Source: an uncultured Fidelibacterota bacterium (lineage in GTDB: Bacteria > Fidelibacterota > Marinisomatia > Marinisomatales > UBA1611). Taken from it: a DNA stretch of 64,000 nt. Shown piece after piece: positions 1 to 64,000 of the stretch (the first letter of the stretch is position 1; the number at the start of each line of letters is the position of its first letter). The notes below the pieces were generated by a model that saw only the letters and a list, made by a program, of their open reading frames with translations, was not told where the DNA came from and made no database searches. The position numbers and the translations under genes were made by a program. Where the stretch lies: contig CAJWLO010000012.1 of the NCBI GenBank assembly GCA_913043235.1, positions 1 through 64,000 of the forward strand, given 5' to 3'.

Positions 1-968
1 CCATCTGAGGTTCGTGGTGTACCCACTTTAAATCTTCCTAAGGGATTTGAACTTTCATTTTTAATGAAATCAACTTCTGATTTCCAACTAACACCAAAGG
101 GTGGATTGGTTATCATGTAATCAAACCTATCTCCTTGAAATTGGTCTTCTGATAAAGATGAAACTGGACCTCTGATATTATTGGGATTTTCACCAGTAAT
201 CATCATATCTGATTTACAAATAGAATAGGTTTGTGGGTTTAATTCTTGTCCTAATAATCGTAACTCTACCTTATCATTAATATTGTCGTGAATGTACTGT
301 TCTCCGATGGTTAACATACCTCCACTACCACAACAAGGGTCGTAAACACTTCTAACATTTCCAACACCTTGAAGTTCTTCTCTGTCTTTTTCAAAAACAA
401 AGGAGACTAATAACCTTACGATATCTCTTGGAGTATAATGTTCTCCACTTGTCTCATTGGACATCTCTGAAAACTTTCTCAGTAACTCCTCAAAGATAAT
501 CCCCATATCACGATTAGAGATAACATCAGGGTGAAGGTCTACTTCTGTGAACTTATCAATTAACTGATAAAGACGATTACTTTTATGAAGTTTTTGAACT
601 GGTTTATCAAATTGGAAATTCTCAATTATCTCCAAAACATTATCACTGTAACCACCTATGTAGTTTTGAAAATTGAGGTTAATGTTTTGTGGGTCTGATT
701 TGAGTCTTGTTAAATCATATTTGGAATGGTTAAAAAAGTTTGTATTGATTTTGTTTAATATGATGGGAGTTGGGTCGTCTACCTGACTTTTATACTTTTC
801 ATAGATTTCATAAACTTCATCTTTATGACTTTCTAAAGTACAATCTAACCTTCTTAGTACAGTAAATGGGAGAATAACATCTCCATATTCGTGGGGTTTA
901 AACAGACCTCTTAATACATCATCACATACATTCCATATAAAAGATGATATTTGGTTATAATTTGACAT
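1..968 (-). CDS. hsdM: Type I restriction-modification DNA methyltransferase, M subunit (partial)
   Basis: This ORF is missing from the supplied track because it runs off the left edge without a stop; I translated it by hand (about 322 codons). The N-terminus 'ISSFIWNVCDDVLRG' and 'VILPFTVLRRLDC' is the HsdM N-terminal helical domain. The SAM-binding motif I 'DPCCGSGGM' is near residue 210 and the N6-adenine catalytic motif NPPF is near residue 288, so the protein should methylate adenine at the restriction site as part of an HsdM2S complex. About 200 C-terminal residues should lie outside the window, presumably followed by hsdS and hsdR. The start ATG at 968 sits 4 nt after a TATATTTG box with no Shine-Dalgarno, which suggests a leaderless mRNA. 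Confidence 0.93.
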   Translation of the reverse strand, partial: MSNYNQISSFIWNVCDDVLRGLFKPHEYGDVILPFTVLRRLDCTLESHKDEVYEIYEKYKSQVDDPTPIILNKINTNFFNHSKYDLTRLKSDPQNINLNFQNYIGGYSDNVLEIIENFQFDKPVQKLHKSNRLYQLIDKFTEVDLHPDVISNRDMGIIFEELLRKFSEMSNETSGEHYTPRDIVRLLVSFVFEKDREELQGVGNVRSVYDPCCGSGGMLTIGEQYIHDNINDKVELRLLGQELNPQTYSICKSDMMITGENPNNIRGPVSSLSEDQFQGDRFDYMITNPPFGVSWKSEVDFIKNESSNPLGRFKVGTPRTSD

Positions 969-972
969 ATAT

Positions 973-980
973 CAAATATA
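973..980 (-). promoter_or_regulatory. Bacteroidetes-type -7 box (TATATTTG) of hsdM
   Basis: On the minus strand TATATTTG matches the TAnnTTTG -7 consensus known from Bacteroidetes sigma-A promoters. It ends 4 nt before the hsdM ATG, so transcription would begin at or next to the start codon. No convincing -33 TTG lies at the usual spacing. Confidence 0.5.
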
Positions 981-1034
981 ATCAAGAATTTGGGGAAGTA
1001 TTTAAGTCTTTAAACAGAAAAATTAGATGGGGAA

Positions 1035-1268
1035 ATGGAAACTAGGAATCCCTTCACCCTCCACAAATTACTCGACGGTGATGGACATTGTATAAGATGT
1101 TCAACATCAATTCCATATAATATGAAAAGTCCTTATTGTAAGAAATGTTATAAGAGTTGGAATAAATATAAGAATAAGGGATTTGAAGAAAAACATTGTC
1201 ATCAATGTTCTAAAAGTCATAAGACATCATTTGAGAAACCAATCTGTTATAGTTGTTTTAAATCTTGA
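1035..1268 (+). CDS. Small tandem zinc-ribbon protein
   Basis: This 77-aa protein has two similar Cys4 modules: CIRC...CKKC around residues 19-38 and CHQC...CYSC around residues 55-74. Each is a pair of CxxC knuckles about 15 residues apart, as in a zinc ribbon or treble clef. From memory, the same layout ('CIRCG..IPxN..KPYC..CY') forms the C-terminal tail of some phospholipase-D-like nuclease and helicase proteins found in defence islands. This ORF may therefore be a free-standing version or a detached remnant. It is divergent from hsdM, with 66 nt between the start codons. There is no good SD, although 'GGGG' lies 5 nt before the ATG. The function is not recognised. Confidence 0.6.
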   Translation: METRNPFTLHKLLDGDGHCIRCSTSIPYNMKSPYCKKCYKSWNKYKNKGFEEKHCHQCSKSHKTSFEKPICYSCFKS

Positions 1269-1297
1269 AAAATCTTTAAGAATACCCCTCTCATATC

Positions 1298-1305
1298 CAA
1301 ATCTA
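1298..1305 (-). promoter_or_regulatory. Orphan copy of the TAGATTTG promoter box (module P0)
   Basis: The minus strand carries TAGATTTG followed by GAT and then ATG, the same box + 3 nt + start layout as the modules at 2942 and 4746. The ORF that follows is only 15 codons (1247-1294) and overlaps the 3' end of the 77-aa gene on the other strand. No functional gene is left behind this promoter, so it looks like the remains of a lost unit. Confidence 0.45.
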
Positions 1306-1318
1306 CCCATCCTCCCAC

Positions 1319-1345
1319 AAACAAAAAACCCCATGAATGTGGGGG
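1319..1345 (-). terminator. Intrinsic terminator, module T0
   Basis: Read on the minus strand, a CCCCACATTCATGGGG hairpin is followed by TTTTTTGTTT. It starts directly after the TAG stop of the 116-codon ORF. The same sequence recurs at 2981 and 5164. Confidence 0.8.
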
Positions 1346-1660
1346 CTAATAACTTTGTGGAACATCACCATCTTTATAACCAAAATGTTTAACACAGAAT
1401 TCCTTTACAATAGTGTTGTCACTACCTTTACAATAAACCTGTAAGTATATATTATCAACCAACCATAATGAGAATTGGTCTATATCGCCCTCTTGTCTTG
1501 AAATACCTTTTTGATTAGCATACTCCTTATTTAAAGCTATTTGATTTAGTTTAGCCCATTCACGAAAAACAATTTCAATGAACTCAATTTGGCTCCAGCC
1601 TTCCTCAAATATTTCATTGATTCGATCACGACCAATATTTTTATAATTTTTTGCTATCAT
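1346..1660 (-). CDS. Hypothetical protein
   Basis: The ORF reads up to a GTG at 1696, but that GTG overlaps the last base of the TAGATTTG box of module P1 and could not be transcribed from it. The ATG at 1660 (104 aa, 'MIAKNYKNIGRDR') is preceded by an AGGGG stretch at a somewhat long spacing and is my preferred start. The protein is soluble, mixed alpha/beta and charged, has no signal peptide, and contains 'FREWAKLNQIALNKEYA' as a probable amphipathic helix. I do not recognise the family. It forms a single-gene unit bounded by repeat modules P1 (5') and T0 (3'). Confidence 0.6.
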   Translation of the reverse strand: MIAKNYKNIGRDRINEIFEEGWSQIEFIEIVFREWAKLNQIALNKEYANQKGISRQEGDIDQFSLWLVDNIYLQVYCKGSDNTIVKEFCVKHFGYKDGDVPQSY

Positions 1661-1695
1661 ATTGTGTTTATCAATAGATATTCCCCTATCTTTCA

Positions 1696-1731
1696 CAAAT
1701 CTACAAAAAATTACCCTACAATGTGTGGGGG
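1696..1731 (-). repeat. Array repeat module P1 (hairpin + T-run + TAGATTTG)
   Basis: On the plus strand this is CAAATCTACAAAAAATTA followed by CCCTACAATGTGTGGGG. On the minus strand it reads as a near-perfect hairpin (CCCCACA / TGTAGGG, 3-nt loop), TAATTTTTT and then TAGATTTG. It differs from P3 (4746) only in the last bases and is also close to P2, P4 and P5. It separates the 104-aa unit from the glycine-rich unit. Confidence 0.8.
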
Positions 1732-1771
1732 TTGATATTATGAAAAGGGTAGAATTATAATTTAACTAATT

Positions 1772-2938
1772 TTACTGTTTTGTAATTATAACATAACCAT
1801 TACCTGAATTAATATCATTATCATTATTAGAATATGTATTAACTTGATTACTACCATTATTTTTTGATCCACCACCACCACCAACAGGTGACCCTGTATA
1901 CCCCTTATATAAACCACCACCTCCACCTGAATAACCACCACCAGCTCCAGCCAACGCCATACTCGACCAATAACCAGAAGCGGAACCACCTCCAAATCCA
2001 CCATGACCAGCACTATTATCTCCAGAGGTGCTTCCGGTACTTGTTCCACCCTCACCTCCATTAACATATGCTTTACCTGCACCGGAATTAGAGTTATACT
2101 CACCAAGTTGTCCATTCCCAAAGAATCCACCACCTCCATCACTACCATTATCTATCAGAGAATTACCACCGCCGCTATTATTTTGAAATAAACCTCCATT
2201 ATCACCACCATCACCATCATCAGCTCTAGGTTGAGCATATGCGTATTGGGAGAAAGGGTGATACCCCAGATTTGTAACACCTCCAGATGTTGTTGTTCTT
2301 CCACCACCTTCACCCGCATAATTATAATTACCCTCCCAATGTATCCCTCCTCCTCCTCCAGCAATAACTAAAATTGATGCTTCATTATTATGTGGAGATT
2401 TTGTGACAAAAGAACCGCCACCGCCACCAGAACCCCGTCTATATCCATCTGCGGTTCCCGTACCCCATGTATTATGTTCTAATCCTCTTTGACCAACTAA
2501 AATGCGAATAACCCAATTTTTTTCTAAAGTAAAATCTCCTTGTATTGTTGCTCCATTATTTTCATAAGTATAACCACCGCTGGTTGGAGGACCATGTGGC
2601 GTAGAGGTGCCATAATCATAGTTATTAGCATACCCTCCTTTTGCACCAGCAGCAAGAATTCTATAAGTACCATCTTCAGGTACTGTCCAATATTGAATAC
2701 CACTTGTTACATTGAAATAATCTGTATCATCTTCCCAAGAAACATCATAAGAATTTTTACAATTTGCTAATGTAGGTCCAGTAGTACCAGTTGCTCCGCA
2801 ATTAGTAAAAGTATGAGATGTGAAATCATATAATGAAGAAGAAGATGTACTCTGTGGCTTATGCACAGCCTGAAAAGTTGGTAATGCTATCTGTGCATTA
2901 ATAAAAGATATGAAAAAAAGTAATAGAATATTTCGCAC
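1772..2938 (-). CDS. Exported glycine-rich protein with ALK/LTK-type Gly-rich domain
   Basis: The track ORF begins inside the upstream repeat. The likely start is the GTG at 2938, which gives 'RNILLLFFISFINAQ' as signal peptide, and it lies exactly 3 nt after the TAGATTTG box. The mature protein has an N-terminal Ser/Thr-rich part, then 'GIQYWTVPEDGTYRI..AGA' and 'LVGQRG', then long runs of GGGGG joined by short motifs such as 'SILVIAGGGGG' and 'GAGGGYSGGGGG', ending in 'GNGYVIITK'. This is the poly-glycine-II layout of the glycine-rich domain of ALK/LTK receptors and of some phage tip adhesins and marine bacterial surface proteins. A surface or adhesive role is inferred. It is a single-gene unit between P2 and P1. 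Confidence 0.75.
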   Translation of the reverse strand: MRNILLLFFISFINAQIALPTFQAVHKPQSTSSSSLYDFTSHTFTNCGATGTTGPTLANCKNSYDVSWEDDTDYFNVTSGIQYWTVPEDGTYRILAAGAKGGYANNYDYGTSTPHGPPTSGGYTYENNGATIQGDFTLEKNWVIRILVGQRGLEHNTWGTGTADGYRRGSGGGGGSFVTKSPHNNEASILVIAGGGGGIHWEGNYNYAGEGGGRTTTSGGVTNLGYHPFSQYAYAQPRADDGDGGDNGGLFQNNSGGGNSLIDNGSDGGGGFFGNGQLGEYNSNSGAGKAYVNGGEGGTSTGSTSGDNSAGHGGFGGGSASGYWSSMALAGAGGGYSGGGGGLYKGYTGSPVGGGGGSKNNGSNQVNTYSNNDNDINSGNGYVIITKQ

Positions 2939-2941
2939 ATT

Positions 2942-2978
2942 CAAATCTACAAACAATATCCCTACAATGTGTGTGGGT
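2942..2978 (-). repeat. Array repeat module P2
   Basis: On the minus strand this is ACCCACACACATTGTAGGG, then ATATTGTTTG, then TAGATTTG, ending 3 nt before the GTG of the glycine-rich gene. The T-run is interrupted relative to P1 and P3, but the hairpin and the box are conserved. Confidence 0.75.
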
Positions 2979-2980
2979 AC

Positions 2981-3006
2981 AAACAAAAAACCCCACAAAT
3001 GTGGGG
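2981..3006 (-). terminator. Intrinsic terminator, module T2
   Basis: On the minus strand a perfect 7-bp hairpin CCCCACA-TT-TGTGGGG is followed by TTTTTTGTTT, 27 nt after the pterin dehydratase stop. It directly abuts P2, so T2+P2 form one composite boundary between units. Confidence 0.85.
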
Positions 3007-3033
3007 CTTGATAAATGATTAATTATTTCTTTA

Positions 3034-3333
3034 TTATTGTCTCTTAAGGTTGAGAGTTATTGAGTCTATATATTTAGCCATATTGAGACAATCAATAGTG
3101 ACCCCACCTAAATCATGCGATGTAAATTCTATAACAACTTTACAATAACCTACAATAAGGTTGGGATGGTGATTTAATTGTTCTGCTTTCTTCGCTACAG
3201 AGTTAATAAAATCTATACTATCCATGTAAGATTGAAATTGTAGCTCTTTTTTTATTTTATTATTATCATACATCCAACCATTAAGGTTGTTTAAATCATT
3301 TTGAACATCTTTTTTACTCAATAGTTTATTCAT
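3034..3333 (-). CDS. phhB: 4a-hydroxytetrahydrobiopterin dehydratase (pterin carbinolamine dehydratase)
   Basis: The protein is 99 aa, the usual PCD/DCoH length. The active-site signature is 'KKAEQLNHHPNLIVGYCKV', with the His-His-Pro that acts in dehydration, then 'TSHDLGGVTIDCLNMAKYID' with the conserved His and Asp. It regenerates tetrahydropterin after aromatic amino-acid hydroxylation; some bacterial members act in other pterin or molybdopterin steps. The start overlaps the stop of the upstream beta-propeller gene (TAATG), so the two are translationally coupled. That pairing is odd: one product is cytosolic and one exported. No aromatic amino-acid hydroxylase is visible in the window. 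Confidence 0.9.
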   Translation of the reverse strand: MNKLLSKKDVQNDLNNLNGWMYDNNKIKKELQFQSYMDSIDFINSVAKKAEQLNHHPNLIVGYCKVVIEFTSHDLGGVTIDCLNMAKYIDSITLNLKRQ

Positions 3334-4742
3334 TACTTTAACAGCACCATCTTCTTAGTCTGCCTGAACTCTCCTGCCTGGATCGTATAGAGATATAATC
3401 CTGCTGATACTGGCTCATTTCTATCATTCGTGGCATTCCACCTAATAGACTTATATCCTGCTGTTTGTGAGCCATTTACAAGCGTTTTAACTATCCTGCC
3501 CATCATATCATAGATAGTGATATTGACCAATCCATCTTCTGGTAAATCATATCGTAAAGATGTGACTGGGTTGAATGGGTTTGGATAGTTTTGACGTAAT
3601 ATATATTGTAATGGAATAGACTCACTTTGTATTGAAAGAATTCCATTACCGCCAAAAGTAAAAATAGGAGCAATAGGATTTTGCAATGGAAAACGCTGAT
3701 CTTCTGAAATACCAGTTAATGAGTCTAAATATGCATCATATATTGATAAAGTACCAAGGGCAAATGCACCCCAAGCCCATAAGTTACCAATGACAATTTT
3801 AGAGTTATCAGTAGACCAACTATAGACAAGAGGTACAGTCCCACTAATAAAATTAAAAAGGGAGTCAGTCTCACCAGTCTCAACATTATAAGTCCAAAAT
3901 TGAAAATAATATGGTACCATAAAACCAGGAGGCTCAATTCTTCTACAAAATAAAAATTTATCTAAATCATAATCAGCCGTATAAGGTAGCGACACACCCT
4001 CATCAAAAAACGCTAATTCCGTGAACTGAATAGGATTTTGAAAAATATTTAATTTATTTAAACGCCAGATTCCATTTTCATCGGATAAAGTTGTGTATAT
4101 GTTATCGTTCTTGTCCCAATAAATAGATTGTGTATCTGAAATTTGATCTAACCCAAGTCTGATATCTAATGTATCAGTCTGATTTATATCTATATGATGA
4201 ATTAAAATTTCCAAACTATCAACCATAGGTATTTTATTTAACCATAAAATTCTATTTTTCTCATTTGATAGGAGGTAATCAAGTCTAAATGCAGAATCGG
4301 CAACCGCTATACTTTCCTGAGTATTCAGTGAATATTTATAAATACCTGAATAATCTAATTGACTACCAATATCATCACCAACTTTTGAGTAAATGATAGT
4401 ATTTTCATCAGAAGTAAATCTTGCATTATATCCTGTTGCATTTAGTGTATCATCAAAAGTATCAAAATTGTATAGAATAATTGGGGATATAACATGTAGG
4501 GATGGGTCCGATTCAATTAGCGGGGATATTAGCATAGTAGCTTGATCTTCAGCAATATCATGTAATATTGAGTTTGATAGAATAGTATCTATACTTGAAC
4601 TATCTAAATTTATTTTATAGATAGAAGGAGAATCATCCATGTCTCCGTCAGAAAGTAAGGTACAGTATGCAATATTATTAATATTGCTCTGACTAAAGCA
4701 AAACGATAAGATTAAAAAAAATGATAAGCAATAATTCATCAT
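3333..4742 (-). CDS. Exported TolB-like beta-propeller protein with C-terminal sorting domain
   Basis: The start is ATG 4742 (or 4739); the track's TTG at 4748 belongs to the promoter box. The N-terminus 'MNYCLSFFLILSFCFSQ' is a signal peptide. The middle is made of repeated blades of the kind 'YTADYDLDKFLFCRR' and 'YSWSTDNSKIVIGN', as in TolB/DPP-N propellers. The last 90 residues ('LRQNYPNPFNPVTSLRYD' ... 'SAGLYLYTIQAGEF') are the FlgD-like/type IX secretion C-terminal domain common in Marinimicrobia and Calditrichaeota, so a cell-surface or secreted location is expected. The ligand is unknown. The ATG lies 3 nt after TAGATTTG (module P3), and the gene is coupled to phhB. Confidence 0.85.
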   Translation of the reverse strand: MMNYCLSFFLILSFCFSQSNINNIAYCTLLSDGDMDDSPSIYKINLDSSSIDTILSNSILHDIAEDQATMLISPLIESDPSLHVISPIILYNFDTFDDTLNATGYNARFTSDENTIIYSKVGDDIGSQLDYSGIYKYSLNTQESIAVADSAFRLDYLLSNEKNRILWLNKIPMVDSLEILIHHIDINQTDTLDIRLGLDQISDTQSIYWDKNDNIYTTLSDENGIWRLNKLNIFQNPIQFTELAFFDEGVSLPYTADYDLDKFLFCRRIEPPGFMVPYYFQFWTYNVETGETDSLFNFISGTVPLVYSWSTDNSKIVIGNLWAWGAFALGTLSIYDAYLDSLTGISEDQRFPLQNPIAPIFTFGGNGILSIQSESIPLQYILRQNYPNPFNPVTSLRYDLPEDGLVNITIYDMMGRIVKTLVNGSQTAGYKSIRWNATNDRNEPVSAGLYLYTIQAGEFRQTKKMVLLK

Positions 4743-4745
4743 CTC

Positions 4746-4779
4746 CAAATCTACAAAAAATTACCCTACAATGTGTGGA
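4746..4779 (-). repeat. Array repeat module P3
   Basis: On the minus strand the hairpin arms CTCCACA / TGTAGGG (one wobble) are followed by TAATTTTTTG and TAGATTTG, then GAG and ATG. It is nearly base-for-base the same as P1 at 1696 although the flanking genes are unrelated. Confidence 0.8.
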
Positions 4780-4885
4780 GACAGATAAGTGGTGTGTATT
4801 ATAGGGTGTATTGATAAATAATAAGTATGTAGTAAAAGTAATTACTAAACTTTAATGAATCTTGTATAGTTATATGGAGATATAA

Positions 4886-5137
4886 ATGACAAAACTATGT
4901 ATTAAGAAATTTGAAAAAGGCAATGAAAAGCCATTAACAACTGTTTCTATTCCCCTTGCTGTTTTAAAGATGGTAAAAAGTTTAATCCCAAAAAAAGCTA
5001 AAGAAGAACTGCAAAAAGAAGGGATTGATATCCAAGAAATCATTAAACTTTCTGATTCTCCTGATTTTACTGGAACTGTTTTAGAAGTTGAGAATCATGA
5101 AAAGAATGAAAAGGTAATAATCTCAATAGAAAAATAA
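4886..5137 (+). CDS. Conserved hypothetical protein, 83 aa
   Basis: The ATG is preceded by TGGAG 6 nt upstream, a good SD, unlike the leaderless units around it. The protein is basic in its N-terminal half ('IKKFEKGNEKPLTTVSIPL', 'KMVKSLIPKKAKEEL') and acidic near the end ('VLEVENHEKNEKVIISIEK'). The pattern is a beta-hairpin, two helices and a terminal beta-strand pair. It reminds me of small proteins found next to bacterial envelope-stress operons, but I cannot name the family. It is the only array gene on the plus strand besides the 77-aa one, and its stop is fused to module P4 (TAATTACCC...). Confidence 0.6.
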   Translation: MTKLCIKKFEKGNEKPLTTVSIPLAVLKMVKSLIPKKAKEELQKEGIDIQEIIKLSDSPDFTGTVLEVENHEKNEKVIISIEK

Positions 5138-5159
5138 TTACCCTACAATGTGTGCGAGG
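5138..5159 (-). repeat. Array repeat module P4 (lacks the promoter box)
   Basis: This copy keeps TTACCCTACAATGTGTG but lacks CAAATCTACAAAAA. In its place is the end of the plus-strand 83-aa gene. The hairpin half of the module therefore persists without the promoter half, as expected if the 83-aa gene replaced the unit that P4 once drove. Confidence 0.65.
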
Positions 5160-5163
5160 CTAT

Positions 5164-5189
5164 AAACAAAAAACCCCATGAATGTGGGG
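5164..5189 (-). terminator. Intrinsic terminator, module T4
   Basis: On the minus strand CCCCACATTCATGGGG is followed by TTTTTTGTTT, 8 nt after the TAA of the S9 peptidase. Apart from the flanks it is identical to T0 at 1319. Confidence 0.85.
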
Positions 5190-5197
5190 CTTGAGGA

Positions 5198-7375
5198 TTA
5201 TTGAGACCCTGGTTCCAGATACCGATCAAAGTGAGCTACGAGCTTGCCAAATAGGTAGCGAGCATAGTGGGTTGGGCGTGTCCAGCCATGGGTTGCCCCG
5301 GGAGCAAAGGCAAAATCAAAGTCCTTGCCTAAGCGCATCAACTCTTCCGCCAGCACCACCGTCGTCTTGAATGGCACTACGTCATCCTGCATTCCGTGGA
5401 TGATAAGCAGGTGATCCTCCAAGTTGCCTGCATATTGTGCAGCCCCCCGGGTGAACGCCTCCGGATGGCTCTGTGGGCGTCGCACTATAGCAACATCGTC
5501 TGTACCGAAGAAGTACGGGTCCACCGCTGCAGCCCCGGCGACTCCGGCCTTAAACAATCCCGGCTTCTTGAAGAGCGAGTAGATAGTGAGCGTGCCCCCG
5601 TAGCTACTACCCCAGATACCGACTCGTTCCGGATCTACGTAGGGAAGCGTCGACAGGTAATTGACAGCGCTCTCGAGGTCGTCGATGTCCCTGCCACCAA
5701 AGTCTATGAGGAACTCCTCTCGAAATTCCCGACCGTATCCAGTGCTTCCTCGTACATCGACCTGGATCACGATGTAGCCGCGTTCGACTAAAAGCTGGTG
5801 CAGGAGGCCGATCGTTCCGGCCCAACGGTTGCGCACCGTGTTCGAATATGCAGGGCCGAAAACGACAGGATACCGCTTTCCTGGCTTGAGGTCGGTCGGC
5901 TCGAGAATGCGTGCGTGCAGTGTGTAGTCATCGATTCGACTCGGGAAAGTCGCGTACCGTGCCTGGGCCCAAGATCGACGCATGAACTCAGGAATAGGTG
6001 ACGTGGTAACCCGGTTCTCGGGTAAGCCGTTCCGAGTGTCCACTATGTAGAGCTCTGGCGGGCTCAGATCACTGTTATGTAGAAGCGCTACCCTTGTCCC
6101 ATCGGGTGACGGGTAGGGTCGGTGTTGACCCGGCAGAGTGGTGACGCGGGTTGCAGTTCCTCCTTCATCTGGGATACGAAAAACCTGACGCTCGTACGGG
6201 CTCGGCTCATTGGACTGGAAAAAGATCATGCTTACAGGCGACACAACGAAGGGTTTGCTTGTGACATCGAAAGACTCATTCGTTAGCAGATTTGGCGTTC
6301 CATCTCCGGGAGTCAGAAGATAGAGTCCATAACGATCACCAAGGTCGCTGAGGAACACCACGCGCTCGCCGTCGGAGTGCCAGGCAGATGCGATGGATGT
6401 ATATACGCGTGTTTCTCGATGGTCGTGCCAGATTTCCTGCATGCTACCATCAACTGGGTCGACGGTATGCAACCAACGATCCACTGCCGTATCCGACTCT
6501 CGATCAAGGAGTAAGGTTCCATTGGGGGACCAGGAGAATGCTACAACACGGTTGGCCGTGGGGCCCGGCAGGTCCAACAGTGTCAAGTCGCCGCTTTCGA
6601 CTCCATAGAAACCGATTGTGCGGTGCTCGTTCGGGTCACCGGGGTATCCCCTGCGAAGGTTGTTTACAAGAGTCTCTTGACCCAGATAGTACGGGAACGG
6701 TACCGTTCGCAAGTTCCGGCGATCAACGTAATGCACCACAATGGTCCGGCTGTCAGGCGACCAGGCGTATGTAGGGCCACCCCAAACGTATGGACCAATC
6801 TCGACGTCGGGACGGTTGTATCGACCGAGTGGCACGCTGGAAATGGACGGTACACTGACCTCCGTCGCCCGGGTCAGAGTGCTTGTCCCCAAATGGAAGA
6901 GCCAGAGGTCACCATCTTGAAGAAAGGAGGCATATCGGCCGTCAGGTGAGACAGCCAGGTTCGACTTGTCTCCCCCGGTCTCCGTGAGGCGCTTCCCGCC
7001 ACCATTCGCGAATGACACGCGCCATACGTCGTCGGAGCGTAAATAGATAAGGTCTTCTGCATCGGGGGTCCATACGAACTGATCTACGCCTCTCGTGCCT
7101 TCAATCTCCGAGGTGAGCCGGCGCAGACCTGAGCCGTCGCCCTTTACAATCCATATCTCGCGGCGTGGCAATCCAGAGTCGTTCCAGAGGAATGCGAGTT
7201 GGCGGCTGTCGGCTGACCAAGAGGGAGAGGATGGCGCTGTACCAGTAATCGACGGCTGTGAGACGATACGATCGATAGTGAGCGCCGGTTCTTGACCGGC
7301 GCCGGTGGTCTTATCTACGGATTTTTGAGAACATCCAACAATTAGTAATAATGCAATTAGTAATAATCTTTTCAT
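5198..7375 (-). CDS. S9 family prolyl oligopeptidase/dipeptidyl peptidase lipoprotein, GC-rich
   Basis: The start is ATG 7375 with AAAGGAT upstream; the track start at 7381 is a TTG. The lipoprotein signal is 'MKRLLLIALLLIVGC', with Cys about residue 15. An 8-bladed DPP-N/TolB propeller follows, then an alpha/beta hydrolase domain with the nucleophile in 'GSSYGG' (about residue 590), Asp in 'HGMQDDVVP' and His in 'GATHGW'. All catalytic residues are present, so it should cleave peptides after proline or act as a dipeptidyl or acylaminoacyl peptidase outside the cytoplasm. Its base composition is unlike its neighbours (a hand count of 5581-5640 gives 34/60 G+C), but the signal-peptide stretch 7321-7380 has only 14/60. 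The switch occurs near 7320, which implies a foreign body fused to a host-type export signal. Confidence 0.93.
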   Translation of the reverse strand: MKRLLLIALLLIVGCSQKSVDKTTGAGQEPALTIDRIVSQPSITGTAPSSPSWSADSRQLAFLWNDSGLPRREIWIVKGDGSGLRRLTSEIEGTRGVDQFVWTPDAEDLIYLRSDDVWRVSFANGGGKRLTETGGDKSNLAVSPDGRYASFLQDGDLWLFHLGTSTLTRATEVSVPSISSVPLGRYNRPDVEIGPYVWGGPTYAWSPDSRTIVVHYVDRRNLRTVPFPYYLGQETLVNNLRRGYPGDPNEHRTIGFYGVESGDLTLLDLPGPTANRVVAFSWSPNGTLLLDRESDTAVDRWLHTVDPVDGSMQEIWHDHRETRVYTSIASAWHSDGERVVFLSDLGDRYGLYLLTPGDGTPNLLTNESFDVTSKPFVVSPVSMIFFQSNEPSPYERQVFRIPDEGGTATRVTTLPGQHRPYPSPDGTRVALLHNSDLSPPELYIVDTRNGLPENRVTTSPIPEFMRRSWAQARYATFPSRIDDYTLHARILEPTDLKPGKRYPVVFGPAYSNTVRNRWAGTIGLLHQLLVERGYIVIQVDVRGSTGYGREFREEFLIDFGGRDIDDLESAVNYLSTLPYVDPERVGIWGSSYGGTLTIYSLFKKPGLFKAGVAGAAAVDPYFFGTDDVAIVRRPQSHPEAFTRGAAQYAGNLEDHLLIIHGMQDDVVPFKTTVVLAEELMRLGKDFDFAFAPGATHGWTRPTHYARYLFGKLVAHFDRYLEPGSQ

Positions 7376-7385
7376 CTTCAATCCT

Positions 7386-7409
7386 TTATTTGAGCCAGAG
7401 GCGTTTCAT
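7386..7409 (-). CDS. Seven-residue leader ORF MKRLWLK
   Basis: An ATG at 7409 lies exactly 3 nt after the TAATTTTC box of module P5 and opens a 7-codon ORF that stops at 7386, 11 nt before the S9 peptidase ATG. The position copies the leaderless starts of P2 and P3. It may be a translated leader, or the remnant of a start codon whose own gene was replaced. There is no direct evidence of expression. Confidence 0.3.
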   Translation of the reverse strand: MKRLWLK

Positions 7410-7412
7410 ACA

Positions 7413-7446
7413 GAAAATTACAAAAAATTACCCAACAATGTGGGTG
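7413..7446 (-). repeat. Array repeat module P5 (diverged)
   Basis: The plus strand reads GAAAATTACAAAAAATTA then CCCAACAATGTGGGTG. Compared with P1 and P3 the hairpin is shortened by two bases and the box is TAATTTTC instead of TAGATTTG. It lies directly upstream of the S9 peptidase unit and is the outermost copy of the array. Confidence 0.65.
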
Positions 7447-7459
7447 TCTCTTTTATAAA

Positions 7460-7489
7460 GACATATTTAGACTAAAAAGTATGTGTATA
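7460..7489. repeat. Direct repeat DR-a with palindromic core TTTAGACTAAA
   Basis: GACATATTTAGACTAAAA followed by AGTATGTGTATA recurs at 7993-8019 as GACATTTAGACTAAA followed by TACGTGTATATA. The shared core TTTAGACTAAA is an 11-bp palindrome (TTTAG-A-CTAAA). The two copies flank the two-gene unit 7510-7965, each upstream (minus strand) of a transcription unit, so a shared operator or promoter is possible, as is a recombination site. Confidence 0.5.
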
Positions 7490-7509
7490 GTGTGTGTGAC
7501 CGGTCAGCT

Positions 7510-7689
7510 TTAAACTGATTTTATACTTTTCAATACATAATGTGTTGGGTTATCCCCATAAGTAAACTTATGAGGTTCATGTTCGTAGTCATAGTTAATC
7601 AAACGTATCTCTTCTTCTTTTACGTAAAACACGTTTTCCTTTATTTCTTCATCCGAGTTTTCGTATTTATATTCAATTTTGTATATCAT
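7510..7689 (-). CDS. Small acidic hypothetical protein, 59 aa
   Basis: This one is just below the track's length cut-off and was translated by hand. It begins 'MIYKIEYKYENSDEEIKEN' and ends 'HYVLKSIKSV'. An AAAGGAG Shine-Dalgarno lies upstream of ATG 7689. It follows the 85-aa gene after 18 nt in the same direction, so the two are probably co-transcribed. It is rich in Glu, Tyr and Lys, and no family is recognised. The plus-strand ORF 7540-7932 overlapping it is a shadow. Confidence 0.6.
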   Translation of the reverse strand: MIYKIEYKYENSDEEIKENVFYVKEEEIRLINYDYEHEPHKFTYGDNPTHYVLKSIKSV

Positions 7690-7707
7690 TTCATTCTCCT
7701 TTCGGTT

Positions 7708-7965
7708 TTAGTCTTCGTACTTAACCATGGCTTGGTGATAAGTAAATATTTGAACTCCATCTTCCGATGTATGAGAAGTCACCTGTACACTGCCAAATGG
7801 TTGAAAGCCAAACTGCATACGAACCCTAACGCAATTTGCAATACCACGCAAACCCCCATCCGGGCCATAACCCTCGTCATCAAGTTCATCGGGGAAGTCT
7901 GGCGAAGTTACGCTAAACTCATGCTCATCTGATTCTATAGTGTAGTCTACTATTTTTCTATCCAT
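7708..7965 (-). CDS. Small acidic hypothetical protein, 85 aa
   Basis: The ATG at 7965 has AAAGGAGAATAAA upstream. The protein is acidic and lacks a signal or membrane segment: 'SDEHEFSVTSPDFPDELDDE', then 'GLRGIANCVRVRMQFGFQPF', ending 'FTYHQAMVKYED'. Codon-level composition looks coding, and the same SD sequence is used by the following 59-aa gene. Short acidic proteins of this kind are common near defence or mobile loci, but I cannot assign a function. Confidence 0.6.
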   Translation of the reverse strand: MDRKIVDYTIESDEHEFSVTSPDFPDELDDEGYGPDGGLRGIANCVRVRMQFGFQPFGSVQVTSHTSEDGVQIFTYHQAMVKYED

Positions 7966-7992
7966 TTTATTCTCCTTTATTAATCTTTTGAT

Positions 7993-8019
7993 GACATTTA
8001 GACTAAATACGTGTATATA
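7993..8019. repeat. Direct repeat DR-b with palindromic core TTTAGACTAAA
   Basis: This is the second copy of the 7460 repeat, 28 nt upstream of the 85-aa gene (minus strand). The rest of 7966-8198 is very AT-rich and has no ORF. A GC patch near 8140 (GTAGGGGG...GCCCC) could fold weakly. Confidence 0.5.
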
Positions 8020-8198
8020 ATTTAAACTTTTTTAAACTATTTCAATTTTTTTTGACAAAAATATCAATTTCTTATATCTCTTATTATTACGATATATATA
8101 GATACTAACCGTCCAAATTTTTACCTTTTTCCTATATAGTAGGGGGTTGTTTTTGCCCCAATAGGGTAGAAACACTAATTAATTATGGAAGGAACAGT

Positions 8199-8348
8199 AT
8201 GGACTTGTTTAATAAAAAATGGTTAACTCTTTATGAGGCGGCTCAATACTTAAACAGATGCACCCGGCAAGTATTACGATACATTGAAAACGGAAATCTG
8301 AAAAGGCAATATAGAATTTCATATTTCGGCATACCTAAAAGATTGTAG
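8199..8348 (+). CDS. Truncated excisionase-type helix-turn-helix protein
   Basis: This 49-codon ORF was found by eye. It has GGAAGGA upstream and encodes 'WLTLYEAAQYLNRCTRQVLR' then 'YIENGNLKRQYRI'. This is the MerR/excisionase-like HTH_17 fold: WLT-x-EAA-x-YL, recognition helix, Y-I-x-x-G-x-L. Family members normally continue about 10-20 residues past the wing ('..DLDxFL'). Here a TAG follows 'YFGIPKRL', so the C-terminal edge appears to be missing. It lies at the right edge of the accessory region with no integrase next to it. It could be a small regulator or the relic of a recombination directionality factor. Confidence 0.55.
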   Translation: MDLFNKKWLTLYEAAQYLNRCTRQVLRYIENGNLKRQYRISYFGIPKRL

Positions 8349-8493
8349 ACATAAGTAACAAATATTACGAATTTCCAACCAAAAATTTCACGCTTAAGTG
8401 AGGCTGCTTTTTTTAAACAATATGATTAAATAGTCTTAGATTAAGAATTAATCGTTAATTTATTATAGTAGTTTTAATAAGGAGCAATTAATA

Positions 8494-10560
8494 ATGAACA
8501 AATATATACTGCACCTCTCCCTTGTTTTATCGGTATGTCGTGGAGAAAATGATTTCACAATTAAAGAAATATTGAGCGCCCCTTTCCCATCTAACTTGAT
8601 TGTTTCTAAAAATAGCAAAAAAGTAGCATGGATTTATAATAAAAAAGGTGTAAGAAATATTTGGATAGCACATAATCCAAAGTATATAGGATACCCAATC
8701 ACAAAACATGAAAAGGATATAGGAGAAGAAATAACATCACTTATATTTACTCCAAACGGAAATAAGATTATTTTTGTTAGAGGGGCCGGACCAAATAGAA
8801 AAGGTGAGATACCTAACCCCACTAGTTCACCAGATTGGCCAAAACAAGAAATTTGCATCATTTCAAGTAAAGGAGGACCTATAACTGTTTTAGATGAAGG
8901 ATCATACCCACAACTATCGTCAAATGGAGAATTCATAGCCTACATCAAAAAAGGACAGGTATGGAGTCTGCCAATAATGGATCCTAAAGAAAAAAAACAA
9001 CAGTTTGTTATAAGGGGTATTGCAGCATCATTGCGTTGGTCACCTGACAATAAAAAACTGGCTTTTGTTTCAAAAAGAGGAGACCATAGTTTTATAGGTA
9101 TTTATCATTTTGATTTAAATCAAATAACTTATCTCTCACCATCTGTAGATAATGATCAGGAACCGGCTTGGTCAATGGACAGCCAACATATTGCTTTCAT
9201 AAAAATACCTAATGAAAAAAGAATTTTACCATTTGAAGAGAGAAGAACAGGATTACCTTGGTCCATTCATATTGGCAATTCTAATACTGGAAAAACAAAA
9301 ATGATATGGAAGGCAAAAGAAGGAATTGGGAGTGTTTTTCGATCAATCTCTTCAAATAATCAAATTTTTTGGGCACAAAATGATCAAATTATTTTTCCTT
9401 ATGAAGGTAATGGATGGACCCACTTGTATTCTATTCCAACTAAAGGAGGAGAGCCAAAACTATTAACTCCAGGAAAATCTGAAGTGCAGTTTGTATCATT
9501 GGGCGCTAATAGGAAAAAAGTTTATTTTTCTTCTAATCAGAACGATATTGACAGGCAACATGTTTGGGTTTCAAATTTAAAAGATAGCAAACCAAAGCAA
9601 ATTACTAAAGGAAAAGGAATAGAGTGGGCTCCCATTGAAAATCAAAAAGGAGAATTATTCATTTTTGCCTCAAATTATAATTCGCCTGCTCATCCATATA
9701 TAGTTGATAAAACTGGAAAAATGATATCCTTGGCAAAGAAATCAATTCCAGAATCTTTTCCCACAGACTTCCTTAACAAGCCTGAACAGATAAAAATACG
9801 GGCTTCAGATGGAATTGAGATTCATGGTCAACTTTTTTTACCCTCAGATTACAATGAAAATAAAAAATACCCTGCATTACTTTATTTTCATGGAGGGTCT
9901 CGAAGACAAATGCTTTTGGGTTTCCACCATAGAGGATATTACCATAATGCTTTTGCTATGAACCAATATTTAGCTAATCAAGGATATATGGTTCTATCGG
10001 TGAATTATAGAAGCGGTATTGGTTATGGGATGGAATTCCGTGAGGCTTTAAACTATGGAGCTAATGGTGCTAGCGAATACAAAGATGTTATTGCTGCGGC
10101 ATTATATTTAAAATCCAGGAAAGATGTTAATACAAGTAAAATTGGATTATGGGGTGGATCTTATGGCGGATATCTAACTGCAATGGGTCTTGCGAGAAAT
10201 TCAGATATCTTTGCTGCAGGCGTAGATATTCATGGTGTACATAACTGGAATGTTGTAATTAAAAATTTCCGTCCAAATTACAACTCAGAGCAAAGAAAGA
10301 AATTTGCTAACAAAGCTTTCGATTCATCACCATTAGCTTTTATTGATAGTTGGAAATCACCAGTATTGTTAATTCACGGAGACGATGATCGAAATGTCCC
10401 ATTTAGTGAATCAGTTGATTTAGTAGAATCACTAAGAAAAAAGAAAGTATATTTTGAACAATTAATTTTTCCAGATGAAGTCCATGGATTTTTATTGCAT
10501 AATAATTGGGTTTTAGCTTTAGAAGCAACGGATGACTTTTTTAAAAGAATGTTGGATTAA
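8494..10560 (+). CDS. Exported S9 family prolyl oligopeptidase/acylaminoacyl-peptidase
   Basis: The start has AAGGAG upstream. A short hydrophobic N-terminus ('YILHLSLVLSVC') acts as export signal. Residues about 30-400 form a WD40-like propeller with repeated 'LRWSPDNKKLAFVSKRGD' blades. The C-terminal hydrolase domain has the Ser nucleophile in 'GLWGGSYGGYLTA' (about residue 555), Asp in 'HGDDDRNVPF' and His in 'DEVHGF'. It should cleave oligopeptides in the periplasm or at the surface. Unlike the S9 gene at 5198 it is AT-rich and matches the local composition. It stands alone, with the convergent 10642 gene downstream. Confidence 0.95.
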   Translation: MNKYILHLSLVLSVCRGENDFTIKEILSAPFPSNLIVSKNSKKVAWIYNKKGVRNIWIAHNPKYIGYPITKHEKDIGEEITSLIFTPNGNKIIFVRGAGPNRKGEIPNPTSSPDWPKQEICIISSKGGPITVLDEGSYPQLSSNGEFIAYIKKGQVWSLPIMDPKEKKQQFVIRGIAASLRWSPDNKKLAFVSKRGDHSFIGIYHFDLNQITYLSPSVDNDQEPAWSMDSQHIAFIKIPNEKRILPFEERRTGLPWSIHIGNSNTGKTKMIWKAKEGIGSVFRSISSNNQIFWAQNDQIIFPYEGNGWTHLYSIPTKGGEPKLLTPGKSEVQFVSLGANRKKVYFSSNQNDIDRQHVWVSNLKDSKPKQITKGKGIEWAPIENQKGELFIFASNYNSPAHPYIVDKTGKMISLAKKSIPESFPTDFLNKPEQIKIRASDGIEIHGQLFLPSDYNENKKYPALLYFHGGSRRQMLLGFHHRGYYHNAFAMNQYLANQGYMVLSVNYRSGIGYGMEFREALNYGANGASEYKDVIAAALYLKSRKDVNTSKIGLWGGSYGGYLTAMGLARNSDIFAAGVDIHGVHNWNVVIKNFRPNYNSEQRKKFANKAFDSSPLAFIDSWKSPVLLIHGDDDRNVPFSESVDLVESLRKKKVYFEQLIFPDEVHGFLLHNNWVLALEATDDFFKRMLD

Positions 10561-10641
10561 TTTATAGGCTGCTTATTTTTTCTCAATGGAAGCTAATAAT
10601 TTTATATCAGTCCAATAAATAATAATAAAACACTGCTATTG

Positions 10642-11034
10642 TTACCCCTTTATACATCCTTTACTTTCATAAATTGAATAAGCAGTCTCTTTTTTCATTT
10701 GCACATTTTTCAATTCTAAAATAATAATTTCATCACCTTGAATCAATCCATCCTTCAATCTATACCATCGACCAGAAAGTAAATTTTTTTCCTTTGCGAT
10801 TATCAATTTATTCTCGGAACCATTTAAAATGATAATTTCATTATATAATTTTTGGCAATCATAATTCTCATAAATTAATCGTTCATTGTATGAGTCATAA
10901 ATTGATGGAGTTAAGCCATCATTGTTTATTGTATTTATTGCTAGAGTAGGTATTTTTGCACATCCACTAATCAAAATAAAGCATAGAATTACTCTATTTT
11001 GAAAGAAACCTAAATTTTTTTGTAAAAAACGCAT
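10642..11034 (-). CDS. Hypothetical lipoprotein, 130 aa
   Basis: The N-terminal hydrophobic segment ends in the lipobox 'LISGC', so it is a predicted lipoprotein of about 105 mature residues. The rest contains 'SENKLIIAKEKNLLSGRWYR' and 'GDEIIILELKNV', a likely small beta-barrel. It has two further Cys residues ('YDCQKLY', 'SKGCIKG'). It is divergent from mnmH with about 115 nt between start codons. The family is not recognised. Confidence 0.7.
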   Translation of the reverse strand: MRFLQKNLGFFQNRVILCFILISGCAKIPTLAINTINNDGLTPSIYDSYNERLIYENYDCQKLYNEIIILNGSENKLIIAKEKNLLSGRWYRLKDGLIQGDEIIILELKNVQMKKETAYSIYESKGCIKG

Positions 11035-11150
11035 GCTAAATAATACATTATTGAATCAAAGCAATATAACTAAAATACAATGTTTAGATTACATGTTAAT
11101 TAATGCCCATAATTTGCCGCTGTTTATACAATAACTTAATTCAATCTATC

Positions 11151-12218
11151 ATGTTTAAAAAAATAGCAGATTCTCCTACAAGTAGATTATTAGTAGAACA
11201 AACACCATTAATTGATGTAAGGTCACCAATTGAATTTGCAAAAGGAGCATTTCCAAAAAGTGTAAATCTTCCAATTCTATTCGATGAAGAACGTGCGATA
11301 GTTGGTAAAACTTATAAATATCTGGGTAATGATGAAGCGATGAGACTAGGCCACAATCTTGTTAGTGGTGATATAAAAGCAAAACGAATAAAAGATTGGA
11401 TAAAATTTATCAATAAAAATCCAAGTGCCCAAATTTACTGCGCTAGAGGCGGTCAGCGCTCTAAAATTGCAAAAGATTGGATAAAAGAGCAGGGTAAAAA
11501 GGTTCAAATTGTAAAAGGGGGATATAAGGAATTACGGAATACTTGTATACAAATATTAGATCAGCTAAAGAATGATGGCAAAGAATGGATCATAATTGCC
11601 GGGAAAACGGGTAATAATAAAACTCAATTAATTCAATCTTTAGATAATGGTATCGACCTGGAAATGATTGCGAATCATCGGGGTTCCGCATTTGGCGGTA
11701 AAAATATACCCCAACCAACAACCATAAATTTTGAAAACAATTTGGCCTGTAGTTATTTGTTAATTAATAATCATTGGATTGCCCTTGAGGATGAATCGCG
11801 TAGAATAGGCAAACTAGTGATACCACAAGAATTTTATAATAAAATGCAAAGATCAAGTATCGTCATTATTATTGGAAAATTAGAGAATCGAATAAAAAAT
11901 ATTTATGAAAACTATATCAAAAAAGAGAGCTTAATAACTTCACCGGAAGCACTCTGTAATAAATTGAGAGCCCAATTAAAAAGAATATATCGATCTATTG
12001 GTCAAGAAAATTATAAATCAATCGATAATTTAATTAAGTATGCATTTAGTGAAAATGAAGAAGAAAAACATTTACAATGGATTGAGATATTACTAACAAA
12101 ATATTATGATAAAATGTATGATTATCAACTCTCCAAAAAACAAAACCGCTGCTTGATGAGGGGTGATTATCAAGAAGTGAAAGGTTACTTAACTGAGTAT
12201 AAGCCCCATTCTTTGTAA
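11151..12218 (+). CDS. mnmH: tRNA 2-selenouridine synthase
   Basis: I prefer ATG 11151 (355 aa) to the track start because homology begins at 'MFKKIADSP'. Residues 1-130 form a rhodanese domain with 'PLIDVRSPIEFAKGAFP' and the catalytic Cys in 'IYCARGGQRS'. A P-loop domain follows, with 'AGKTGNNKT' and then 'MIANHRGSAFGG', both diagnostic of SelU/YbbB. The enzyme converts 2-thiouridine at the tRNA wobble position to 2-selenouridine through a geranylated intermediate, using selenophosphate. The glycine that normally precedes the P-loop Lys is Asn here. No selD is visible in the window. Confidence 0.92.
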   Translation: MFKKIADSPTSRLLVEQTPLIDVRSPIEFAKGAFPKSVNLPILFDEERAIVGKTYKYLGNDEAMRLGHNLVSGDIKAKRIKDWIKFINKNPSAQIYCARGGQRSKIAKDWIKEQGKKVQIVKGGYKELRNTCIQILDQLKNDGKEWIIIAGKTGNNKTQLIQSLDNGIDLEMIANHRGSAFGGKNIPQPTTINFENNLACSYLLINNHWIALEDESRRIGKLVIPQEFYNKMQRSSIVIIIGKLENRIKNIYENYIKKESLITSPEALCNKLRAQLKRIYRSIGQENYKSIDNLIKYAFSENEEEKHLQWIEILLTKYYDKMYDYQLSKKQNRCLMRGDYQEVKGYLTEYKPHSL

Positions 12219-12226
12219 ATAAGAAA

Positions 12227-13057
12227 TTATTCTTCTTTAATTTTAATTCGATTTTTGATTTGGTTAAACTTTTTTTGGTTTAATGATTTGTATTGACGGG
12301 GCGGCAAGTCGCGAATAATCTGTTTTGCATTATGAATTCTATCAGAGGTTGACGGATGTGTGGACATAAGTAATTCTAGATTGGAAGGGTCATTTTTTTC
12401 TTTTTGTGCAAGTTTCTGAAAAAATTCTACAGCACCCGAAGGATTGATGCCAGCACGGTGCATCTGTTCAATTCCAAATCCATCTGCCTCAAGTTCTGCT
12501 CCTCGACCATAGTTTAAAAGTAGCCCTTCGCTAGCCAGTTGTGTCATTAATTGGGCCCCAGTATCTGGATTGGGACCTAATATTATAGCGCCAATTAAAT
12601 TGATGACTCTACTTTTACTTATCTTTTTGGTCCCATGTTTCCCTACCACATGTCCAATTTCATGACTAATTACCGAGGCCAGTTCGGCTTCAGACTCCGC
12701 AAACCTTATTAATCCAATATTCACGTAACAAAATCCCCCTGGTATTGCAAAAGCATTGATTTGAGGATCATTTACTACTTTAAAAACATATGGTATATTA
12801 TTCCTTTCAGATGCATTGACCAATTTTTGACCGAGTTCATTGACATATTGACTAATTATTACATCCTTATAAAGTTTAATTTGCTGCTCAAGTTGGTATG
12901 CATAACTACGCCCCATCTGTATTTCTTCTGAAGTTGAGTAAAGATTAAACCCGGAGACACGATTACTTATTTTAGTACAGCCAAAAAGCATCACCAATTG
13001 TGTAAACACAAAAAAATGTATTGTAGAAATTTTTAAGGTGTTTGTATTTACATACAT
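12227..13057 (-). CDS. M48 family zinc metalloprotease lipoprotein
   Basis: The signal ends in 'VMLFGC', so it is a predicted lipoprotein. The zinc motif HExxH is 'ISHEIGHVVGKHG' and the third ligand is in 'AELEADGFGIEQMHRAG'. A Pro-rich 'STHPSTSDRIHNAKQII' segment at the C-terminal end is typical of the BepA/LoiP-like M48C group. Such proteins degrade or assist misfolded outer-membrane proteins in the periplasm. The 3' end converges on mnmH with 8 nt between stops. About 210 nt separate its start from the next gene, enough for divergent promoters. Confidence 0.92.
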   Translation of the reverse strand: MYVNTNTLKISTIHFFVFTQLVMLFGCTKISNRVSGFNLYSTSEEIQMGRSYAYQLEQQIKLYKDVIISQYVNELGQKLVNASERNNIPYVFKVVNDPQINAFAIPGGFCYVNIGLIRFAESEAELASVISHEIGHVVGKHGTKKISKSRVINLIGAIILGPNPDTGAQLMTQLASEGLLLNYGRGAELEADGFGIEQMHRAGINPSGAVEFFQKLAQKEKNDPSNLELLMSTHPSTSDRIHNAKQIIRDLPPRQYKSLNQKKFNQIKNRIKIKEE

Positions 13058-13268
13058 TTGTATTGAATTAAACCCATTAATGCTAGGATTCTAATTTTTG
13101 GATTGATGAATTGCCCCTAAGAAATCAAATATTTGATGATCAATTTAAATATATTTGTTGATTTTACTGATTCCAACAGTCGTTAAGTACAAACAAATCT
13201 AATTTATTTAATATTCTCAAATACATGTTTGTATATTTACTCCTATTCAGCTAATTAATGAGGTAAAA

Positions 13269-16200
13269 ATGAAAAAATTGTTTTGGAACCTGTTTCTTTC
13301 CATGGCTTTGACTTATGCTCAGGGAATTACTTCTGGTAATTTTAAGAATTTAAACTTTCGATTCATCGGTCCTGACGGAAATCGCGCCATTGCAGTCACA
13401 GGTGTATCTACGGATCACGATACTTATTATGTAGGCGCTGCTTCGGGAGGGCTTTTCCGAACTAAAAATAATGGCATCTCTTGGCAGCCTATTTTCGATG
13501 ATCAGGACGTTTCATCTGTTAGTGCATTGGCTTTATCTCAAAGGAATCCAAACATTATATGGGCAGGTACGGGTGAAACTTTCGTTATCCGACCAGCTCA
13601 TGCCATTGGCGATGGAATTTATAAATCTACCGATGGCGGTGATACGTGGACCAACATGGGCCTTGAAAAAACTGCTCGGATCGCCCGAATTGTCATCCAC
13701 CCTGAAAATGATGATATTGTATATGCAGCCGCTTTGGGGCACACTTATGGTCCGCAGAAAGAACGGGGCATTTACCGCACCACCGATGGCGGAAAATCGT
13801 GGAAACAAATCCTATTCATTGATGAAAATACCGGCGGCATTGATATTGCCATGGATCGAAACAATCCAAATTTTCTTATCGCTTCTATGTGGGAAATCCA
13901 TATTAATACATGGGGATTGAATAGCGGTGGTGAATCCGGTGGCGTTTTCATTTCTCGTGATGGCGGTAACACGTGGGCGCGACAGGATAAGAACGGCCTA
14001 CCCGGCGGCAAGGGTAAACCAGTTGGCAAGGTAGCAGTAGCCATAGCCCAGAGTGACCCCAATACCATGTATGTGTTGGCCGAAGAAGCCCATCCCGGAT
14101 TATATCGAACGGATGATGGAGGCAAAAACTGGCGATTGATTTCTCGAAATCACACTCTTGCCGAACGAGCACCATATTATATGCGTATGGCAGTAGCGCC
14201 GGACAATCCTGAAAAAATTTATATACTGAATGTGCAGTATAGTGTCTCCGAAGATGGGGGCAAAACCTTTAAATCTGGTTATGGTGCCGGTGGCGATAAT
14301 CATGATATATGGATCGACCCGGAAGACGGAGGCCGCATTATGGTGGCTCACGATGGCTGCGCGTCCATTGCCCAAGATGGAAGAACATTTAAACGGGTGG
14401 TCCTCCCTATCGCTCAAATGTACCACGCCCATGTGGATGATCAGATTCCCTATAATGTCTATGGCAACCGGCAGGATGGTTACTCCTATCGCGGTCCCAG
14501 TAATTCACTTGGAGGCGGGATTTCCATCGGCCATTGGCGGGCCTTCGGTGGATGTGAGTCCGGATTTGGCATTCCCGATCCCAATGATAATAATATCGTC
14601 TGGTCCGGATGTTATGACGGCGGGTTAGAGGTTTATGATGTGCGCACAGGTCATTCCCGGAACGTCCGCGTTTGGCCCGAAGCGGGCTATGGGGTTCCGC
14701 CTAAAGATATGAAATACCGCTGGCACTGGACTTTCCCTATCTATATTTCGGAGCATAAAAAACATACAGTCTATGTAGGAAGTCAGTATGTCCATCGGTC
14801 CACCGATTTTGGTCAAAGTTGGGAAGTGATTTCTACTGATCTCACACTTAATCTGAAAAGCCATCAGGAAAGTTCCGGCGGCATCGCTATAGACAACCTA
14901 ATGACCTTTGATGGCTCTGTGCTTTTTGCCATTACTGAATCGCCATTAAAGCAGGGCTTGATTTGGGTAGGTTCTAATGATGGACAAATCCATCTCACCC
15001 GAAACGGCGGCCGCACGTGGAAAAATCTCACCGAGAATATTGATATGCCGCCCTGGGGAACCATATCCAATATTGAAGCATCCCGGTTTGAAAAGGGTAC
15101 GGCCTACATCAGTGTGGACTTCCACCAAATGGGCGACTTCGACCCCTATATTTATAAGACGGAAAATTACGGGAAAACCTGGAAACGCATTTCAAGTGAC
15201 ATTCCCCAATCTTATTCCAGTTTTGTTCACGTGGTCAGAGAGGATCACCAAACCCCCGGTGTGCTTTATGCAGGAACAGACAATGGTGTCTATGTATCCG
15301 TGAATGACGGAAAGCATTGGACGCGAATTAAGAACAACCTGCCGCCGGCGCCAGTCTATTGGATTAGTCTCCAGGAGCGGTTTGACGATATGGTTATTGG
15401 TACTTATGGCAGAGGATTTTATATTTTGGATGACATCAGTCCATTTAGAGAAATGGCCAAAGCCGAACAAAACAAAGTTCAATTTCTTCCGATTCAGGAT
15501 GCGTGGCGCTTTCAATCAAAACAAAGTTTAAAGAGTGATGGTGCCAGTCTCATCCGTGGGCGCAATCCTGGCTATGGAGCTAACTTGGATTTTTATCTGC
15601 CGGACACAACGGCGAAGGATGTATCCATCTCAATTCAAACTATGACGGGAGAGGAAATTCGCCAAATTAAAACAAAGCGCATATCTCAAGGTATAAATCG
15701 TGTCATGTGGGATCTCCGCTATGAACCAACCGAAACACCGAAGCTGAGAGTGAATCCTCGCGGTGTAGATTGGGTGACCTACAATAAGGATGGGTGGCGT
15801 CCCTTACGCACATGGGATTTGGATGTGAATGCAGGTAAACTGGGTCCAAAAGTAATCCCTGGAAAATACAAGGCTATTTTGGATGTAAATGGGGAATCTT
15901 TCACCCAAACATTTACTGTACTGAAAGATCCGAATACAACGGGGACGATGAAGGATATTCAGGATCAGTTTGAATTTCTTATGACCCTAAAAGAAACGAT
16001 TGATGACAATGTCAATCTAATCAACAATATTGAAGACCTCCGGTATTCACTTCAGAATGATTACAATACACCGAATGAAGAAAAGGCCGCCCGGGATATC
16101 GACGATAAACTATACCAAATCGAAAGCCATTTGTTTGATGTGAAACTTACAGGCGCCCGTGAAGATGCATTCCGGAATCCCAATAAAATCTATGGCCGTT

Positions 16201-16361
16201 TAGCTGCATTAGGGAGTGATCTCACCCGATTTGGTGCGGATTTCAAACCGACGAATCAACAGGTAGAAGTGTATGAAGTATTAGCTGAACGGCTGCGGAA
16301 ACAACAAGCCGCGTTTGAATTATTGATGGAAGATGATTTCTGGCAGGCGGAAAAGAAGTAA
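13269..16361 (+). CDS. Large exported BNR/sortilin-type beta-propeller protein
   Basis: A GAGGT SD precedes the ATG, and the signal peptide is 'MKKLFWNLFLSMALTYAQG'. At least eight BNR/Asp-box-like motifs of the form 'STDGGDTWTNMG', 'TTDGGKSWKQI' and 'RDGGNTWARQ' build VPS10/sortilin-like propellers over residues about 25-720. A C-terminal beta-sandwich and helical tail follow ('LRVNPRGVDW' to the end). These proteins are very common in Bacteroidetes and Marinimicrobia and are often annotated as glycosyl hydrolase, but no catalytic residues can be identified. Binding or processing of peptides or glycans outside the cell is inferred. The gene is visibly more GC-rich than those before it. Confidence 0.88.
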   Translation: MKKLFWNLFLSMALTYAQGITSGNFKNLNFRFIGPDGNRAIAVTGVSTDHDTYYVGAASGGLFRTKNNGISWQPIFDDQDVSSVSALALSQRNPNIIWAGTGETFVIRPAHAIGDGIYKSTDGGDTWTNMGLEKTARIARIVIHPENDDIVYAAALGHTYGPQKERGIYRTTDGGKSWKQILFIDENTGGIDIAMDRNNPNFLIASMWEIHINTWGLNSGGESGGVFISRDGGNTWARQDKNGLPGGKGKPVGKVAVAIAQSDPNTMYVLAEEAHPGLYRTDDGGKNWRLISRNHTLAERAPYYMRMAVAPDNPEKIYILNVQYSVSEDGGKTFKSGYGAGGDNHDIWIDPEDGGRIMVAHDGCASIAQDGRTFKRVVLPIAQMYHAHVDDQIPYNVYGNRQDGYSYRGPSNSLGGGISIGHWRAFGGCESGFGIPDPNDNNIVWSGCYDGGLEVYDVRTGHSRNVRVWPEAGYGVPPKDMKYRWHWTFPIYISEHKKHTVYVGSQYVHRSTDFGQSWEVISTDLTLNLKSHQESSGGIAIDNLMTFDGSVLFAITESPLKQGLIWVGSNDGQIHLTRNGGRTWKNLTENIDMPPWGTISNIEASRFEKGTAYISVDFHQMGDFDPYIYKTENYGKTWKRISSDIPQSYSSFVHVVREDHQTPGVLYAGTDNGVYVSVNDGKHWTRIKNNLPPAPVYWISLQERFDDMVIGTYGRGFYILDDISPFREMAKAEQNKVQFLPIQDAWRFQSKQSLKSDGASLIRGRNPGYGANLDFYLPDTTAKDVSISIQTMTGEEIRQIKTKRISQGINRVMWDLRYEPTETPKLRVNPRGVDWVTYNKDGWRPLRTWDLDVNAGKLGPKVIPGKYKAILDVNGESFTQTFTVLKDPNTTGTMKDIQDQFEFLMTLKETIDDNVNLINNIEDLRYSLQNDYNTPNEEKAARDIDDKLYQIESHLFDVKLTGAREDAFRNPNKIYGRLAALGSDLTRFGADFKPTNQQVEVYEVLAERLRKQQAAFELLMEDDFWQAEKK

Positions 16362-16372
16362 TGAAACAAAAT

Positions 16373-16401
16373 GTAGAGACGACCCGGTGGGTCGTCTCTA
16401 C
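16373..16401. repeat. Perfect 13-bp palindrome, REP-like element copy 1
   Basis: GTAGAGACGACCC and its exact reverse complement surround a GGT loop. The element sits 11 nt after the stop of the BNR gene, between two convergent genes, so it could also act as a terminator stem. Related elements that start GTAGA(G/A) and end CTAC-like occur at 30173, 32601 and 33911. Confidence 0.8.
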
Positions 16402-16408
16402 TGATAAA

Positions 16409-16729
16409 CTATTTTATCCCGATTTTCACCGCTGTGCCATAAACCAGCAGTTCAGCCGTCCCCTGCAAAATCATGGATGTTTGGAATCGAATACCAACGA
16501 CAGCATCGGCACCTAATTCTTCTGCTTGTTCCTTCATTCGCATAAGTGCCTGTTCCCGGGATTCAGCCATCATACCGGTGTATTCCTTAACTTCTCCACC
16601 CACAATGGACCGAAATCCGGCCATGATATCTTTCCCAAGATGACGAGCCCGAATCGTATTGCCGATGACAGTGCCCAAATGTTCTGTAATGACATGCCCG
16701 GTAATTTGTTCAGTTGTTGAAGTTATCAT
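16409..16729 (-). CDS. YbjQ/UPF0145 family heavy-metal-binding-domain protein
   Basis: The 106-aa length and sequence match the YbjQ family: 'TTEQITGHVITEHLGTVIGN' at the start, 'AREQALMRMKEQAEELGADAVVG' style middle (here 'SREQALMRMKEQAEELGADA') and 'LLVYGTAVKI' at the end. These form pentamers; the role is poorly known. It overlaps the upstream membrane-protein stop by 4 nt (ATGA), so the two are translationally coupled. Confidence 0.92.
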   Translation of the reverse strand: MITSTTEQITGHVITEHLGTVIGNTIRARHLGKDIMAGFRSIVGGEVKEYTGMMAESREQALMRMKEQAEELGADAVVGIRFQTSMILQGTAELLVYGTAVKIGIK

Positions 16730-16944
16730 TTCTCTATCCCTCGAAATGGTTCATCATCTTTATCATCTCGGTTTTCTTTTACGAATTTCAATGCCAAAAC
16801 GACGGCACCGCCAATAAGAAGGATGGTTCCTAATCCAAGGAGAAAATCACTCATAATAAAATTGATAATGGCATTGATGAATTTTAGCGCCAGAATCACA
16901 CCTCCGGCTAAAATGAGGTAAACACCGATATTTTTTACTTCCAT
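16726..16944 (-). CDS. Small two-TM membrane protein
   Basis: The track ORF runs up to 17154 through the start of the divergent MBL gene. The internal ATG at 16944 gives a sensible 72-aa protein, 'MEVKNIGVYLILAGGVILAL' then 'LLGLGTILLIGGAVVLALKF', with two hydrophobic segments and a charged Lys/Asp tail. It is coupled to ybjQ by an ATGA overlap. It may be a membrane partner of the YbjQ protein. Confidence 0.7.
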   Translation of the reverse strand: MEVKNIGVYLILAGGVILALKFINAIINFIMSDFLLGLGTILLIGGAVVLALKFVKENRDDKDDEPFRGIEK

Positions 16945-17028
16945 AACGACTCCATATTCGCTTTTTAACCTATTAGAATATAACGGAGTGATAATTGTTC
17001 CAAAAAGGTATTTAAATTCCCCCCACTT

Positions 17029-17691
17029 ATGGCTGAAACAGATTATTCCGTTCGATCCTTTAAGGGGGGGTATGACGATAACCTCACCTACCTTGTTTCC
17101 TGCATGCGTACGGGAAATCAGTTCCTGGTGGATGCGGCCATTCCCCTCAAACAATTAAAACCCTTTGTTAATCGTCGGGGATTAATCGCCCTATTCATTA
17201 CCCATACCCATGGAGATCATATCGCCTATATAGATGAATATGTGGATGCATTCCCCAACCTAGTTTCTATGGTCTATAAAGAATCGGAGGATAAGGTAAA
17301 ATGTCATTATATCAAGCCCGTGAAGCAAGGAGACATTGTTACAGTGGGTCAATTGAGTTTGGAAGTCTATTATACGCCAGGCCATTACCCAGATTCAGTC
17401 TGTTATCTATTGGATGATATTCTGTTTACAGGGGATACACTATTTGTGGGCCGTACGGGCCGCACTATAAGCAGGGGCAGCGACACGCGCACTTTATACC
17501 GATCTGTTTATGATACCATTATGGAACTCCCGGATCAAACCATCATTTATCCCGGTCATGATTATGGACCCAAAATGACCATTACACTAAAAGATAATAT
17601 TGCAATCAGTCCATTGCTTCAGGCAGAGGACGAGGACGATTTCGTCCAGCGGATGGCCGATTACGAGGCCGACCGAACAATCGGATCTTAA
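17029..17691 (+). CDS. MBL-fold metallo-hydrolase (glyoxalase II / persulfide dioxygenase-like)
   Basis: The metal motif HxHxDH is 'ITHTHGDHIAY'. Further ligands are in 'YTPGHYPDSVCYLL', 'LFTGDTLFVGRTGR' and 'YPGHDYGPK'. The protein is 220 aa, the size of single-domain members without a long C-terminal substrate domain. The 'GRTGR' after the bridging Asp resembles persulfide-dioxygenase/glyoxalase-II-like proteins, so a thioester or persulfide substrate is likely, but this cannot be decided here. It heads a plus-strand run of four tightly packed genes (17029-18919). Confidence 0.88.
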   Translation: MAETDYSVRSFKGGYDDNLTYLVSCMRTGNQFLVDAAIPLKQLKPFVNRRGLIALFITHTHGDHIAYIDEYVDAFPNLVSMVYKESEDKVKCHYIKPVKQGDIVTVGQLSLEVYYTPGHYPDSVCYLLDDILFTGDTLFVGRTGRTISRGSDTRTLYRSVYDTIMELPDQTIIYPGHDYGPKMTITLKDNIAISPLLQAEDEDDFVQRMADYEADRTIGS

Positions 17692-17705
17692 CCATGGAGA
17701 ACAAG

Positions 17706-18017
17706 ATGAAACGATATATAACCGGATTAATCACAGGTACGTTGCTCACAGCCATGCTCTTTACCTTCATGGGCACAACCCAAGCCCAGGATGATAGTTT
17801 AGCCACCATCATGACAGAGTTAGACACCTATGTACAGGATCAATTGGGGAAGGATAAAGCCGCCGGCCGATTCCAACTTCAGTCTTTTCAAATCGAGCGG
17901 ACCCACTGGCATTATATGCTGGATACCGCCACCGGCGAACTGTATCGCCTTGAACCAAGCCGTACCCCTGGCAATGCCAAGTGGATATTGACTGCAGAAT
18001 CCAATTTTGGAGAATAA
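17706..18017 (+). CDS. Exported hypothetical protein, 103 aa
   Basis: The track start (17694) encodes MENK, which overlaps the likely SD (GGAG). ATG 17706 gives a clean signal peptide, 'MKRYITGLITGTLLTAMLFTFMGTTQAQ'. The mature part of about 75 residues includes 'LDTYVQDQLGKDKAAGRFQL' and 'HYMLDTATGELYRLEP', a single beta-meander of the kind found in small periplasmic proteins. It overlaps the SD of the next gene. Confidence 0.7.
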   Translation: MKRYITGLITGTLLTAMLFTFMGTTQAQDDSLATIMTELDTYVQDQLGKDKAAGRFQLQSFQIERTHWHYMLDTATGELYRLEPSRTPGNAKWILTAESNFGE

Positions 18018-18018
18018 A

Positions 18019-18276
18019 TTGAAACGAATTCTATTTATTACATTAATCGGCATCATGTCCTTATCCTGCGACAAGGATTCAAAATGCAATAATTGCGGAG
18101 ATGTTTTCGGCGGAATGATTGTCATAAAAGTATCTGAAAACGATTTAAGTAAATATGAGGGGTTGGCGCAGATATCCGGCGTTACTGTAGACACCTGCAT
18201 TCAAGCCTATATATACAATGAAGAACTCTCTCTCCAATCCGTCACAGTTTTAGATGCATGCTGCTGTGAGTTCTAA
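18019..18276 (+). CDS. Small Cys-rich lipoprotein
   Basis: I choose TTG 18019 as start because GGAG lies 7 nt before it. The track start (18007) is also a TTG and lies inside the upstream gene. The lipobox is 'IMSLSC'. The mature sequence has an early 'CNNCGDVFGG' and ends with 'VLDACCCEF', giving six Cys in about 70 residues, so disulfides or metal binding are likely. It lies in the tight cluster 17029-18919, and its 3' end overlaps the esterase start by 23 nt. No family is recognised. Confidence 0.6.
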   Translation: MKRILFITLIGIMSLSCDKDSKCNNCGDVFGGMIVIKVSENDLSKYEGLAQISGVTVDTCIQAYIYNEELSLQSVTVLDACCCEF

Positions 18277-18919
18277 TTTAGTCACACGAATTTATACCAC
18301 CAGTGATCGGCCAAAAAAGGCTGTCGTTGGCCTCCATGGGTGGACGGGAAATGAACATGTATTTGAACCTGTGGCCAAGATGATGAAGGTTGAACATGCG
18401 AAATGGTATTTCCCTCGGGCCCCTTATCGATCGGATTTAGGTAAAGGATATACATGGTTTAGTGGCGATGATGAAAAAGGATGGAATTTGGAAAAGACCT
18501 GGATTGGTCTACATCAATTAATGGATGATATCCAAAAAGAAGGATTCGCCAGAGAAAATATTTTCTTAATTGGATTTTCGCAGGGTGCCAGCCTGGCCAT
18601 GGAGTATGCCCTGCGACTTCCTTATACGATCGGTGGTATTATTCCCATTGCAGGGTTTATTAAATCCTTGGATGTGTTGGAATCAGAAGCCACACCACAA
18701 AGCACCGACACACCGGTGCTTCTCCTCCATGGCGATCAGGATTCTGTTATTCCCCATACCCATAGTGAAGAGGCGAAAACATTTTTAGATGGGCGGGGAC
18801 ATGACGTCCATTTAGAAATTTATAACGCGCCCCATAAAATATCATTGAAGTCTATACCATTGGTTCAAGAATATATTTCAAACCCAAATCACTTTTTTTC
18901 TGCAATTTCGCATCAATAG
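18254..18919 (+). CDS. Alpha/beta hydrolase, phospholipase/carboxylesterase type
   Basis: The oxyanion-hole region is 'GLHGWTGNE', the nucleophile elbow 'IGFSQGASLAMEYAL' (GFSQG), the Asp 'LLLHGDQDSVIP' and the His 'APHKIS'. The 221-aa length fits the acyl-protein thioesterase/carboxylesterase family (Abhydrolase_2). It lacks a signal peptide, so it is cytosolic. It should hydrolyse carboxyl- or thio-esters of medium chain length. It is the last gene of the plus-strand cluster. Confidence 0.9.
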   Translation: MHAAVSSNLVTRIYTTSDRPKKAVVGLHGWTGNEHVFEPVAKMMKVEHAKWYFPRAPYRSDLGKGYTWFSGDDEKGWNLEKTWIGLHQLMDDIQKEGFARENIFLIGFSQGASLAMEYALRLPYTIGGIIPIAGFIKSLDVLESEATPQSTDTPVLLLHGDQDSVIPHTHSEEAKTFLDGRGHDVHLEIYNAPHKISLKSIPLVQEYISNPNHFFSAISHQ

Positions 18920-19025
18920 ATGATCTTTTTTCAAAATTTAAAGGGTTAGTGCACTGTAACTTATATTCTACAATTAGAAGTGATGGGGTCATTATTGAAC
19001 CAGCAGATTACTTGTCTAAAATAAA

Positions 19026-19226
19026 TCAACCGGGGCGAACATTTATCGCTTTATCCCCCTTCGTATCGAAGTCCACATCAAAAGCCACACGCTGGCCTTC
19101 TCTTAATCCGAATTTCTTCAGTTTTGGCCCTAGACCATATACATGGACAAAATAATCTTCGCCATCATCCCCTGAAATAAATCCAAATCCTTTAATTTGA
19201 TTATATTCTTTTACCGTACCTGTCAT
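19026..19226 (-). CDS. Cold-shock-domain protein
   Basis: This is a 66-aa CspA-type OB-fold protein with RNP1 'KGFGFI' and RNP2 'DYFVHV'. The middle 'GLGPKLKKFGLREGQRVAFD' differs from the usual 'SAI..GFRTLKEGQ', but the fold signature is clear. It binds single-stranded RNA or DNA. An AGGAAA SD precedes ATG 19226. Neither the upstream (19227-19371) nor the downstream gap shows another gene. Confidence 0.93.
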   Translation of the reverse strand: MTGTVKEYNQIKGFGFISGDDGEDYFVHVYGLGPKLKKFGLREGQRVAFDVDFDTKGDKAINVRPG

Positions 19227-19371
19227 AGAGTTTTCCTATTTTAGACTTCCTTAATTCATTGATTAAAGTTAGTTATGCTGGGTTGGAATAAAAATAAACC
19301 AAACGACACAGTCATGCCCAAATATCTGATGATCGAGCATGGGTTTGGCAGTCTCCGGCTGGTTAAATTAT

Positions 19372-20205
19372 CTAATTACGGCTGTACTTATATTTTAAAT
19401 AACTGCGCCCCAGAGATCCGCCTAAGACCAGCACGCCGCCGACAAAAGCCCAGTCTCCCATCCTTTCGCCGATAAACAAGAACACCCAAACCGGATTCAA
19501 TATGGGTTCAATCATGCCCACTAAAATGGCATCTATGGCCGGTACATACTTCAATGCAGTGGTATACATGAGATATGGAATACCCAATTGGAATACTCCC
19601 AAGAAAAATATCATGATCCAATTATTAGTAAGATGGCTTTGCCATCCATCTACCATAAAGGGTAGACAGATTAATGCGGTGATCCCATTTCCAAATAAGA
19701 CAATTTCATATGCACCTTCTTTTTCCTTTCTCAAGATAACAGTCACCAGGGCCAAACAAACACCGGCGCCCAATGCCATGATATTACCCCAGAAACCAGT
19801 GAAGGAAAGTTCATCCATAAAAAACAATCCCATACCGATAAAAATAATGGCCATTATGCCTACATCGAGGATTGTCACTTTTTCTTTTAAAATGAAATAG
19901 CCAAAAATGATTACCCAAACCGGTGCAGTAAATTCCAAAAAGATGGCATTGGCTGCCGTAGTCAATCGAATTGAAATCACGTAGAGTATGACCATAGCGC
20001 TATAGGCAAGAATCCCTCCAATAAAATAAGGCCGCCAATACCACTTCGGCTTTTTGATATAAAGGAGAAAAACAGTGGCGGCACCAAGACTTCGAATCCC
20101 TGTAATGGCCACTGGGTGGAGGTCAACCAATTTAATAAAAAGCCCCCCAAGGCTCCACAGCAAGGCCGCACCGATGAGTAAGATATAGGCGGAAGGTGAC
20201 TTCAT
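19372..20205 (-). CDS. EamA/DMT family transporter
   Basis: The 277-aa protein has ten hydrophobic segments in two EamA halves: 'YILLIGAALLWSLGGLFIKL' opens the first, and 'GNIMALGAGVCLALVTVILR' opens the second. The signature 'EFTAPVWVIIFGYFILKEKV' and its partner 'GMIEPILNPVWVFLFIGERM' end the halves. It is an inner-membrane exporter of small metabolites or amino acids; the substrate is unknown. It lies 10 nt after a hotdog protein and a cupin protein in a probable three-gene operon. Confidence 0.93.
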   Translation of the reverse strand: MKSPSAYILLIGAALLWSLGGLFIKLVDLHPVAITGIRSLGAATVFLLYIKKPKWYWRPYFIGGILAYSAMVILYVISIRLTTAANAIFLEFTAPVWVIIFGYFILKEKVTILDVGIMAIIFIGMGLFFMDELSFTGFWGNIMALGAGVCLALVTVILRKEKEGAYEIVLFGNGITALICLPFMVDGWQSHLTNNWIMIFFLGVFQLGIPYLMYTTALKYVPAIDAILVGMIEPILNPVWVFLFIGERMGDWAFVGGVLVLGGSLGRSYLKYKYSRN

Positions 20206-20215
20206 GGAGAAACTT

Positions 20216-20698
20216 CTATTTTTCTTTCATAGACAGTGTTATACTGAACTTCGCCACCGGCTCATCACCAAATTTATCGGGCACGGTGGCTATGACGGGC
20301 ACAGGCAAGTTCACCCTTTCCCCTGTGCGAAGGGTTTCTTCAACTGCAGCTTCAATGGCCTGCCCTTCTTTGCATATATAATGGACATCTCCTTCTGCAC
20401 GCTTAAAAAATTCAGCATTCAAATCCTTGAAGATTAAAATCACATTCCGCTTAGATTTGCGAATTTTCAGCATGGCAGTGAATCCCGCCACCATATCTAC
20501 CCCCACCACCATGGCGCCGATATACATGGATTCCACATGGTTTCGTGTTCGCCGATCCAAGGGCATCAACAGGGTCATCCCATCCTTAGTTATATCATGA
20601 ATTTTTGGGCGGCAGTAATGGATAAGCCTGACTTGAGTCAGACTAAAATACCATAGATAAAGATTATACTTTAATCGTTCTGTCACAGTTAGAGCCAT
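20216..20698 (-). CDS. Hotdog-fold DUF4442/thioesterase-like protein
   Basis: The 160-aa protein has 'NHVESMYIGAMVVGVDMVAG' as the hotdog helix entry, 'KRNVILIFKDLNAEFFKRAE' and 'EETLRTGERVNLPVPVIATV', matching the DUF4442/YiiD-C-like thioesterase group. It may hydrolyse an acyl-CoA. It starts at the stop base of the cupin gene (overlap of 1 nt at 20698), so it is translationally coupled. Confidence 0.78.
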   Translation of the reverse strand: MALTVTERLKYNLYLWYFSLTQVRLIHYCRPKIHDITKDGMTLLMPLDRRTRNHVESMYIGAMVVGVDMVAGFTAMLKIRKSKRNVILIFKDLNAEFFKRAEGDVHYICKEGQAIEAAVEETLRTGERVNLPVPVIATVPDKFGDEPVAKFSITLSMKEK

Positions 20699-21168
20699 TA
20701 GGATTTCCCTTCTCCCCGTTGAGCCCTAATCTTTTTATTTATTTCAACGATCTTTTCATTCCCTTCATACCAAGGGGGCAAATTTTCCCAATCGGGAATA
20801 CCGTCATCAATCAATGTTTTTGATACGTCTTTTTTGGGATATCCTTTGGCAGGAACTGCCCCAATAATCATGCAGACCAATTCAGTATCATCGTCCGCTT
20901 TAATGCACCGCTTGCCTTCTGGATCTACTTTAATAATATCACCGGGATACATATTCAAAATTTCGCCATCCACGTACATAATCCCTCTCCCCATAATGAC
21001 CACATATACTTCTTCTTGTTCTTCATGCTGGTGCATAAATGTATATCCTTTCCCCTCAGGGATACGCGCCAACCCCATAGCGACACCTTTTAAATCCAAA
21101 TCATCCCGTAAAAAGGTCAACCATGGGTTTAGATTTTCAAAGTCATAAGATTGTTGCGAGTAATTCAT
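20698..21168 (-). CDS. Cupin-domain protein
   Basis: Motif 1 is 'YTFMHQHEEQEEVYVVIMGRG' and motif 2 begins 'YPGDIIKVDPEGKRC', giving the single conserved beta-barrel cupin of about 100 residues. His-x-His and Glu are present as metal ligands. The 156-aa protein has an extra C-terminal helix. No signal peptide, so cytosolic. Its substrate is unknown. It is first in the operon cupin-hotdog-EamA. Confidence 0.88.
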   Translation of the reverse strand: MNYSQQSYDFENLNPWLTFLRDDLDLKGVAMGLARIPEGKGYTFMHQHEEQEEVYVVIMGRGIMYVDGEILNMYPGDIIKVDPEGKRCIKADDDTELVCMIIGAVPAKGYPKKDVSKTLIDDGIPDWENLPPWYEGNEKIVEINKKIRAQRGEGKS

Positions 21169-21235
21169 TGGATTCCTCTTTCTAATTTTCTATTTTCATA
21201 TATTAATCCATAACTTAGGTAATGGTACTTGGGAT

Positions 21236-21535
21236 TTACTCCCAATCGTTTCGCAAATAATAAGTCTGGCGTTGGATCAGAGATATTTGCCTCAGATCAT
21301 AAACCCATTCATAGGCTCGGGAGCCATATCCATGAATGGTGATGAATATTGTGTCCTTTTTTCCCAAATCCAATTCGATGGGATGCAACCCATAATTTTG
21401 TTTCTGTCAATATTCCCCGGAAGTACGGACTTCATCCCCTATCTTCAATGCACTAAAATAAATGGCCGTTGATTGACTATAGGTCAATCCTGAAACAATA
21501 ATGAGGATGAGAAAGTGTTTGATTTGATTCTGCAT
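21236..21535 (-). pseudogene. Decayed exported alpha/beta hydrolase with in-frame TGA
   Basis: Starting at ATG 21535 the frame gives 'MQNQIKHFLILIIVSGLTYS', a signal peptide, then 'ALKIGDEVRTSGEY', a TGA at 21407-21409, and then 'QKQNYGLHPIELDLGKKDTI' and 'FITIHGYGSRAYEWVYDLRQ' in the same frame. The latter is the HG oxyanion-hole start of a lipase-like alpha/beta hydrolase. The frame stops at 21236, long before any nucleophile elbow. A nonsense mutation plus a 3' truncation is the simplest reading. No SECIS-like structure was evident after the TGA, and other genes here end in TGA. Confidence 0.65.
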
Positions 21536-21585
21536 GAAGATTCGCATTTTTAAAGAACCGAATTTACACACAGATGAGATAGAGG

Positions 21586-21924
21586 TTAGAATTTATATTC
21601 TGTGAACAGGGTCACAAAGTTTCCGCCCCCTTTGGTATTGTTGAATAATTTAACCTGTTCATATATTCCTGAGTGGTGAAAAACCGCAAAACCCAAGCTG
21701 ACAAAATCATATCCCACCCTGGGGAATAAATGGGATGTTTTGAGTTGAAAGCCCACGTTCAAATAATTCATGAGATTTAATCTTCGGTTACTCAGTCGAT
21801 AGGTGGCATACCCTTTGTAGATACGAAGAGCCCACTGATGTTGATGATAATTTGATGGAGATCGATATTGTCCGAATAAACCGGACATAAGTAAAAAGAA
21901 TAATATATAAAAAACCTTGACCAT
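21586..21924 (-). CDS. Exported hypothetical protein, 112 aa
   Basis: The track start is a TTG inside the upstream oxidoreductase. ATG 21924 gives a signal peptide 'MVKVFYILFFLLMSGLFGQ'. The rest is rich in aromatic residues in an alternating pattern ('ALRIYKGYATYRLSNRRLN', 'LGFAVFHHSGIYEQVKLF') and ends 'LFTEYKF'. It may be a small outer-membrane beta-barrel fragment or a periplasmic protein. It follows the hydroxyproline oxidase gene after 35 nt and could be the tail of that operon. Confidence 0.55.
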   Translation of the reverse strand: MVKVFYILFFLLMSGLFGQYRSPSNYHQHQWALRIYKGYATYRLSNRRLNLMNYLNVGFQLKTSHLFPRVGYDFVSLGFAVFHHSGIYEQVKLFNNTKGGGNFVTLFTEYKF

Positions 21925-21958
21925 AGTTAAATATACGAATAAAGGGAGATGAAATACA

Positions 21959-23212
21959 TCAAAACCGATCCGGTCTAAGATTAGATAAATCCATGGCAGG
22001 TGGTCTCCGCTTAGAAACAATATCGGTCACTAAATGGCCTGTCCCTGTGGCCAGGCTAACCCCCACCATGGCGTGGCCCGTTGCAGCAATGAGATTGGGA
22101 TATTTTTCAAATGGGCCAATATAGGGCATCCCGTCAGCGGATAGGGGTCGAAGCCCTACCCATGGCTCGAGTGAGGTCGTCCAATCATATTCATATTCCG
22201 GATAATAGTTGGATACGGCTCGAAGCATGGCATGCAATTTCCGTTGGTTTATTTTTCTCGACCGCTGGGTTACGGTCATGGTGCCACCGAATCGCCAGGT
22301 CGACCCCATGGGTGTGGACGCAATTCTAGCCTCTACCAAAATGGCTGGGATGGCCGGCTTTTGGGTCCGTAAATCCATGGTAACGCTGTACCCTTTCCCG
22401 GCCATGAGCGGCATCTTTAATCCCAGTGAATGAATCAGTTTAGATGAAAAAGCACCTGCAGCCAATACAAAATGATCTCCTGTCCATGATTCATTTTCAG
22501 TATGGACCATGGTGATTCTATTTTTTTCTCCATCAATACCCGTGACATACGTCCCATGGTGAATGGATACACCCTGTTCTGTTAAATGGTTTTTCATGGC
22601 GGACAAAAAAGTGACCGGATTCACGTGGCAATCAAGTGGATAATAAACACCACCAGCCAAATCGGTGGCCATACCTGTTTCCGTTTTCGCCACACCTTCA
22701 GAGTCTAAATCAATCGCATCCATCCCCATATCTCTAGCCATTTTGGATACAGATAATTCATGGGATAGAGTCTCTTCTTCACTGCAGAGCATGAGGATAC
22801 CATCTTGGGTTAATCCAAAATTTAAAGTTCGGTCTAATTCTATAAATAATGACCGGCTGAACATACCCAACTCTCTTAGGGTATTGGCACTATTTTTCAC
22901 ATGGTTTGGGTTAGCGGCTTTTCGAAATTGCCAGAGCCACTGGATCATTTCAAATGAGAGAGAAAGTTCGATTGAGAATGGACTTTCCGGATCCATGAGC
23001 CATTTAAGACCTTGCTTTACCACACCGGGGGCCGCCAATGGCACGAAGTGACTGGGACAAACCATGCCTGCATTCCCCCAAGAGCATGACCCTACTTGAT
23101 CCGGTGTTTGGTCATCCAGAATAGTTACACTAAATCCAGCGCGGTTTAAATAATAGGCGGATGAAAGACCAATGGCACCACCACCGATGATGATCACATC
23201 AGATTGGGGCAT
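21959..23212 (-). CDS. FAD-dependent D-amino-acid (D-hydroxyproline) dehydrogenase
   Basis: The FAD-binding Rossmann motif 'DVIIIGGGAIGLSSAYYLN' is at the N-terminus and a C-terminal 'HAMVGVSLATGTGHLVTDI' closes the DAO fold. The 417-aa length fits DadA-like enzymes. In this operon it should oxidise cis-4-hydroxy-D-proline, the product of the neighbouring epimerase, to pyrroline-4-hydroxy-2-carboxylate. The gene abuts the epimerase stop with no gap. The substrate assignment comes from context. Confidence 0.88.
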   Translation of the reverse strand: MPQSDVIIIGGGAIGLSSAYYLNRAGFSVTILDDQTPDQVGSCSWGNAGMVCPSHFVPLAAPGVVKQGLKWLMDPESPFSIELSLSFEMIQWLWQFRKAANPNHVKNSANTLRELGMFSRSLFIELDRTLNFGLTQDGILMLCSEEETLSHELSVSKMARDMGMDAIDLDSEGVAKTETGMATDLAGGVYYPLDCHVNPVTFLSAMKNHLTEQGVSIHHGTYVTGIDGEKNRITMVHTENESWTGDHFVLAAGAFSSKLIHSLGLKMPLMAGKGYSVTMDLRTQKPAIPAILVEARIASTPMGSTWRFGGTMTVTQRSRKINQRKLHAMLRAVSNYYPEYEYDWTTSLEPWVGLRPLSADGMPYIGPFEKYPNLIAATGHAMVGVSLATGTGHLVTDIVSKRRPPAMDLSNLRPDRF

Positions 23213-24217
23213 TTAGATTACCTGAAATCCATGGGCATAAGGGTCATCTTCTTCATCAATGATGATCTGGTTATACCCGTATACTTTAGCCCAACCTTCA
23301 ATGCTTGGAACAATGGCATCAAATTCACCCACTTTAGTTTTTGATTCGATGCGACCAATAAATTGGCTGCTGATAATACTTTCGTGTACAAATTGTGCTT
23401 CCGGTGCTAATTGCCTCTTTGCCACCCATTGGGCCATACGGGCAGACGTACCGGTACCACAAGGAGATCGGTCGATAGCCTTTTCACCATAAAAAACTGC
23501 ATTACGAGCGGTAGCATTGGGGGCCTTAGTATCACCACACCATAGAATATGAATGCATTTATTGATCCGATCATCTTCAGGGTGAACAAATGAATACTCC
23601 TGGTTCAGTTTGATTCGGATCTCACGGCTGAATGTGCCCAGATCACCTGCAGTATAATTATCAATGCCGCTGAAATTCTCCTGCATATCTACAATAGCAT
23701 AGAAATTGCCACCATAGGATACATCAATCTTAAGGGGTCCCAAATGGGAAGATTTAATTCCCAAATCTCGCGCATATAGGAATGAGGGCACATTTACAAT
23801 CTTGACTGAACTGACCTTATCCCCCTTCATGACATAATGGGCATCTACTCTACCAGCGGGTGTCTCCAAAATCACAACCCCTTCTGTTTTAGGGGTGACC
23901 AATCCCTCCTGAATCATCATCGTAACTGTCCCAATCGTGCCATGGCCGCACATGGGCAAACAGCCACTGGTCTCAATAAATAGAATACCAATATCAAATT
24001 CGTCACTACTGGGTTCATACAAAAAACTACCAGACATAATATCGTGGCCTCTTGGTTCGAACATGAGTCCCCTGAGGATCCAATCATATTCTGCCATGAA
24101 GTGTTGTCGTTTATCCAGCATGGTCTTCCCTTCGAGCTTGGGTCCTCCGGACTTGATCAAGCGAATTGGGTTGCCGCAGGTATGAGCATCAATACAATCA
24201 AAAACGTACCTACCCAT
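23213..24217 (-). CDS. 4-hydroxyproline 2-epimerase (proline racemase family)
   Basis: Both catalytic Cys residues are present: 'PMCGHGTIGTV' (about residue 90) and 'DRSPCGTGTSARMA' (about residue 250). This excludes the trans-3-hydroxyproline dehydratase subgroup, in which the first Cys is replaced. The opening 'IDAHTCGNPIRLI' is typical for hydroxyproline epimerases. It interconverts trans-4-hydroxy-L-proline and cis-4-hydroxy-D-proline. The start overlaps the last base of the dehydrogenase gene upstream (24217), so it is part of the same operon. Confidence 0.92.
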   Translation of the reverse strand: MGRYVFDCIDAHTCGNPIRLIKSGGPKLEGKTMLDKRQHFMAEYDWILRGLMFEPRGHDIMSGSFLYEPSSDEFDIGILFIETSGCLPMCGHGTIGTVTMMIQEGLVTPKTEGVVILETPAGRVDAHYVMKGDKVSSVKIVNVPSFLYARDLGIKSSHLGPLKIDVSYGGNFYAIVDMQENFSGIDNYTAGDLGTFSREIRIKLNQEYSFVHPEDDRINKCIHILWCGDTKAPNATARNAVFYGEKAIDRSPCGTGTSARMAQWVAKRQLAPEAQFVHESIISSQFIGRIESKTKVGEFDAIVPSIEGWAKVYGYNQIIIDEEDDPYAHGFQVI

Positions 24218-25785
24218 TAACTATCCTTAGACAAATTTCCATTTACTAGCCGCCAGATATTCATAGGATTACTGTCTTGTAATTCACGAGGTAATTTTTC
24301 CTGAGGCCAAGATTGAAATGCAATAGGTCGTACGAATCGTTTAATGGCTCCAGTTCCCACAGAAGTAAATCGCGCATCAGACGCAGCAGGGTAAGGTCCT
24401 CCATGCTGCATGGATGGACAAACTTCTACTCCGGTAGGCACCCCATTATAAATGATGCGTCCTACTTTACTTTCCATAGTTTCGATGGCAAGTTGATATT
24501 GTTCTAGCTCATCTTTAGATCCAATCACAGAACCAGTGAGCTGTCCGCCAAGTGATCCAATGGCTGCTTCCAATTCGGCATTATCTTTGCACTTCACCAC
24601 CATACTAAATGGTCCAAATACTTCTGTCGCTAACTCAGGGTCCGCTAAAAATGTCTGTCCTGAAACAGAGGCCAACGTGGGTTGTCCCATATTTGGGCCA
24701 TCACCATTTTCGGATCGCGCTTCTACGGTAATTCCCTGTTGTGATAAAGTGGCTTCAACCCCATCTTGATACGACTTGCAAATCCGTTCTGTCAGCATCA
24801 CACCTGATTCTAATTGTGACAAGGCAGCACCAAGCATCTGAACAAAGTGGTCGAGGCCCGATCCGGCTGTACTAATGATGAGTCCAGGATTCGTGCAAAA
24901 CTGCCCCACGCCCATGGTAATGGATCCTGCCAACATGTCTGCAGTTTCTGAGTTGAATGCACTGGGCAAAAGCAATACAGGATTGACACTCCCCATTTCT
25001 GCAAAAAAAGGAATGGGTTCGGGGCGCTGGTTGGCCAAATCAAAAAGGGTTCTGCCGGCCTGTTCAGAACCAGTGAAACCTGCAGCCTTAATGCCAGGGT
25101 GCTGAATAAGACCTTGCCCCACAATTTTTCCTGAACCGTGGAGCAACGAAAATACACCATGGGGCATACCCGTTCTTTTTGCTGCTTTTACAATTGCTTC
25201 ACCGATCATTGCACTGGTGCCAGGATGGGCACCGTGGGCCTTTACAATAACGGGGTTACCACCCGCCAGTGCCGATGCGGTGTCGCCACCAGCCGTTGAA
25301 AAAGCCAGCGGGAAATTACTGGCAGCAAAAACGACTACAGGACCCATGGGTACCAACATACGCCGTAAATCCGGTTTGGGAACGGGCGCACGATCCTTTT
25401 GGGCGGTATCAATGGTGGCTTCAAGCCATGACCCTTCAGAAATAAGATCTGCAAACATTCTCAATTGACCGGTGGTTCTGCCTCGTTCACCAATAATCCG
25501 TGCTTCAGGTAACCCCGATTCGGCACAGCATCTTTCCACAAGTGTATCGCCAAGATTTTCAATCTCTTCTGCGATAGCGTTGAGGAATTCAGCTTTTTCT
25601 TTACCAGACATTTTTCCATAAACGACTGCAGCATCCTGAGCGGACGTGACTGCTTGATTCACTTCATCTATGGTGGCACCGGGGAATTGACCGGACAGGG
25701 CTTCACCCGTTGCAGGGTTCATTCCAGTGGTAAAAGTATCACCGCGACCGCTGGTGGAAAATCCAATTAAATTTAATTCAATCAT
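24217..25785 (-). CDS. 2-oxoglutarate semialdehyde (2,5-dioxovalerate) dehydrogenase
   Basis: The NADP-type aldehyde dehydrogenase has the catalytic Cys in 'GQFCTNPGLI', the catalytic Asn in 'ASNFPLAFS' and Glu in 'AEMGSVNPVLL'. The 'FCTNPG' signature and 522-aa length match the KGSADH-III group rather than ordinary ALDHs. It oxidises 2-oxoglutarate semialdehyde to 2-oxoglutarate, the last step of hydroxyproline breakdown. It lies between the epimerase and the deaminase genes. Confidence 0.92.
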   Translation of the reverse strand: MIELNLIGFSTSGRGDTFTTGMNPATGEALSGQFPGATIDEVNQAVTSAQDAAVVYGKMSGKEKAEFLNAIAEEIENLGDTLVERCCAESGLPEARIIGERGRTTGQLRMFADLISEGSWLEATIDTAQKDRAPVPKPDLRRMLVPMGPVVVFAASNFPLAFSTAGGDTASALAGGNPVIVKAHGAHPGTSAMIGEAIVKAAKRTGMPHGVFSLLHGSGKIVGQGLIQHPGIKAAGFTGSEQAGRTLFDLANQRPEPIPFFAEMGSVNPVLLLPSAFNSETADMLAGSITMGVGQFCTNPGLIISTAGSGLDHFVQMLGAALSQLESGVMLTERICKSYQDGVEATLSQQGITVEARSENGDGPNMGQPTLASVSGQTFLADPELATEVFGPFSMVVKCKDNAELEAAIGSLGGQLTGSVIGSKDELEQYQLAIETMESKVGRIIYNGVPTGVEVCPSMQHGGPYPAASDARFTSVGTGAIKRFVRPIAFQSWPQEKLPRELQDSNPMNIWRLVNGNLSKDS

Positions 25786-25793
25786 AATACGTA

Positions 25794-26699
25794 CTAAATC
25801 GCCGGCATGACTGGCCGGGAAGCCAATGCAGAATCAATAATATTTTGGACACTAACCCGTTCTTCACCGACCAATGGCAGGCGCGGCGGACGGACATTTT
25901 CTGTACCAATTCCGGTGGCCACTTCTGCCAGTTTAATATTTTGAACCAGCTTTGGATGTATATCCAATTCAAGGAGGGGCATGAACCAGCGATAAATTTC
26001 TGTTGCTTCTGCAATCCGGTTTTGTTTCACCAATTCATAGATTACCACGGTCTCTCTGGGGAAAGCATCTACGAGTCCAGCTACCCAGCCATCTGCACCG
26101 AGAGCCAGTTCCTCCAATGCCAGTGTATCCACACCACAGAGTATCTTTATATCATCACCAAATGCATTCCGCATTCGGGTTACATTAGTCACATCCCGTG
26201 TGGATTCTTTCGTTGCCTCGATGGTATCCAATTTTAACAATGCTTCAAACATGGGAATCGTAATTTCAATTTTGTAATCGTAAGGGTTGTTGTAGGTCAT
26301 GATGGGCAAATCACATGATGTGGCCACCGCTTCATAAAAGGCGACCGTTTCACGGTCATCAGATAGATAACGCATGGGAGGCAGCATCATGAGCCCATTG
26401 GCGCCATTCTGTTGCGCATTTTGGGCAGCCGTAACGGCTTCTGCTGTGGATTGTTCCGCGATATTCATAATCACAGGAATACGGTTGTTCACATGATCCA
26501 CCCCAGCTTTTAATAGTTCTACTTTTTCATTTTGAGTCAAGGTACTTGCTTCACCAAGACTGCCACCAATCACACATCCGTGAATACCTGCTTTAATCTG
26601 GTACTCAATATTGTTTAGAAATGTAGGAATATCTAATTGGTCCTCATCCGTAAATTTTGTTGTTAGGGCCGGATATACACCTTTCCAATCTGGTTTCAT
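25794..26699 (-). CDS. Pyrroline-4-hydroxy-2-carboxylate deaminase (DapA family)
   Basis: A DHDPS/NAL-type TIM barrel: 'GVYPALTTKFTDEDQLD' opens it, 'GSLGEASTLTQNEKVEL' is the substrate-carboxylate loop, 'TYNNPYDYKIEI' carries the Tyr, and 'IEATKESTRDV' holds the Schiff-base Lys. Within the hydroxyproline operon it should deaminate pyrroline-4-hydroxy-2-carboxylate to 2-oxoglutarate semialdehyde. It is the first gene of the minus-strand operon 26699-21959, and its 5' region (26700-26814) holds the promoter together with that of the divergent small gene. Confidence 0.9.
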   Translation of the reverse strand: MKPDWKGVYPALTTKFTDEDQLDIPTFLNNIEYQIKAGIHGCVIGGSLGEASTLTQNEKVELLKAGVDHVNNRIPVIMNIAEQSTAEAVTAAQNAQQNGANGLMMLPPMRYLSDDRETVAFYEAVATSCDLPIMTYNNPYDYKIEITIPMFEALLKLDTIEATKESTRDVTNVTRMRNAFGDDIKILCGVDTLALEELALGADGWVAGLVDAFPRETVVIYELVKQNRIAEATEIYRWFMPLLELDIHPKLVQNIKLAEVATGIGTENVRPPRLPLVGEERVSVQNIIDSALASRPVMPAI

Positions 26700-26803
26700 T
26701 AAAAATCCTTCTAATTATTAGTTGATAACAACGTGTTAATTAAGTATTTACCTGGTCATAAATTTATAAGAAAAAGAGAATATAAAGGATGAAAATTGCA
26801 TCC

Positions 26804-26811
26804 TATATTTC
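26804..26811 (+). promoter_or_regulatory. TAnnTTTC -7-like box of the 61-aa gene
   Basis: TATATTTC ends 3 nt before ATG 26815. This is the same box-to-start distance as in the 1-7.4 kb array, with a final C in place of G as in module P5. It indicates that leaderless promoters also occur in ordinary chromosome here. Confidence 0.4.
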
Positions 26812-26814
26812 ATT

Positions 26815-27000
26815 ATGAAAACCAGCTTACTTTTTCTAATTATTGCCTCTATTCCCATGATCGATATATTGATATCTTTCAAAACAGATCAATACCCCAA
26901 AACAATGCCAAAAACCAAAGTAGGACGCAGTATGTTCGCTTTATTCGCCACAGCAGCATGGATTACGGCTTTGGTATTCACCATTATAGATTATTTTTAA
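26815..27000 (+). CDS. Small two-TM membrane protein, 61 aa
   Basis: The sequence starts 'MKTSLLFLIIASIPMIDILI' and ends 'ATAAWITALVFTIIDYF', giving two hydrophobic helices joined by a basic loop ('PKTMPKTKVGRS'). There is no SD; the start follows a TATATTTC box by 3 nt. The plus-strand frame 26796-27008 overlapping it is a shadow. It precedes the exported amidohydrolase by 60 nt. The function is unknown. Confidence 0.6.
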   Translation: MKTSLLFLIIASIPMIDILISFKTDQYPKTMPKTKVGRSMFALFATAAWITALVFTIIDYF

Positions 27001-27060
27001 TTCCTTGACCAATTCACTCCGTAATGCATATCATCTAATGGTAATTTGAAGGAGGTAAAT

Positions 27061-28650
27061 ATGAAATTACGCTACTTGGCCACTTTTCTATTGGCCATCT
27101 TAACAATTGTTTATGCGCAACTGGAAAAGGTAGAGCATAAGCCCAAACCCACCAGCATGGTAGATTTTGGAGATCTAGCAGCCGGTCCTTATGAAAAACT
27201 GGTGATTCGAAATGTTATGGTAATCCCTGGGCATGGAGGTCCAGCCACTGGTCCTTATGATATTTTGGTAACGGGAAATGTAATCGCGGACATGAAGCGA
27301 CACGATCCCAAGGAACCAGATCGAATGAAAGGGAACCGAGTTATTCAAGGGGACAACCTATTTGTTATGCCGGGGATGCTGAATCTTCACTTACATCTTC
27401 GAAATGAAAAATTGCCTTTGGATTACATATTCTATATGCAGTTGGCTACCGGCGTAACCTCCATAGGACCTGCAGAAGAAGGCCGCGTTCAAAATATTCT
27501 TGAAGCAGAACGAAATAATGAAGTCATTTCACCCCGCCTTTTCCCTCTCTATGGCTGGGGAAGTAAAACCGATTTTGAACAAGAATATATCATGGATCCT
27601 GCCAATGCAGACAAGGTAGCAAAAAAGATGATTAAAAATGGCGTCAGGCAAGTATACATTAATAACCTGTGCTGGAACCCTACTATGTTTGGGGCGGCAG
27701 CCAAAGCCATTGAAAAGGCAGGAGGCATAACAGCCGTTCATATTCAACCTTCATCTACATCGCAGGTAAATGCCTTAGATGCGGCACGATTGGGAGTAAC
27801 TATGATTGTCCATCACTACGGTTATGCAGAATCGGCTCTTAATCGAGGTGTGATGAATTATCCTGTAGACTATAACTATCTAGATGAAAATATCAGATTT
27901 AGGGAAGCAGCCCAAGTATGGATCGAAGCAGGAGAAAATCCAGAAACTCGCCATCGGCTACTGAATGATATTGCTGATTCATTGGTCTATTATGGTGTAA
28001 CAATGCAGCCTAATCGGGCAACATACGAAGCTAACCGAGATATTGTTCGTGCCCATGGTCTCCCATGGCATGAAAAGTATACCCATCAAGCACTATGGGA
28101 AATGCACCTACCCAGTCCCCATATGCATGCATCCTTCCAATATAATTGGACTTCACTGGATGAATATCGATGGCATTATATGTATGATCTATGGGGTGAT
28201 CTAATATTCGAATTCAATAAGCGTGGCGGCAGAGTGGCCTATGGTACAGATGATAACTACCAATGGTCCACAGGCGGTTTTGGAAATATCCGTGAACTGC
28301 AATTGGTTTTAGAATCAGGGATGCATCCATTAGAAGTACTCCAGTCAGCAACACACAATAGTGCCCAGACAATCCTTGAGCCGAAGCTTGGAATGATTCA
28401 GAAGGGATATATCGCTGATATATTGGTAGTTGATGGATCTCCAGCGGAGAATTTCCGTTATCTTTACCCCTTCGGAGCTATTAATATGAATCCGGATAAT
28501 GAAGAAATGTACCGCACTCAGGGTATCATTCACACAATCAAAGATGGTGTTGTATTTGAGAATAAGAATCTAATGCGAGAAGTAGAACGTATCGTGAAGG
28601 AATCCAAGAAAGATGCAGGAACAGACATTGTAACGGAACCATTCAAATAA
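27061..28650 (+). CDS. Exported amidohydrolase (imidazolonepropionase/prolidase-like)
   Basis: ATG 27061 has a strong GGAGG SD and gives the signal peptide 'MKLRYLATFLLAILTIVYAQ'. The metal-dependent amidohydrolase fold shows HxH in 'MLNLHLHLRNEK', further His in 'TAVHIQPSS' and 'MIVHHYGYAE', and the terminal Asp in 'VAYGTDDNYQWSTGG'. The C-terminal beta-sandwich begins 'LGMIQKGYIADILVVDGSP'. Periplasmic members often cleave Xaa-Pro or other peptide-like amides. It is followed by a strong terminator and then nhaC. Confidence 0.9.
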   Translation: MKLRYLATFLLAILTIVYAQLEKVEHKPKPTSMVDFGDLAAGPYEKLVIRNVMVIPGHGGPATGPYDILVTGNVIADMKRHDPKEPDRMKGNRVIQGDNLFVMPGMLNLHLHLRNEKLPLDYIFYMQLATGVTSIGPAEEGRVQNILEAERNNEVISPRLFPLYGWGSKTDFEQEYIMDPANADKVAKKMIKNGVRQVYINNLCWNPTMFGAAAKAIEKAGGITAVHIQPSSTSQVNALDAARLGVTMIVHHYGYAESALNRGVMNYPVDYNYLDENIRFREAAQVWIEAGENPETRHRLLNDIADSLVYYGVTMQPNRATYEANRDIVRAHGLPWHEKYTHQALWEMHLPSPHMHASFQYNWTSLDEYRWHYMYDLWGDLIFEFNKRGGRVAYGTDDNYQWSTGGFGNIRELQLVLESGMHPLEVLQSATHNSAQTILEPKLGMIQKGYIADILVVDGSPAENFRYLYPFGAINMNPDNEEMYRTQGIIHTIKDGVVFENKNLMREVERIVKESKKDAGTDIVTEPFK

Positions 28651-28676
28651 ATTAAACAAACGAAACCAATTTTATT

Positions 28677-28710
28677 AACTGCCCCAATAAATTATGGGGC
28701 AGTTTTATTT
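28677..28710 (+). terminator. Intrinsic terminator after the amidohydrolase
   Basis: AACTGCCCCA and TGGGGCAGTT form a perfect 10-bp stem with an 8-nt loop, followed by TTATTTT, 27 nt after the stop codon. Confidence 0.9.
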
Positions 28711-28719
28711 TGAGACATT

Positions 28720-30150
28720 ATGTATAACCAAAAATCCCTCTCCTTTTTCCAAACCATTCTCCCCATTCTATTCTTGGGGGGGCTCATCGTTTACGGCATG
28801 GTGCTTCGGCCCAAGGTCTTTGGCCAATCTGGTTTCCCTCTAGAAGTGACCTTTATGCTGGCAGCGGTTTTTGCCATTGGCGAACTCATGATCTTGGGTT
28901 TTACCTGGGGGGATATCCATCATGCCATCATTAAAAAACTGGCCCGTGGATTTCCTGCCATCCTGATCTTATTTTCAATTGGGGTGATCATCGGAACATG
29001 GATGGTCAGCGGTACTATTCCCATGCTAATCTATTACGGTATACGACTTATCAATCCGGCCTATATTTATCTTCTAGCATTCTTAATTCCCATTATTTTC
29101 TCTACATTAACCGGTACTTCCTGGGGGTCCATTGGTACTATAGGGGTAGTCATTATCGGAATTGCTGCAGTTATAGGTGCAAATCTTGGCATTACTGCCG
29201 GTGCCATTGTGGGTGGGGCATTCTTTGGAGATAAACTTTCGCCCTTATCTGACACAACAAATCTTGCGGCCATGGCCACGGATGTGGATATATATGATCA
29301 TATTCGATCCATGATGGTGACCACTCTCCCTTCTGCTATCATTGCGGGAACAATCTATTTTATTCTGGGATTTGTCTATCCACCAACCGGGAGTGAAATT
29401 GACACTCAACAGACAGGTCCCACATTGAATGCCATTGCATCGATGTTCAATTTCAATGGATCACTATTAATTCCACCTATCATTGTTTTGATTGGCTCTA
29501 TTCGGAAGATGGCCACCCTCCCCACATTGTTAACATCATCTATGTCTGCTGTATTGTTGGCCTTGATTTTTCAGCCTTATTCTTCTGCGGATGTCATGGC
29601 CGCCATCCATAAAGGTTTTGATACAAATATGGCATTTTGGGTGAACGATGTCCCCGCAAACATTCATACTTTATTCACACGGGGCGGACTGTATGAATTA
29701 AATGAGGCCATTATTTTCTCCATCATGGTATTTGTTTTCATCGGCACCATTGATCTCATTGATGCCATGCCCACCATTGTAGATCGTGTGTTTGGATTCA
29801 TCAAATCTCGTTCATCCCTCATCGTGTCCTCTCTGTTTGCCACGGCTTTTACCAATGGAATTACGTCGAATCAATCCGCCACCAGTTTCATTATTGGGGA
29901 TGCTTTTGGGAAGCGCTATGATCAAAGTGGTGTGAGCAGGAAGGTTTTATCCCGATCCATTGAAGATTATGGTACCATGTTTGAGAGTCTTGTTCCATGG
30001 CATGCCACGGCAATTTTTCTCACCACCACTTTAGGCGTAGCCTACGGGGATTACTGGCACTGGCAGTTGCTGTCCTTGATCAATTTGGTCATGGCGCCTG
30101 CTTTGGCTATTATAGGTAAAGGGTGTTTTTACGAGGAAAATAAAACATGA
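28720..30150 (+). CDS. nhaC: Na+/H+ antiporter NhaC
   Basis: This 476-aa membrane protein has about 12 hydrophobic segments. 'SGTIPMLIYYGIRLINPAYI', 'GTSWGSIGTIGVVIIGIA' and 'GDKLSPLSDTTNLAA' are the NhaC family signatures. It exchanges sodium for protons at the inner membrane; some family members instead carry malate/lactate or amino acids. There is no SD ahead of the ATG, and the gene starts only 10 nt after the terminator, so a promoter must overlap that hairpin or transcription reads through. Confidence 0.92.
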   Translation: MYNQKSLSFFQTILPILFLGGLIVYGMVLRPKVFGQSGFPLEVTFMLAAVFAIGELMILGFTWGDIHHAIIKKLARGFPAILILFSIGVIIGTWMVSGTIPMLIYYGIRLINPAYIYLLAFLIPIIFSTLTGTSWGSIGTIGVVIIGIAAVIGANLGITAGAIVGGAFFGDKLSPLSDTTNLAAMATDVDIYDHIRSMMVTTLPSAIIAGTIYFILGFVYPPTGSEIDTQQTGPTLNAIASMFNFNGSLLIPPIIVLIGSIRKMATLPTLLTSSMSAVLLALIFQPYSSADVMAAIHKGFDTNMAFWVNDVPANIHTLFTRGGLYELNEAIIFSIMVFVFIGTIDLIDAMPTIVDRVFGFIKSRSSLIVSSLFATAFTNGITSNQSATSFIIGDAFGKRYDQSGVSRKVLSRSIEDYGTMFESLVPWHATAIFLTTTLGVAYGDYWHWQLLSLINLVMAPALAIIGKGCFYEENKT

Positions 30151-30172
30151 AGGGTTGGTATTAAATTAAAAT

Positions 30173-30200
30173 GTAGAGGCTAAGCATGCCTAGCCTTTAC
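30173..30200. repeat. REP-like palindrome copy 2
   Basis: GTAGAGGCTA and TAGCCTTTAC (one mismatch) surround AGCATGCC. It lies between the convergent genes nhaC and the class V aminotransferase. Confidence 0.65.
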
Positions 30201-30218
30201 GATACGCAGCGGTATACT

Positions 30219-31394
30219 TTACAAAAACGTCTTCAAGGTCTTCAATAAATAATCCACATCTGCGTCTGTGTTATACCCATTAATGGATACCCGGAAACCA
30301 CTCTGACCATCCGGCGCCATGGTAGGCATTTCAATACCATGATCATGGTATAATGTTTCTTTAAATGCTACTGCATTATCAGATGGAAATAAAATCGTCG
30401 CCATCTGCCCCAACCAATCATCGGGACATATTTTAGGCAATCCCGTCATGGCCGTTACCTCATCCCGGATAGATCGCACCGTCTCCATAGATCGCTGCCG
30501 CACATCATCCCAATCATAGTCCGCCTGAAACTTGATCGCTTCGGGAACGGTGAAAAAGGCCGACATATCCCGAGTACCCTGCCACTGAAACACATTAATA
30601 AACCGACTCTCACCAGGTAATTGGGTGGAATCCTTAAATGCATCATACTCCTCGCCCCAGCCCCAACTTTTTACCATAGGCTGAATCCCATCCTGCAGTT
30701 TCCGTTTCACATAAAGGAATGAATTTCCTTTGGGGCAGCACAACCATTTATGGAGAGCACCTGTATAATAATCCGGATCTAATTCACGAATATTCAATGG
30801 AATGTGGGCCGGCACATGAGCGCCGTCAATGATTGTACAAATACCTCTAGCTTTTGCTTCGGCCATGATTTCTGGAATGGGCAAAATCATCCCCGTGCTA
30901 CTTGTAATCTGACTGATAAAAATGTATCGTGTATTTTTTGATGCATGGTTCCAGAATTCTTTGCAAAAAGTATCCGTATCCACAACTGGAAGTGTCATCT
31001 CTGCCTGAATATATTTGTATCCCCGCTGTTCTGCATCATAGACCCACATTCGATCGCAAGAACCGTATTCTAAATTGGTGGTAAGGACTTCATCTCCAGA
31101 CTGAAGGTCTAGATTATGGATCACGTGAGCGACAGCATGGGTAGGGTTATGGACGAAAATCACATCTTCCTTATGACAGTTGATATAATCTCCAAGGGCT
31201 TCCCGGGACCGTTCTAAGAATTCGTAGACTTTCTCTTGCATAAATTGAACAGGTTGAGTCTCTAGATCTGTCTGGTACTGCTGATAAGCTTTAAATACAG
31301 GTTTTGGGCAAGCACCATAGGAACCATGGTTCAGAAAAGTGATTTCTGGATCAAGCATGAATTGACTTTTTAATGCCGTTGGGAAATTATCCAT
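30219..31394 (-). CDS. Class V aminotransferase (isopenicillin-N epimerase/cysteine desulfurase-like)
   Basis: The 391-aa protein opens 'PEITFLNHGSYGACPKPVF', typical for the isopenicillin-N-epimerase-like group. 'VHNPTHAVAHVIHNLDLQSG' and 'TIIDGAHVPAHIPLNI' hold PLP contacts (Asp-x-Ala-His), and the Schiff-base Lys is in 'YTGALHKWLCCPKG'. It is PLP-dependent with an unknown substrate. The start overlaps the stop of a DUF983-like gene upstream by 8 nt. Confidence 0.88.
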   Translation of the reverse strand: MDNFPTALKSQFMLDPEITFLNHGSYGACPKPVFKAYQQYQTDLETQPVQFMQEKVYEFLERSREALGDYINCHKEDVIFVHNPTHAVAHVIHNLDLQSGDEVLTTNLEYGSCDRMWVYDAEQRGYKYIQAEMTLPVVDTDTFCKEFWNHASKNTRYIFISQITSSTGMILPIPEIMAEAKARGICTIIDGAHVPAHIPLNIRELDPDYYTGALHKWLCCPKGNSFLYVKRKLQDGIQPMVKSWGWGEEYDAFKDSTQLPGESRFINVFQWQGTRDMSAFFTVPEAIKFQADYDWDDVRQRSMETVRSIRDEVTAMTGLPKICPDDWLGQMATILFPSDNAVAFKETLYHDHGIEMPTMAPDGQSGFRVSINGYNTDADVDYLLKTLKTFL

Positions 31395-31737
31395 TTTTTC
31401 TTCCTTCTCGCAGATAATATTCTATTGCCATTGAAATACTGATTCTTTGCGGTGTCAAAAAAATAAATGCAATCAAAAAGATCACTCCAATAATAACTGC
31501 AGATAGAGCTGAAATTATATCAATACCCAAATAGTAGATGGCAATAATTGGAAAGATAAATACTGCCCGATCTATAAATAGTAAAAATCCCCAAGAATCT
31601 CCTGGTTTTTCCACAAATTTTAGACCGCATTTACTGCAAGTTTCATTAATTCTAAAACGACTATGTCTTAGTGTTTTGTTTTCACACTGAGGACACCGCC
31701 CCGCCACGGATCTTGATATACATTTGAATAATTTCAA
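31387..31737 (-). CDS. DUF983-like zinc-ribbon membrane protein
   Basis: The track start lies inside a terminator, so it is wrong. A TTG at 31737 with AAAGAG upstream gives a 116-aa protein. It has a Cys4 zinc ribbon ('GRCPQCENKTLRHSR', 'ETCSKCGLKF') followed by 'PGDSWGFLLFIDRAVFIF' and two membrane helices, the DUF983 arrangement. The function of the family is unknown. It overlaps the aminotransferase gene by 8 nt. Confidence 0.7.
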   Translation of the reverse strand: MKLFKCISRSVAGRCPQCENKTLRHSRFRINETCSKCGLKFVEKPGDSWGFLLFIDRAVFIFPIIAIYYLGIDIISALSAVIIGVIFLIAFIFLTPQRISISMAIEYYLREGRKNG

Positions 31738-31784
31738 ATAATTCTCTTTAGTTGAGGATAAAAAACTAATGCTGTTTGAATAAA

Positions 31785-31815
31785 GAAAAAAGCCCCACAA
31801 AAATGCAGGGCTTTT
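31785..31815 (-). terminator. Bidirectional intrinsic terminator
   Basis: AAAAAGCCC and GGGCTTTTT flank a CACAAAAATGCA loop. It lies 18 nt after the stop of the 31834 gene (minus strand). The sequence recalls array module T, but the stem differs. Confidence 0.8.
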
Positions 31816-31833
31816 TCAAAATAATATAAAAAA

Positions 31834-32574
31834 TTATTTTACCATGGTCTGAACTTCATTGGTAATGCCGTTTGTATACTTTGCGAGTACATCACCAACA
31901 TTTTTTTGGAAACTACCTTTACCGTTTATTCGATCATAATCATCTGCGAATCCATGTGGCAACCCTTGACGGTCACCTTCAAATTCTGTCCAGCTATCAA
32001 AAGGATAAACCAGCATAATATCTCCCAAAGGCGTACGAAAGGCGCTTTTGTAAACCCTTCTTGCAATTTTTGCATCGGTCTTTCTCAAGACATCAGCAAT
32101 CGAAGTCACAGCCTTTTCAACCTCCTGTAAAGCCCTCAGACCACCCTGTTTAACTAAAATTCGTTTCACCAATATATTTTGGCCTACAACTTCATTTTTT
32201 GGATTGTAAGTCATTTTTTCATCACGCACCATAAAGATATGATCTCTTTGTATCGCATACCGTTCTACATTTTTTTCCCAATCACGGATATGATCTTCTG
32301 ATAGATCTGAATCCATATGTGAAAACTTCATTGGGCCTATAGCCCAGCCATAAGTCCCTGAATTGGGCCCTGTATGGTTGTACCATAAATACGCTTTTGA
32401 ACCATTTCCCCCATTATGGTATTTTGCATTATGTTTTTTTACACCGTCTTGAAGTGCCAAATGTTCACCATTTCTTAATTCTAGAACAACTGTATTGAAC
32501 ATGATGTAGTCTTGAGCGAATAATGTTGCACACGTCAAAATAGGGATAAAAATCCCTACAATTCGTTTCATCAT
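31834..32574 (-). CDS. Exported hypothetical protein, 246 aa
   Basis: The signal peptide is 'MKRIVGIFIPILTCATLFAQ'. The body contains 'NTVVLELRNGEHLALQDGVK' with 'KAYLWYNHTGPNSGTYGWA', then a later half with 'RTPLGDIMLVYPFDSWTEFE', suggestive of two dimeric alpha-beta-barrel modules (EthD/ABM-like), as in the next gene upstream. Family assignment is tentative. It has its own terminator at 31785. It probably forms a related pair with 32711-33541. Confidence 0.65.
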   Translation of the reverse strand: MMKRIVGIFIPILTCATLFAQDYIMFNTVVLELRNGEHLALQDGVKKHNAKYHNGGNGSKAYLWYNHTGPNSGTYGWAIGPMKFSHMDSDLSEDHIRDWEKNVERYAIQRDHIFMVRDEKMTYNPKNEVVGQNILVKRILVKQGGLRALQEVEKAVTSIADVLRKTDAKIARRVYKSAFRTPLGDIMLVYPFDSWTEFEGDRQGLPHGFADDYDRINGKGSFQKNVGDVLAKYTNGITNEVQTMVK

Positions 32575-32600
32575 CGTTTACTCCTTTTTGTTAATGGTTT

Positions 32601-32628
32601 GTAGAAGCGAGACATGCCTCTCCCCTAC
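32601..32628. repeat. REP-like palindrome copy 3
   Basis: GTAGAAGCGAG and CTCTCCCCTAC (imperfect) surround ACATGC. It lies between the two exported alpha-beta-barrel-like genes. Confidence 0.55.
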
Positions 32629-32710
32629 GGGTAATTTCATTAGGGCCACCATAAGAGGTTATCAAGGTTGAGGACCTTAGAAGGTATGGTGACCCCAATT
32701 ATATTTTGTA

Positions 32711-33541
32711 TTATCTCTTATTTAGCTTAACCATATTATTAAAAAGACCAATGTCTCTATGGCCCCAACCATTATATTTATTTGATTTTGCAAACCAGGC
32801 CTGTCGCTCTTCATCATCTGGCCATGCATTAAGAATAGCTTCCCGATTAATTGATGTATTGTCTGCATCTGCGATGTTGGCATATTCCGTTACTACAATA
32901 ATTGGCGTATCTCCATCACCCAGAGAACCTGACCAGTAGTGCCTTAGCTCCATCCAGCTTAGTATCTTATCATTTTTCATAATCACTTTTTCAAAATATT
33001 CATCTCTTAGGGCTTCCCGCTCTGCACCTGAGCCGCCTTCTACCTCACTCATAGGTTTTAAGTATAATTCCATAATGACAACTATTGTGTTTTCATTTTG
33101 ACTTTTTTTGTGTCGTTTGACTCTACTTGCTACAAGTTCGGTAACCATAACATCTTTATGATAACCCGTGTAATATTTTGAATATGCTCCAAAAAACTCT
33201 CTCCGTTTTTCTTCATTTGGCCAAGCTTTTCGACGCATAGCTCCAGCATTAGCCTGGCTCTCATCGGCATCAGCAATAGATTTCCATTCAGCTATTTGTA
33301 AAATATCATTTCCAGAACCAGTCCAACGATGGGTGAGAAACTTAAAACTCCTTAAGTTCTCATCAAGGCGGTTCATCTTGGAAAAATATTCTTCTGCTTT
33401 TTCTGCCCAATCTTGAGTACTACCATCAGGGTTCTGTTTAAATTGATATTTGGATATAGTGACTACATAATTATCGGGGTTATACTGGCCAAACAAACAT
33501 ATTGTCATAATGGCCCATACGATTAGGGTTCTCATTTTCAT
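32711..33541 (-). CDS. Exported hypothetical protein with two ABM-like halves, 276 aa
   Basis: The signal peptide is 'MRTLIVWAIMTICLFGQ'. Two internal halves share the pattern W-S/T-G-S-G-N/D-x-D-I/T...IADAD (first 'HRWTGSGNDILQIAEWKSIA', second 'HYWSGSLGDGDTPIIVVTEY'), each followed by 'AWPNEEKRREFFGAYSKYY' or 'AWPDDEERQAWFAKSNKYN'. This is a clear internal duplication of an EthD/dimeric alpha-beta-barrel-like unit. The function is unknown; it is exported and next to the similar 31834 protein. Confidence 0.7.
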   Translation of the reverse strand: MKMRTLIVWAIMTICLFGQYNPDNYVVTISKYQFKQNPDGSTQDWAEKAEEYFSKMNRLDENLRSFKFLTHRWTGSGNDILQIAEWKSIADADESQANAGAMRRKAWPNEEKRREFFGAYSKYYTGYHKDVMVTELVASRVKRHKKSQNENTIVVIMELYLKPMSEVEGGSGAEREALRDEYFEKVIMKNDKILSWMELRHYWSGSLGDGDTPIIVVTEYANIADADNTSINREAILNAWPDDEERQAWFAKSNKYNGWGHRDIGLFNNMVKLNKR

Positions 33542-33814
33542 GGGGGTTTCCTTTTTGTTTATTGATTAAATGATAAGGTGCTGGCTTATAGTCTATGGAT
33601 AGAACCTTTGTGGGGTCCATGTGTGGAAGTTTGGGAATCGAGAGTGGGTTTTAGATGGTAATGTAGGGCCGGGATGTATAGGAGTCGACCCGTTGATGAA
33701 TCCCCCGAGTTTGCTGCAATAATTTTGCATTAAAACTCCTGATTCAAATATTTCAAGCCTGCTAGCTCTGATAAAGTATAAAGATGAATTTAAGCTTAAG
33801 TCAATAGCGAATCA

Positions 33815-33832
33815 GCCTTTAATATTAAAGGC
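33815..33832. repeat. Perfect 18-bp palindrome
   Basis: GCCTTTAATATTAAAGGC reads the same on both strands. It lies just upstream of a terminator-like stem. It could be an operator for a dimeric regulator or part of the terminator. Confidence 0.5.
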
Positions 33833-33840
33833 CACCATTA

Positions 33841-33886
33841 AAAAGCCCCAACCGTTTTCGCTCTCAATTCGATAGGATGGGGCTTT
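33841..33886. terminator. Terminator-like stem AAAGCCCCA / TGGGGCTTT
   Basis: A 9-bp perfect stem with a long (about 28-nt) loop. A-rich and T-rich flanks allow function on either strand, downstream of the 33948 gene (minus). Confidence 0.55.
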
Positions 33887-33910
33887 AATCATCTCAGGTT
33901 ATTTGTTATG

Positions 33911-33938
33911 GTAGAGACTTACCATGCTACGCCTCTAT
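33911..33938. repeat. REP-like palindrome copy 4
   Basis: GTAGAGACTTACCATGCTACGCCTCTAT resembles copies 1-3 but is less symmetric. It shares the GTAGAG start and the central CATGC. Confidence 0.5.
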
Positions 33939-33947
33939 TTGGTCATT

Positions 33948-34316
33948 TTATTTTTTGCTATAGGTGTAAAACAGTCCGGAGAAAATAAGCCAAACTGCCT
34001 GTTCGCCATAAAATGCACCGGTTGCTGGTAAATTACCAGCAAACACATGGTAAACATTTAAAACAACAGGAATTAAAGCCATAAAGACAAAGATTGATCC
34101 AACATGAGTTAAGTTTTCTCCTGCCCAATCAGGAAGTTTCCAAACCACAAAAGCGAACATGGCTTGGACCATGGCCGTAAATGTAAACATAATTCTAACT
34201 GCTTCATTATACTCCATTCCAAAGCTATCCATCATGGCTTCTGGTGAAACCAGACCACCCAATGTGAATAGTACAAGAAATCCTGCAAAAATACGGAATA
34301 CAAGTTTAAGATTCAT
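33948..34316 (-). CDS. Four-TM membrane protein, 122 aa
   Basis: Hydrophobic segments are at residues about 5-24 ('LVFRIFAGFLVLFTLGGLV'), 42-60, 70-90 and 100-118. The layout and the 'SPEAMMDSFGMEY' loop resemble the DUF4345/DoxX-like small membrane families, but the assignment is uncertain. It follows the similar-sized 34371 gene after 54 nt on the same strand, and both may be a recently diverged pair. The function is unknown. Confidence 0.65.
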   Translation of the reverse strand: MNLKLVFRIFAGFLVLFTLGGLVSPEAMMDSFGMEYNEAVRIMFTFTAMVQAMFAFVVWKLPDWAGENLTHVGSIFVFMALIPVVLNVYHVFAGNLPATGAFYGEQAVWLIFSGLFYTYSKK

Positions 34317-34370
34317 ATAATCCTCATTTGTTTATTGATTTGATGATCCAAAAAATCATTTTTTAGTTTT

Positions 34371-34739
34371 TTAAGAAGCAAAATATCCAATTGTAATTAA
34401 CCCAGAAAAAATAAATAGAGGTGGAATAGGAATATCGTCCATAAATCCACGCAATTTACCTGATATAATTGTTGCCATAATCACAGCTAATCCAATTTGA
34501 AGTCCAGTCAAAAGTATTGTGGCAGAATCGTTAGGTAAATTCCTACAATAAACTGCAATAATACCAACCGCTATAAAAGCTCCACCAATAACAATTCGCA
34601 TGGCTGCACCAGGATTGACCGCAGCTTCATGTAAATCACCCATTACAATTTGATTAAATTTCTTTGGCATTAGGTTTTTTACTAGGCCAAGTAAAATCAT
34701 AACGCTGCCAATAATGGTTAGGGCTACACTGGTATCCAT
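34371..34739 (-). CDS. Four-TM membrane protein, 122 aa (DUF4345-like)
   Basis: I choose ATG 34739 because AAGGAG lies just upstream; the track start is farther out. The segments 'ALTIIGSVMILLGLVKNL', 'MRIVIGGAFIAVGIIAVYC', 'LTGLQIGLAVIMATIISG' and 'PPLFIFSGLITIGYF' predict four helices. The position of the 'NPGAAMRIVIGG' motif recalls DUF4345. It is a probable partner of the neighbouring 122-aa membrane protein. Confidence 0.65.
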   Translation of the reverse strand: MDTSVALTIIGSVMILLGLVKNLMPKKFNQIVMGDLHEAAVNPGAAMRIVIGGAFIAVGIIAVYCRNLPNDSATILLTGLQIGLAVIMATIISGKLRGFMDDIPIPPLFIFSGLITIGYFAS

Positions 34740-34926
34740 GTGATACTCCTTATGTTGGTTTGGTATGGAGAAATAGGCAGACATCGCGAGTGAACCCCTC
34801 GGAAGCTAATCCCTCGATTGGTTCGAATAAATGTATGAATATGTTGCCTAAATGATTGGTTAACAGATATTACTGCTTACCATAAAATAGACCGGGTACA
34901 GTCAGGATGTCAATAAATATTACTGA

Positions 34927-35482
34927 TTAGCGAAACAGGATGGGAATGCCCACATAGCAGGAATACAATAGATAATTATCAAATTGATCCAGGGTTGCTG
35001 CTTCAAGAATAAGTGTATCATTAAACATTATTGCCGGGATATTGATTGTTGTACTAACCATGCCGCTATCATTTAAAATTGAAGAGGTGGGCACCATAAT
35101 TGGCTTGAATTTTGAAGTATCTCCATTATATGTCACATTGAGTCGCCATTAATATATGTCCATTCATCATCAACAAAACGACGTTTTCGATAATAACCTG
35201 AAGTGTCATCATCTAATGTACATAGGTTGCTATGCCAATTCAGTTGGATATCGTCTAAATCATCATATTCGAAGGATTGGTAATCACGAGTACCCAAATA
35301 GGCATAGACACGATGAGTTGCTTGTTCTGACTGGCTCGAGGGGTTCAAAATATAATATCCAGCACTATTCTGCGGAATTTGGGTAACAAAATGAGAATCA
35401 ACTCTTTACCTGTCCGTTAATCCCACCACACACATGAAATTAAAAGGCAACTAGCTATAATGAGCAAATTACGTATCATCAT
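34927..35482 (-). pseudogene. Frameshifted lipoprotein gene
   Basis: From ATG 35482 or 35479 the frame encodes a lipoprotein signal 'RNLLIIASCLLISC' and then stops after 'VWWD'. A shifted frame continues 'DSHFVTQIPQNSAGYYILNP' into the ORF 35133-35348, which ends at 'WTYINGD'. A second shift restores 'NVTYNGDTSKFKPIMVPTSS' into the ORF 34927-35136, which ends 'YVGIPILF'. At least two frameshifts and one nonsense codon are needed to join them, so this is a decayed exported lipoprotein of about 170 residues. The two track ORFs are pieces of it, not separate genes. Confidence 0.75.
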
Positions 35483-35606
35483 CAACATCCTCTACGCGGA
35501 TGAAGTCTTTGAGGCTCCATCCTTTTTCTGCGACGATCCGTTTGATACTGAGGAGGCCAATCACGATAAGGATAATCCAAAAGATTTGAACGGCAGAAAA
35601 GTTCAT
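35469..35606 (-). CDS. Single-TM small membrane protein, 45 aa
   Basis: Found by hand: 'MNFSAVQIFWIILIVIGLLS' then 'KRIVAEKGWSLKDFIRVEDV' ending in Asp-rich DDDT. One membrane helix and a charged tail. Its last codons overlap the start of the lipoprotein pseudogene. No SD is visible before ATG 35606. It may be a leftover partner of the decayed lipoprotein. Confidence 0.45.
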   Translation of the reverse strand: MNFSAVQIFWIILIVIGLLSIKRIVAEKGWSLKDFIRVEDVDDDT

Positions 35607-35685
35607 TAAAAAAAATTGCTCATGTCATCAAAAATCAATTTTAAAATTACGAGGGTATTACCCAAAAAGTTGGTCATTGCATTAA

Positions 35686-37119
35686 TTATTTTTGAGAAAT
35701 AGGTGGCGGTCCCGGAGGAATCATTGGCTCATATTTAGTAGATCCTTTTCTCTCCTTAAACTCTGCTTTTACTTCTTTCACCAGTTGTGGATTTTCAAAT
35801 AAATCTACCATGGTCATACCTAAAGCCTTTGATGCATGAATCAATCCTTTGTGACCAATAGACATTCCTGTGCAAGCCACTACTGCCCAAGAATGCCAAG
35901 GGGCATCTTTCGGCGCCACCGGCGTTGAGAGCCGCACAACAGGAACAATTTGACTAACATCCCCTACATCCGTAGAACCACCCTGCGCGGGCATGGTCTC
36001 TTTAATAGGATGAATGATACCATCCATTCCTACTTCCGGCTTGCCTGTTTCACGCTGGATGGCCTTCGCATATTCGTCTTCTGATTTGGTGTAAGTAATT
36101 GGTCCAAGCATTTCAAAATTACTTTGAATGGCTTGTGCACCGCGGCGATTGGGTAAAATTTCATAAATTCCTGAAATAAGCTGAATCTCATGTTCCACTT
36201 CGGCCATGAGTGCCCCGGCGGCAGCCATTTTCTTTACACGCTCATACACCACGTTCAAACTCTCCCGATCATTCTCTCTCACACGAACCCAAATTTGGGC
36301 CTTGTCCGGGACTACGTTCACCACATCACCAGCTTTTTCAATTTGGTAGTGAATCCGGGCTGTGGGTTTGATATGCTCTCGATAATAATTGATGCCTGTG
36401 GTAAAGAGCTCCATCCCATCCACAGCACTGAATCCATTGAATGGATCTGCAGAGGCATGGGCGGTTTTCCCAGTGAATTTTACGCGAAAGTCAATGAGGG
36501 CCTTGCTACTCTGAGTGGCCGCTTCCATATCGGCACCGGGATGCCAATCCATACATACATCTAAGTCATTAAATAGGCCGGCTCGGGCGAACCAAACTTT
36601 ACCAAAAATGGTCTCTTCAGCGGGCGTACCGTAAAATACAATTGTCCCTTTCAGTTTACCTTTGGCCATCAATTCTTTAATGGCGATGGCGGCACCAAGA
36701 CTACCGGTTCCATAAATATTATGCCCACACCCGTGGCCTGGAGCGCCTTCAACAAGGGCTTCTTTTGTGGCTTGCTGTTTTTGTGATATTCCTGCGTTAG
36801 CATCAAATTCACCAAGGATACCAATCCGCGGACGGCCTGAACCATAGGTGGCGATGAAAGCAGTGGGCATCCCGGCCACACCCCGTTCTACACTGAAGCC
36901 GTTCTTTTCTGCATAGTCCGCTAAAATTTTTGAGGACTTATATTCTTCAAGTGCCAACTCAGCATTATGCCAAATGGCATCACTAATTTTGATAAGGGCT
37001 TCACGGTGTTTATCGATAGATTTGTCGATGGCCTTCTTGTTCTTGGACCAATCATCGCTAGCGATGAGCATGGTCGAGCCTAAAAAGATGATAAAAATTG
37101 ATTTCATTAATCTTAACAT
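35686..37119 (-). CDS. Exported M20 family amidohydrolase (AbgB-like)
   Basis: An AGGAGG SD supports ATG 37119. The signal peptide is 'MKSIFIIFLGSTMLIAS'. The metal-site motif 'GAPGHGCGHNIYGTGSLG', the Glu pair in 'YGTPAEET' and 'CMDWHPGADME', and the dimerisation-domain 'FTGKTAHASADPFNGFSAVD' match the M20D amidohydrolases, close to p-aminobenzoyl-glutamate hydrolase subunit B. It removes an amino acid from an amide-linked substrate in the periplasm. It is the last gene of a long minus-strand series of hydrolases. Confidence 0.92.
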   Translation of the reverse strand: MLRLMKSIFIIFLGSTMLIASDDWSKNKKAIDKSIDKHREALIKISDAIWHNAELALEEYKSSKILADYAEKNGFSVERGVAGMPTAFIATYGSGRPRIGILGEFDANAGISQKQQATKEALVEGAPGHGCGHNIYGTGSLGAAIAIKELMAKGKLKGTIVFYGTPAEETIFGKVWFARAGLFNDLDVCMDWHPGADMEAATQSSKALIDFRVKFTGKTAHASADPFNGFSAVDGMELFTTGINYYREHIKPTARIHYQIEKAGDVVNVVPDKAQIWVRVRENDRESLNVVYERVKKMAAAGALMAEVEHEIQLISGIYEILPNRRGAQAIQSNFEMLGPITYTKSEDEYAKAIQRETGKPEVGMDGIIHPIKETMPAQGGSTDVGDVSQIVPVVRLSTPVAPKDAPWHSWAVVACTGMSIGHKGLIHASKALGMTMVDLFENPQLVKEVKAEFKERKGSTKYEPMIPPGPPPISQK

Positions 37120-37233
37120 TGCTAACCTCCTTTAGTCAAAAAATCCGATTAAAATTACATTAATTATTTTTCGTATATCATACCTAAGACAAATACAGAT
37201 CAATAAGAATGACATATTGATTTAACATTTCAT

Positions 37234-38754
37234 TTAATTCCCCTTCCGAGGGAGTTTTTCATCGAGCATTGCTGTATGATATACGAATGATGCCACAATT
37301 ACAGCATTTTTTTTGATATCGTCAATTGGAATTGTATCAAAAAAATCTAAATTGGTGTGGCCGCCAGTACCACCAACACGATCCTGAAGAAATTGAAAGG
37401 CAGGTAAACCGGCCCGGTCAAAAGGGATGTGATCTGTGCTGCCCACACTTTGAGATGCAATAGTATTCATCTGTAAATCCTTGAATGGGCGTATCCATGA
37501 AGTGAATGCTTCTCGCACATATTCATTGTCCTGTAAGTAAATACCTCTATATTGTCCAGGTCCGTAGTCTTGGTTAAAGTAAGCTGAAAATTTATCATAG
37601 CCAGTTTTCTTTCCCACATCTGGATCATTTGGATTCCCAAAATGTTTATTTACATACTCCCTGGAGCCATGGAGCCCCTGCTCTTCTCCAGACCAGAGTG
37701 CAATGCGGATGGTACGCCTTGGCTGCGCGCCTATCGCCTTTAATATACGCATGGCTTCGAGCATAACTGCTACTCCAGATGTATTGTCTGAGGCATTTGG
37801 GCTTGCATGCCACGTATCAAAATGAGCACCTAACATTACCATTTCATCTTTTAAATCAGTCCCAGAAATCTCACCCAACACATTACGTGCTTCCCGGCGT
37901 TTTCTTCCAATTTCCGTTTGAATTTCAATATCAATTTTTACGGGAATATCCCGTTCTGTAATCCGCACCATACGGTTATAATGTTCAGGCGTGACGGCAA
38001 CAATAGGCAGATGATCTGTTGTTCCTTTTCGATCCCATTTATCCTTTTTTGCTCCGGGTCGGGCAAACCCTCTTACAGCGGCGATCCAACCACTGGGGGA
38101 TTCCAGTATCACAGCAACACCTTCAGCTTTGAAGAATGCATTTCGTTCCTCGGAACCAACTAAGTCTGGATTGACAGGTCCACGAGGACCTCTGGGAGGT
38201 TTTGGAAGAGGCTTTTCTGAAATAGCTTTCAACTGTTCTTCCGTATAGCGCTCAATTCCATCACGGTAACGATTCTGATCAATTGAAACCTGGGGCGAAG
38301 CTAAAACAGCTTTTCCTCTCAATTGTCCGCGATACCTATCTAAGTCAGCTTTTGTCTTAATATCAGTTCTTACAACTTCAAGTTTTTGTCTACCATTAAT
38401 ACCCGGCGTATGGGCGATAGGATACCCCACCATGGTCTGGTAATCAGGTTCAATCATATGGAGAGAGAAAAAGGTATTATCCCAGCTCACACCATAATCC
38501 ATAAAGGGTTCTATTTCAATATTTCTAAGCCCGATGCGCTGCATTTCCTTGACTGCCCAATCCTGAGCTCGGCGCATATCTTCCGAATTGGTGAGGCGTG
38601 CACCCAGAACATCGGTCATATAGGACAATGTATTGGCAATTTCTGAACGCAGAAAACCTTCTTCTCGAATTTTTGCCACAACCTCCCATTCAACAGGATA
38701 GCTTTCTTGAGCATTAAGCCATGAAGTACAAAAAATAAAGAATAATTTTTTCAT
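37234..38754 (-). CDS. Exported M28 family aminopeptidase
   Basis: The signal peptide is 'MKKLFFIFCTSWLNAQ'. A PA domain is inserted between residues about 130 and 270. The two-zinc site shows 'MLGAHFDTWHASPNASDNTS', 'LWSGEEQGLHGSREYV' (Glu-Glu), 'YFNQDYGPGQY' and 'GSTDHIPFDRAGLPAF'. It should release N-terminal amino acids from peptides in the periplasm or outside. It starts 16 nt from the DUF885 gene stop upstream on the same strand. Confidence 0.93.
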   Translation of the reverse strand: MKKLFFIFCTSWLNAQESYPVEWEVVAKIREEGFLRSEIANTLSYMTDVLGARLTNSEDMRRAQDWAVKEMQRIGLRNIEIEPFMDYGVSWDNTFFSLHMIEPDYQTMVGYPIAHTPGINGRQKLEVVRTDIKTKADLDRYRGQLRGKAVLASPQVSIDQNRYRDGIERYTEEQLKAISEKPLPKPPRGPRGPVNPDLVGSEERNAFFKAEGVAVILESPSGWIAAVRGFARPGAKKDKWDRKGTTDHLPIVAVTPEHYNRMVRITERDIPVKIDIEIQTEIGRKRREARNVLGEISGTDLKDEMVMLGAHFDTWHASPNASDNTSGVAVMLEAMRILKAIGAQPRRTIRIALWSGEEQGLHGSREYVNKHFGNPNDPDVGKKTGYDKFSAYFNQDYGPGQYRGIYLQDNEYVREAFTSWIRPFKDLQMNTIASQSVGSTDHIPFDRAGLPAFQFLQDRVGGTGGHTNLDFFDTIPIDDIKKNAVIVASFVYHTAMLDEKLPRKGN

Positions 38755-38770
38755 AATTTAGAATTTCAAA

Positions 38771-40372
38771 TTAATTCGCCATCATTTCCTGTCGGACCAA
38801 CTCTACGGGGATATGCCCCGCCCGATTGAATCGATCCAAAAATTCTTTCAATGTGAAAAGCTTACCTTCTGTTTCCAACTTTTCTGCATACTGAGCCATG
38901 AGGTTTTCAATCAAATATTTCCCTGTGATATAACAAGTGCCGTACCCCGGCTGGCGCAGATAGAGATGCTGTTCGAACTGAAGCAAATGAGGCTCTCGCT
39001 CCATCCATCCTCTGGGTGTCCATTTCACATGGACCTGCCCCGCCTCTGCCATGGTCATCATATTGGCATGGGCATAGAGTGAACCCAATCCTCTGGCAGC
39101 ACGCTGGGCTAGCATGATCCAAACAATCTCCCGGGATCGAGGACTATCATTATACAGGCCCGCATGCATGAACATTTCTTCCACCGCCGTGGCAATACCT
39201 TCACTTTTCGAATCATACATATTATAAAGAGGTGGTCCATGGCGGATTGGGTTTGGATTTGGATTGTCTCGAACTTCTGCCAGATCAAACCAATGGTAAA
39301 AATGGGAATATAACGGTAAGGGATCCATATGAAGACCGATGGAGAAAAAGTTTCGTTTATCTTTGGGGACATATTTACCCATATGCGCTCTCAAAGCAGG
39401 TTCCATATTATCCTTAATCACCATTATATCATTTTCCTTTAAAAACCGCATCATGCGCTGCACACCTTTTTCGGTTAGTTCAGCAAATTCTTCTGGCGTG
39501 TCGGCTGCTTTTAGAGGAGGTAGATTTTTATTTCTTTCTTCCTCTAATTTTAATGATGACCAAGCCCGATCCAATTCCCGTTGAAGAAGCTGCACTTCCT
39601 CTTCCCAGGTGATGGGAACGCGGTGGACGTTTTTCTGATACCAAGTATAATTGTCCTTACCAATACCAGATGGCCCCGTCTTTTTGTGTGCTTCGCCTTT
39701 CAGCCATTGAATAAAGGCCTCATTGGCGACTTGGGCCTTTCCTGCAGCTGACAGGAGCTTTTCATCGGCTCGCCGGTCTTGGTATTTTAGAAGCTGCTGT
39801 TCAATGGTTTTGAGACTTTCTCCTTGACTCTGGATATCATTAATGCCTGCAACCCACAGGTCTCTCGCATTCCCATTGAGATTACTTTTTGCTTGTTCCA
39901 GGAATGCGGGTATGAGTTCCAATTCTTGTAAAAATTTGGATTTATATTTTCCTGTTAATGGCCATTCGTATTGCCAATATTCCAATAGAGCGTGGTTAGT
40001 GGGTCCTTCATGAGCGGGGACGTCACTTTGGTACATCCACACCGTTTGGTAAAAAGCGGGATCTCTTTCCCAGGACTTCAGAACGCGGCGATTGAAATCG
40101 TAACCATTCATTTCTGCTTCCACGATTTGCCAATCCACCTGCATAGATACAAGCCAGCCGGTGGTGTCGATTTTGGCCAATCGTTTTTGCAGTGCCTTGA
40201 ATGGACGATGCCGTTTTTTGAACTGCCTTTTGGTATAATCCGGCGCTCCATTTAATAAGGGAGGACTTTCAAATACGCGCCAATCCTTAAAGAGGGTTTG
40301 GAGGTCTTCATAATTATCTGGTGTTTGACCAAAAACAAAACCCAGTATCAATATAAATGTAATTTTTCTCAT
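38771..40372 (-). CDS. Exported DUF885 family metallopeptidase-like protein
   Basis: The signal peptide is 'MRKITFILILGFVFGQ'. The DUF885 zinc-protease-like signature is 'ESKSEGIATAVEEMFMHAGL' with the helix 'IVWIMLAQRAARGLGSLYAH'; 'EGIATAVEEM' replaces the usual HExxH-like 'EGWAhYxE', so the catalytic status is uncertain. A late 'QPGYGTCYITGKYLIENLMA' segment is family-typical. It is 533 aa, the normal length. The family includes dipeptidyl carboxypeptidase-like enzymes. Confidence 0.85.
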   Translation of the reverse strand: MRKITFILILGFVFGQTPDNYEDLQTLFKDWRVFESPPLLNGAPDYTKRQFKKRHRPFKALQKRLAKIDTTGWLVSMQVDWQIVEAEMNGYDFNRRVLKSWERDPAFYQTVWMYQSDVPAHEGPTNHALLEYWQYEWPLTGKYKSKFLQELELIPAFLEQAKSNLNGNARDLWVAGINDIQSQGESLKTIEQQLLKYQDRRADEKLLSAAGKAQVANEAFIQWLKGEAHKKTGPSGIGKDNYTWYQKNVHRVPITWEEEVQLLQRELDRAWSSLKLEEERNKNLPPLKAADTPEEFAELTEKGVQRMMRFLKENDIMVIKDNMEPALRAHMGKYVPKDKRNFFSIGLHMDPLPLYSHFYHWFDLAEVRDNPNPNPIRHGPPLYNMYDSKSEGIATAVEEMFMHAGLYNDSPRSREIVWIMLAQRAARGLGSLYAHANMMTMAEAGQVHVKWTPRGWMEREPHLLQFEQHLYLRQPGYGTCYITGKYLIENLMAQYAEKLETEGKLFTLKEFLDRFNRAGHIPVELVRQEMMAN

Positions 40373-40406
40373 CCCAACACCTTATCCAATCCGGAATTAA
40401 ATCGTT

Positions 40407-41258
40407 TCATTCTTCCTCCACCACTATAACAATCTTATCCGCCTTTGGACTGATCGCCAACCGGGTGATGCTCTTTAACCCATAATTTGAGAGGTCGGCG
40501 ATTCGCACCCAATCCAAATGGTTGTATGGATCGAAATTATAAAGGACACTCCCTTTCCCCATAATGAGGACGCCGGAATGGGTGACCACAAAATCTTCCG
40601 ATTCGTCTAGTGTGTGAATCATGATTTCAATTTCTCCAGATTCCAGATCGACAGTATTCACCGTCCATGGTGTTTGCTTTTTGCTAATGTATGCAACCTG
40701 ATTGGACTTGGGTAATTTTAAGATGGTTCGGCCAATGGTGTCGTCTAAAATTGTGTTTACACCCGTTTTTATGTTGGAATGCTGCAGTGTGAATGGTTCT
40801 CCTAAAACAAAAGAAACAAGCTCGTCTCTACCAACCCATCCGTGGTAACCAATTTTTAAATCTTTCACCAGTTCTGTTGACTTTCCGGAGTACATGCTGT
40901 ACGAGTAAAGCCGCTGATAACCATCAGGATCGAGGCGAATTGCCGAAAAGGTATTACTGGACCTAATTTGTAGTGGCGAGTATTCGCCACCCTCTGTATT
41001 GGTCAGCCACGTTTTTTTCTTTGTTCGGATATTATAGCTAACTATATCAGTCTGTTGATTCCGTGTAGAGGCAAACAATACTTGCCGCCCGTTTTTCATA
41101 AATGATGGCTGGTTGTCATAACCAGGGTTATTTGAAATATTGACAGGATTAGTAAGGGAATACTGACCATTCACTTTACTGAGTTCAAAGAGGTATACCT
41201 CAGTAGGTGTTTGGCTATAGATCAAGGTTATCCAACAGTATAAAATTAATTTTTTCAT
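40407..41258 (-). CDS. Exported TolB/WD40-like beta-propeller protein
   Basis: The signal peptide is 'MKKLILYCWITLIYSQ'. Repeated blades include 'GYDNQPSFMKNGRQVLFAST' and 'GEYSPLQIRSSNTFSAIRLD', the PD40 (WD40-like Ile-Asp) pattern, over residues about 35-270. No catalytic domain follows, unlike the S9 peptidases. It may be a binding or sensor protein. It is between the aldo/keto reductase and DUF885 genes. Confidence 0.82.
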   Translation of the reverse strand: MKKLILYCWITLIYSQTPTEVYLFELSKVNGQYSLTNPVNISNNPGYDNQPSFMKNGRQVLFASTRNQQTDIVSYNIRTKKKTWLTNTEGGEYSPLQIRSSNTFSAIRLDPDGYQRLYSYSMYSGKSTELVKDLKIGYHGWVGRDELVSFVLGEPFTLQHSNIKTGVNTILDDTIGRTILKLPKSNQVAYISKKQTPWTVNTVDLESGEIEIMIHTLDESEDFVVTHSGVLIMGKGSVLYNFDPYNHLDWVRIADLSNYGLKSITRLAISPKADKIVIVVEEE

Positions 41259-41285
41259 TTAAATTTCTTTCGAAATGGCCGGACC

Positions 41286-42278
41286 TTATCGCTGGCCATA
41301 ATTGAATTCAGTATTTTCTTCATTCCTGTCCGTAGCGGGAGGAGGCTCAGGTGATAATTCTGAAATGCGGTTCCGCAATTCATCTGTCATTTCAATCTTC
41401 ATTGAATCCAAAGAAGGCTTTAACTGTTCAGCATTTCTACCACCAATTATTGGAGCCGTTATCGCAGGATGACTTTTGACCCAAGCTAATGCCAAACTTA
41501 TCGGTGATAGGCCTTCTTCTTTTGCCAATTTTTGAAGTGCTTCAGCAGTATGAAATAGTGAAGGGTTTCTATATCTTTCTGCATACATTTTATTTTTAAC
41601 CAATCGACTATTCTCTGGGCGTTTACCTTCAGCATATTTCCCAGTTAATAACCCGCCTCCCAATGGTGAATAGCTGAATACACTTATTTTTTCAGACATG
41701 GCCATAGGTAAAATCTCAACCTCCGCCTGCCTTTTTACAAGATTATACATAGGTTGAATACACTCAAATCTATTCCAGCCATTTTTGTTTGAAATACCCA
41801 GCCCTTTGGCCACTTGCCAAGCAGCGTAATTGCTAGCACCAAGATATAATATTTTTCCACTTGCAACTAAATCTTCTAAAGCTCTTAATGTTTCCTCTAA
41901 TGGAGTATAATCATCAAAACGATGGAGAAAATAAATATCAATAAAATCTGTATTGAGGCGCTTGAGACTATTGTTTAGAGCAGCCATTATATGTTTTCTG
42001 GACCCACCTCTAGCATTAATATATTCACCCATAGGAAAATATACTTTACTTGTTATGATTAGCTCATCTCGGCTATCGGCAATTAATTCACCCAGTATAG
42101 TTTCCGAACGGCCTTTTTCATATACATTTGCACAATCAAAAATATTTATACCCGCATCCCGACAAAGTTTGAACATTTTTGCGGATTCTTTTTTGTCAGC
42201 ATCACCGCCAAAAGCCATTGTGCCCAAACATAATTCAGAGACTTCTACACCAGTCTTACCTAATAATTTATAGCGCAT
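41286..42278 (-). CDS. Aldo/keto reductase
   Basis: The AKR barrel begins 'YKLLGKTGVEVSELCLGTMA'. The catalytic Asp-Tyr are in 'FDCANVYEKGRSE', Lys in 'ITSKVYF' and His in 'YFLHRFDDYTP'. NADPH contacts are in 'SYSPLGGGLLTGKYAEGKRP' and 'IIGGRNAEQLKPSL'. It is 330 aa and cytosolic. It reduces an aldehyde or ketone; the substrate is unknown. It lies 9 nt after the M24 peptidase gene on the same strand. Confidence 0.93.
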   Translation of the reverse strand: MRYKLLGKTGVEVSELCLGTMAFGGDADKKESAKMFKLCRDAGINIFDCANVYEKGRSETILGELIADSRDELIITSKVYFPMGEYINARGGSRKHIMAALNNSLKRLNTDFIDIYFLHRFDDYTPLEETLRALEDLVASGKILYLGASNYAAWQVAKGLGISNKNGWNRFECIQPMYNLVKRQAEVEILPMAMSEKISVFSYSPLGGGLLTGKYAEGKRPENSRLVKNKMYAERYRNPSLFHTAEALQKLAKEEGLSPISLALAWVKSHPAITAPIIGGRNAEQLKPSLDSMKIEMTDELRNRISELSPEPPPATDRNEENTEFNYGQR

Positions 42279-42287
42279 GATTAGAGT

Positions 42288-43616
42288 TTATTTTTTTGAC
42301 TCAATAAGCCAGAGCTTTTTTTGTGGACCCATAATAAAGGTTGCTTTACTTCCGTCTTCTTCAATAACCGCATCTTCCTCTCTAGGGATGCGCACCATTT
42401 GATTATCCCACTCTGGTACTTTGCCCTGCACACTATATTCGATGGACCAAAACTCTGTGGGACGAACCGGCTCACGGGCAAAATCACCATATCGATCTGG
42501 CCAATCAAACACCACTCGTGCTCCAGCGCCGTGGACCCAATTACCTTGAGTATGACCGTATATTGAGGACTGAATCCCCATTTTTTCAGCTCTTGATTCA
42601 ATTGTCTTTTTTATCTCGTACCCAATATTTCCTGCTTTCAATTCTTCTGCAAAAAGATCACCAACAATCACGGATTGCTGAAACAATTTTTGTAGCCCAT
42701 CAGGTGGTTCAGTCTCATCGGGATGCAAAACGTAAGCCACATGTTGTTGATCCGTCACTAAACCCATTAATCGCACCCCAAAATCAACATGCAATAAATC
42801 TCCAGGAACTACTAAAGGGTTTTCTGTGTCATCAATACCTCCTTTAACGCCCCTTCTGTAAATGGTAATCCCGGGAGAAAAATTAAATTCCAGATTTTGA
42901 TCCTGCCATTCCTGTAGGATGAACCCATAAATATCCATTAAGCGTGTCTTATTTGGTGTAACGACTTCATTTGAGAATGCGCGCTTTAAAATAAACCAAG
43001 TACGGTGACTGGCTTCTTTTTCAATTGCAAGTTCTGCTGGTGTTCGATGATTGATATAATCAAAGATTAAAGGTTGTGCTGATGTCAATCTCGATGCATA
43101 TTTTTCACCAATAGCATCTTCCAGAAATTTTAACATTTCTACTGTTATACCATCAGCCATTGAAACTGTCCTTGAGCGGTTGATGGCAATTTTTTTAGGG
43201 TTTCTTTTATTTATATACTTTTGAAGATGAGGCTTTAAACCCTCTTGACCGTAGCTTATAATCGTAGGGAAAAAATCCTTCATGCGCCCACTTTGGTGGG
43301 TCCCAATTAATGTTCTTTCCAATTTATTACCTGTGTCAAAAAAAATGTAGGCATTCCGGTGCCCATACCATCCGGAGATACCGTAGTCTCCAAACATTTG
43401 CAGCATAGGGTCCACATTGAATTCCCTAGACATAATGATCCACATATCAATTTCATTCCGGCGCATGGATGCCTGAAGGTGCAATTCCATTTTTTCAAGT
43501 TTTATATCCCATTCATGCATCAACCTTTGGAGGGCCTGAGTATTCCACTGGCTATCACCATTCTGGCAAAAAGTGTATGTCATGAACAAAACAGGTATTA
43601 ATAAAAATCGTTTCAT
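42288..43616 (-). CDS. Exported M24 family metallopeptidase (Xaa-Pro aminopeptidase-like)
   Basis: The signal peptide is 'MKRFLLIPVLFMTYTFCQ'. A creatinase/prolidase N-terminal domain is followed by the pita-bread fold. Candidate metal ligands Asp-Asp-His-Glu-Glu appear in 'LLHVDFGVRLMGLVTDQQH', 'GHTQGNWVHGAG', 'WSIEYSVQGK' and 'REEDAVIEEDGS'. It should remove an N-terminal residue before proline, outside the cytoplasm. Together with the S9 enzymes it points to proline-rich peptide breakdown. An ATG overlap is absent; a 4-nt gap separates it from the small gene upstream. Confidence 0.88.
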   Translation of the reverse strand: MKRFLLIPVLFMTYTFCQNGDSQWNTQALQRLMHEWDIKLEKMELHLQASMRRNEIDMWIIMSREFNVDPMLQMFGDYGISGWYGHRNAYIFFDTGNKLERTLIGTHQSGRMKDFFPTIISYGQEGLKPHLQKYINKRNPKKIAINRSRTVSMADGITVEMLKFLEDAIGEKYASRLTSAQPLIFDYINHRTPAELAIEKEASHRTWFILKRAFSNEVVTPNKTRLMDIYGFILQEWQDQNLEFNFSPGITIYRRGVKGGIDDTENPLVVPGDLLHVDFGVRLMGLVTDQQHVAYVLHPDETEPPDGLQKLFQQSVIVGDLFAEELKAGNIGYEIKKTIESRAEKMGIQSSIYGHTQGNWVHGAGARVVFDWPDRYGDFAREPVRPTEFWSIEYSVQGKVPEWDNQMVRIPREEDAVIEEDGSKATFIMGPQKKLWLIESKK

Positions 43617-43620
43617 TGTA

Positions 43621-43785
43621 TTAAATATGTCCTTTTTTTATAAGGAAAAATAGAATCCCTCCCGTACATGAACCAGATAATAATGTATTCACCAATATTG
43701 ATAAATTTGGAAGCAGAAACATAAAAGCAATGTATATTACATTCGCTATAAAACCTCCCAGTAGCATTCTTTTTAGCCATAACAT
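43621..43785 (-). CDS. Two-TM small membrane protein, 54 aa
   Basis: I choose ATG 43785, which has GAGG upstream. The protein is 'MLWLKRMLLGGFIANVIYIA' then 'FMFLLPNLSILVNTLL' and 'GGILFFLIKKGHI', two membrane helices. It precedes the M24 peptidase by 4 nt, so it is likely co-transcribed. No function is assigned. Confidence 0.5.
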   Translation of the reverse strand: MLWLKRMLLGGFIANVIYIAFMFLLPNLSILVNTLLSGSCTGGILFFLIKKGHI

Positions 43786-43847
43786 GTTATTATCCTCTTT
43801 GAATTCAGGTTTAAATTTTAAATAAATAGTGTACCAATACATAAAAA

Positions 43848-43875
43848 AAAGGAGCCTCCCTAAAGAAGCTCCTTT
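43848..43875 (-). terminator. Intrinsic terminator
   Basis: AAAGGAGC and GCTCCTTT pair around a 12-nt loop. On the minus strand the stem is followed by TTTTTTTTAT. It lies 27 nt after the stop of the 43902 gene. Confidence 0.85.
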
Positions 43876-43901
43876 ATCAGAGGTTAAGTGAAGAAGGAAC
43901 T

Positions 43902-44165
43902 TTAATTGTCCCCTTCTTTAACAGGTTTTGATACCTTGTAAATATCTCTTTGTACACCGTCCTCGTAGCGAATTATTTTCTTAATATTTTCTACGGCAGC
44001 ATGTTTAATACAAAAGGAGTGTCCAGACTCATTATTTTTTAGGTTAAAAATAATACGATAGTTCTTTTTATCGAATTTGTGAAACTTAATCTTCGTATCC
44101 AAAATCGTTCCGGCCGAAATAAAGAATACAAAGCTAAACAATGTGTTCATAATTAGTTGTATCAT
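43902..44165 (-). CDS. Exported hypothetical protein, 87 aa
   Basis: ATG 44165 has an AGGAGA SD; the longer track start would encode AT-rich intergenic DNA. The signal peptide is 'IMNTLFSFVFFISAGTIL', then about 65 residues with 'KIKFHKFDKKNYRIIFNLKN' and 'HSFCIKHAAVENIKKIIRYE'. Small basic periplasmic protein. It is divergent from the metal-uptake locus beginning at 44317, with about 150 nt between the starts, and may share its regulator. Confidence 0.6.
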   Translation of the reverse strand: MIQLIMNTLFSFVFFISAGTILDTKIKFHKFDKKNYRIIFNLKNNESGHSFCIKHAAVENIKKIIRYEDGVQRDIYKVSKPVKEGDN

Positions 44166-44316
44166 GGTCTGTCTCCTATCATTTGCTTGACTTGAGTTGA
44201 TTAAAACTAACACAAATTTTCTTATTAATAAAAGATATATAGTACACCGAATAAATAAGGGTGGTAACAAACAAAAAAATTTTTTTGTCACAAAATTATT
44301 CATAATATCCACGTCT

Positions 44317-44640
44317 ATGATTCACGGCAGACGAATAATTTCATTGGTGCTTGCCGCACTGGTGTTGAACCTCCAGTTACATATATTTGAATCTGCGATT
44401 TGGTCGCAAGACGATAATTACAGCATGTGTTCAAATGAATGTGAGCATAATGAGCACGCTATAGGGAAATTGGATTGTGAAGTATGTTTAAAGAACGTAC
44501 GATTCGATTTTGTGCTCAACAATATGCCAAATCATATTGGGAATGAAAATGAATGCCTCCATAAATACAATTCAAATGTCATTTTCAATAATTTTGCCGT
44601 AGCATATGCTTCCAGAGCTCCTCCCTCCAGCCTTTTGTAA
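44317..44640 (+). CDS. Small exported Cys/His-rich protein of the metal locus
   Basis: ATG 44317 starts a hydrophobic leader 'RRIISLVLAALVLNLQLHIF', followed by 'MCSNECEHNEHAIGKLDCEV' and 'CLKNVRF', then 'NENECLHKY'. The CxxxCxH..H...CxxC pattern suggests a metal site (five or more Cys and His within about 30 residues). The arrangement recalls small DUF2946-like proteins in front of TonB receptors for copper or zinc. It heads the locus with the His-rich lipoprotein and the TonB receptor. The track ORF start (44197) is too far upstream. Confidence 0.6.
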   Translation: MIHGRRIISLVLAALVLNLQLHIFESAIWSQDDNYSMCSNECEHNEHAIGKLDCEVCLKNVRFDFVLNNMPNHIGNENECLHKYNSNVIFNNFAVAYASRAPPSSLL

Positions 44641-44652
44641 AATCATCATACC

Positions 44653-44679
44653 ATTAATGGATTTCATAAATCCATTAAT
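44653..44679 (+). promoter_or_regulatory. Perfect 12-bp inverted repeat in the metal-uptake locus
   Basis: ATTAATGGATTT-CAT-AAATCCATTAAT lies between the Cys/His-rich gene and the His-rich lipoprotein gene. No T-run follows, so a simple terminator is unlikely. It could be an operator for a dimeric metalloregulator (Zur/Fur-like), an mRNA stabilising stem, or an attenuator. Confidence 0.5.
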
Positions 44680-44711
44680 CTTTCAAAATAATTTTCAAAA
44701 GGATAAAAATA

Positions 44712-45230
44712 ATGTTTTCTCAAACTAAAATAAATTTACGTTTTTTAATAATGACTGTTGCCTTATTCTCATCACTATTTATAATCAGCTGTGAGGATGA
44801 TGATCATGATCATCATGAAGAAGAGCACACTGATGCTGAAGGATTTATCCTAGAAAATAGTGCTGGAGTACAAGTCTATAAGGAATTCAAAGGAGCTCAA
44901 AATGGCTCAATCACATTAAGTGTTAACGAGACACTGGAACTGACTGTTCATTTTCTTGGTGATGATGGTAAAGAATTAGAACATGACGAACATGATGACC
45001 ATGATGAAGAAGGCGAATTAAAAGTATCTGGATTCAATTCTAGTATTGCCACTATTGAAGTTGAAGAAGAGCATGGCGATGGAGATGATGATGATCATGA
45101 TCATGGTGAAGAAATGGCATTAGAAGTCACAGGTGTCAGTGCAGGCTCAACCAGTTTCAAGCTGGAATTGATGCACGATGGACACGCAGATTATACTTCC
45201 ACGACCAATGTTCCGGTAGTTGTTCAATAA
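44712..45230 (+). CDS. His/Asp-rich metal-binding lipoprotein
   Basis: AAAAGGAT precedes the ATG. The signal ends 'SLFIISC', a lipobox. Three His/Asp/Glu clusters follow: 'EDDDHDHHEEEHTDAE' near residue 28, 'LEHDEHDDHDEEGE' near residue 93 and 'HGDGDDDDHDHGEE' near residue 120, separated by Ig-like beta segments ('GSITLSVNETLELTVHFLGD', 'ALEVTGVSAGSTSFKLEL'). This is the look of a periplasmic or outer-membrane zinc/nickel/copper-binding protein. Its stop overlaps the TonB receptor start, so the pair is co-translated. Confidence 0.75.
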   Translation: MFSQTKINLRFLIMTVALFSSLFIISCEDDDHDHHEEEHTDAEGFILENSAGVQVYKEFKGAQNGSITLSVNETLELTVHFLGDDGKELEHDEHDDHDEEGELKVSGFNSSIATIEVEEEHGDGDDDDHDHGEEMALEVTGVSAGSTSFKLELMHDGHADYTSTTNVPVVVQ

Positions 45231-47472
45231 AACCTTACCAATATGTTTTTGCGCATGCATTTTGCAAACAGTTAATTTGCATGCGCAAAACGCTCAACTC
45301 ACCGGCAGAATTTTGTCGGAAAACACCAATAAAGCCTTACCCAATGTCAATGTCTATATTAGTGATTTAAAACTGGGGTCTGCCACAGACAAAACTGGCC
45401 GTTTTATAATTGATAATGTTCCCTTTGAAAGAATCCTGCTTGAAATTTCAAACGTAGGTTACCGAGATACTTCCATAATCTATATTATAGATAAAGATAA
45501 ATTTGATGTAGGCGAAATTTTTCTTGAGCCTGAAATCATTCATTTTGAAGAAATTAATGTAGAGATCCATACCGAACTCGACCCTACAAATTTACCTTCT
45601 AACCTTTCTCTTTCAGGAAAGAGTATGCAGGAAAAAATGAAGGGCTCAATTGCTCAAACGCTGGAAAATGAAATGAATGTTACGATTCAGTCCATGGGCC
45701 AAGGAACCACACGTCCTGTTTTGAGAGGATATTCTGGAGATCGTTTCCTAATCACTGAAAATGGCGCTGAAATTGGTGATCTATCTCAGACTTCCGTTGA
45801 TCATGCATTAAGTATGGACCTGGGAGGTGTAGAGCAAATCGAAATTGTCCGTGGACCCCGTACCTTGCTCTTTGGGTCAAACACCATAAGCGGTGTGATC
45901 GATGTTCAAAAAAATAAAATTCCTGTGGTTGAATTCGATCACATGCATACATATTTAACATCGGGATATGAAACAGGCAATCAGGGCTTTTTCAATAATT
46001 TCTCTGTTCTGACTCCTGTCCAAAACAATAATCTGCGATTTTCCTTAAGTCATAGAAAAGCTGGAGACCAGCAAACACCTCAGGGGACCTTAAAGAATAC
46101 ATCATTGAATACAACCGAAGGATTTATCGGATTAACCCGGTTTAAGGGTCATAAAAGAGGAACCATATCCATTGAACATATTACTATGGATTATGGAATT
46201 CCAGGAAGTGCTGAGGGACACATCAGCGGCGTAGATATGGAGATGGAAAAGACCACTCAAAAATTAAATTTTCATCAGGATATTGATCTAATCGGTTTTG
46301 AGACATTTGATCTGGATCAAAAATTTATTCACTATTCTCACTCCGAGTTCGAGTTGAATCAGGAATACCCTTCCGTGATACTCGGCCAGGATATTTTCTT
46401 AATCCAAACGAAAATGACAGGTTTAAAAAGAGAGTTGGGGGGATCGATCCAATACCGCCGTTTCAAAGCAGGGGGCTTTTATTGGACTCCTAATACAACC
46501 GAATCCAATTTTTCTATTTTCGGGTTTAAAGAAAAGAAAATCTTTGGCTTAACAGGTCAAGGCGCCTTTCGTGGAGAATATTCAATTGTTAACCCAGAGA
46601 CCAGACTTGATTTCTCAAATATTGACACTAAGGATGTGAATCGAAAAACATATTCATTCCTTTCATTATCCGGTGCACTCATCAAATCTTGGGAAAAATG
46701 GCAATTTTCAACAACCCTAATGAGTGTTGGTAGAGCACCGGGTATAGAAGACCTATTTTCAGATGGTCCTCATCTCGGGAGCTACAGTTATGAGATCGGT
46801 AATCCCACTTTGGATCTGGAAAAAACTATCGGTATTGAAACATCTCTCCAATATAAAGAAGACCGGTTTGCTTTCATGATCAATGGTTTTTTGAATAATA
46901 GCCCTAATTTCCATCAATACACTAAAATGGGAGAATGTGCAGAACCATTTGTTCCAGGCCAACAACATCCCTGTGCCGGTGTTGACTTTATTGAATGGGG
47001 CAGCGGATCAAGCGGTTGGTTGTATAAATATCGTATGATTGGCCTGAAGACACAAATTAGTGGTGGAGAAGTCCAGTTCGCCTATTATGGTAACCGATTC
47101 GATATTACTGCTGATCTTTCAATGGTCCGAGGAAAGGATACATCGAATCAAAACCATCTTCCATACATGCCTGCAGATAAAATGAAAATTTTGTTTTCGA
47201 CCAAATCAGATCAGAATTTTTCCGGAACACTGAGATTGACAAGAGGTTTTAAGCAAAATAGGATTTCAGAATTTGAAACATTTACTCCAGGATACTTTTT
47301 AATTGATATTTTTGGCAGTTACTCTTTTTATGCATTAAATAGCTCCCACCGGCTGATCTTTCAAGTTAATAATGTCTTGGATGAGACCTATTACAATCAT
47401 TTGTCTAAAATAAAATTAATAATGCCCGAATCTGGTAGAAGTATCGGTCTCCAATATCGATATCTATTTTAA
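45220..47472 (+). CDS. TonB-dependent receptor, probable metal (zinc) uptake
   Basis: The start is a TTG at 45220, inside the end of the His-rich gene (11-nt overlap). The signal peptide is 'LPICFCACILQTVNLHAQ'. A carboxypeptidase-regulatory-like domain ('LTGRILSENTNKALPNVNVY') occupies about residues 25-110, the plug follows ('NVTIQSMGQGTTRPVLRGYS', 'GGVEQIEIVRGPRTLLFG'), then a beta-barrel to the terminal Phe of 'YRYLF'. It imports a ligand across the outer membrane with TonB. Zinc is suggested only by the adjoining His-rich lipoprotein and a loop containing 'EGHISGVDMEME'. Confidence 0.9.
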   Translation: MFNKTLPICFCACILQTVNLHAQNAQLTGRILSENTNKALPNVNVYISDLKLGSATDKTGRFIIDNVPFERILLEISNVGYRDTSIIYIIDKDKFDVGEIFLEPEIIHFEEINVEIHTELDPTNLPSNLSLSGKSMQEKMKGSIAQTLENEMNVTIQSMGQGTTRPVLRGYSGDRFLITENGAEIGDLSQTSVDHALSMDLGGVEQIEIVRGPRTLLFGSNTISGVIDVQKNKIPVVEFDHMHTYLTSGYETGNQGFFNNFSVLTPVQNNNLRFSLSHRKAGDQQTPQGTLKNTSLNTTEGFIGLTRFKGHKRGTISIEHITMDYGIPGSAEGHISGVDMEMEKTTQKLNFHQDIDLIGFETFDLDQKFIHYSHSEFELNQEYPSVILGQDIFLIQTKMTGLKRELGGSIQYRRFKAGGFYWTPNTTESNFSIFGFKEKKIFGLTGQGAFRGEYSIVNPETRLDFSNIDTKDVNRKTYSFLSLSGALIKSWEKWQFSTTLMSVGRAPGIEDLFSDGPHLGSYSYEIGNPTLDLEKTIGIETSLQYKEDRFAFMINGFLNNSPNFHQYTKMGECAEPFVPGQQHPCAGVDFIEWGSGSSGWLYKYRMIGLKTQISGGEVQFAYYGNRFDITADLSMVRGKDTSNQNHLPYMPADKMKILFSTKSDQNFSGTLRLTRGFKQNRISEFETFTPGYFLIDIFGSYSFYALNSSHRLIFQVNNVLDETYYNHLSKIKLIMPESGRSIGLQYRYLF

Positions 47473-47597
47473 TGAGGCGATCCGTTTTTCTTCATCTTTT
47501 GTATCTGCTAACAGTTCATTCCCAGTTGAAAAAACAGTTGGGTATAGTACCAAAAAATTGTTTATGCATAATTAACTCCTCCTATAATCGTCTCTGA
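47472..47597 (+). CDS. Truncated exported-protein remnant coupled to the TonB receptor
   Basis: The receptor stop overlaps an ATG (TAATG). The frame gives 'MRRSVFLHLLYLLTVHSQ', a plausible signal peptide, but it ends 23 residues later, overlapping the convergent oxidase gene by 16 nt. Translational coupling plus a signal peptide suggests a former third gene of the metal locus that lost its body when the downstream block was joined. It could also be chance. Confidence 0.35.
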   Translation: MRRSVFLHLLYLLTVHSQLKKQLGIVPKNCLCIINSSYNRL

Positions 47598-48736
47598 ATA
47601 TATTTATTTGAAAGTTTAGAAATAGAACTGACACCCAATAAAGCCATACCCCTTTCCAGTTCATTCCGGAGCATTCCGAGTACCAATTCCACGCCTTTTT
47701 GCCCGCCAGCACCAAGTCCATAAAGATATGCTTTTCCTATAGAAACAGCATCCGCACCTAAAGCTAATGCTTTTAAAATATGGGTCCCACGCCGAATCCC
47801 ACCATCCACTATAAGCTCCAAATCATTTCCAACGGCTTCACGCATGGACGCTATACAATCAATTGGCGCCGGTGTACCATCAAGTTGCCTACCGCCATGG
47901 TTTGAAATCATCACTCCGCTGGCACCAACATCTTTTGCTCTTTTTGCATCATCAGCTGTCAGCAACCCCTTAATAATAAATGGCCCATTCCATTCTTGAA
48001 TAAGCCAAGCAACGTCATCCCATGATACTGTTCGATCAAACTGACTATTAACATATTCAATAAGACTCATGGTACTATTAGCTAGAGCATCAACTCTATG
48101 GGCAACATTGGCCAAACGAAAATCAGGATGCAAAAGTAAATTAAAAGACCAGCTAGGATGTAACGCAAAGCTAAGTAAACTTTTAAAGGTAAAACGAGGG
48201 GGCATAGTCATACCCGTTATTTTATCTCTTTCACGATTGCCTGCCATAGGGGTATCAACCGTAAGGCAAAGAGCATCATAATTAGCATCTTTACATCGAC
48301 TTACAAATTCTTTGGTGAGTTCTCGATTTTTAAGAATATATATTTGAAACATTTTGGGCCCATCTGTTTCGTTTGCGATCTCTTCAAGACTGGCTGTACC
48401 CAAAGTAGATAGTGTGTATGCAGTTCCATATTTATCGGCCGCACGTGCTACCGCATTTTCTTTTGTATGGTGAAATAGGCGTGACATACCGGTCGGCGCA
48501 ATAAAGAAGGGGATATCCAAATTTTTGCCAAAAAGATTAATTCGGGTATCAATCTTATCAACCGGATTTAAAAAACTTGGTTGGAGGTCATAATCTTCAT
48601 AGGCACTTGTGTTACGACGCAAAGTCACCTCATCATCTGCACCACCATCAATATAATGAAACATGGCCCTTGGCAAGCGACGCTTCGCCAGTTTTCTTAT
48701 ATCGTTAATATTATTACAGCGAGAAAGAGATGACAT
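47582..48736 (-). CDS. FMN-dependent alpha-hydroxy-acid oxidase/dehydrogenase
   Basis: The LldD/glycolate-oxidase fold: 'RRLPRAMFHYIDGGADDEVT' begins the barrel, 'FFIAPTGMSRLFH' holds FMN contacts, the active-site segment is 'VMISNHGGRQLDGTPAPID', and 'ELIVDGGIRRGTHILKALAL' binds phosphate. It is 384 aa and cytosolic or membrane-attached. It should oxidise an L-2-hydroxyacid (lactate-like or mandelate-like) to the 2-oxoacid. It is the last gene of the minus-strand block that begins at 53300. Confidence 0.93.
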   Translation of the reverse strand: MSSLSRCNNINDIRKLAKRRLPRAMFHYIDGGADDEVTLRRNTSAYEDYDLQPSFLNPVDKIDTRINLFGKNLDIPFFIAPTGMSRLFHHTKENAVARAADKYGTAYTLSTLGTASLEEIANETDGPKMFQIYILKNRELTKEFVSRCKDANYDALCLTVDTPMAGNRERDKITGMTMPPRFTFKSLLSFALHPSWSFNLLLHPDFRLANVAHRVDALANSTMSLIEYVNSQFDRTVSWDDVAWLIQEWNGPFIIKGLLTADDAKRAKDVGASGVMISNHGGRQLDGTPAPIDCIASMREAVGNDLELIVDGGIRRGTHILKALALGADAVSIGKAYLYGLGAGGQKGVELVLGMLRNELERGMALLGVSSISKLSNKYIQRRL

Positions 48737-48756
48737 ATTTTTACTCCATTCTATAT

Positions 48757-50244
48757 CTATAGATCCATAATCTCATCAATATAAGGATCAATTTTGGGAG
48801 GTTTCGAAAAAAAAGAAATTGAAAAGAAAAGCACTAAACTAACAAGCATTGCTATCGCACCTTTATCAATACCGTATGGAATGTTGATATTACCCAACTG
48901 TAAGAAAAAAATTAAAGTAAGACTTACTGCCATAGCAACATTAGCAGCCGTTGCGGTTGCACGTTTCCAGTTAAGCCCAATGGCTATAGTAGGAACAATA
49001 GCAGCTGCAAAAGTTGAAAAGCCAAACGCACCAAGCAGGGCAACCATTTCTTTACTGGAGTAGAGCGCAAAAATAATTGCCACAACAGCTAAGATTATGG
49101 TCATTAACCGCGACCAGTATAATTCATCTTTAAATAAAGTACGCCCAATAGCTTTAGGTATATCATGAACAATTGCTGCAACACCAATGTTTAAAAATGC
49201 ATCAGCCGTAGACATAACGGCAGCAAATAGACCAGCAATCACTACACCAGCGAGGATAGGATGCGCATAACTCTGTAAAAATAAGGCTGCAACATCATCT
49301 GCTTTAGCTGGTGAGGGATGAATACCCTGTAAAACCAAAGTCCTTATCGCCAAACCAATACCAATTATTAACAACGTAGAAATTCCATAACTAATCATGC
49401 TCAAAGGCACCGTTTGCTTATTTTGTGAAACATTTCGTGTCATCATCAATTTTGTGATTAAATGTGGTTGGCCAGAAACACCCACCGCAAACACAAAATA
49501 CCAAGATAAGCACCCAATCATGCCAAGTGTTCCAAATGAACCAATTGATTCAGGATCATCCAAAAACATAGTAGTAGCCATTCCCGATAAACCTCCATCA
49601 ACTGCTGCAAGGGCTGTGAAAAATATTAATATAGCGGATACAAGCATTATTGTACCTTGCACAACATCTGTATATACTGAAGCAATTATACCTCCAGTTA
49701 CGCAATAAAAAACTAAAACAGAACTTGAAATAAGTATTGATGTCATTGAACTAATATTAGGTATCCAATCAACATTATTTATTACAGATTGCAAAACAAT
49801 TGCCATTGCCATGATCTGCGTACCCAGATATCCGATAACCCCAAGGATAATTGCAATGGACATTAATAAACGAGTTGTTTCATTTTTATAACGGGCAGCA
49901 GCTAGATCCGGTAAGGAAACCGATTTTGTAAATTCACCAAATAGGCGAATACGTTTCCCGAGCAAAACACCCATTATTAAAAAACCCATTGTTACGGACA
50001 TAAACATCCAGAAAGCTGAAGAGCCCATTCTATATATTAGTCCCGGTCCTCCAACAAAACCGAAGCCACTCATAAGGCTTGAGAACATGGCCATTGCAGT
50101 TATAAAAAACCCCAACTTCCTACCAGCCATGAAAAAATCTTCAGTATTTTTTGTTCTTTTCATCGCCCATAAACCAATAATGATACATAGCACCATATAA
50201 ATAATTACAAAAAGTACGGTAATTGAGTTACGATAATCTTCCAT
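48757..50244 (-). CDS. Sodium:solute symporter (SSS family)
   Basis: The 495-aa membrane protein has 13 hydrophobic segments. The SSS signature is present in 'FMAGRKLGFFITAMAMFSSL' and 'GFGFVGGPGLIYRMGSSAFW', and again in 'YGISTLLIIGIGLAIRTL'. It imports an organic solute with Na+, probably an amino acid or hydroxyacid given the oxidase 20 nt downstream. It starts 5 nt after a small membrane protein gene that may be its subunit. Confidence 0.92.
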   Translation of the reverse strand: MEDYRNSITVLFVIIYMVLCIIIGLWAMKRTKNTEDFFMAGRKLGFFITAMAMFSSLMSGFGFVGGPGLIYRMGSSAFWMFMSVTMGFLIMGVLLGKRIRLFGEFTKSVSLPDLAAARYKNETTRLLMSIAIILGVIGYLGTQIMAMAIVLQSVINNVDWIPNISSMTSILISSSVLVFYCVTGGIIASVYTDVVQGTIMLVSAILIFFTALAAVDGGLSGMATTMFLDDPESIGSFGTLGMIGCLSWYFVFAVGVSGQPHLITKLMMTRNVSQNKQTVPLSMISYGISTLLIIGIGLAIRTLVLQGIHPSPAKADDVAALFLQSYAHPILAGVVIAGLFAAVMSTADAFLNIGVAAIVHDIPKAIGRTLFKDELYWSRLMTIILAVVAIIFALYSSKEMVALLGAFGFSTFAAAIVPTIAIGLNWKRATATAANVAMAVSLTLIFFLQLGNINIPYGIDKGAIAMLVSLVLFFSISFFSKPPKIDPYIDEIMDL

Positions 50245-50249
50245 ATATA

Positions 50250-50819
50250 TTATTGGTCAACCTTATTTTTTCTCTTGAGCAGATTTTGAAATTGTTCTTC
50301 ATCATTTTTATTCCAGATAAATTGCTCAAAACCAAAAATATATACCAGACTAAACAAAATAGGTGTAAACCAAATACCATAAACTACCCACGAAGCAGAT
50401 ATCGGTAATGAACCAAACAGTACAAGTTCTAAATTATTTATATAATTCCAATAAGAATACAATACTCCAAAAAAAGTAAAAACGACTACAATACTACAGT
50501 ATAGCAACCATTTTTTGGGGTTTCTTGCAGGCGCCTTTGTTCGCATTCCATAAAAAATGATAGTGATTATAAATAAAAAAGCAAGAATCCCAAATAATGA
50601 TGCAAGAAAGAAAATAGGTCTGGACCGTTGTTTGCCTAGACCTCCAATCAACATAGAAGGATGAGTATCATGAATTATACCATGGCCTTCATATAGAATC
50701 GTGGTATTACCTAATTCATTAGTAATGTATCGATTTGGCTGTTCTTCAATAAATAGAAAGACACCAACAATCAGTAACAAAAATAATGAAAGGATTGATA
50801 GCAGTTTCTCTAAAGTCAT
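50250..50819 (-). CDS. Membrane protein, likely symporter-linked, 189 aa
   Basis: Hydrophobic stretches 'LLSILSLFLLLIVGVFLFI', 'PIFFLASLFGILAFLFIITI', 'WLLYCSIVVVFTFFGVLYSY' and 'WVVYGIWFTPILFSLVYIFG' predict four or five helices. A periplasmic loop carries 'YEGHGIIHDTHPSML'. It lies 5 nt before an SSS symporter in the same direction. SSS proteins sometimes work with a small partner, so an accessory role is inferred. No family is recognised. Confidence 0.65.
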   Translation of the reverse strand: MTLEKLLSILSLFLLLIVGVFLFIEEQPNRYITNELGNTTILYEGHGIIHDTHPSMLIGGLGKQRSRPIFFLASLFGILAFLFIITIIFYGMRTKAPARNPKKWLLYCSIVVVFTFFGVLYSYWNYINNLELVLFGSLPISASWVVYGIWFTPILFSLVYIFGFEQFIWNKNDEEQFQNLLKRKNKVDQ

Positions 50820-50837
50820 TATTCTAACGGTCTAAGA

Positions 50838-53300
50838 TTAATCTATAGTACCTGGTAGGTGTAGATCAACCTCACTGGGTAAATCGGCACCCATAAGATG
50901 CTTTAAAAAATAATTTTGTGTAATGCGCTGAAAGTATGGTTCAGCCGAAATGCCATGCGCAACATTGGGCATTATCAGCATATCAAACTGCTTATTTGCC
51001 TTGATAAGTGCATCAACAAGACGTGTTGTATTTGCAGGATGCACGTTATCATCCATATCACCGTGTGCTAACAATAATTTCCCCTTTAAGTTTTTTGCAT
51101 TATTTCCTGAAAAAACCTTTTCATAATCAACTTCATTTGGTTTTCCATGATAGGTTTCACCCCATAATCGGATATAAGAACGTTGATCGTGGTTGCCTGC
51201 ACTAGAAACGCCAACCTTATAAAAATCTGGAAAGTCTAGTAAGGCATGGCCGGTAGCAAAACCGCCACCCGATGATCCATAAATACCAACCCTTTCTAAA
51301 TCCAGCCAAGGTCGATTTTTGGCCAATGTTTTTAAACCATGTACGTGGTCTTCTAATGTACCAGATCTTTCCATATGACCATAAGAATAATCAAGAAAAT
51401 TCTTGGAGCGCAACGGTGTACCGCGACCATCAATCATGTAAACCACAAAACCTAACTGAGCGAGGGATTGGTTTAATCCCAGTGCATTACCTCCAAATAT
51501 TGAAAAACCACCTCCTAATGTTTTTGGAACGACCGCAACCTGAGGGCCCGGATAAATATATTCAATAATTGGATATTTTTTCTTGGGATCAAAATTAATT
51601 GGCTTTAACAAAACGCCATGTAGATCATATTGATTATCAGCAGACCTAACAGTAAAAGTTTCTGGCTTCTCGAAAGGAGGAAGCAATGAATAATCAACGC
51701 TTGCAAGTTCTACCACTTGTTCTCCATTTCGATTACGCAATTTCCAATTTCCTTCTTTATCAGGATAAGTGACCACGTCAACAAAATAATCACCTGATGA
51801 TGAAACAATAGGCGGTTTTAATAATGAGGGTGGCAAACCACTCATTGCTGCTAATTTGGGATTTAGATCTGGCCATAGATTATGGTCACCCTTTTCTTTT
51901 GTTAGCAATTCTATCTTTGATCCATCCAGGTGTGCACGATAAAGCTTTCGGAAATAAATATCTTCTCCTTTTTCACGACCTGAACCAGACACCCATATCT
52001 CTCTGGATTTCTCATCCACAAAAATGATATCCCTGACCAACCATTCTCCTGAAGTAATAGCATTTTTTAGTTCGCCAGTTTTTCCATCATATAGATAAAG
52101 ATGGCCCCACCCACTTCGTTCTGAATACCATATAATATCACCATTATCGAGGATGCGTACATTAGGAGGGTTAAAAATCTGTGCATTTGGGAGAACAACT
52201 CCATTACCTTTTTCCTCGATCAATGTTTGTGTTTTTCCGCTGTTGGGATTAACACGTATAAGTTTCATAAGCTGGTTATCCATTTGTGCATCAAGTAAAT
52301 AAATTTGTTTACCATCTTTACTCCACTTTATATAATCACGTATTAATGGCACAGATAATGTGGAAGGCAATGCAGAGTAATTCAGTTCTATTCTTGTATT
52401 TTGTTCAACATCATAAATAAATAGTTTCGCTAAAGAAGGTTTATCACCCACAAGATCATAGAGATAGGTATGCAGTTTTGGTCTGAAGGAACCATCTTCT
52501 GGAAGTGCTTGGACTAAAGCCAATTCCGATAAGTGACGTTCATCAAGCTGATAGCTGATAAATTTTTTGCCTTTTGGTGACCAAAGTGCCCCAACAGGAA
52601 GTTTTATACCATAGCGACGTTTTGTGATTTCTGAAGTACTTGATTCTGGTGATTTTCCATATGCCCAACTTCGCTGTCCATTGCTAGTGATGGCAATTTC
52701 TTCTCCAGTGGAATTTTCCTTTAACCAAAGATTATAATCGCGGCTAAAAAGTGTGTAATTACCATCGGGAGAAACATTGGAAGTGGGGTTGGTTGCTTCA
52801 GGTGTAGGAATAGTATCGCACTGAATAGCCACTAAGTCACAATCCAAATTCTTATTTCGAACATTTACCACGTAGTTGTTGTTATCAATCCGAGAAAGAT
52901 GATCAATAGGTAATGCATCGGCGCTTATTTCTTCTTTTAAGACCCCAGATATAGCTTTAGCCATTTGCTCATGATCAAACAATGTTGTTTTTTGACCCGT
53001 AGCACTATTTACTTTCAGATACTGTGTTTTGCTTGGCTCTTGAAACTTATAAAATAGTTCTTTACCATTATCTAACCATTGATAACTAATATCAGCGTTT
53101 AAAACTTCATTTGGTACGGTACCAATGGAAGATAAAAATTTATCTGAACGAGCAAAATCTTCATTAGTGATTTTTGGTGATATGTTAGCTTTTGGTAAAA
53201 TTGAAGCTTTTTGCTCTTTTACACTTATACATCCAGATGTAATTAAACCAACTATTAACAATAAACCGATGTTATTGTTTATTTTATTAAACATATCCAT
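50838..53300 (-). CDS. S9 family dipeptidyl peptidase (DPP IV-like) lipoprotein
   Basis: The N-terminal 'IGLLLIVGLITSGC' is a lipoprotein signal. A DPP4 N-terminal propeller covers residues about 60-560, and 'PEDGSFRPKLHTYLYDLVGD' is typical for that family. The hydrolase domain has 'GIYGSSGGGFATGHALLDFP' with the Ser, 'LLAHGDMDDNVHP' with Asp and 'MPNVAHGIS' with His. The nucleophile motif is GSSGGG rather than the usual GWSYGG. It cleaves Xaa-Pro dipeptides from N-termini. The gene starts a minus-strand block with the membrane protein, symporter and oxidase. Confidence 0.93.
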   Translation of the reverse strand: MDMFNKINNNIGLLLIVGLITSGCISVKEQKASILPKANISPKITNEDFARSDKFLSSIGTVPNEVLNADISYQWLDNGKELFYKFQEPSKTQYLKVNSATGQKTTLFDHEQMAKAISGVLKEEISADALPIDHLSRIDNNNYVVNVRNKNLDCDLVAIQCDTIPTPEATNPTSNVSPDGNYTLFSRDYNLWLKENSTGEEIAITSNGQRSWAYGKSPESSTSEITKRRYGIKLPVGALWSPKGKKFISYQLDERHLSELALVQALPEDGSFRPKLHTYLYDLVGDKPSLAKLFIYDVEQNTRIELNYSALPSTLSVPLIRDYIKWSKDGKQIYLLDAQMDNQLMKLIRVNPNSGKTQTLIEEKGNGVVLPNAQIFNPPNVRILDNGDIIWYSERSGWGHLYLYDGKTGELKNAITSGEWLVRDIIFVDEKSREIWVSGSGREKGEDIYFRKLYRAHLDGSKIELLTKEKGDHNLWPDLNPKLAAMSGLPPSLLKPPIVSSSGDYFVDVVTYPDKEGNWKLRNRNGEQVVELASVDYSLLPPFEKPETFTVRSADNQYDLHGVLLKPINFDPKKKYPIIEYIYPGPQVAVVPKTLGGGFSIFGGNALGLNQSLAQLGFVVYMIDGRGTPLRSKNFLDYSYGHMERSGTLEDHVHGLKTLAKNRPWLDLERVGIYGSSGGGFATGHALLDFPDFYKVGVSSAGNHDQRSYIRLWGETYHGKPNEVDYEKVFSGNNAKNLKGKLLLAHGDMDDNVHPANTTRLVDALIKANKQFDMLIMPNVAHGISAEPYFQRITQNYFLKHLMGADLPSEVDLHLPGTID

Positions 53301-53379
53301 GCGCTTTCTATTTTTTTGATTTAGTTTAATGAAAATTAATTTAGTCTATATTAATATAATTATTAAATTTTTATAATCT

Positions 53380-54519
53380 ATGAGTATTAACGTTTTAGAA
53401 AATCAAATGTTTAACCCGGAAAAGGCTAAACGTAAATCAAATGGCTTATTTCTCAATCCCGAAGAGATTTTCGAATTTCATAAGTCTATTGGAAATAATG
53501 AGACTCCACTAATTGAACTGCCTTCATTAGCAAAACAATTAGGCGTCGGTAACATTCTAATAAAAGATGACGGTGCTCGATTTGGGTTGAAAGCATTTAA
53601 AGCATTAGGTGCTTCATATGCAATGCATCGGATAATTGAAAAATATCCAGAAGTAAATACATTTTGTACGGCAACAGATGGGAATCATGGGCGTGCTGTA
53701 GCCTGGATGGCCAAAAAACTAAATAGGAATGCTTTGATTTATATGCCAAAGGGAACTACTCAAGAAAGAATTAATGCAATTAAAAGTGAAGGTTCGGAAG
53801 TGATTGTAATTGATAAAGGTTATGACCATGCAGTTAAAATTGCGAATGAACGGGTATTAGAAAGCAATAATCATGGCGATAATTTATGGTATTTGATCCA
53901 AGATACTGCTTGGGACGGATATGAAGAAATTCCCTTGGATATAATGAAAGGATATTGGACTCAGATGCATGAAATATCAAATCAATTGAATAATACAAAA
54001 ATTGATTTAATGTTTCTTCAAACTGGAGTTGGCAGTTGGGCAGCTTCAGTTATAAGCTACGCAATGAGTCAATGGAAAAATCCACCTCTATTTGTTTCAG
54101 TAGAACCCCTATCAGCTAATTGTGTATTTGAATCAATTAAATCACAAAAAAGAATAACTGTTAATAATAATGAAACAACTATTATGGCCGGTCTTGATGC
54201 TGGGACAGTTTCAACTTTAGCATGGGATTTATTAAAGAATAGTTTGATAGGAGCAATCTCAATGCCTGATAGTCTAGCAGAAAAAGCGATGAGATTATTA
54301 GCCTATCCTTTAAATAAGGATTTGCACATAAAAGCAGGGGAATCTGGAGCAGGTGGATTAGGTGCATTATTAGCTTTATCGAAAGAAAAAAAATATACTG
54401 AATTCAAAAACAAAATTTCATTAAATGAAAATTCTACAATACTAATTATTAATACTGAAAGTGATACGGATTCAAAGAATTACAATAAGATAATTAATAA
54501 AGGTAGATTAAAATTTTAA
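53380..54519 (+). CDS. PLP-dependent lyase, diaminopropionate ammonia-lyase-like
   Basis: The fold-type II PLP enzyme has the Schiff-base Lys in 'ARFGLKAFKALGASYA' and 'TATDGNHGRAVAWMAKKLNR' as the substrate and phosphate-binding segment. 'GAGGLGALLAL' near the end is a second phosphate contact. This is the 2,3-diaminopropionate ammonia-lyase/threonine-dehydratase-like pattern. It produces pyruvate or a 2-oxoacid plus ammonia from a D- or L-amino acid. No SD: TATAAT ends 3 nt before the ATG, so a start at the later Met (53407) is possible. Confidence 0.85.
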   Translation: MSINVLENQMFNPEKAKRKSNGLFLNPEEIFEFHKSIGNNETPLIELPSLAKQLGVGNILIKDDGARFGLKAFKALGASYAMHRIIEKYPEVNTFCTATDGNHGRAVAWMAKKLNRNALIYMPKGTTQERINAIKSEGSEVIVIDKGYDHAVKIANERVLESNNHGDNLWYLIQDTAWDGYEEIPLDIMKGYWTQMHEISNQLNNTKIDLMFLQTGVGSWAASVISYAMSQWKNPPLFVSVEPLSANCVFESIKSQKRITVNNNETTIMAGLDAGTVSTLAWDLLKNSLIGAISMPDSLAEKAMRLLAYPLNKDLHIKAGESGAGGLGALLALSKEKKYTEFKNKISLNENSTILIINTESDTDSKNYNKIINKGRLKF

Positions 54520-54542
54520 ATGCAGAAAAAAATAATTAATTC

Positions 54543-54567
54543 GTAAATACTATTTACTGTTTTTTTA
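54543..54567 (+). terminator. Weak intrinsic terminator
   Basis: GTAAAT-ACT-ATTTAC is followed by TGTTTTTTT. It serves the 53380 gene and overlaps the 3' end of the convergent D-aminoacylase. Confidence 0.55.
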
Positions 54568-56188
54568 AAAATATTCCGGGTTTCTTTCCCGTAATCTCCT
54601 CTTCAAATAAAACCAACTGGCCATTTACTAATACATGAATTACACCCTCAGAAAAATAATTTGGCTCTACAAAAGTGGATTTATCAATAATTGTTTCAGG
54701 ATTAAATACTGCGATATCCGCTGGTAAACCATTTGCAATCCGCCCTCTTGCTTCTAACCCGATAAAATCAGCTGGGAATGAAGTCATTTTACGGATTGCC
54801 TCTTCAAGACTTAAGATTTGTAATTCACGTACATAGTGCCCTAAAACCCTTGGGAAAGTTCCAGTAGAACGAGGATGGCCACCTTTATCTCCAGGCAAGG
54901 AATAGGCACCATCACTAGCCACCATATTCCAAGGCTGTACTAATAAATCTTGAACTTCTTTTTCTTTAATTGCGCCTAGAGTAATATATATTGGATTATC
55001 TGCTTTAAGTAGCAATTCACTGATTGCATCAAAAGGTTTTTGATTTTTTTGTTCTGCCAATTGGGAAAGATAGATACCTATTAATTCAGGGAAATCCTGG
55101 CTATGAGTAATTCGCATACTTGTATAGCCTGTTGCCTTAAGCCAAGCAAAACTGCCTTCTTCCCCATTTTCGCTAACGATTCTAATCTGTTCCCTGTCTT
55201 CTTTATTCTTAAGTAAATTTTTCAGTATAGAAATAGATCGTTCCTCAAATGCATTGTCATCTACTTCTGGAAAATCTGTTGGTACAATATTTTTTGGGAT
55301 AATGAAAATTCTCGCCAATCTAGCAGTTGCTGCACCATCATAAGGATATTGGTCAGAAACAATATTTAGACCTGCGTCTCTTGCGGAATCTACAAGTGCT
55401 ATTACTTCTTTAATTTTTCCAGCGTTATGCAAACCGACAGACTTTAAATGACCAATCTTTCCACCAATCCCTGCCGCATTCGATACTTCAATTACTTCTC
55501 TATCAGATCCTATCAAATCATGAACTGGATTTCTCACATGAGAGTCATAAATACCACCATATGGTTCTACTTCTTTAGCTAAAGCGATCACCTCCGCTTT
55601 ACTGGCGTAATTACCAGGGTTATACATCAGACCAGTTGAAAATCCAACTGCACCCATCTTCATTCCTTCTTGAACCATCTTACGCATTTCATCTAATTCT
55701 TTTTCTGTCGAATATCGTTTATAATCATCTTTCATTACGTCTCTACGAATTGCGTTATGTCCCACATAAGTTGCAACATTTGTTCCAGCACCATTATCAT
55801 TCATGGCTCCTATTAATTTTTGTATTCCATTTGGGCCAAGAGAGCCATCCGGTCCTCCGAGAATTGTCGTAACACCTTGGCGAATAAAAGCTTCATTCAA
55901 ATTACTTTCAGAGTTTATCAACGCACGTTCTGTATGATTGTGAACATCAACAAACCCAGGTGCAATGACTAAGTTTTCTACATTAATTATTTGATTGGAT
56001 TTAGCTGTTGTATTCTTTGGAAGTAAATACATTTTCCCATCTAATACTCCGATGGAACCATCCATACCAGATTTTCCGGTGCCATCAATTATGGTACCAT
56101 TAAATAAAATAATGTCATATGGTCTTTGGTTTACGCAAGCGAATAAAACTAAAAATGAAATGATTAATAGTATAAAAATTCTTTTCAT
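54554..56188 (-). CDS. N-acyl-D-amino-acid deacylase (D-aminoacylase)
   Basis: The lipoprotein-like signal is 'IFILLIISFLVLFAC'. The amidohydrolase has 'GTIIDGTGKSGMDGSIGVLD' and 'APGFVDVHNHTERALIN' (HxH) at the N-terminus, then 'GHNAIRRDVM', 'DSHVRN' and 'GKIGHLKSVG' as metal ligands, and 'VASDGAYSLPGDKGGHPRST' with the catalytic Asp. 544 aa, normal length. It hydrolyses N-acyl-D-amino acids or related dipeptides. It is an exported lipoprotein, so it acts outside the cytoplasm. Confidence 0.92.
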   Translation of the reverse strand: MKRIFILLIISFLVLFACVNQRPYDIILFNGTIIDGTGKSGMDGSIGVLDGKMYLLPKNTTAKSNQIINVENLVIAPGFVDVHNHTERALINSESNLNEAFIRQGVTTILGGPDGSLGPNGIQKLIGAMNDNGAGTNVATYVGHNAIRRDVMKDDYKRYSTEKELDEMRKMVQEGMKMGAVGFSTGLMYNPGNYASKAEVIALAKEVEPYGGIYDSHVRNPVHDLIGSDREVIEVSNAAGIGGKIGHLKSVGLHNAGKIKEVIALVDSARDAGLNIVSDQYPYDGAATARLARIFIIPKNIVPTDFPEVDDNAFEERSISILKNLLKNKEDREQIRIVSENGEEGSFAWLKATGYTSMRITHSQDFPELIGIYLSQLAEQKNQKPFDAISELLLKADNPIYITLGAIKEKEVQDLLVQPWNMVASDGAYSLPGDKGGHPRSTGTFPRVLGHYVRELQILSLEEAIRKMTSFPADFIGLEARGRIANGLPADIAVFNPETIIDKSTFVEPNYFSEGVIHVLVNGQLVLFEEEITGKKPGIFLKKQ

Positions 56189-56260
56189 GTTAATCCTCTA
56201 TTGGTATAATGTGTAAGAGTATACAAAATTAATGAATTAATGGCTGGTAAAATTTAAACT

Positions 56261-57787
56261 TTATTGATTTTTGACTGTTTTCAAGAGTTTCCCAAATTCG
56301 TAAGTAAGTTTTTTATCGGGATATATTTTTGATACAAGGTATCCTGTAAGTAGTCCTAATATAAAAGACGGTAGCAATTCTGCTGTTTTATCAAAAAAAA
56401 TTCCTATTGTATCTAAATTAGGAACTAAAAATTTAAATATTGGAATGCTCAAAAAACCAACAATCATAGAAGCGATCGCACCTTTTTCGGTAAAATTTTT
56501 CCAAAATAAAGATAATATTATAGTTGGACAAAAACTTGCGGCTATACCATGGAAACCAAATATTACAAACCAGAAAATTGTACGTTCAGGTGTTGAAATA
56601 GCCACAATCATAGCAACTACTAATGCTAAAAGTGATATGCTAAATGTTACAATACGTGAAAGTTTTGTCAATTCATTAATACTAATCTCTGGGTGTATTA
56701 TTTTTTGATAAATATCCCTAACAATGGCACTTGATGCTACTACCAGCAATGAATCTACAGTTGACATTATTGCTGCTAAAACAACAGCCATGTAAATTCC
56801 TACGAAAAGTAATGGAAGAGTATGTTGGACTAACATTATTAAGGAATTTTGACCATTATTACCAAGCATACTTACCACATCAACACCTGTATCGGTAAAA
56901 AAGTATCTTGCCAAAATCCCAATAAATACAGCTGAAGTATCAGTTATAAGTGTAAAAATAATTGCAACCCATCGACCTTTTTTAATTTCCTGACTATTTT
57001 TTATTGACATAAATCTTACAAATACTTGAGGAGAACCAAGAAAGCCAAGTCCTATAAAAGCATATCCAATAATAGTTGCAATATTTATGCTGTTTAAACC
57101 ACCAGAGCCCCAGACTGAAACCAATGCAGGATCAATAATTTCTAATGTGTTCCACAAAGGCTGACTGCTATTTAGAAAAAATAATGCAATTATTGGTAAT
57201 GAGACTAGCCCAAGAAACATTAGAATTCCCTGTAGCAGATCTGACCAAGCCACGGCTATAAATCCTCCAAATATGGTGTATAATAAAACAATTGAAAAAC
57301 CTACAAGTGCTCCAGTAAAATAATTCCAACCCATGAAAGCTTCAAAAGCGGAACCTGTCGCATCGATTTGGGCACTAACATAAATAATAATAAAAATGGA
57401 AAGAATTAATGAAGCCAATCCTCTCAAAATATGTGTTTTTGATTTAAATCGACTAACAAGATAATCCGGCACGGTGATGGAGCCAAAATGATCACTAAAC
57501 TTCTTAAAACGATCAGCCATAAAAAACCATGCGATACCAACACCAAGAACTTCACCTAAAACGACCCATAAAGCACTTATACCAACGACAGCGCCCAATC
57601 CTGTAAGACCCAGCAATAGCCAAGCAGATTCACCCGTCGCACGCGTGGAGAATGCTACAACCCAGTAACCTAGTCGCTTCCCCCCAACATAATAATCTTT
57701 AATATTTTTTACTTTACGTGAAGACCAAAGGCCAATATAAAAAAGAAGTCCAAAATAAAGAATTAGGACACAAAGTTTTAGAAGCAC
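56261..57787 (-). CDS. Sodium:solute symporter (SSS family, PutP-like)
   Basis: The 508-aa protein has about 13 membrane segments. It opens 'LYFGLLFYIGLWSSRKVKNI', with the SSS motif 'DYYVGGKRLGYWVVAFSTRA' and 'ATGESAWLLLGLTGLGAVVG' after it, and the second signature around 'VVLAAIMSTVDSLLVVASSA'. It takes up an amino acid or peptide-like solute with Na+. It starts the transport part of the block with the aminotransferase and dehydrogenase. Confidence 0.92.
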   Translation of the reverse strand: MLLKLCVLILYFGLLFYIGLWSSRKVKNIKDYYVGGKRLGYWVVAFSTRATGESAWLLLGLTGLGAVVGISALWVVLGEVLGVGIAWFFMADRFKKFSDHFGSITVPDYLVSRFKSKTHILRGLASLILSIFIIIYVSAQIDATGSAFEAFMGWNYFTGALVGFSIVLLYTIFGGFIAVAWSDLLQGILMFLGLVSLPIIALFFLNSSQPLWNTLEIIDPALVSVWGSGGLNSINIATIIGYAFIGLGFLGSPQVFVRFMSIKNSQEIKKGRWVAIIFTLITDTSAVFIGILARYFFTDTGVDVVSMLGNNGQNSLIMLVQHTLPLLFVGIYMAVVLAAIMSTVDSLLVVASSAIVRDIYQKIIHPEISINELTKLSRIVTFSISLLALVVAMIVAISTPERTIFWFVIFGFHGIAASFCPTIILSLFWKNFTEKGAIASMIVGFLSIPIFKFLVPNLDTIGIFFDKTAELLPSFILGLLTGYLVSKIYPDKKLTYEFGKLLKTVKNQ

Positions 57788-57799
57788 TACTATATAATC

Positions 57800-59134
57800 C
57801 TATTCACAGACAACGTCAGCAATAGAAATGGCTTTAGAGATAATTTCAAGCCCCTCATCAATTTGATTTTTGGTTGTAATTAAAGGCGGTGCAATAAAAA
57901 TGTAATTCCACTTAGTAAAAGTAAACATTCCTAATTCGCTGATTTTAGCAGACACATCATTCATAATACCCAATTCATTTCCTTTAGCATCATAAGGAAC
58001 GAATGATTCTTTAGTCTCTCGATTTTTTACCAATTCGATTACACCAAGCATTCCAGTATTGCGCCAATCTCCAATTGACACATGATCCTGCAGTAACTGT
58101 TTCATGCATTTGTCAGTGTATTTACCAATAGCTATGGCATTTTCAATTAAATTTTCATTCTCATAAATATCAATCACAGCTAAAGCGGCTGCACAACTTA
58201 CAGAATGGGCTGAATATGTTAGGCCGAGTGGAAGAGACTTCTCATTAAAATGGTCGGCTATTTCATCAGAAACACAGACGCCCCCTAAAGGTAAATAACC
58301 AGAGGTTAAACCTTTTGCTAGTGTAATAATATCTGGTTTGATATTATGATGCTCAAACCCAAACCATTTACCTGTTCTCCCAAATCCACTTAAAACTTCA
58401 TCTATAATAAAAATAATTCCATATTTTTTACAAAGGTCACTGACTTTATTTAGGTACAACGGAGGATATTTAATACAACCGCTTGAACCAGACTCTCCCT
58501 CCATCATTATTGCCGCAATATTATCGGGACCTTCATATTGGATCACCATATCAAGATTATTTATAGCCCTTTCACCACATTCTTCCATAGAACTTGAAGA
58601 CCATGGACATCTGTAAAAATATGGATTTTCAACTTTTATAAAATTAGGAGCCTGTTGACTATCAATGGCAAATCTCCGAGTATCACCGCCAGCAGATGCA
58701 GTTGCATAGGTCGCACCATGATATGAACGATATTGAGTTATTATTTTATGTTTACCAGAGACTATGCGTGCTAATTTAATTGCATTCTCGTTAGATTCAG
58801 CGCCGCCAAGAGTAAAAAATGTCTTATTTATATTATCCGGGGTTATTTGTGCCAGACGTTTTCCTAGTTTTCCTCGTATATCTGTTGAAAAACTTGGATT
58901 AGCATAGCTGATTTTTTCCATTTGGGAAACTACAGAATTGGTAATTTCACTGCGTCCATGACCTATATTCACATTAAAAAGTTGTGACGAGAAATCAATG
59001 TATCTCTTACCATCTTTTGAATATAAATAAATGCCTTCAGCATGATCTAAATGTATTGGTTTAAGACCTTTCTGCTTCAACCAGGGGAAAAGAGTATAAT
59101 TTAAATTATCGTTTAAATAAGTTTGATTTAGCAT
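57800..59134 (-). CDS. Class III aminotransferase (beta-alanine/omega-amino acid:pyruvate type)
   Basis: I use ATG 59134; the track start overlaps the upstream gene. The PLP enzyme has 'GLKPIHLDHAEGIYLYSKDG', 'FFTLGGAESNENAIKLAR' (phosphate cup), 'IIFIIDEVLSGFGRTGKWFG' (Asp) and the Schiff-base Lys in 'DIITLAKGLTSGYLPLGG'. It is an omega-amino-acid aminotransferase. With the malonate-semialdehyde dehydrogenase beside it, beta-alanine is the favoured donor; taurine or GABA remain possible. Confidence 0.9.
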   Translation of the reverse strand: MLNQTYLNDNLNYTLFPWLKQKGLKPIHLDHAEGIYLYSKDGKRYIDFSSQLFNVNIGHGRSEITNSVVSQMEKISYANPSFSTDIRGKLGKRLAQITPDNINKTFFTLGGAESNENAIKLARIVSGKHKIITQYRSYHGATYATASAGGDTRRFAIDSQQAPNFIKVENPYFYRCPWSSSSMEECGERAINNLDMVIQYEGPDNIAAIMMEGESGSSGCIKYPPLYLNKVSDLCKKYGIIFIIDEVLSGFGRTGKWFGFEHHNIKPDIITLAKGLTSGYLPLGGVCVSDEIADHFNEKSLPLGLTYSAHSVSCAAALAVIDIYENENLIENAIAIGKYTDKCMKQLLQDHVSIGDWRNTGMLGVIELVKNRETKESFVPYDAKGNELGIMNDVSAKISELGMFTFTKWNYIFIAPPLITTKNQIDEGLEIISKAISIADVVCE

Positions 59135-59157
59135 AAGTAAATAACACCTAATTGTTT

Positions 59158-60612
59158 TTAGGTCATCCAATCTTTTTTTGCTTCAGGATTCCATTTTGTG
59201 GTGCGTTTTTTTAGTTTCGTCCAAAAATAAATTGAACTTTTTCCAGTAATATCTCCAGCACCAAATCGAGAATCATTCCAACCACCAAAAGAAAAAGGTT
59301 CTTTCGGTACAGGAACTCCAATATTTACACCTACCATTCCGGCGCTTACACGTTTCGTAACATAATCAGATAGGTTACCGTTTTGGGTATAGACACTCGA
59401 TGCATTTCCATAGTTTGAACTATTTTCAATGGCTATAGCCTCATCAATATCATTTGTTCGGATAATTACCAAAACTGGTCCAAATACTTCTTCTTTAGCA
59501 ATTGCCATATCAGGTTTTGCATAATCAATAACAGTTGGGCCAACGTAGTATCCATCTTCTTTGCCTTCTACGATTACACCACGGCCATCAACTAAAACTT
59601 TAGCACCCGCTTTTTCTGCATCACTAATATATTTTTCGATTCTACTTTTTGATTCTTTTGAAATTACTGCACCTAGATTTTTCCCGGGAATCACTGTTAA
59701 TGCTTTCTCGCAAATTTTTTCAATAATTGATTGTGTATCACCAACTGCAACCATCGCTGAAGCTGCCATACATCTTTGACCAGCACATCCTGACATTGAA
59801 TTTATAATATCATTAGCAGCCATATCTTTATGAGCATCAGGCAATAAAATTAAATGATTCTTGGCACCGCCCAATGATATACATCTTTTTAAGGATGCAG
59901 TTGCGCTTCTATATACAATTTTTGCTACTTTAGTTGAACCAACAAAAGTGAGTGCCTTAATACTCTTATGATTACACATGGCTTCAACAATATTCTTATC
60001 ACCATTTATTATATTAAATACTCCATTTGGCAATCCCGCCTCTGTTAATAATTTTGCAATTAGGGTTGCACCTAAAGGTGTTTTTTCAGAAGGTTTTAAG
60101 ATCATTGTATTGCCTAATACAATTGAATTAAGAATGGTCCAAAGAGGAACCATAATGGGAAAATTAAATGGTGTAATTGATCCAACTACTCCAAGAGGAT
60201 AGTGCGAAGATCGACATTCTACACCCTTACTGACTACTTGAATTTCATCGTTGATGATTTGTGGCATGGAAGAAGCAAATTCTGCAAGTTCAATACCGTT
60301 CATTACTTCAGCTCTTGCTTCCACTATCGTTTTACCATTTTCCTCTCTAATAGCTACAGCCAAATCATCAATATTTTTTTGTAATAAATCTCGAAATTTA
60401 TAAAAAATTTTAGCCCGATCTTTTAATACAATCTGAGACCATGATTTAAATGCATTTTGCGCAGAGGAAACAATTTTATCTAATTCATCAGCGTTCGATA
60501 AATTAACCTCTGAAATTTTTTTACCATTGATAGGGCTCCAAACATCAAGTTTGTTACTGGAGGAATCGGAAAACTTTCCATCGACAAAATTGTTTACAGA
60601 AGAGATATTCAA
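59158..60612 (-). CDS. mmsA: Methylmalonate/malonate-semialdehyde dehydrogenase (CoA-acylating)
   Basis: The ALDH has the CoA-acylating MMSDH signature 'GCAGQRCMAASAMVAVGD' with the catalytic Cys, and the Asn in 'TPFNFPIMVPLWT'. It is 484 aa. It converts malonate semialdehyde to acetyl-CoA + CO2 or methylmalonate semialdehyde to propionyl-CoA. The only in-frame start is a TTG at 60612, with no SD. It sits 23 nt upstream of the aminotransferase on the same strand, giving the two-step route beta-alanine to acetyl-CoA. Confidence 0.92.
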   Translation of the reverse strand: MNISSVNNFVDGKFSDSSSNKLDVWSPINGKKISEVNLSNADELDKIVSSAQNAFKSWSQIVLKDRAKIFYKFRDLLQKNIDDLAVAIREENGKTIVEARAEVMNGIELAEFASSMPQIINDEIQVVSKGVECRSSHYPLGVVGSITPFNFPIMVPLWTILNSIVLGNTMILKPSEKTPLGATLIAKLLTEAGLPNGVFNIINGDKNIVEAMCNHKSIKALTFVGSTKVAKIVYRSATASLKRCISLGGAKNHLILLPDAHKDMAANDIINSMSGCAGQRCMAASAMVAVGDTQSIIEKICEKALTVIPGKNLGAVISKESKSRIEKYISDAEKAGAKVLVDGRGVIVEGKEDGYYVGPTVIDYAKPDMAIAKEEVFGPVLVIIRTNDIDEAIAIENSSNYGNASSVYTQNGNLSDYVTKRVSAGMVGVNIGVPVPKEPFSFGGWNDSRFGAGDITGKSSIYFWTKLKKRTTKWNPEAKKDWMT

Positions 60613-60753
60613 TTTAATTAAACTTTCTGAGTTTCAGTTTTTTTAACAACTAATTATAATCATTAGTTAAAACTTTTGGTAGGTTTTTGTGAAAAAACAA
60701 ATGATGTTATCAATAATATTTTGCAAAGACTCTTCATTTTTAGGCTCTCTATT

Positions 60754-61929
60754 TTAATCAATTTGATTATATTTTTTTAGGACATCAATTAGTTTATCAT
60801 GAGGAAGGGCATAGGCCTTATTTCCATTAATTCCCTCCATAGTCTCAGCAGCAATTAAGGCATTAATAATTGATTCTTCAACGGCCTGTGCTGTTGCTTC
60901 AAATAATGGAGTAATTTGATCATTTGGTAATGTTTTTACCGTTTGGATTCTTTTTCTATTAAATGCTTTATTATTTTCGGTAGAAAAAGCTAAAAATATG
61001 TCTCCTGAACCATTTGAGCCCCTGCCACCTACCAATCCAATACCCAAAGGAACCCTATGGACAATTCTTTTTAATTGATGAGGAAGTAATGGTGCATCCG
61101 TGGCAACAATAACTATAATTGATCCATCTCCTTCTTTTCGAGTATTACTTGGCGGCGCTTTGAAGATTATACCGGGAGTATCTGCTAATTCTCTGCCTAC
61201 GGGTACTCCACTTATAGTAAGATTTTTTTTGCTTCCAAAATTGGATTGGACCAAAACACCAAGAATATATTTTTTATTATTTATTTTAACCACTCTTGAT
61301 GACGTACCTATTCCACCTTTAAACCCCAGGGTGAGCATTCCGGTCCCTCCGCCGACATTTCCTTCTGTTACTGGGCCGGATTTTGCATTTTTGATAGCCT
61401 CCAATACATGTTTTTCAGTTACGTGAAAACCATAGATATCATTTAAAAACCCATCATAGGTTTCTCCAACTACTGGGTATGTATACCACCAATCATCATT
61501 ACCATACCAATTATAATCAACAAACCATTTAAGCACCGCATCTCTTACAATGCCAACACTGTTTGTATTTGTTATCATTATTGGTGTTTCTAAAAATCCT
61601 GATTCCGTAACCCAAGTGGTTCCTGTCATTTCACCATTTCCATTCAAGCTATACCAATTTGCATAAACGGGACTAAACTGTTTTCCTCTAGGGAAAATTG
61701 CTGTAACACCTGTTCGGACTGGACCTTCACCTAAAATATTTTTACCTTTTCCTGAAATAATTGTACTGTGACCAACTTCAATACCCTTTACATCGGTTAT
61801 TGCATTTAGTTTACCAGGAGTACCATAAAAATTTACCCCCAAGTCTCTTGCGCGTGGTTTTTGTGAAAATACAAATGAAGTAATTAATAATATTTTTAAA
61901 AGATTTTTGATCTTATTTTTTTTTATCAT
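60754..61929 (-). CDS. Exported P1 family peptidase (DmpA/BapA-like)
   Basis: The signal peptide is 'IKNLLKILLITSFVFSQ'. The P1 fold shows 'AITDVKGIEVGHSTIISGKG', 'GPVTEGNVGGGTGMLTLGFK' and the Ser cleavage site candidate in 'RGSNGSGDIFLAFS', where autoproteolysis yields two chains. The family includes L-aminopeptidase/D-esterases and beta-peptidyl aminopeptidases that split beta-alanyl peptides. Its position 141 nt upstream of MMSDH and the omega-aminotransferase supports a beta-alanyl peptide role, but substrate residues cannot settle it. Confidence 0.9.
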   Translation of the reverse strand: MIKKNKIKNLLKILLITSFVFSQKPRARDLGVNFYGTPGKLNAITDVKGIEVGHSTIISGKGKNILGEGPVRTGVTAIFPRGKQFSPVYANWYSLNGNGEMTGTTWVTESGFLETPIMITNTNSVGIVRDAVLKWFVDYNWYGNDDWWYTYPVVGETYDGFLNDIYGFHVTEKHVLEAIKNAKSGPVTEGNVGGGTGMLTLGFKGGIGTSSRVVKINNKKYILGVLVQSNFGSKKNLTISGVPVGRELADTPGIIFKAPPSNTRKEGDGSIIVIVATDAPLLPHQLKRIVHRVPLGIGLVGGRGSNGSGDIFLAFSTENNKAFNRKRIQTVKTLPNDQITPLFEATAQAVEESIINALIAAETMEGINGNKAYALPHDKLIDVLKKYNQID

Positions 61930-62023
61930 CTTTATTTTCTCCAGATGTAAAATAATGGAAAAACTACCCCCTCTCTGATGAAAATTATATCAACCTTTAT
62001 AAATACAGGATTTCGGTAAATAT

Positions 62024-62902
62024 TTATAAACTTTGATATTTTTCCAATACAGGGGCCGTTCCTACCATACTTGCTCTCCATAATAAACGTGCATCATTTT
62101 CTCCTGTAGCTATTTTTTGTGGAGTTGCTTTATGCAAGGTGCAGTAAGCATCCCAAGCAACAACCTCTCCCTTTTTTATATCAACGGTTGTTCTAAACTG
62201 AGGCTTTAATGCATGTTTTTTTAATTCATCTAATAAATTTATTGCTTCATTTTCCGGCATACCAACTATTCCAAATGAACTTCCTGCTATTCCATATAGT
62301 GCTTTTCTTTTTGTTACGGGGTGCGTCTTTACCAATGGTTGGTATACGTTTTGAATCTTCTTTTTTTGCTCTTCCGTGAGTTTTTCCGCCGAATATTGAG
62401 AATTTTCATCCATATCTGAGCGGTTTCCATAATGATGAATTACTTTTAATGATTCAAATTCCTTTTTTTCTACATCTGTAAGTGCATCATACGCTGCATA
62501 CGTACTGGAAAAATGCGTTGGGCATCCTTCTGTTGGCCATTTTTTACCATAAACGACTGTTGCGGTATTTGGAGGATCTTCGTAAGCTACATCCGTATGC
62601 CAAAATGCTGCCCCTTCATATATTCCTATTGGTTGATCATTCTCCATGATATTAGATAAAAGAAGAATTCCTGGATGGCCTTTAAATCGCAAATGATCAA
62701 GGAAATGCGGTTTTATTTCACCGAACATTTCTGCAGATCTTTCAAATTCTTTAAGTTTGAGCTTTTGTCCCGGTATCCGAATTAATCCGTTTTCATGAAA
62801 AGTCAAAATAACTTTTCGGATTTCATCTTTTGATAACACTTTTGAAAGATCTAGGTTATTTATCTCTTTTCCAAAAGCTCCATCTAAATTAATTATATTC
62901 AT
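62024..62902 (-). CDS. TauD/TfdA family 2-oxoglutarate-dependent dioxygenase
   Basis: I prefer ATG 62902 with TTAGGA upstream; the track start is a TTG. The Fe(II) triad is His-x-Asp in 'FWHTDVAYEDPP' and the distal His in 'AYCTLHKATPQ'; the 2-oxoglutarate Arg is in 'NDARLLWRASM'. 292 aa, normal size. It hydroxylates a sulfonate, ester or amine substrate. Its neighbour is an NSS-type transporter 20 nt upstream on the same strand, which may import that substrate. Confidence 0.9.
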   Translation of the reverse strand: MNIINLDGAFGKEINNLDLSKVLSKDEIRKVILTFHENGLIRIPGQKLKLKEFERSAEMFGEIKPHFLDHLRFKGHPGILLLSNIMENDQPIGIYEGAAFWHTDVAYEDPPNTATVVYGKKWPTEGCPTHFSSTYAAYDALTDVEKKEFESLKVIHHYGNRSDMDENSQYSAEKLTEEQKKKIQNVYQPLVKTHPVTKRKALYGIAGSSFGIVGMPENEAINLLDELKKHALKPQFRTTVDIKKGEVVAWDAYCTLHKATPQKIATGENDARLLWRASMVGTAPVLEKYQSL

Positions 62903-62922
62903 AATCCTAACTATCAATAAGA

Positions 62923-64000
62923 TTAAGTAAAATCTGAAGCACCTGTCAAGATACTATAAATAATATATAATATTGCCGCTGGAGTCACAAACTTTATTAA
63001 GAACATAAAAATAGTATAAATTTTATTGTCCTTATTACCGAACAAAAACTTTTTCATTTCATTTTTTCCAATATTTCTTGGTAGAAACCACCCAAAAAAT
63101 AAAGTAGTTAATAAACCAGTTAAGGGTAATAACCAATTTGCTACCGCATGATCAGCTATAGTCATAAATCCCATTTTACCTCTGAATATGATTTGATTTA
63201 ATTCATAAAGAATACCAGAATGTGAATTCCCAAAAGGATTAAAATTTGAAAACCCATTTTGTGAATTCAAAGATAGCACGACCATAATCGTTATTATAAA
63301 AATTGAAATAGCTGAAATAAAAGTAGCTTTCTTTCTTGAAAAATTAAATTGGTCAATTAATAATGCTACTACAACCTCAAGTAAAGAAATAGTGGATGAA
63401 AATGCTCCGAATACAATAAGGAGATAAAAAACTGGACCTAGAAGTTTACCCCATGAAATTTCAGTATAGAATAGAGGCGGTAGTGTTGTAAAAAGCATTC
63501 CGGTTGTACTGCTAGAAATTCCAGATTCTATCTGTGGAAAAGTAAATATTATGGTATACATTATAATTGATGCAATTAATGCAACAAAGGTATCCATAGA
63601 TACAATTATTATAGCATTATTAAATATTTTTGAATGTTTTTTTAGATATGATCCATATGTAATCATAACACCCATCCCTAATGAAAGAGAAAAAAAAGCT
63701 TGACCCATGGCTTCCAATATTGATTCTATTTTTAAATTTGAAAAACGAGGTTCAAAAATAAATTTAAAGGCATGGGCTGATCCCTCCATTCCAAAAGTAT
63801 ACAATAATAATGTCACTAAAAGAATGAATAAAGCTGGCATTAATAACCTATTCGCTTTTTCTATTCCCCCTGATATTCCCCTCATTACAATAGTAGCGGT
63901 AGCTATACTAAAGAGTAAACTAAGTATCAATTGTAATACACTATTCTCCAGAAAAATATTGAAATGGTTTTCAATAGGAGTATATCCAAATAAAGACCAA
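62923..64000 (-). CDS. Sodium-dependent NSS/SNF family transporter (partial)
   Basis: The track starts at an internal TTG (63930), but the frame stays open to the window edge ('WSLFGYTPIENHFNIFLENS' lies upstream), so the 5' end is cut off. The NSS family pattern is seen in 'MRGISGGIEKANRLLMPALF', 'GQAFFSLSLGMGVMITYGSY' and 'LPPLFYTEISWGKLLGPVFY'. It is a LeuT-like Na+-coupled amino-acid or amine importer. It lies directly upstream of the TauD dioxygenase gene. Confidence 0.9.
   Translation of the reverse strand, partial: WSLFGYTPIENHFNIFLENSVLQLILSLLFSIATATIVMRGISGGIEKANRLLMPALFILLVTLLLYTFGMEGSAHAFKFIFEPRFSNLKIESILEAMGQAFFSLSLGMGVMITYGSYLKKHSKIFNNAIIIVSMDTFVALIASIIMYTIIFTFPQIESGISSSTTGMLFTTLPPLFYTEISWGKLLGPVFYLLIVFGAFSSTISLLEVVVALLIDQFNFSRKKATFISAISIFIITIMVVLSLNSQNGFSNFNPFGNSHSGILYELNQIIFRGKMGFMTIADHAVANWLLPLTGLLTTLFFGWFLPRNIGKNEMKKFLFGNKDNKIYTIFMFLIKFVTPAAILYIIYSILTGASDFT

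Follow-up and report, generated by a model that had tools for sequence, protein, structure and literature searches.

A GC-rich S9 peptidase gene that begins with a host-style leader and lipoprotein signal: a probable recombinational hybrid in a Marinimicrobia bacterium

Near the start of a 64,000-nucleotide stretch of DNA from an uncultured Marinimicrobia bacterium (the window), a GC-rich gene for a putative peptidase lies amid AT-rich DNA and itself begins with an AT-rich lipoprotein signal. This raises the question of whether the two parts of the gene have different origins. A preliminary description of the locus had proposed that a foreign peptidase body was fused in frame to a host-style export signal at about codon 19-21, near the residues KTTG. 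Here we provide evidence that the gene is probably a recombinational hybrid, in which a recently transferred GC-rich body has been joined in frame to a resident leader, start codon and lipoprotein signal. The features of the locus are the following:

5198-7375, minus strand: complete coding sequence for 725 aa, with the ATG at 7375-7373 and the stop at 5198
5198-7309, minus strand: GC-rich body, encoding a beta-propeller and an alpha/beta-hydrolase (GC 0.568, GC3 0.61)
5605, 5386 and 5290, minus strand: catalytic residues Ser591, Asp664 and His696, respectively, in the order S, D, H
7313-7375, minus strand: AT-rich host-style segment, codons 1-21, with the predicted lipoprotein signal MKRLLLIALLLIVG-C and lipobox Cys15 (GC 0.254, GC3 0.05)
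7304-7323, minus strand: putative junction, situated in the linker that follows the lipobox, of the host-style 5' end with the GC-rich body (point estimate 7310-7313)
7380-7459, minus strand: host leader module directly 5' of the start codon, repeated in the same genome and in another genus
7386-7409, minus strand: ATGAAACGCCTCTGGCTCAAATAA, an element of the leader that resembles a short ORF (MKRLWLK stop), with an exact 18-nt copy at C85:3227
5132-5200, minus strand: host intergenic module with a terminator-like hairpin, a T-run and a repeat next to them, starting a few bases past the stop

Judged from its sequence, the product of 5198-7375 is a putative lipoprotein peptidase of the S9 prolyl-oligopeptidase/DPP4-like type, with the attributes by which MEROPS places a protein in family S9. 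An in-frame TTG is present at 7381, upstream of the ATG. Pfam searches detected the domains Peptidase_S9 (PF00326; E 4e-41, 141 bits against a cutoff of 22.6) and DPPIV_N (E 1e-23). The AlphaFold model (pLDDT 81.6) shows an N-terminal beta-propeller over an alpha/beta-hydrolase, and Foldseek searches with this model returned DPP4 structures (E 9e-50), the top PDB match being the DPP4 2ecf (TM 0.80/0.83, 23% identity). The active-site residues are intact: S591, which lies in the motif GSSYGG, D664 and H696 are invariant across 17 homologues, the triad being read from the sequence; the pLDDT of the model is <50 at residues 664-667. The peptidase thus resembles bacterial DPP4 and S9 lipoprotein and secreted peptidases (PDB 2ecf, 5yp1 and 5olj) in its fold (TM 0.80-0.83), in combining a beta-propeller with a hydrolase, and in having the Ser-Asp-His residues. 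It differs from them in that it is only about 20-23% identical, and in that it has one of the two DPP4 glutamates, E192. The double-Glu motif of DPP4 was not found in the peptidase, where DVEI aligns with the DEEM of 2ecf, and of the two glutamates the clade of the peptidase has kept E192 alone. For this reason we call the protein DPP4-like rather than DPP4, and its specificity for dipeptides is not assured.

The position of the seam was determined in two ways. Firstly, the GC content is 56.8% in the region 5198-7309, 30% in the region 7310-7459, and 29-32% in the flanks. The maximum likelihood change point at the 5' end is located at 7310 (7304-7323 within 2 log units), and that at the 3' end at 5173 (5138-5186), just beyond the stop codon. 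Secondly, codon usage is best divided behind codon 21: in codons 1-21 the usage of the host is preferred by +16.6 nats, and in the codons beyond the usage of the body is strongly preferred. It should be noted that this split is based on synonymous choice and is therefore independent of the amino acids of the signal. From 0.05 in codons 2-21, GC3 rises to 0.58 in codons 22-45 and to 0.61 in the body; 19 of the 20 synonymous third positions in codons 2-21 are A or T, and none of 20000 simulations in which the signal was recoded with the codon usage of the body was as AT-rich as the observed sequence. Hence, the GC change-point and the codon-usage analyses both place the boundary at codon 21-22, and the fusion point that had been proposed near KTTG was accurate. 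The G+C counts behind that proposal were also exact (14 of 60 bases in 7321-7380, 35 of 60 in 7261-7320 and 34 of 60 in 5581-5640). Because composition has yet to blur the seam, the position of the join, behind the lipobox, is known to about 20 bases. No second seam was found inside the body, whose identity to orthologues is even along its length.

How unusual this gene is can be judged against the 1.65 Mb that we fetched of the same genome (a bin of 2.92 Mb, 83% complete), which contain 1112 ORFs with a mean GC content of 0.389 (sd 0.036) and a mean GC3 of 0.324. At a GC content of 0.559, the peptidase gene lies 4.7 sd above these host ORFs, and the only other long ORF among them with a GC content above 0.50, which is also the only one to exceed the peptidase gene, is located on a probably chimeric contig end. 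Among 976 ORFs, this gene has the greatest GC step from start to body, if by a small margin (0.313, the next being 0.288), and equally sharp local GC steps occur at a few other places in the genome. The signal itself, on the other hand, is ordinary. Residues 1-15 form a predicted lipoprotein signal of the SPase II substrate type with Cys15: pattern matching and inspection identified a basic n-region, a hydrophobic core and a lipobox with Cys in MKRLLLIALLLIVGC. The first 15 codons contain 22% GC, which is not exceptional given that the lipoprotein signals of this genome average 26-28% GC. Since AT-richness is the rule for signals here, it is the body that is anomalous rather than the signal, and the contrast between the two is large because the body looks foreign. 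The same observation is a counterpoint to the hybrid, in that AT-rich signals and a drop in GC at signals occur in this genome anyway.

Evidence for the host nature of the 5' end also comes from the DNA upstream of the gene. The leader at 7380-7459 is host DNA, a repeat that precedes unrelated exported hydrolases: a copy with 91% identity over 80 bp precedes an amidohydrolase gene in another genus (G016:C56), and in the same genome there are copies at contig C85 (84%) and at contig C106 (94% over 47 bp), the latter preceding an S15-type hydrolase gene. Therefore, the host part of the locus is not limited to the signal, but spans the leader, the ribosome-binding region and the signal. The 3' side is likewise bounded by host DNA. 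Copies of the module at 5132-5200 that are 86-98% identical occur in other genera (G019, G010 and G009), and the module has a fold z of -3.1. As the GC-rich DNA reaches the stop codon and the host module follows a few bases on, the foreign part consists of the body of one gene only. No genome was found to align over both flanks and so to show an empty site in relatives.

The leader contains an element that we considered in another light. The ORF of the L038 orthologue opens with ATGAAACACCTCTGGCTT, which raised the idea that ATGAAACGCCTCTGGCTC (7392-7409) is a relic of the foreign gene's own start. This reading was rejected because exact and near copies sit in the host leader repeat elsewhere. 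As an observation in its own right, ATGAAACGCCTCTGGCTCAAATAR (MKRLWLK stop) is a mini-ORF-like element that is found between genes at 7386-7409 on the minus strand of the window, at C85:3227, and in G016:C56 near positions 142 and 3258.

If the leader is resident, where did the signal come from? A DNA search of the whole genome (assembly 83% complete) for a parent of the signal detected nothing beyond 30 bp around a start codon, and this is a second counterpoint to the hybrid. When about 58 lipoprotein-type signals of Marinimicrobia were compared with it, that of an orthologue of the peptidase in genome G142 matched best at both the DNA and the protein level (DNA score 63, the next being 53; amino-acid score 48, the next being 46). 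The two signals align without gaps and lie at an equal distance from the motif LTIDR, and the peptidase and the G142 orthologue are both lipoproteins of the same subfamily. The signal could thus be the peptidase gene's own. In that case, a resident, ameliorated Marinimicrobial copy of the same gene, like that of G142, would have had its body replaced by a GC-rich copy while keeping its leader and signal. This is a variant of the explanation that we prefer, yielding a hybrid of two alleles of one gene and not of unrelated genes, and we regard it as possible, if tentative. The margin over unrelated signals is narrow, the N-terminus of the other Marinimicrobial orthologue, L038, is different and shorter, and no copy of the gene was found in the 32 genomes of the same family that were searched. 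Because the best match is an orthologue, the signal is just as likely to stem from a resident copy of this gene as from an unrelated lipoprotein, and because the margin is small, we retain both sources. The host-like composition of the export signal that had been proposed earlier was confirmed, and the leader is host DNA. The derivation of the signal from an unrelated host lipoprotein gained no support, given the missing parent gene and the match to G142, so that the hybrid may join two versions of the same gene.

The relatives of the body point away from the host family. No close homologue was found in the 32 same-family genomes, and sixty relatives lack a close match (full-length identities of 22-31%, with only short stretches reaching 40%). 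Among 245 genomes of the phylum, just two others carry close orthologues, both from one genus of another family; these are full-length, 76% and 70% identical, and have GC contents of 44% and 42%. The next kin (61-66% identity) belong to a class of bacteria with genomes of 7-10 Mb and 66-72% GC, and more distant kin are found in Gammaproteobacteria and Gemmatimonadota. In a phylogenetic tree, the peptidase is the sister of the two Marinimicrobial copies (support 100/100), on a short branch. Thus, in its composition and in its phylogeny the body is foreign to the host family, although two other Marinimicrobia carry orthologues of it. The idea of a foreign body stands with respect to its GC content and its absence from the host family, and GC-rich bacteria are indeed next in the tree of the catalytic body, but the nearest kin are Marinimicrobial orthologues rather than members of a GC-rich phylum. 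The preliminary description had also named two findings that would speak against a fusion. No GC-rich relative with the same N-terminus was found; full-length orthologues do exist in other Marinimicrobia, but their composition differs, so that this objection applies only by half. The immediate donor of the body, with about 57% GC, was not found. Carriage by phages or viruses was rejected, since the best matches in phage records are only 22-30% identical and no viral contig gave a close match.

A further occurrence of the body is informative about its mobility. Contig L054 carries the last 71 codons of the gene at 95% identity, and its 11 differences in 213 nt are all synonymous. The DNA directly after the stop codon, however, is quite different from the downstream flank of the peptidase gene, and another stretch of L054 is only 80% identical to this genome. 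It follows that the body moves apart from its flanks. Together with the kin and the tree, this indicates that the body is a recent arrival in the host and that it has been linked to different downstream contexts. Contig L054 (PBRL01000076.1) is labelled Chloroflexi NP954; it contains Marinimicrobia-type T9SS genes and host-type intergenic modules, and is probably mis-binned.

The same data bear on the question of whether any fusion has occurred. The whole gene might have been transferred with its own signal, and its first ~21 codons might have become AT-rich later through selection on translation initiation or export together with the mutation bias of the host. It fits this explanation that signal regions are generally AT-rich in this genome, and that the GC-rich relatives are lipoproteins too, with a lipobox in almost the same place. 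However, the gene starts of these relatives are GC-rich (0.6-0.75 GC), and the amelioration of the body has barely begun. We consider whole-gene transfer rather unlikely, because the synonymous sites of the body have hardly moved while 19 of the 20 third positions of the signal are A or T, against a GC3 of 0.58 in the very next codons (22-45), and because the host repeat reaches right up to the start codon.

Alternatively, the seam might be an artefact, a GC-rich contig having been mis-joined into a Marinimicrobia contig. The contamination of the bin is 6.3%, and the end of contig C30 resembles such a mis-join. Nevertheless, an assembly chimera is very improbable here, as it would need two joins, one in frame behind the lipobox and one at the stop codon, and as the independent assembly L054 has the same body (its 3' end) beside Marinimicrobia-type genes. 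In the C30 case (L096, G000:C30, positions 1-2140), about 2.1 kb of 70% GC at the end of the contig pass abruptly into AT-rich DNA that carries a glycine-rich gene, and this is a probable mis-assembly in this bin.

Returning to the recombinational hybrid, the following course of events can be envisaged. The GC-rich S9/DPP4-like body would have been acquired recently by horizontal transfer. Simultaneously with the transfer or after it, perhaps in a single event, recombination within the unstructured linker that directly follows the lipobox Cys (codon 21-22) would have placed the body in frame with the resident leader and signal, and a second join near the stop codon would have let the host intergenic sequence resume. 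With the joined 5' end, the body would obtain a promoter region from the host, a translation start of host type, and a signal fit for the secretion and lipoprotein machinery of the host. If expressed, exported, lipidated and active, the resulting peptidase would be attached to the cell envelope, where it would cleave peptides outside the cytoplasm. Such a gene would be a fresh, still readable case of how an imported exported enzyme is made usable by a bacterium, and suggests that a borrowed local leader and signal may carry exported foreign proteins past the barrier that they face.

The hybrid would be a new example of a kind that is already known. According to the passages of PMC5155454 and PMC4426131 that cite Toleman et al. 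2012, the blaNDM-1 chimera consists of the 5' end of aphA6 and, in frame with it, the body of another gene; the donor of the 5' end has thus been identified, and the shared coding sequence amounts to no more than about its first 20 bp. As far as these passages describe it, the blaNDM-1 case resembles the present one in that an existing bacterial body is combined with the 5' end and upstream DNA of a resident gene, gaining a start and an expression context. In contrast, the fused part of the peptidase gene is a complete lipoprotein signal, for which the search of the genome found no parent gene. The HGT-chimeras of arthropods (PMC13389597) are likewise single ORFs with a resident and a horizontally acquired part, and were detected by the phylogeny of both parts; the present host is a bacterium and not an animal, and the resident part of the peptidase is too short for a tree.

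The intergenic modules that Marinimicrobia share are possible recombination sites. In the window, modules that combine a terminator-like hairpin with a promoter-like part lie between successive genes at 1291-1350, 2951-3011, 5132-5200 and 7380-7459, and share about 83-98% identity across genera of the family. ACCCNACAATGTG has four copies in the 2.9 Mb genome, all within the first 7.5 kb of this contig. One might speculate that leader and terminator modules like those bounding the peptidase gene, which recur at 85-98% identity in different genera of the family ahead of unrelated exported enzymes, act as recombination platforms, foreign bodies being inserted between a prefabricated terminator and a prefabricated leader, the latter with or without a signal. 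If true, imported hydrolases would be expressed and exported at once, but we regard this as a distinctly unlikely generalization.

Features reminiscent of integrons were also noted. An attC-like inverted pair, ACCCAACA...TGTTGGGT, 121 bp apart at 7430-7551, encloses a second pair, AAAAGTAT/ATACTTTT, and folds no better than shuffled sequences (z -1.1). No IntI above the cut-off was detected in this genome (83% complete bin), and among the papers searched none was found that ties Marinimicrobia to integrons or to such a fusion. Full integron integrases above the TIGR02249 cut-off are present in other Marinimicrobia, namely in G002:C156, G033:C76 and C105, G034 (several) and G039:C7.

Finally, the first 8 kb of the contig resemble a variable region. 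By inspection only, a 49-aa ORF at 8199-8348 on the plus strand (MDLFNKKWLTLYEAAQYLNRCTRQVLRYIENG...) has a likeness to an excisionase-type helix-turn-helix protein. Also by inspection, the ORF at 3-968 on the minus strand, which runs off the start of the contig, is an HsdM-like methylase of a Type I restriction-modification system, with a DNA match of 73% at G034:C46.
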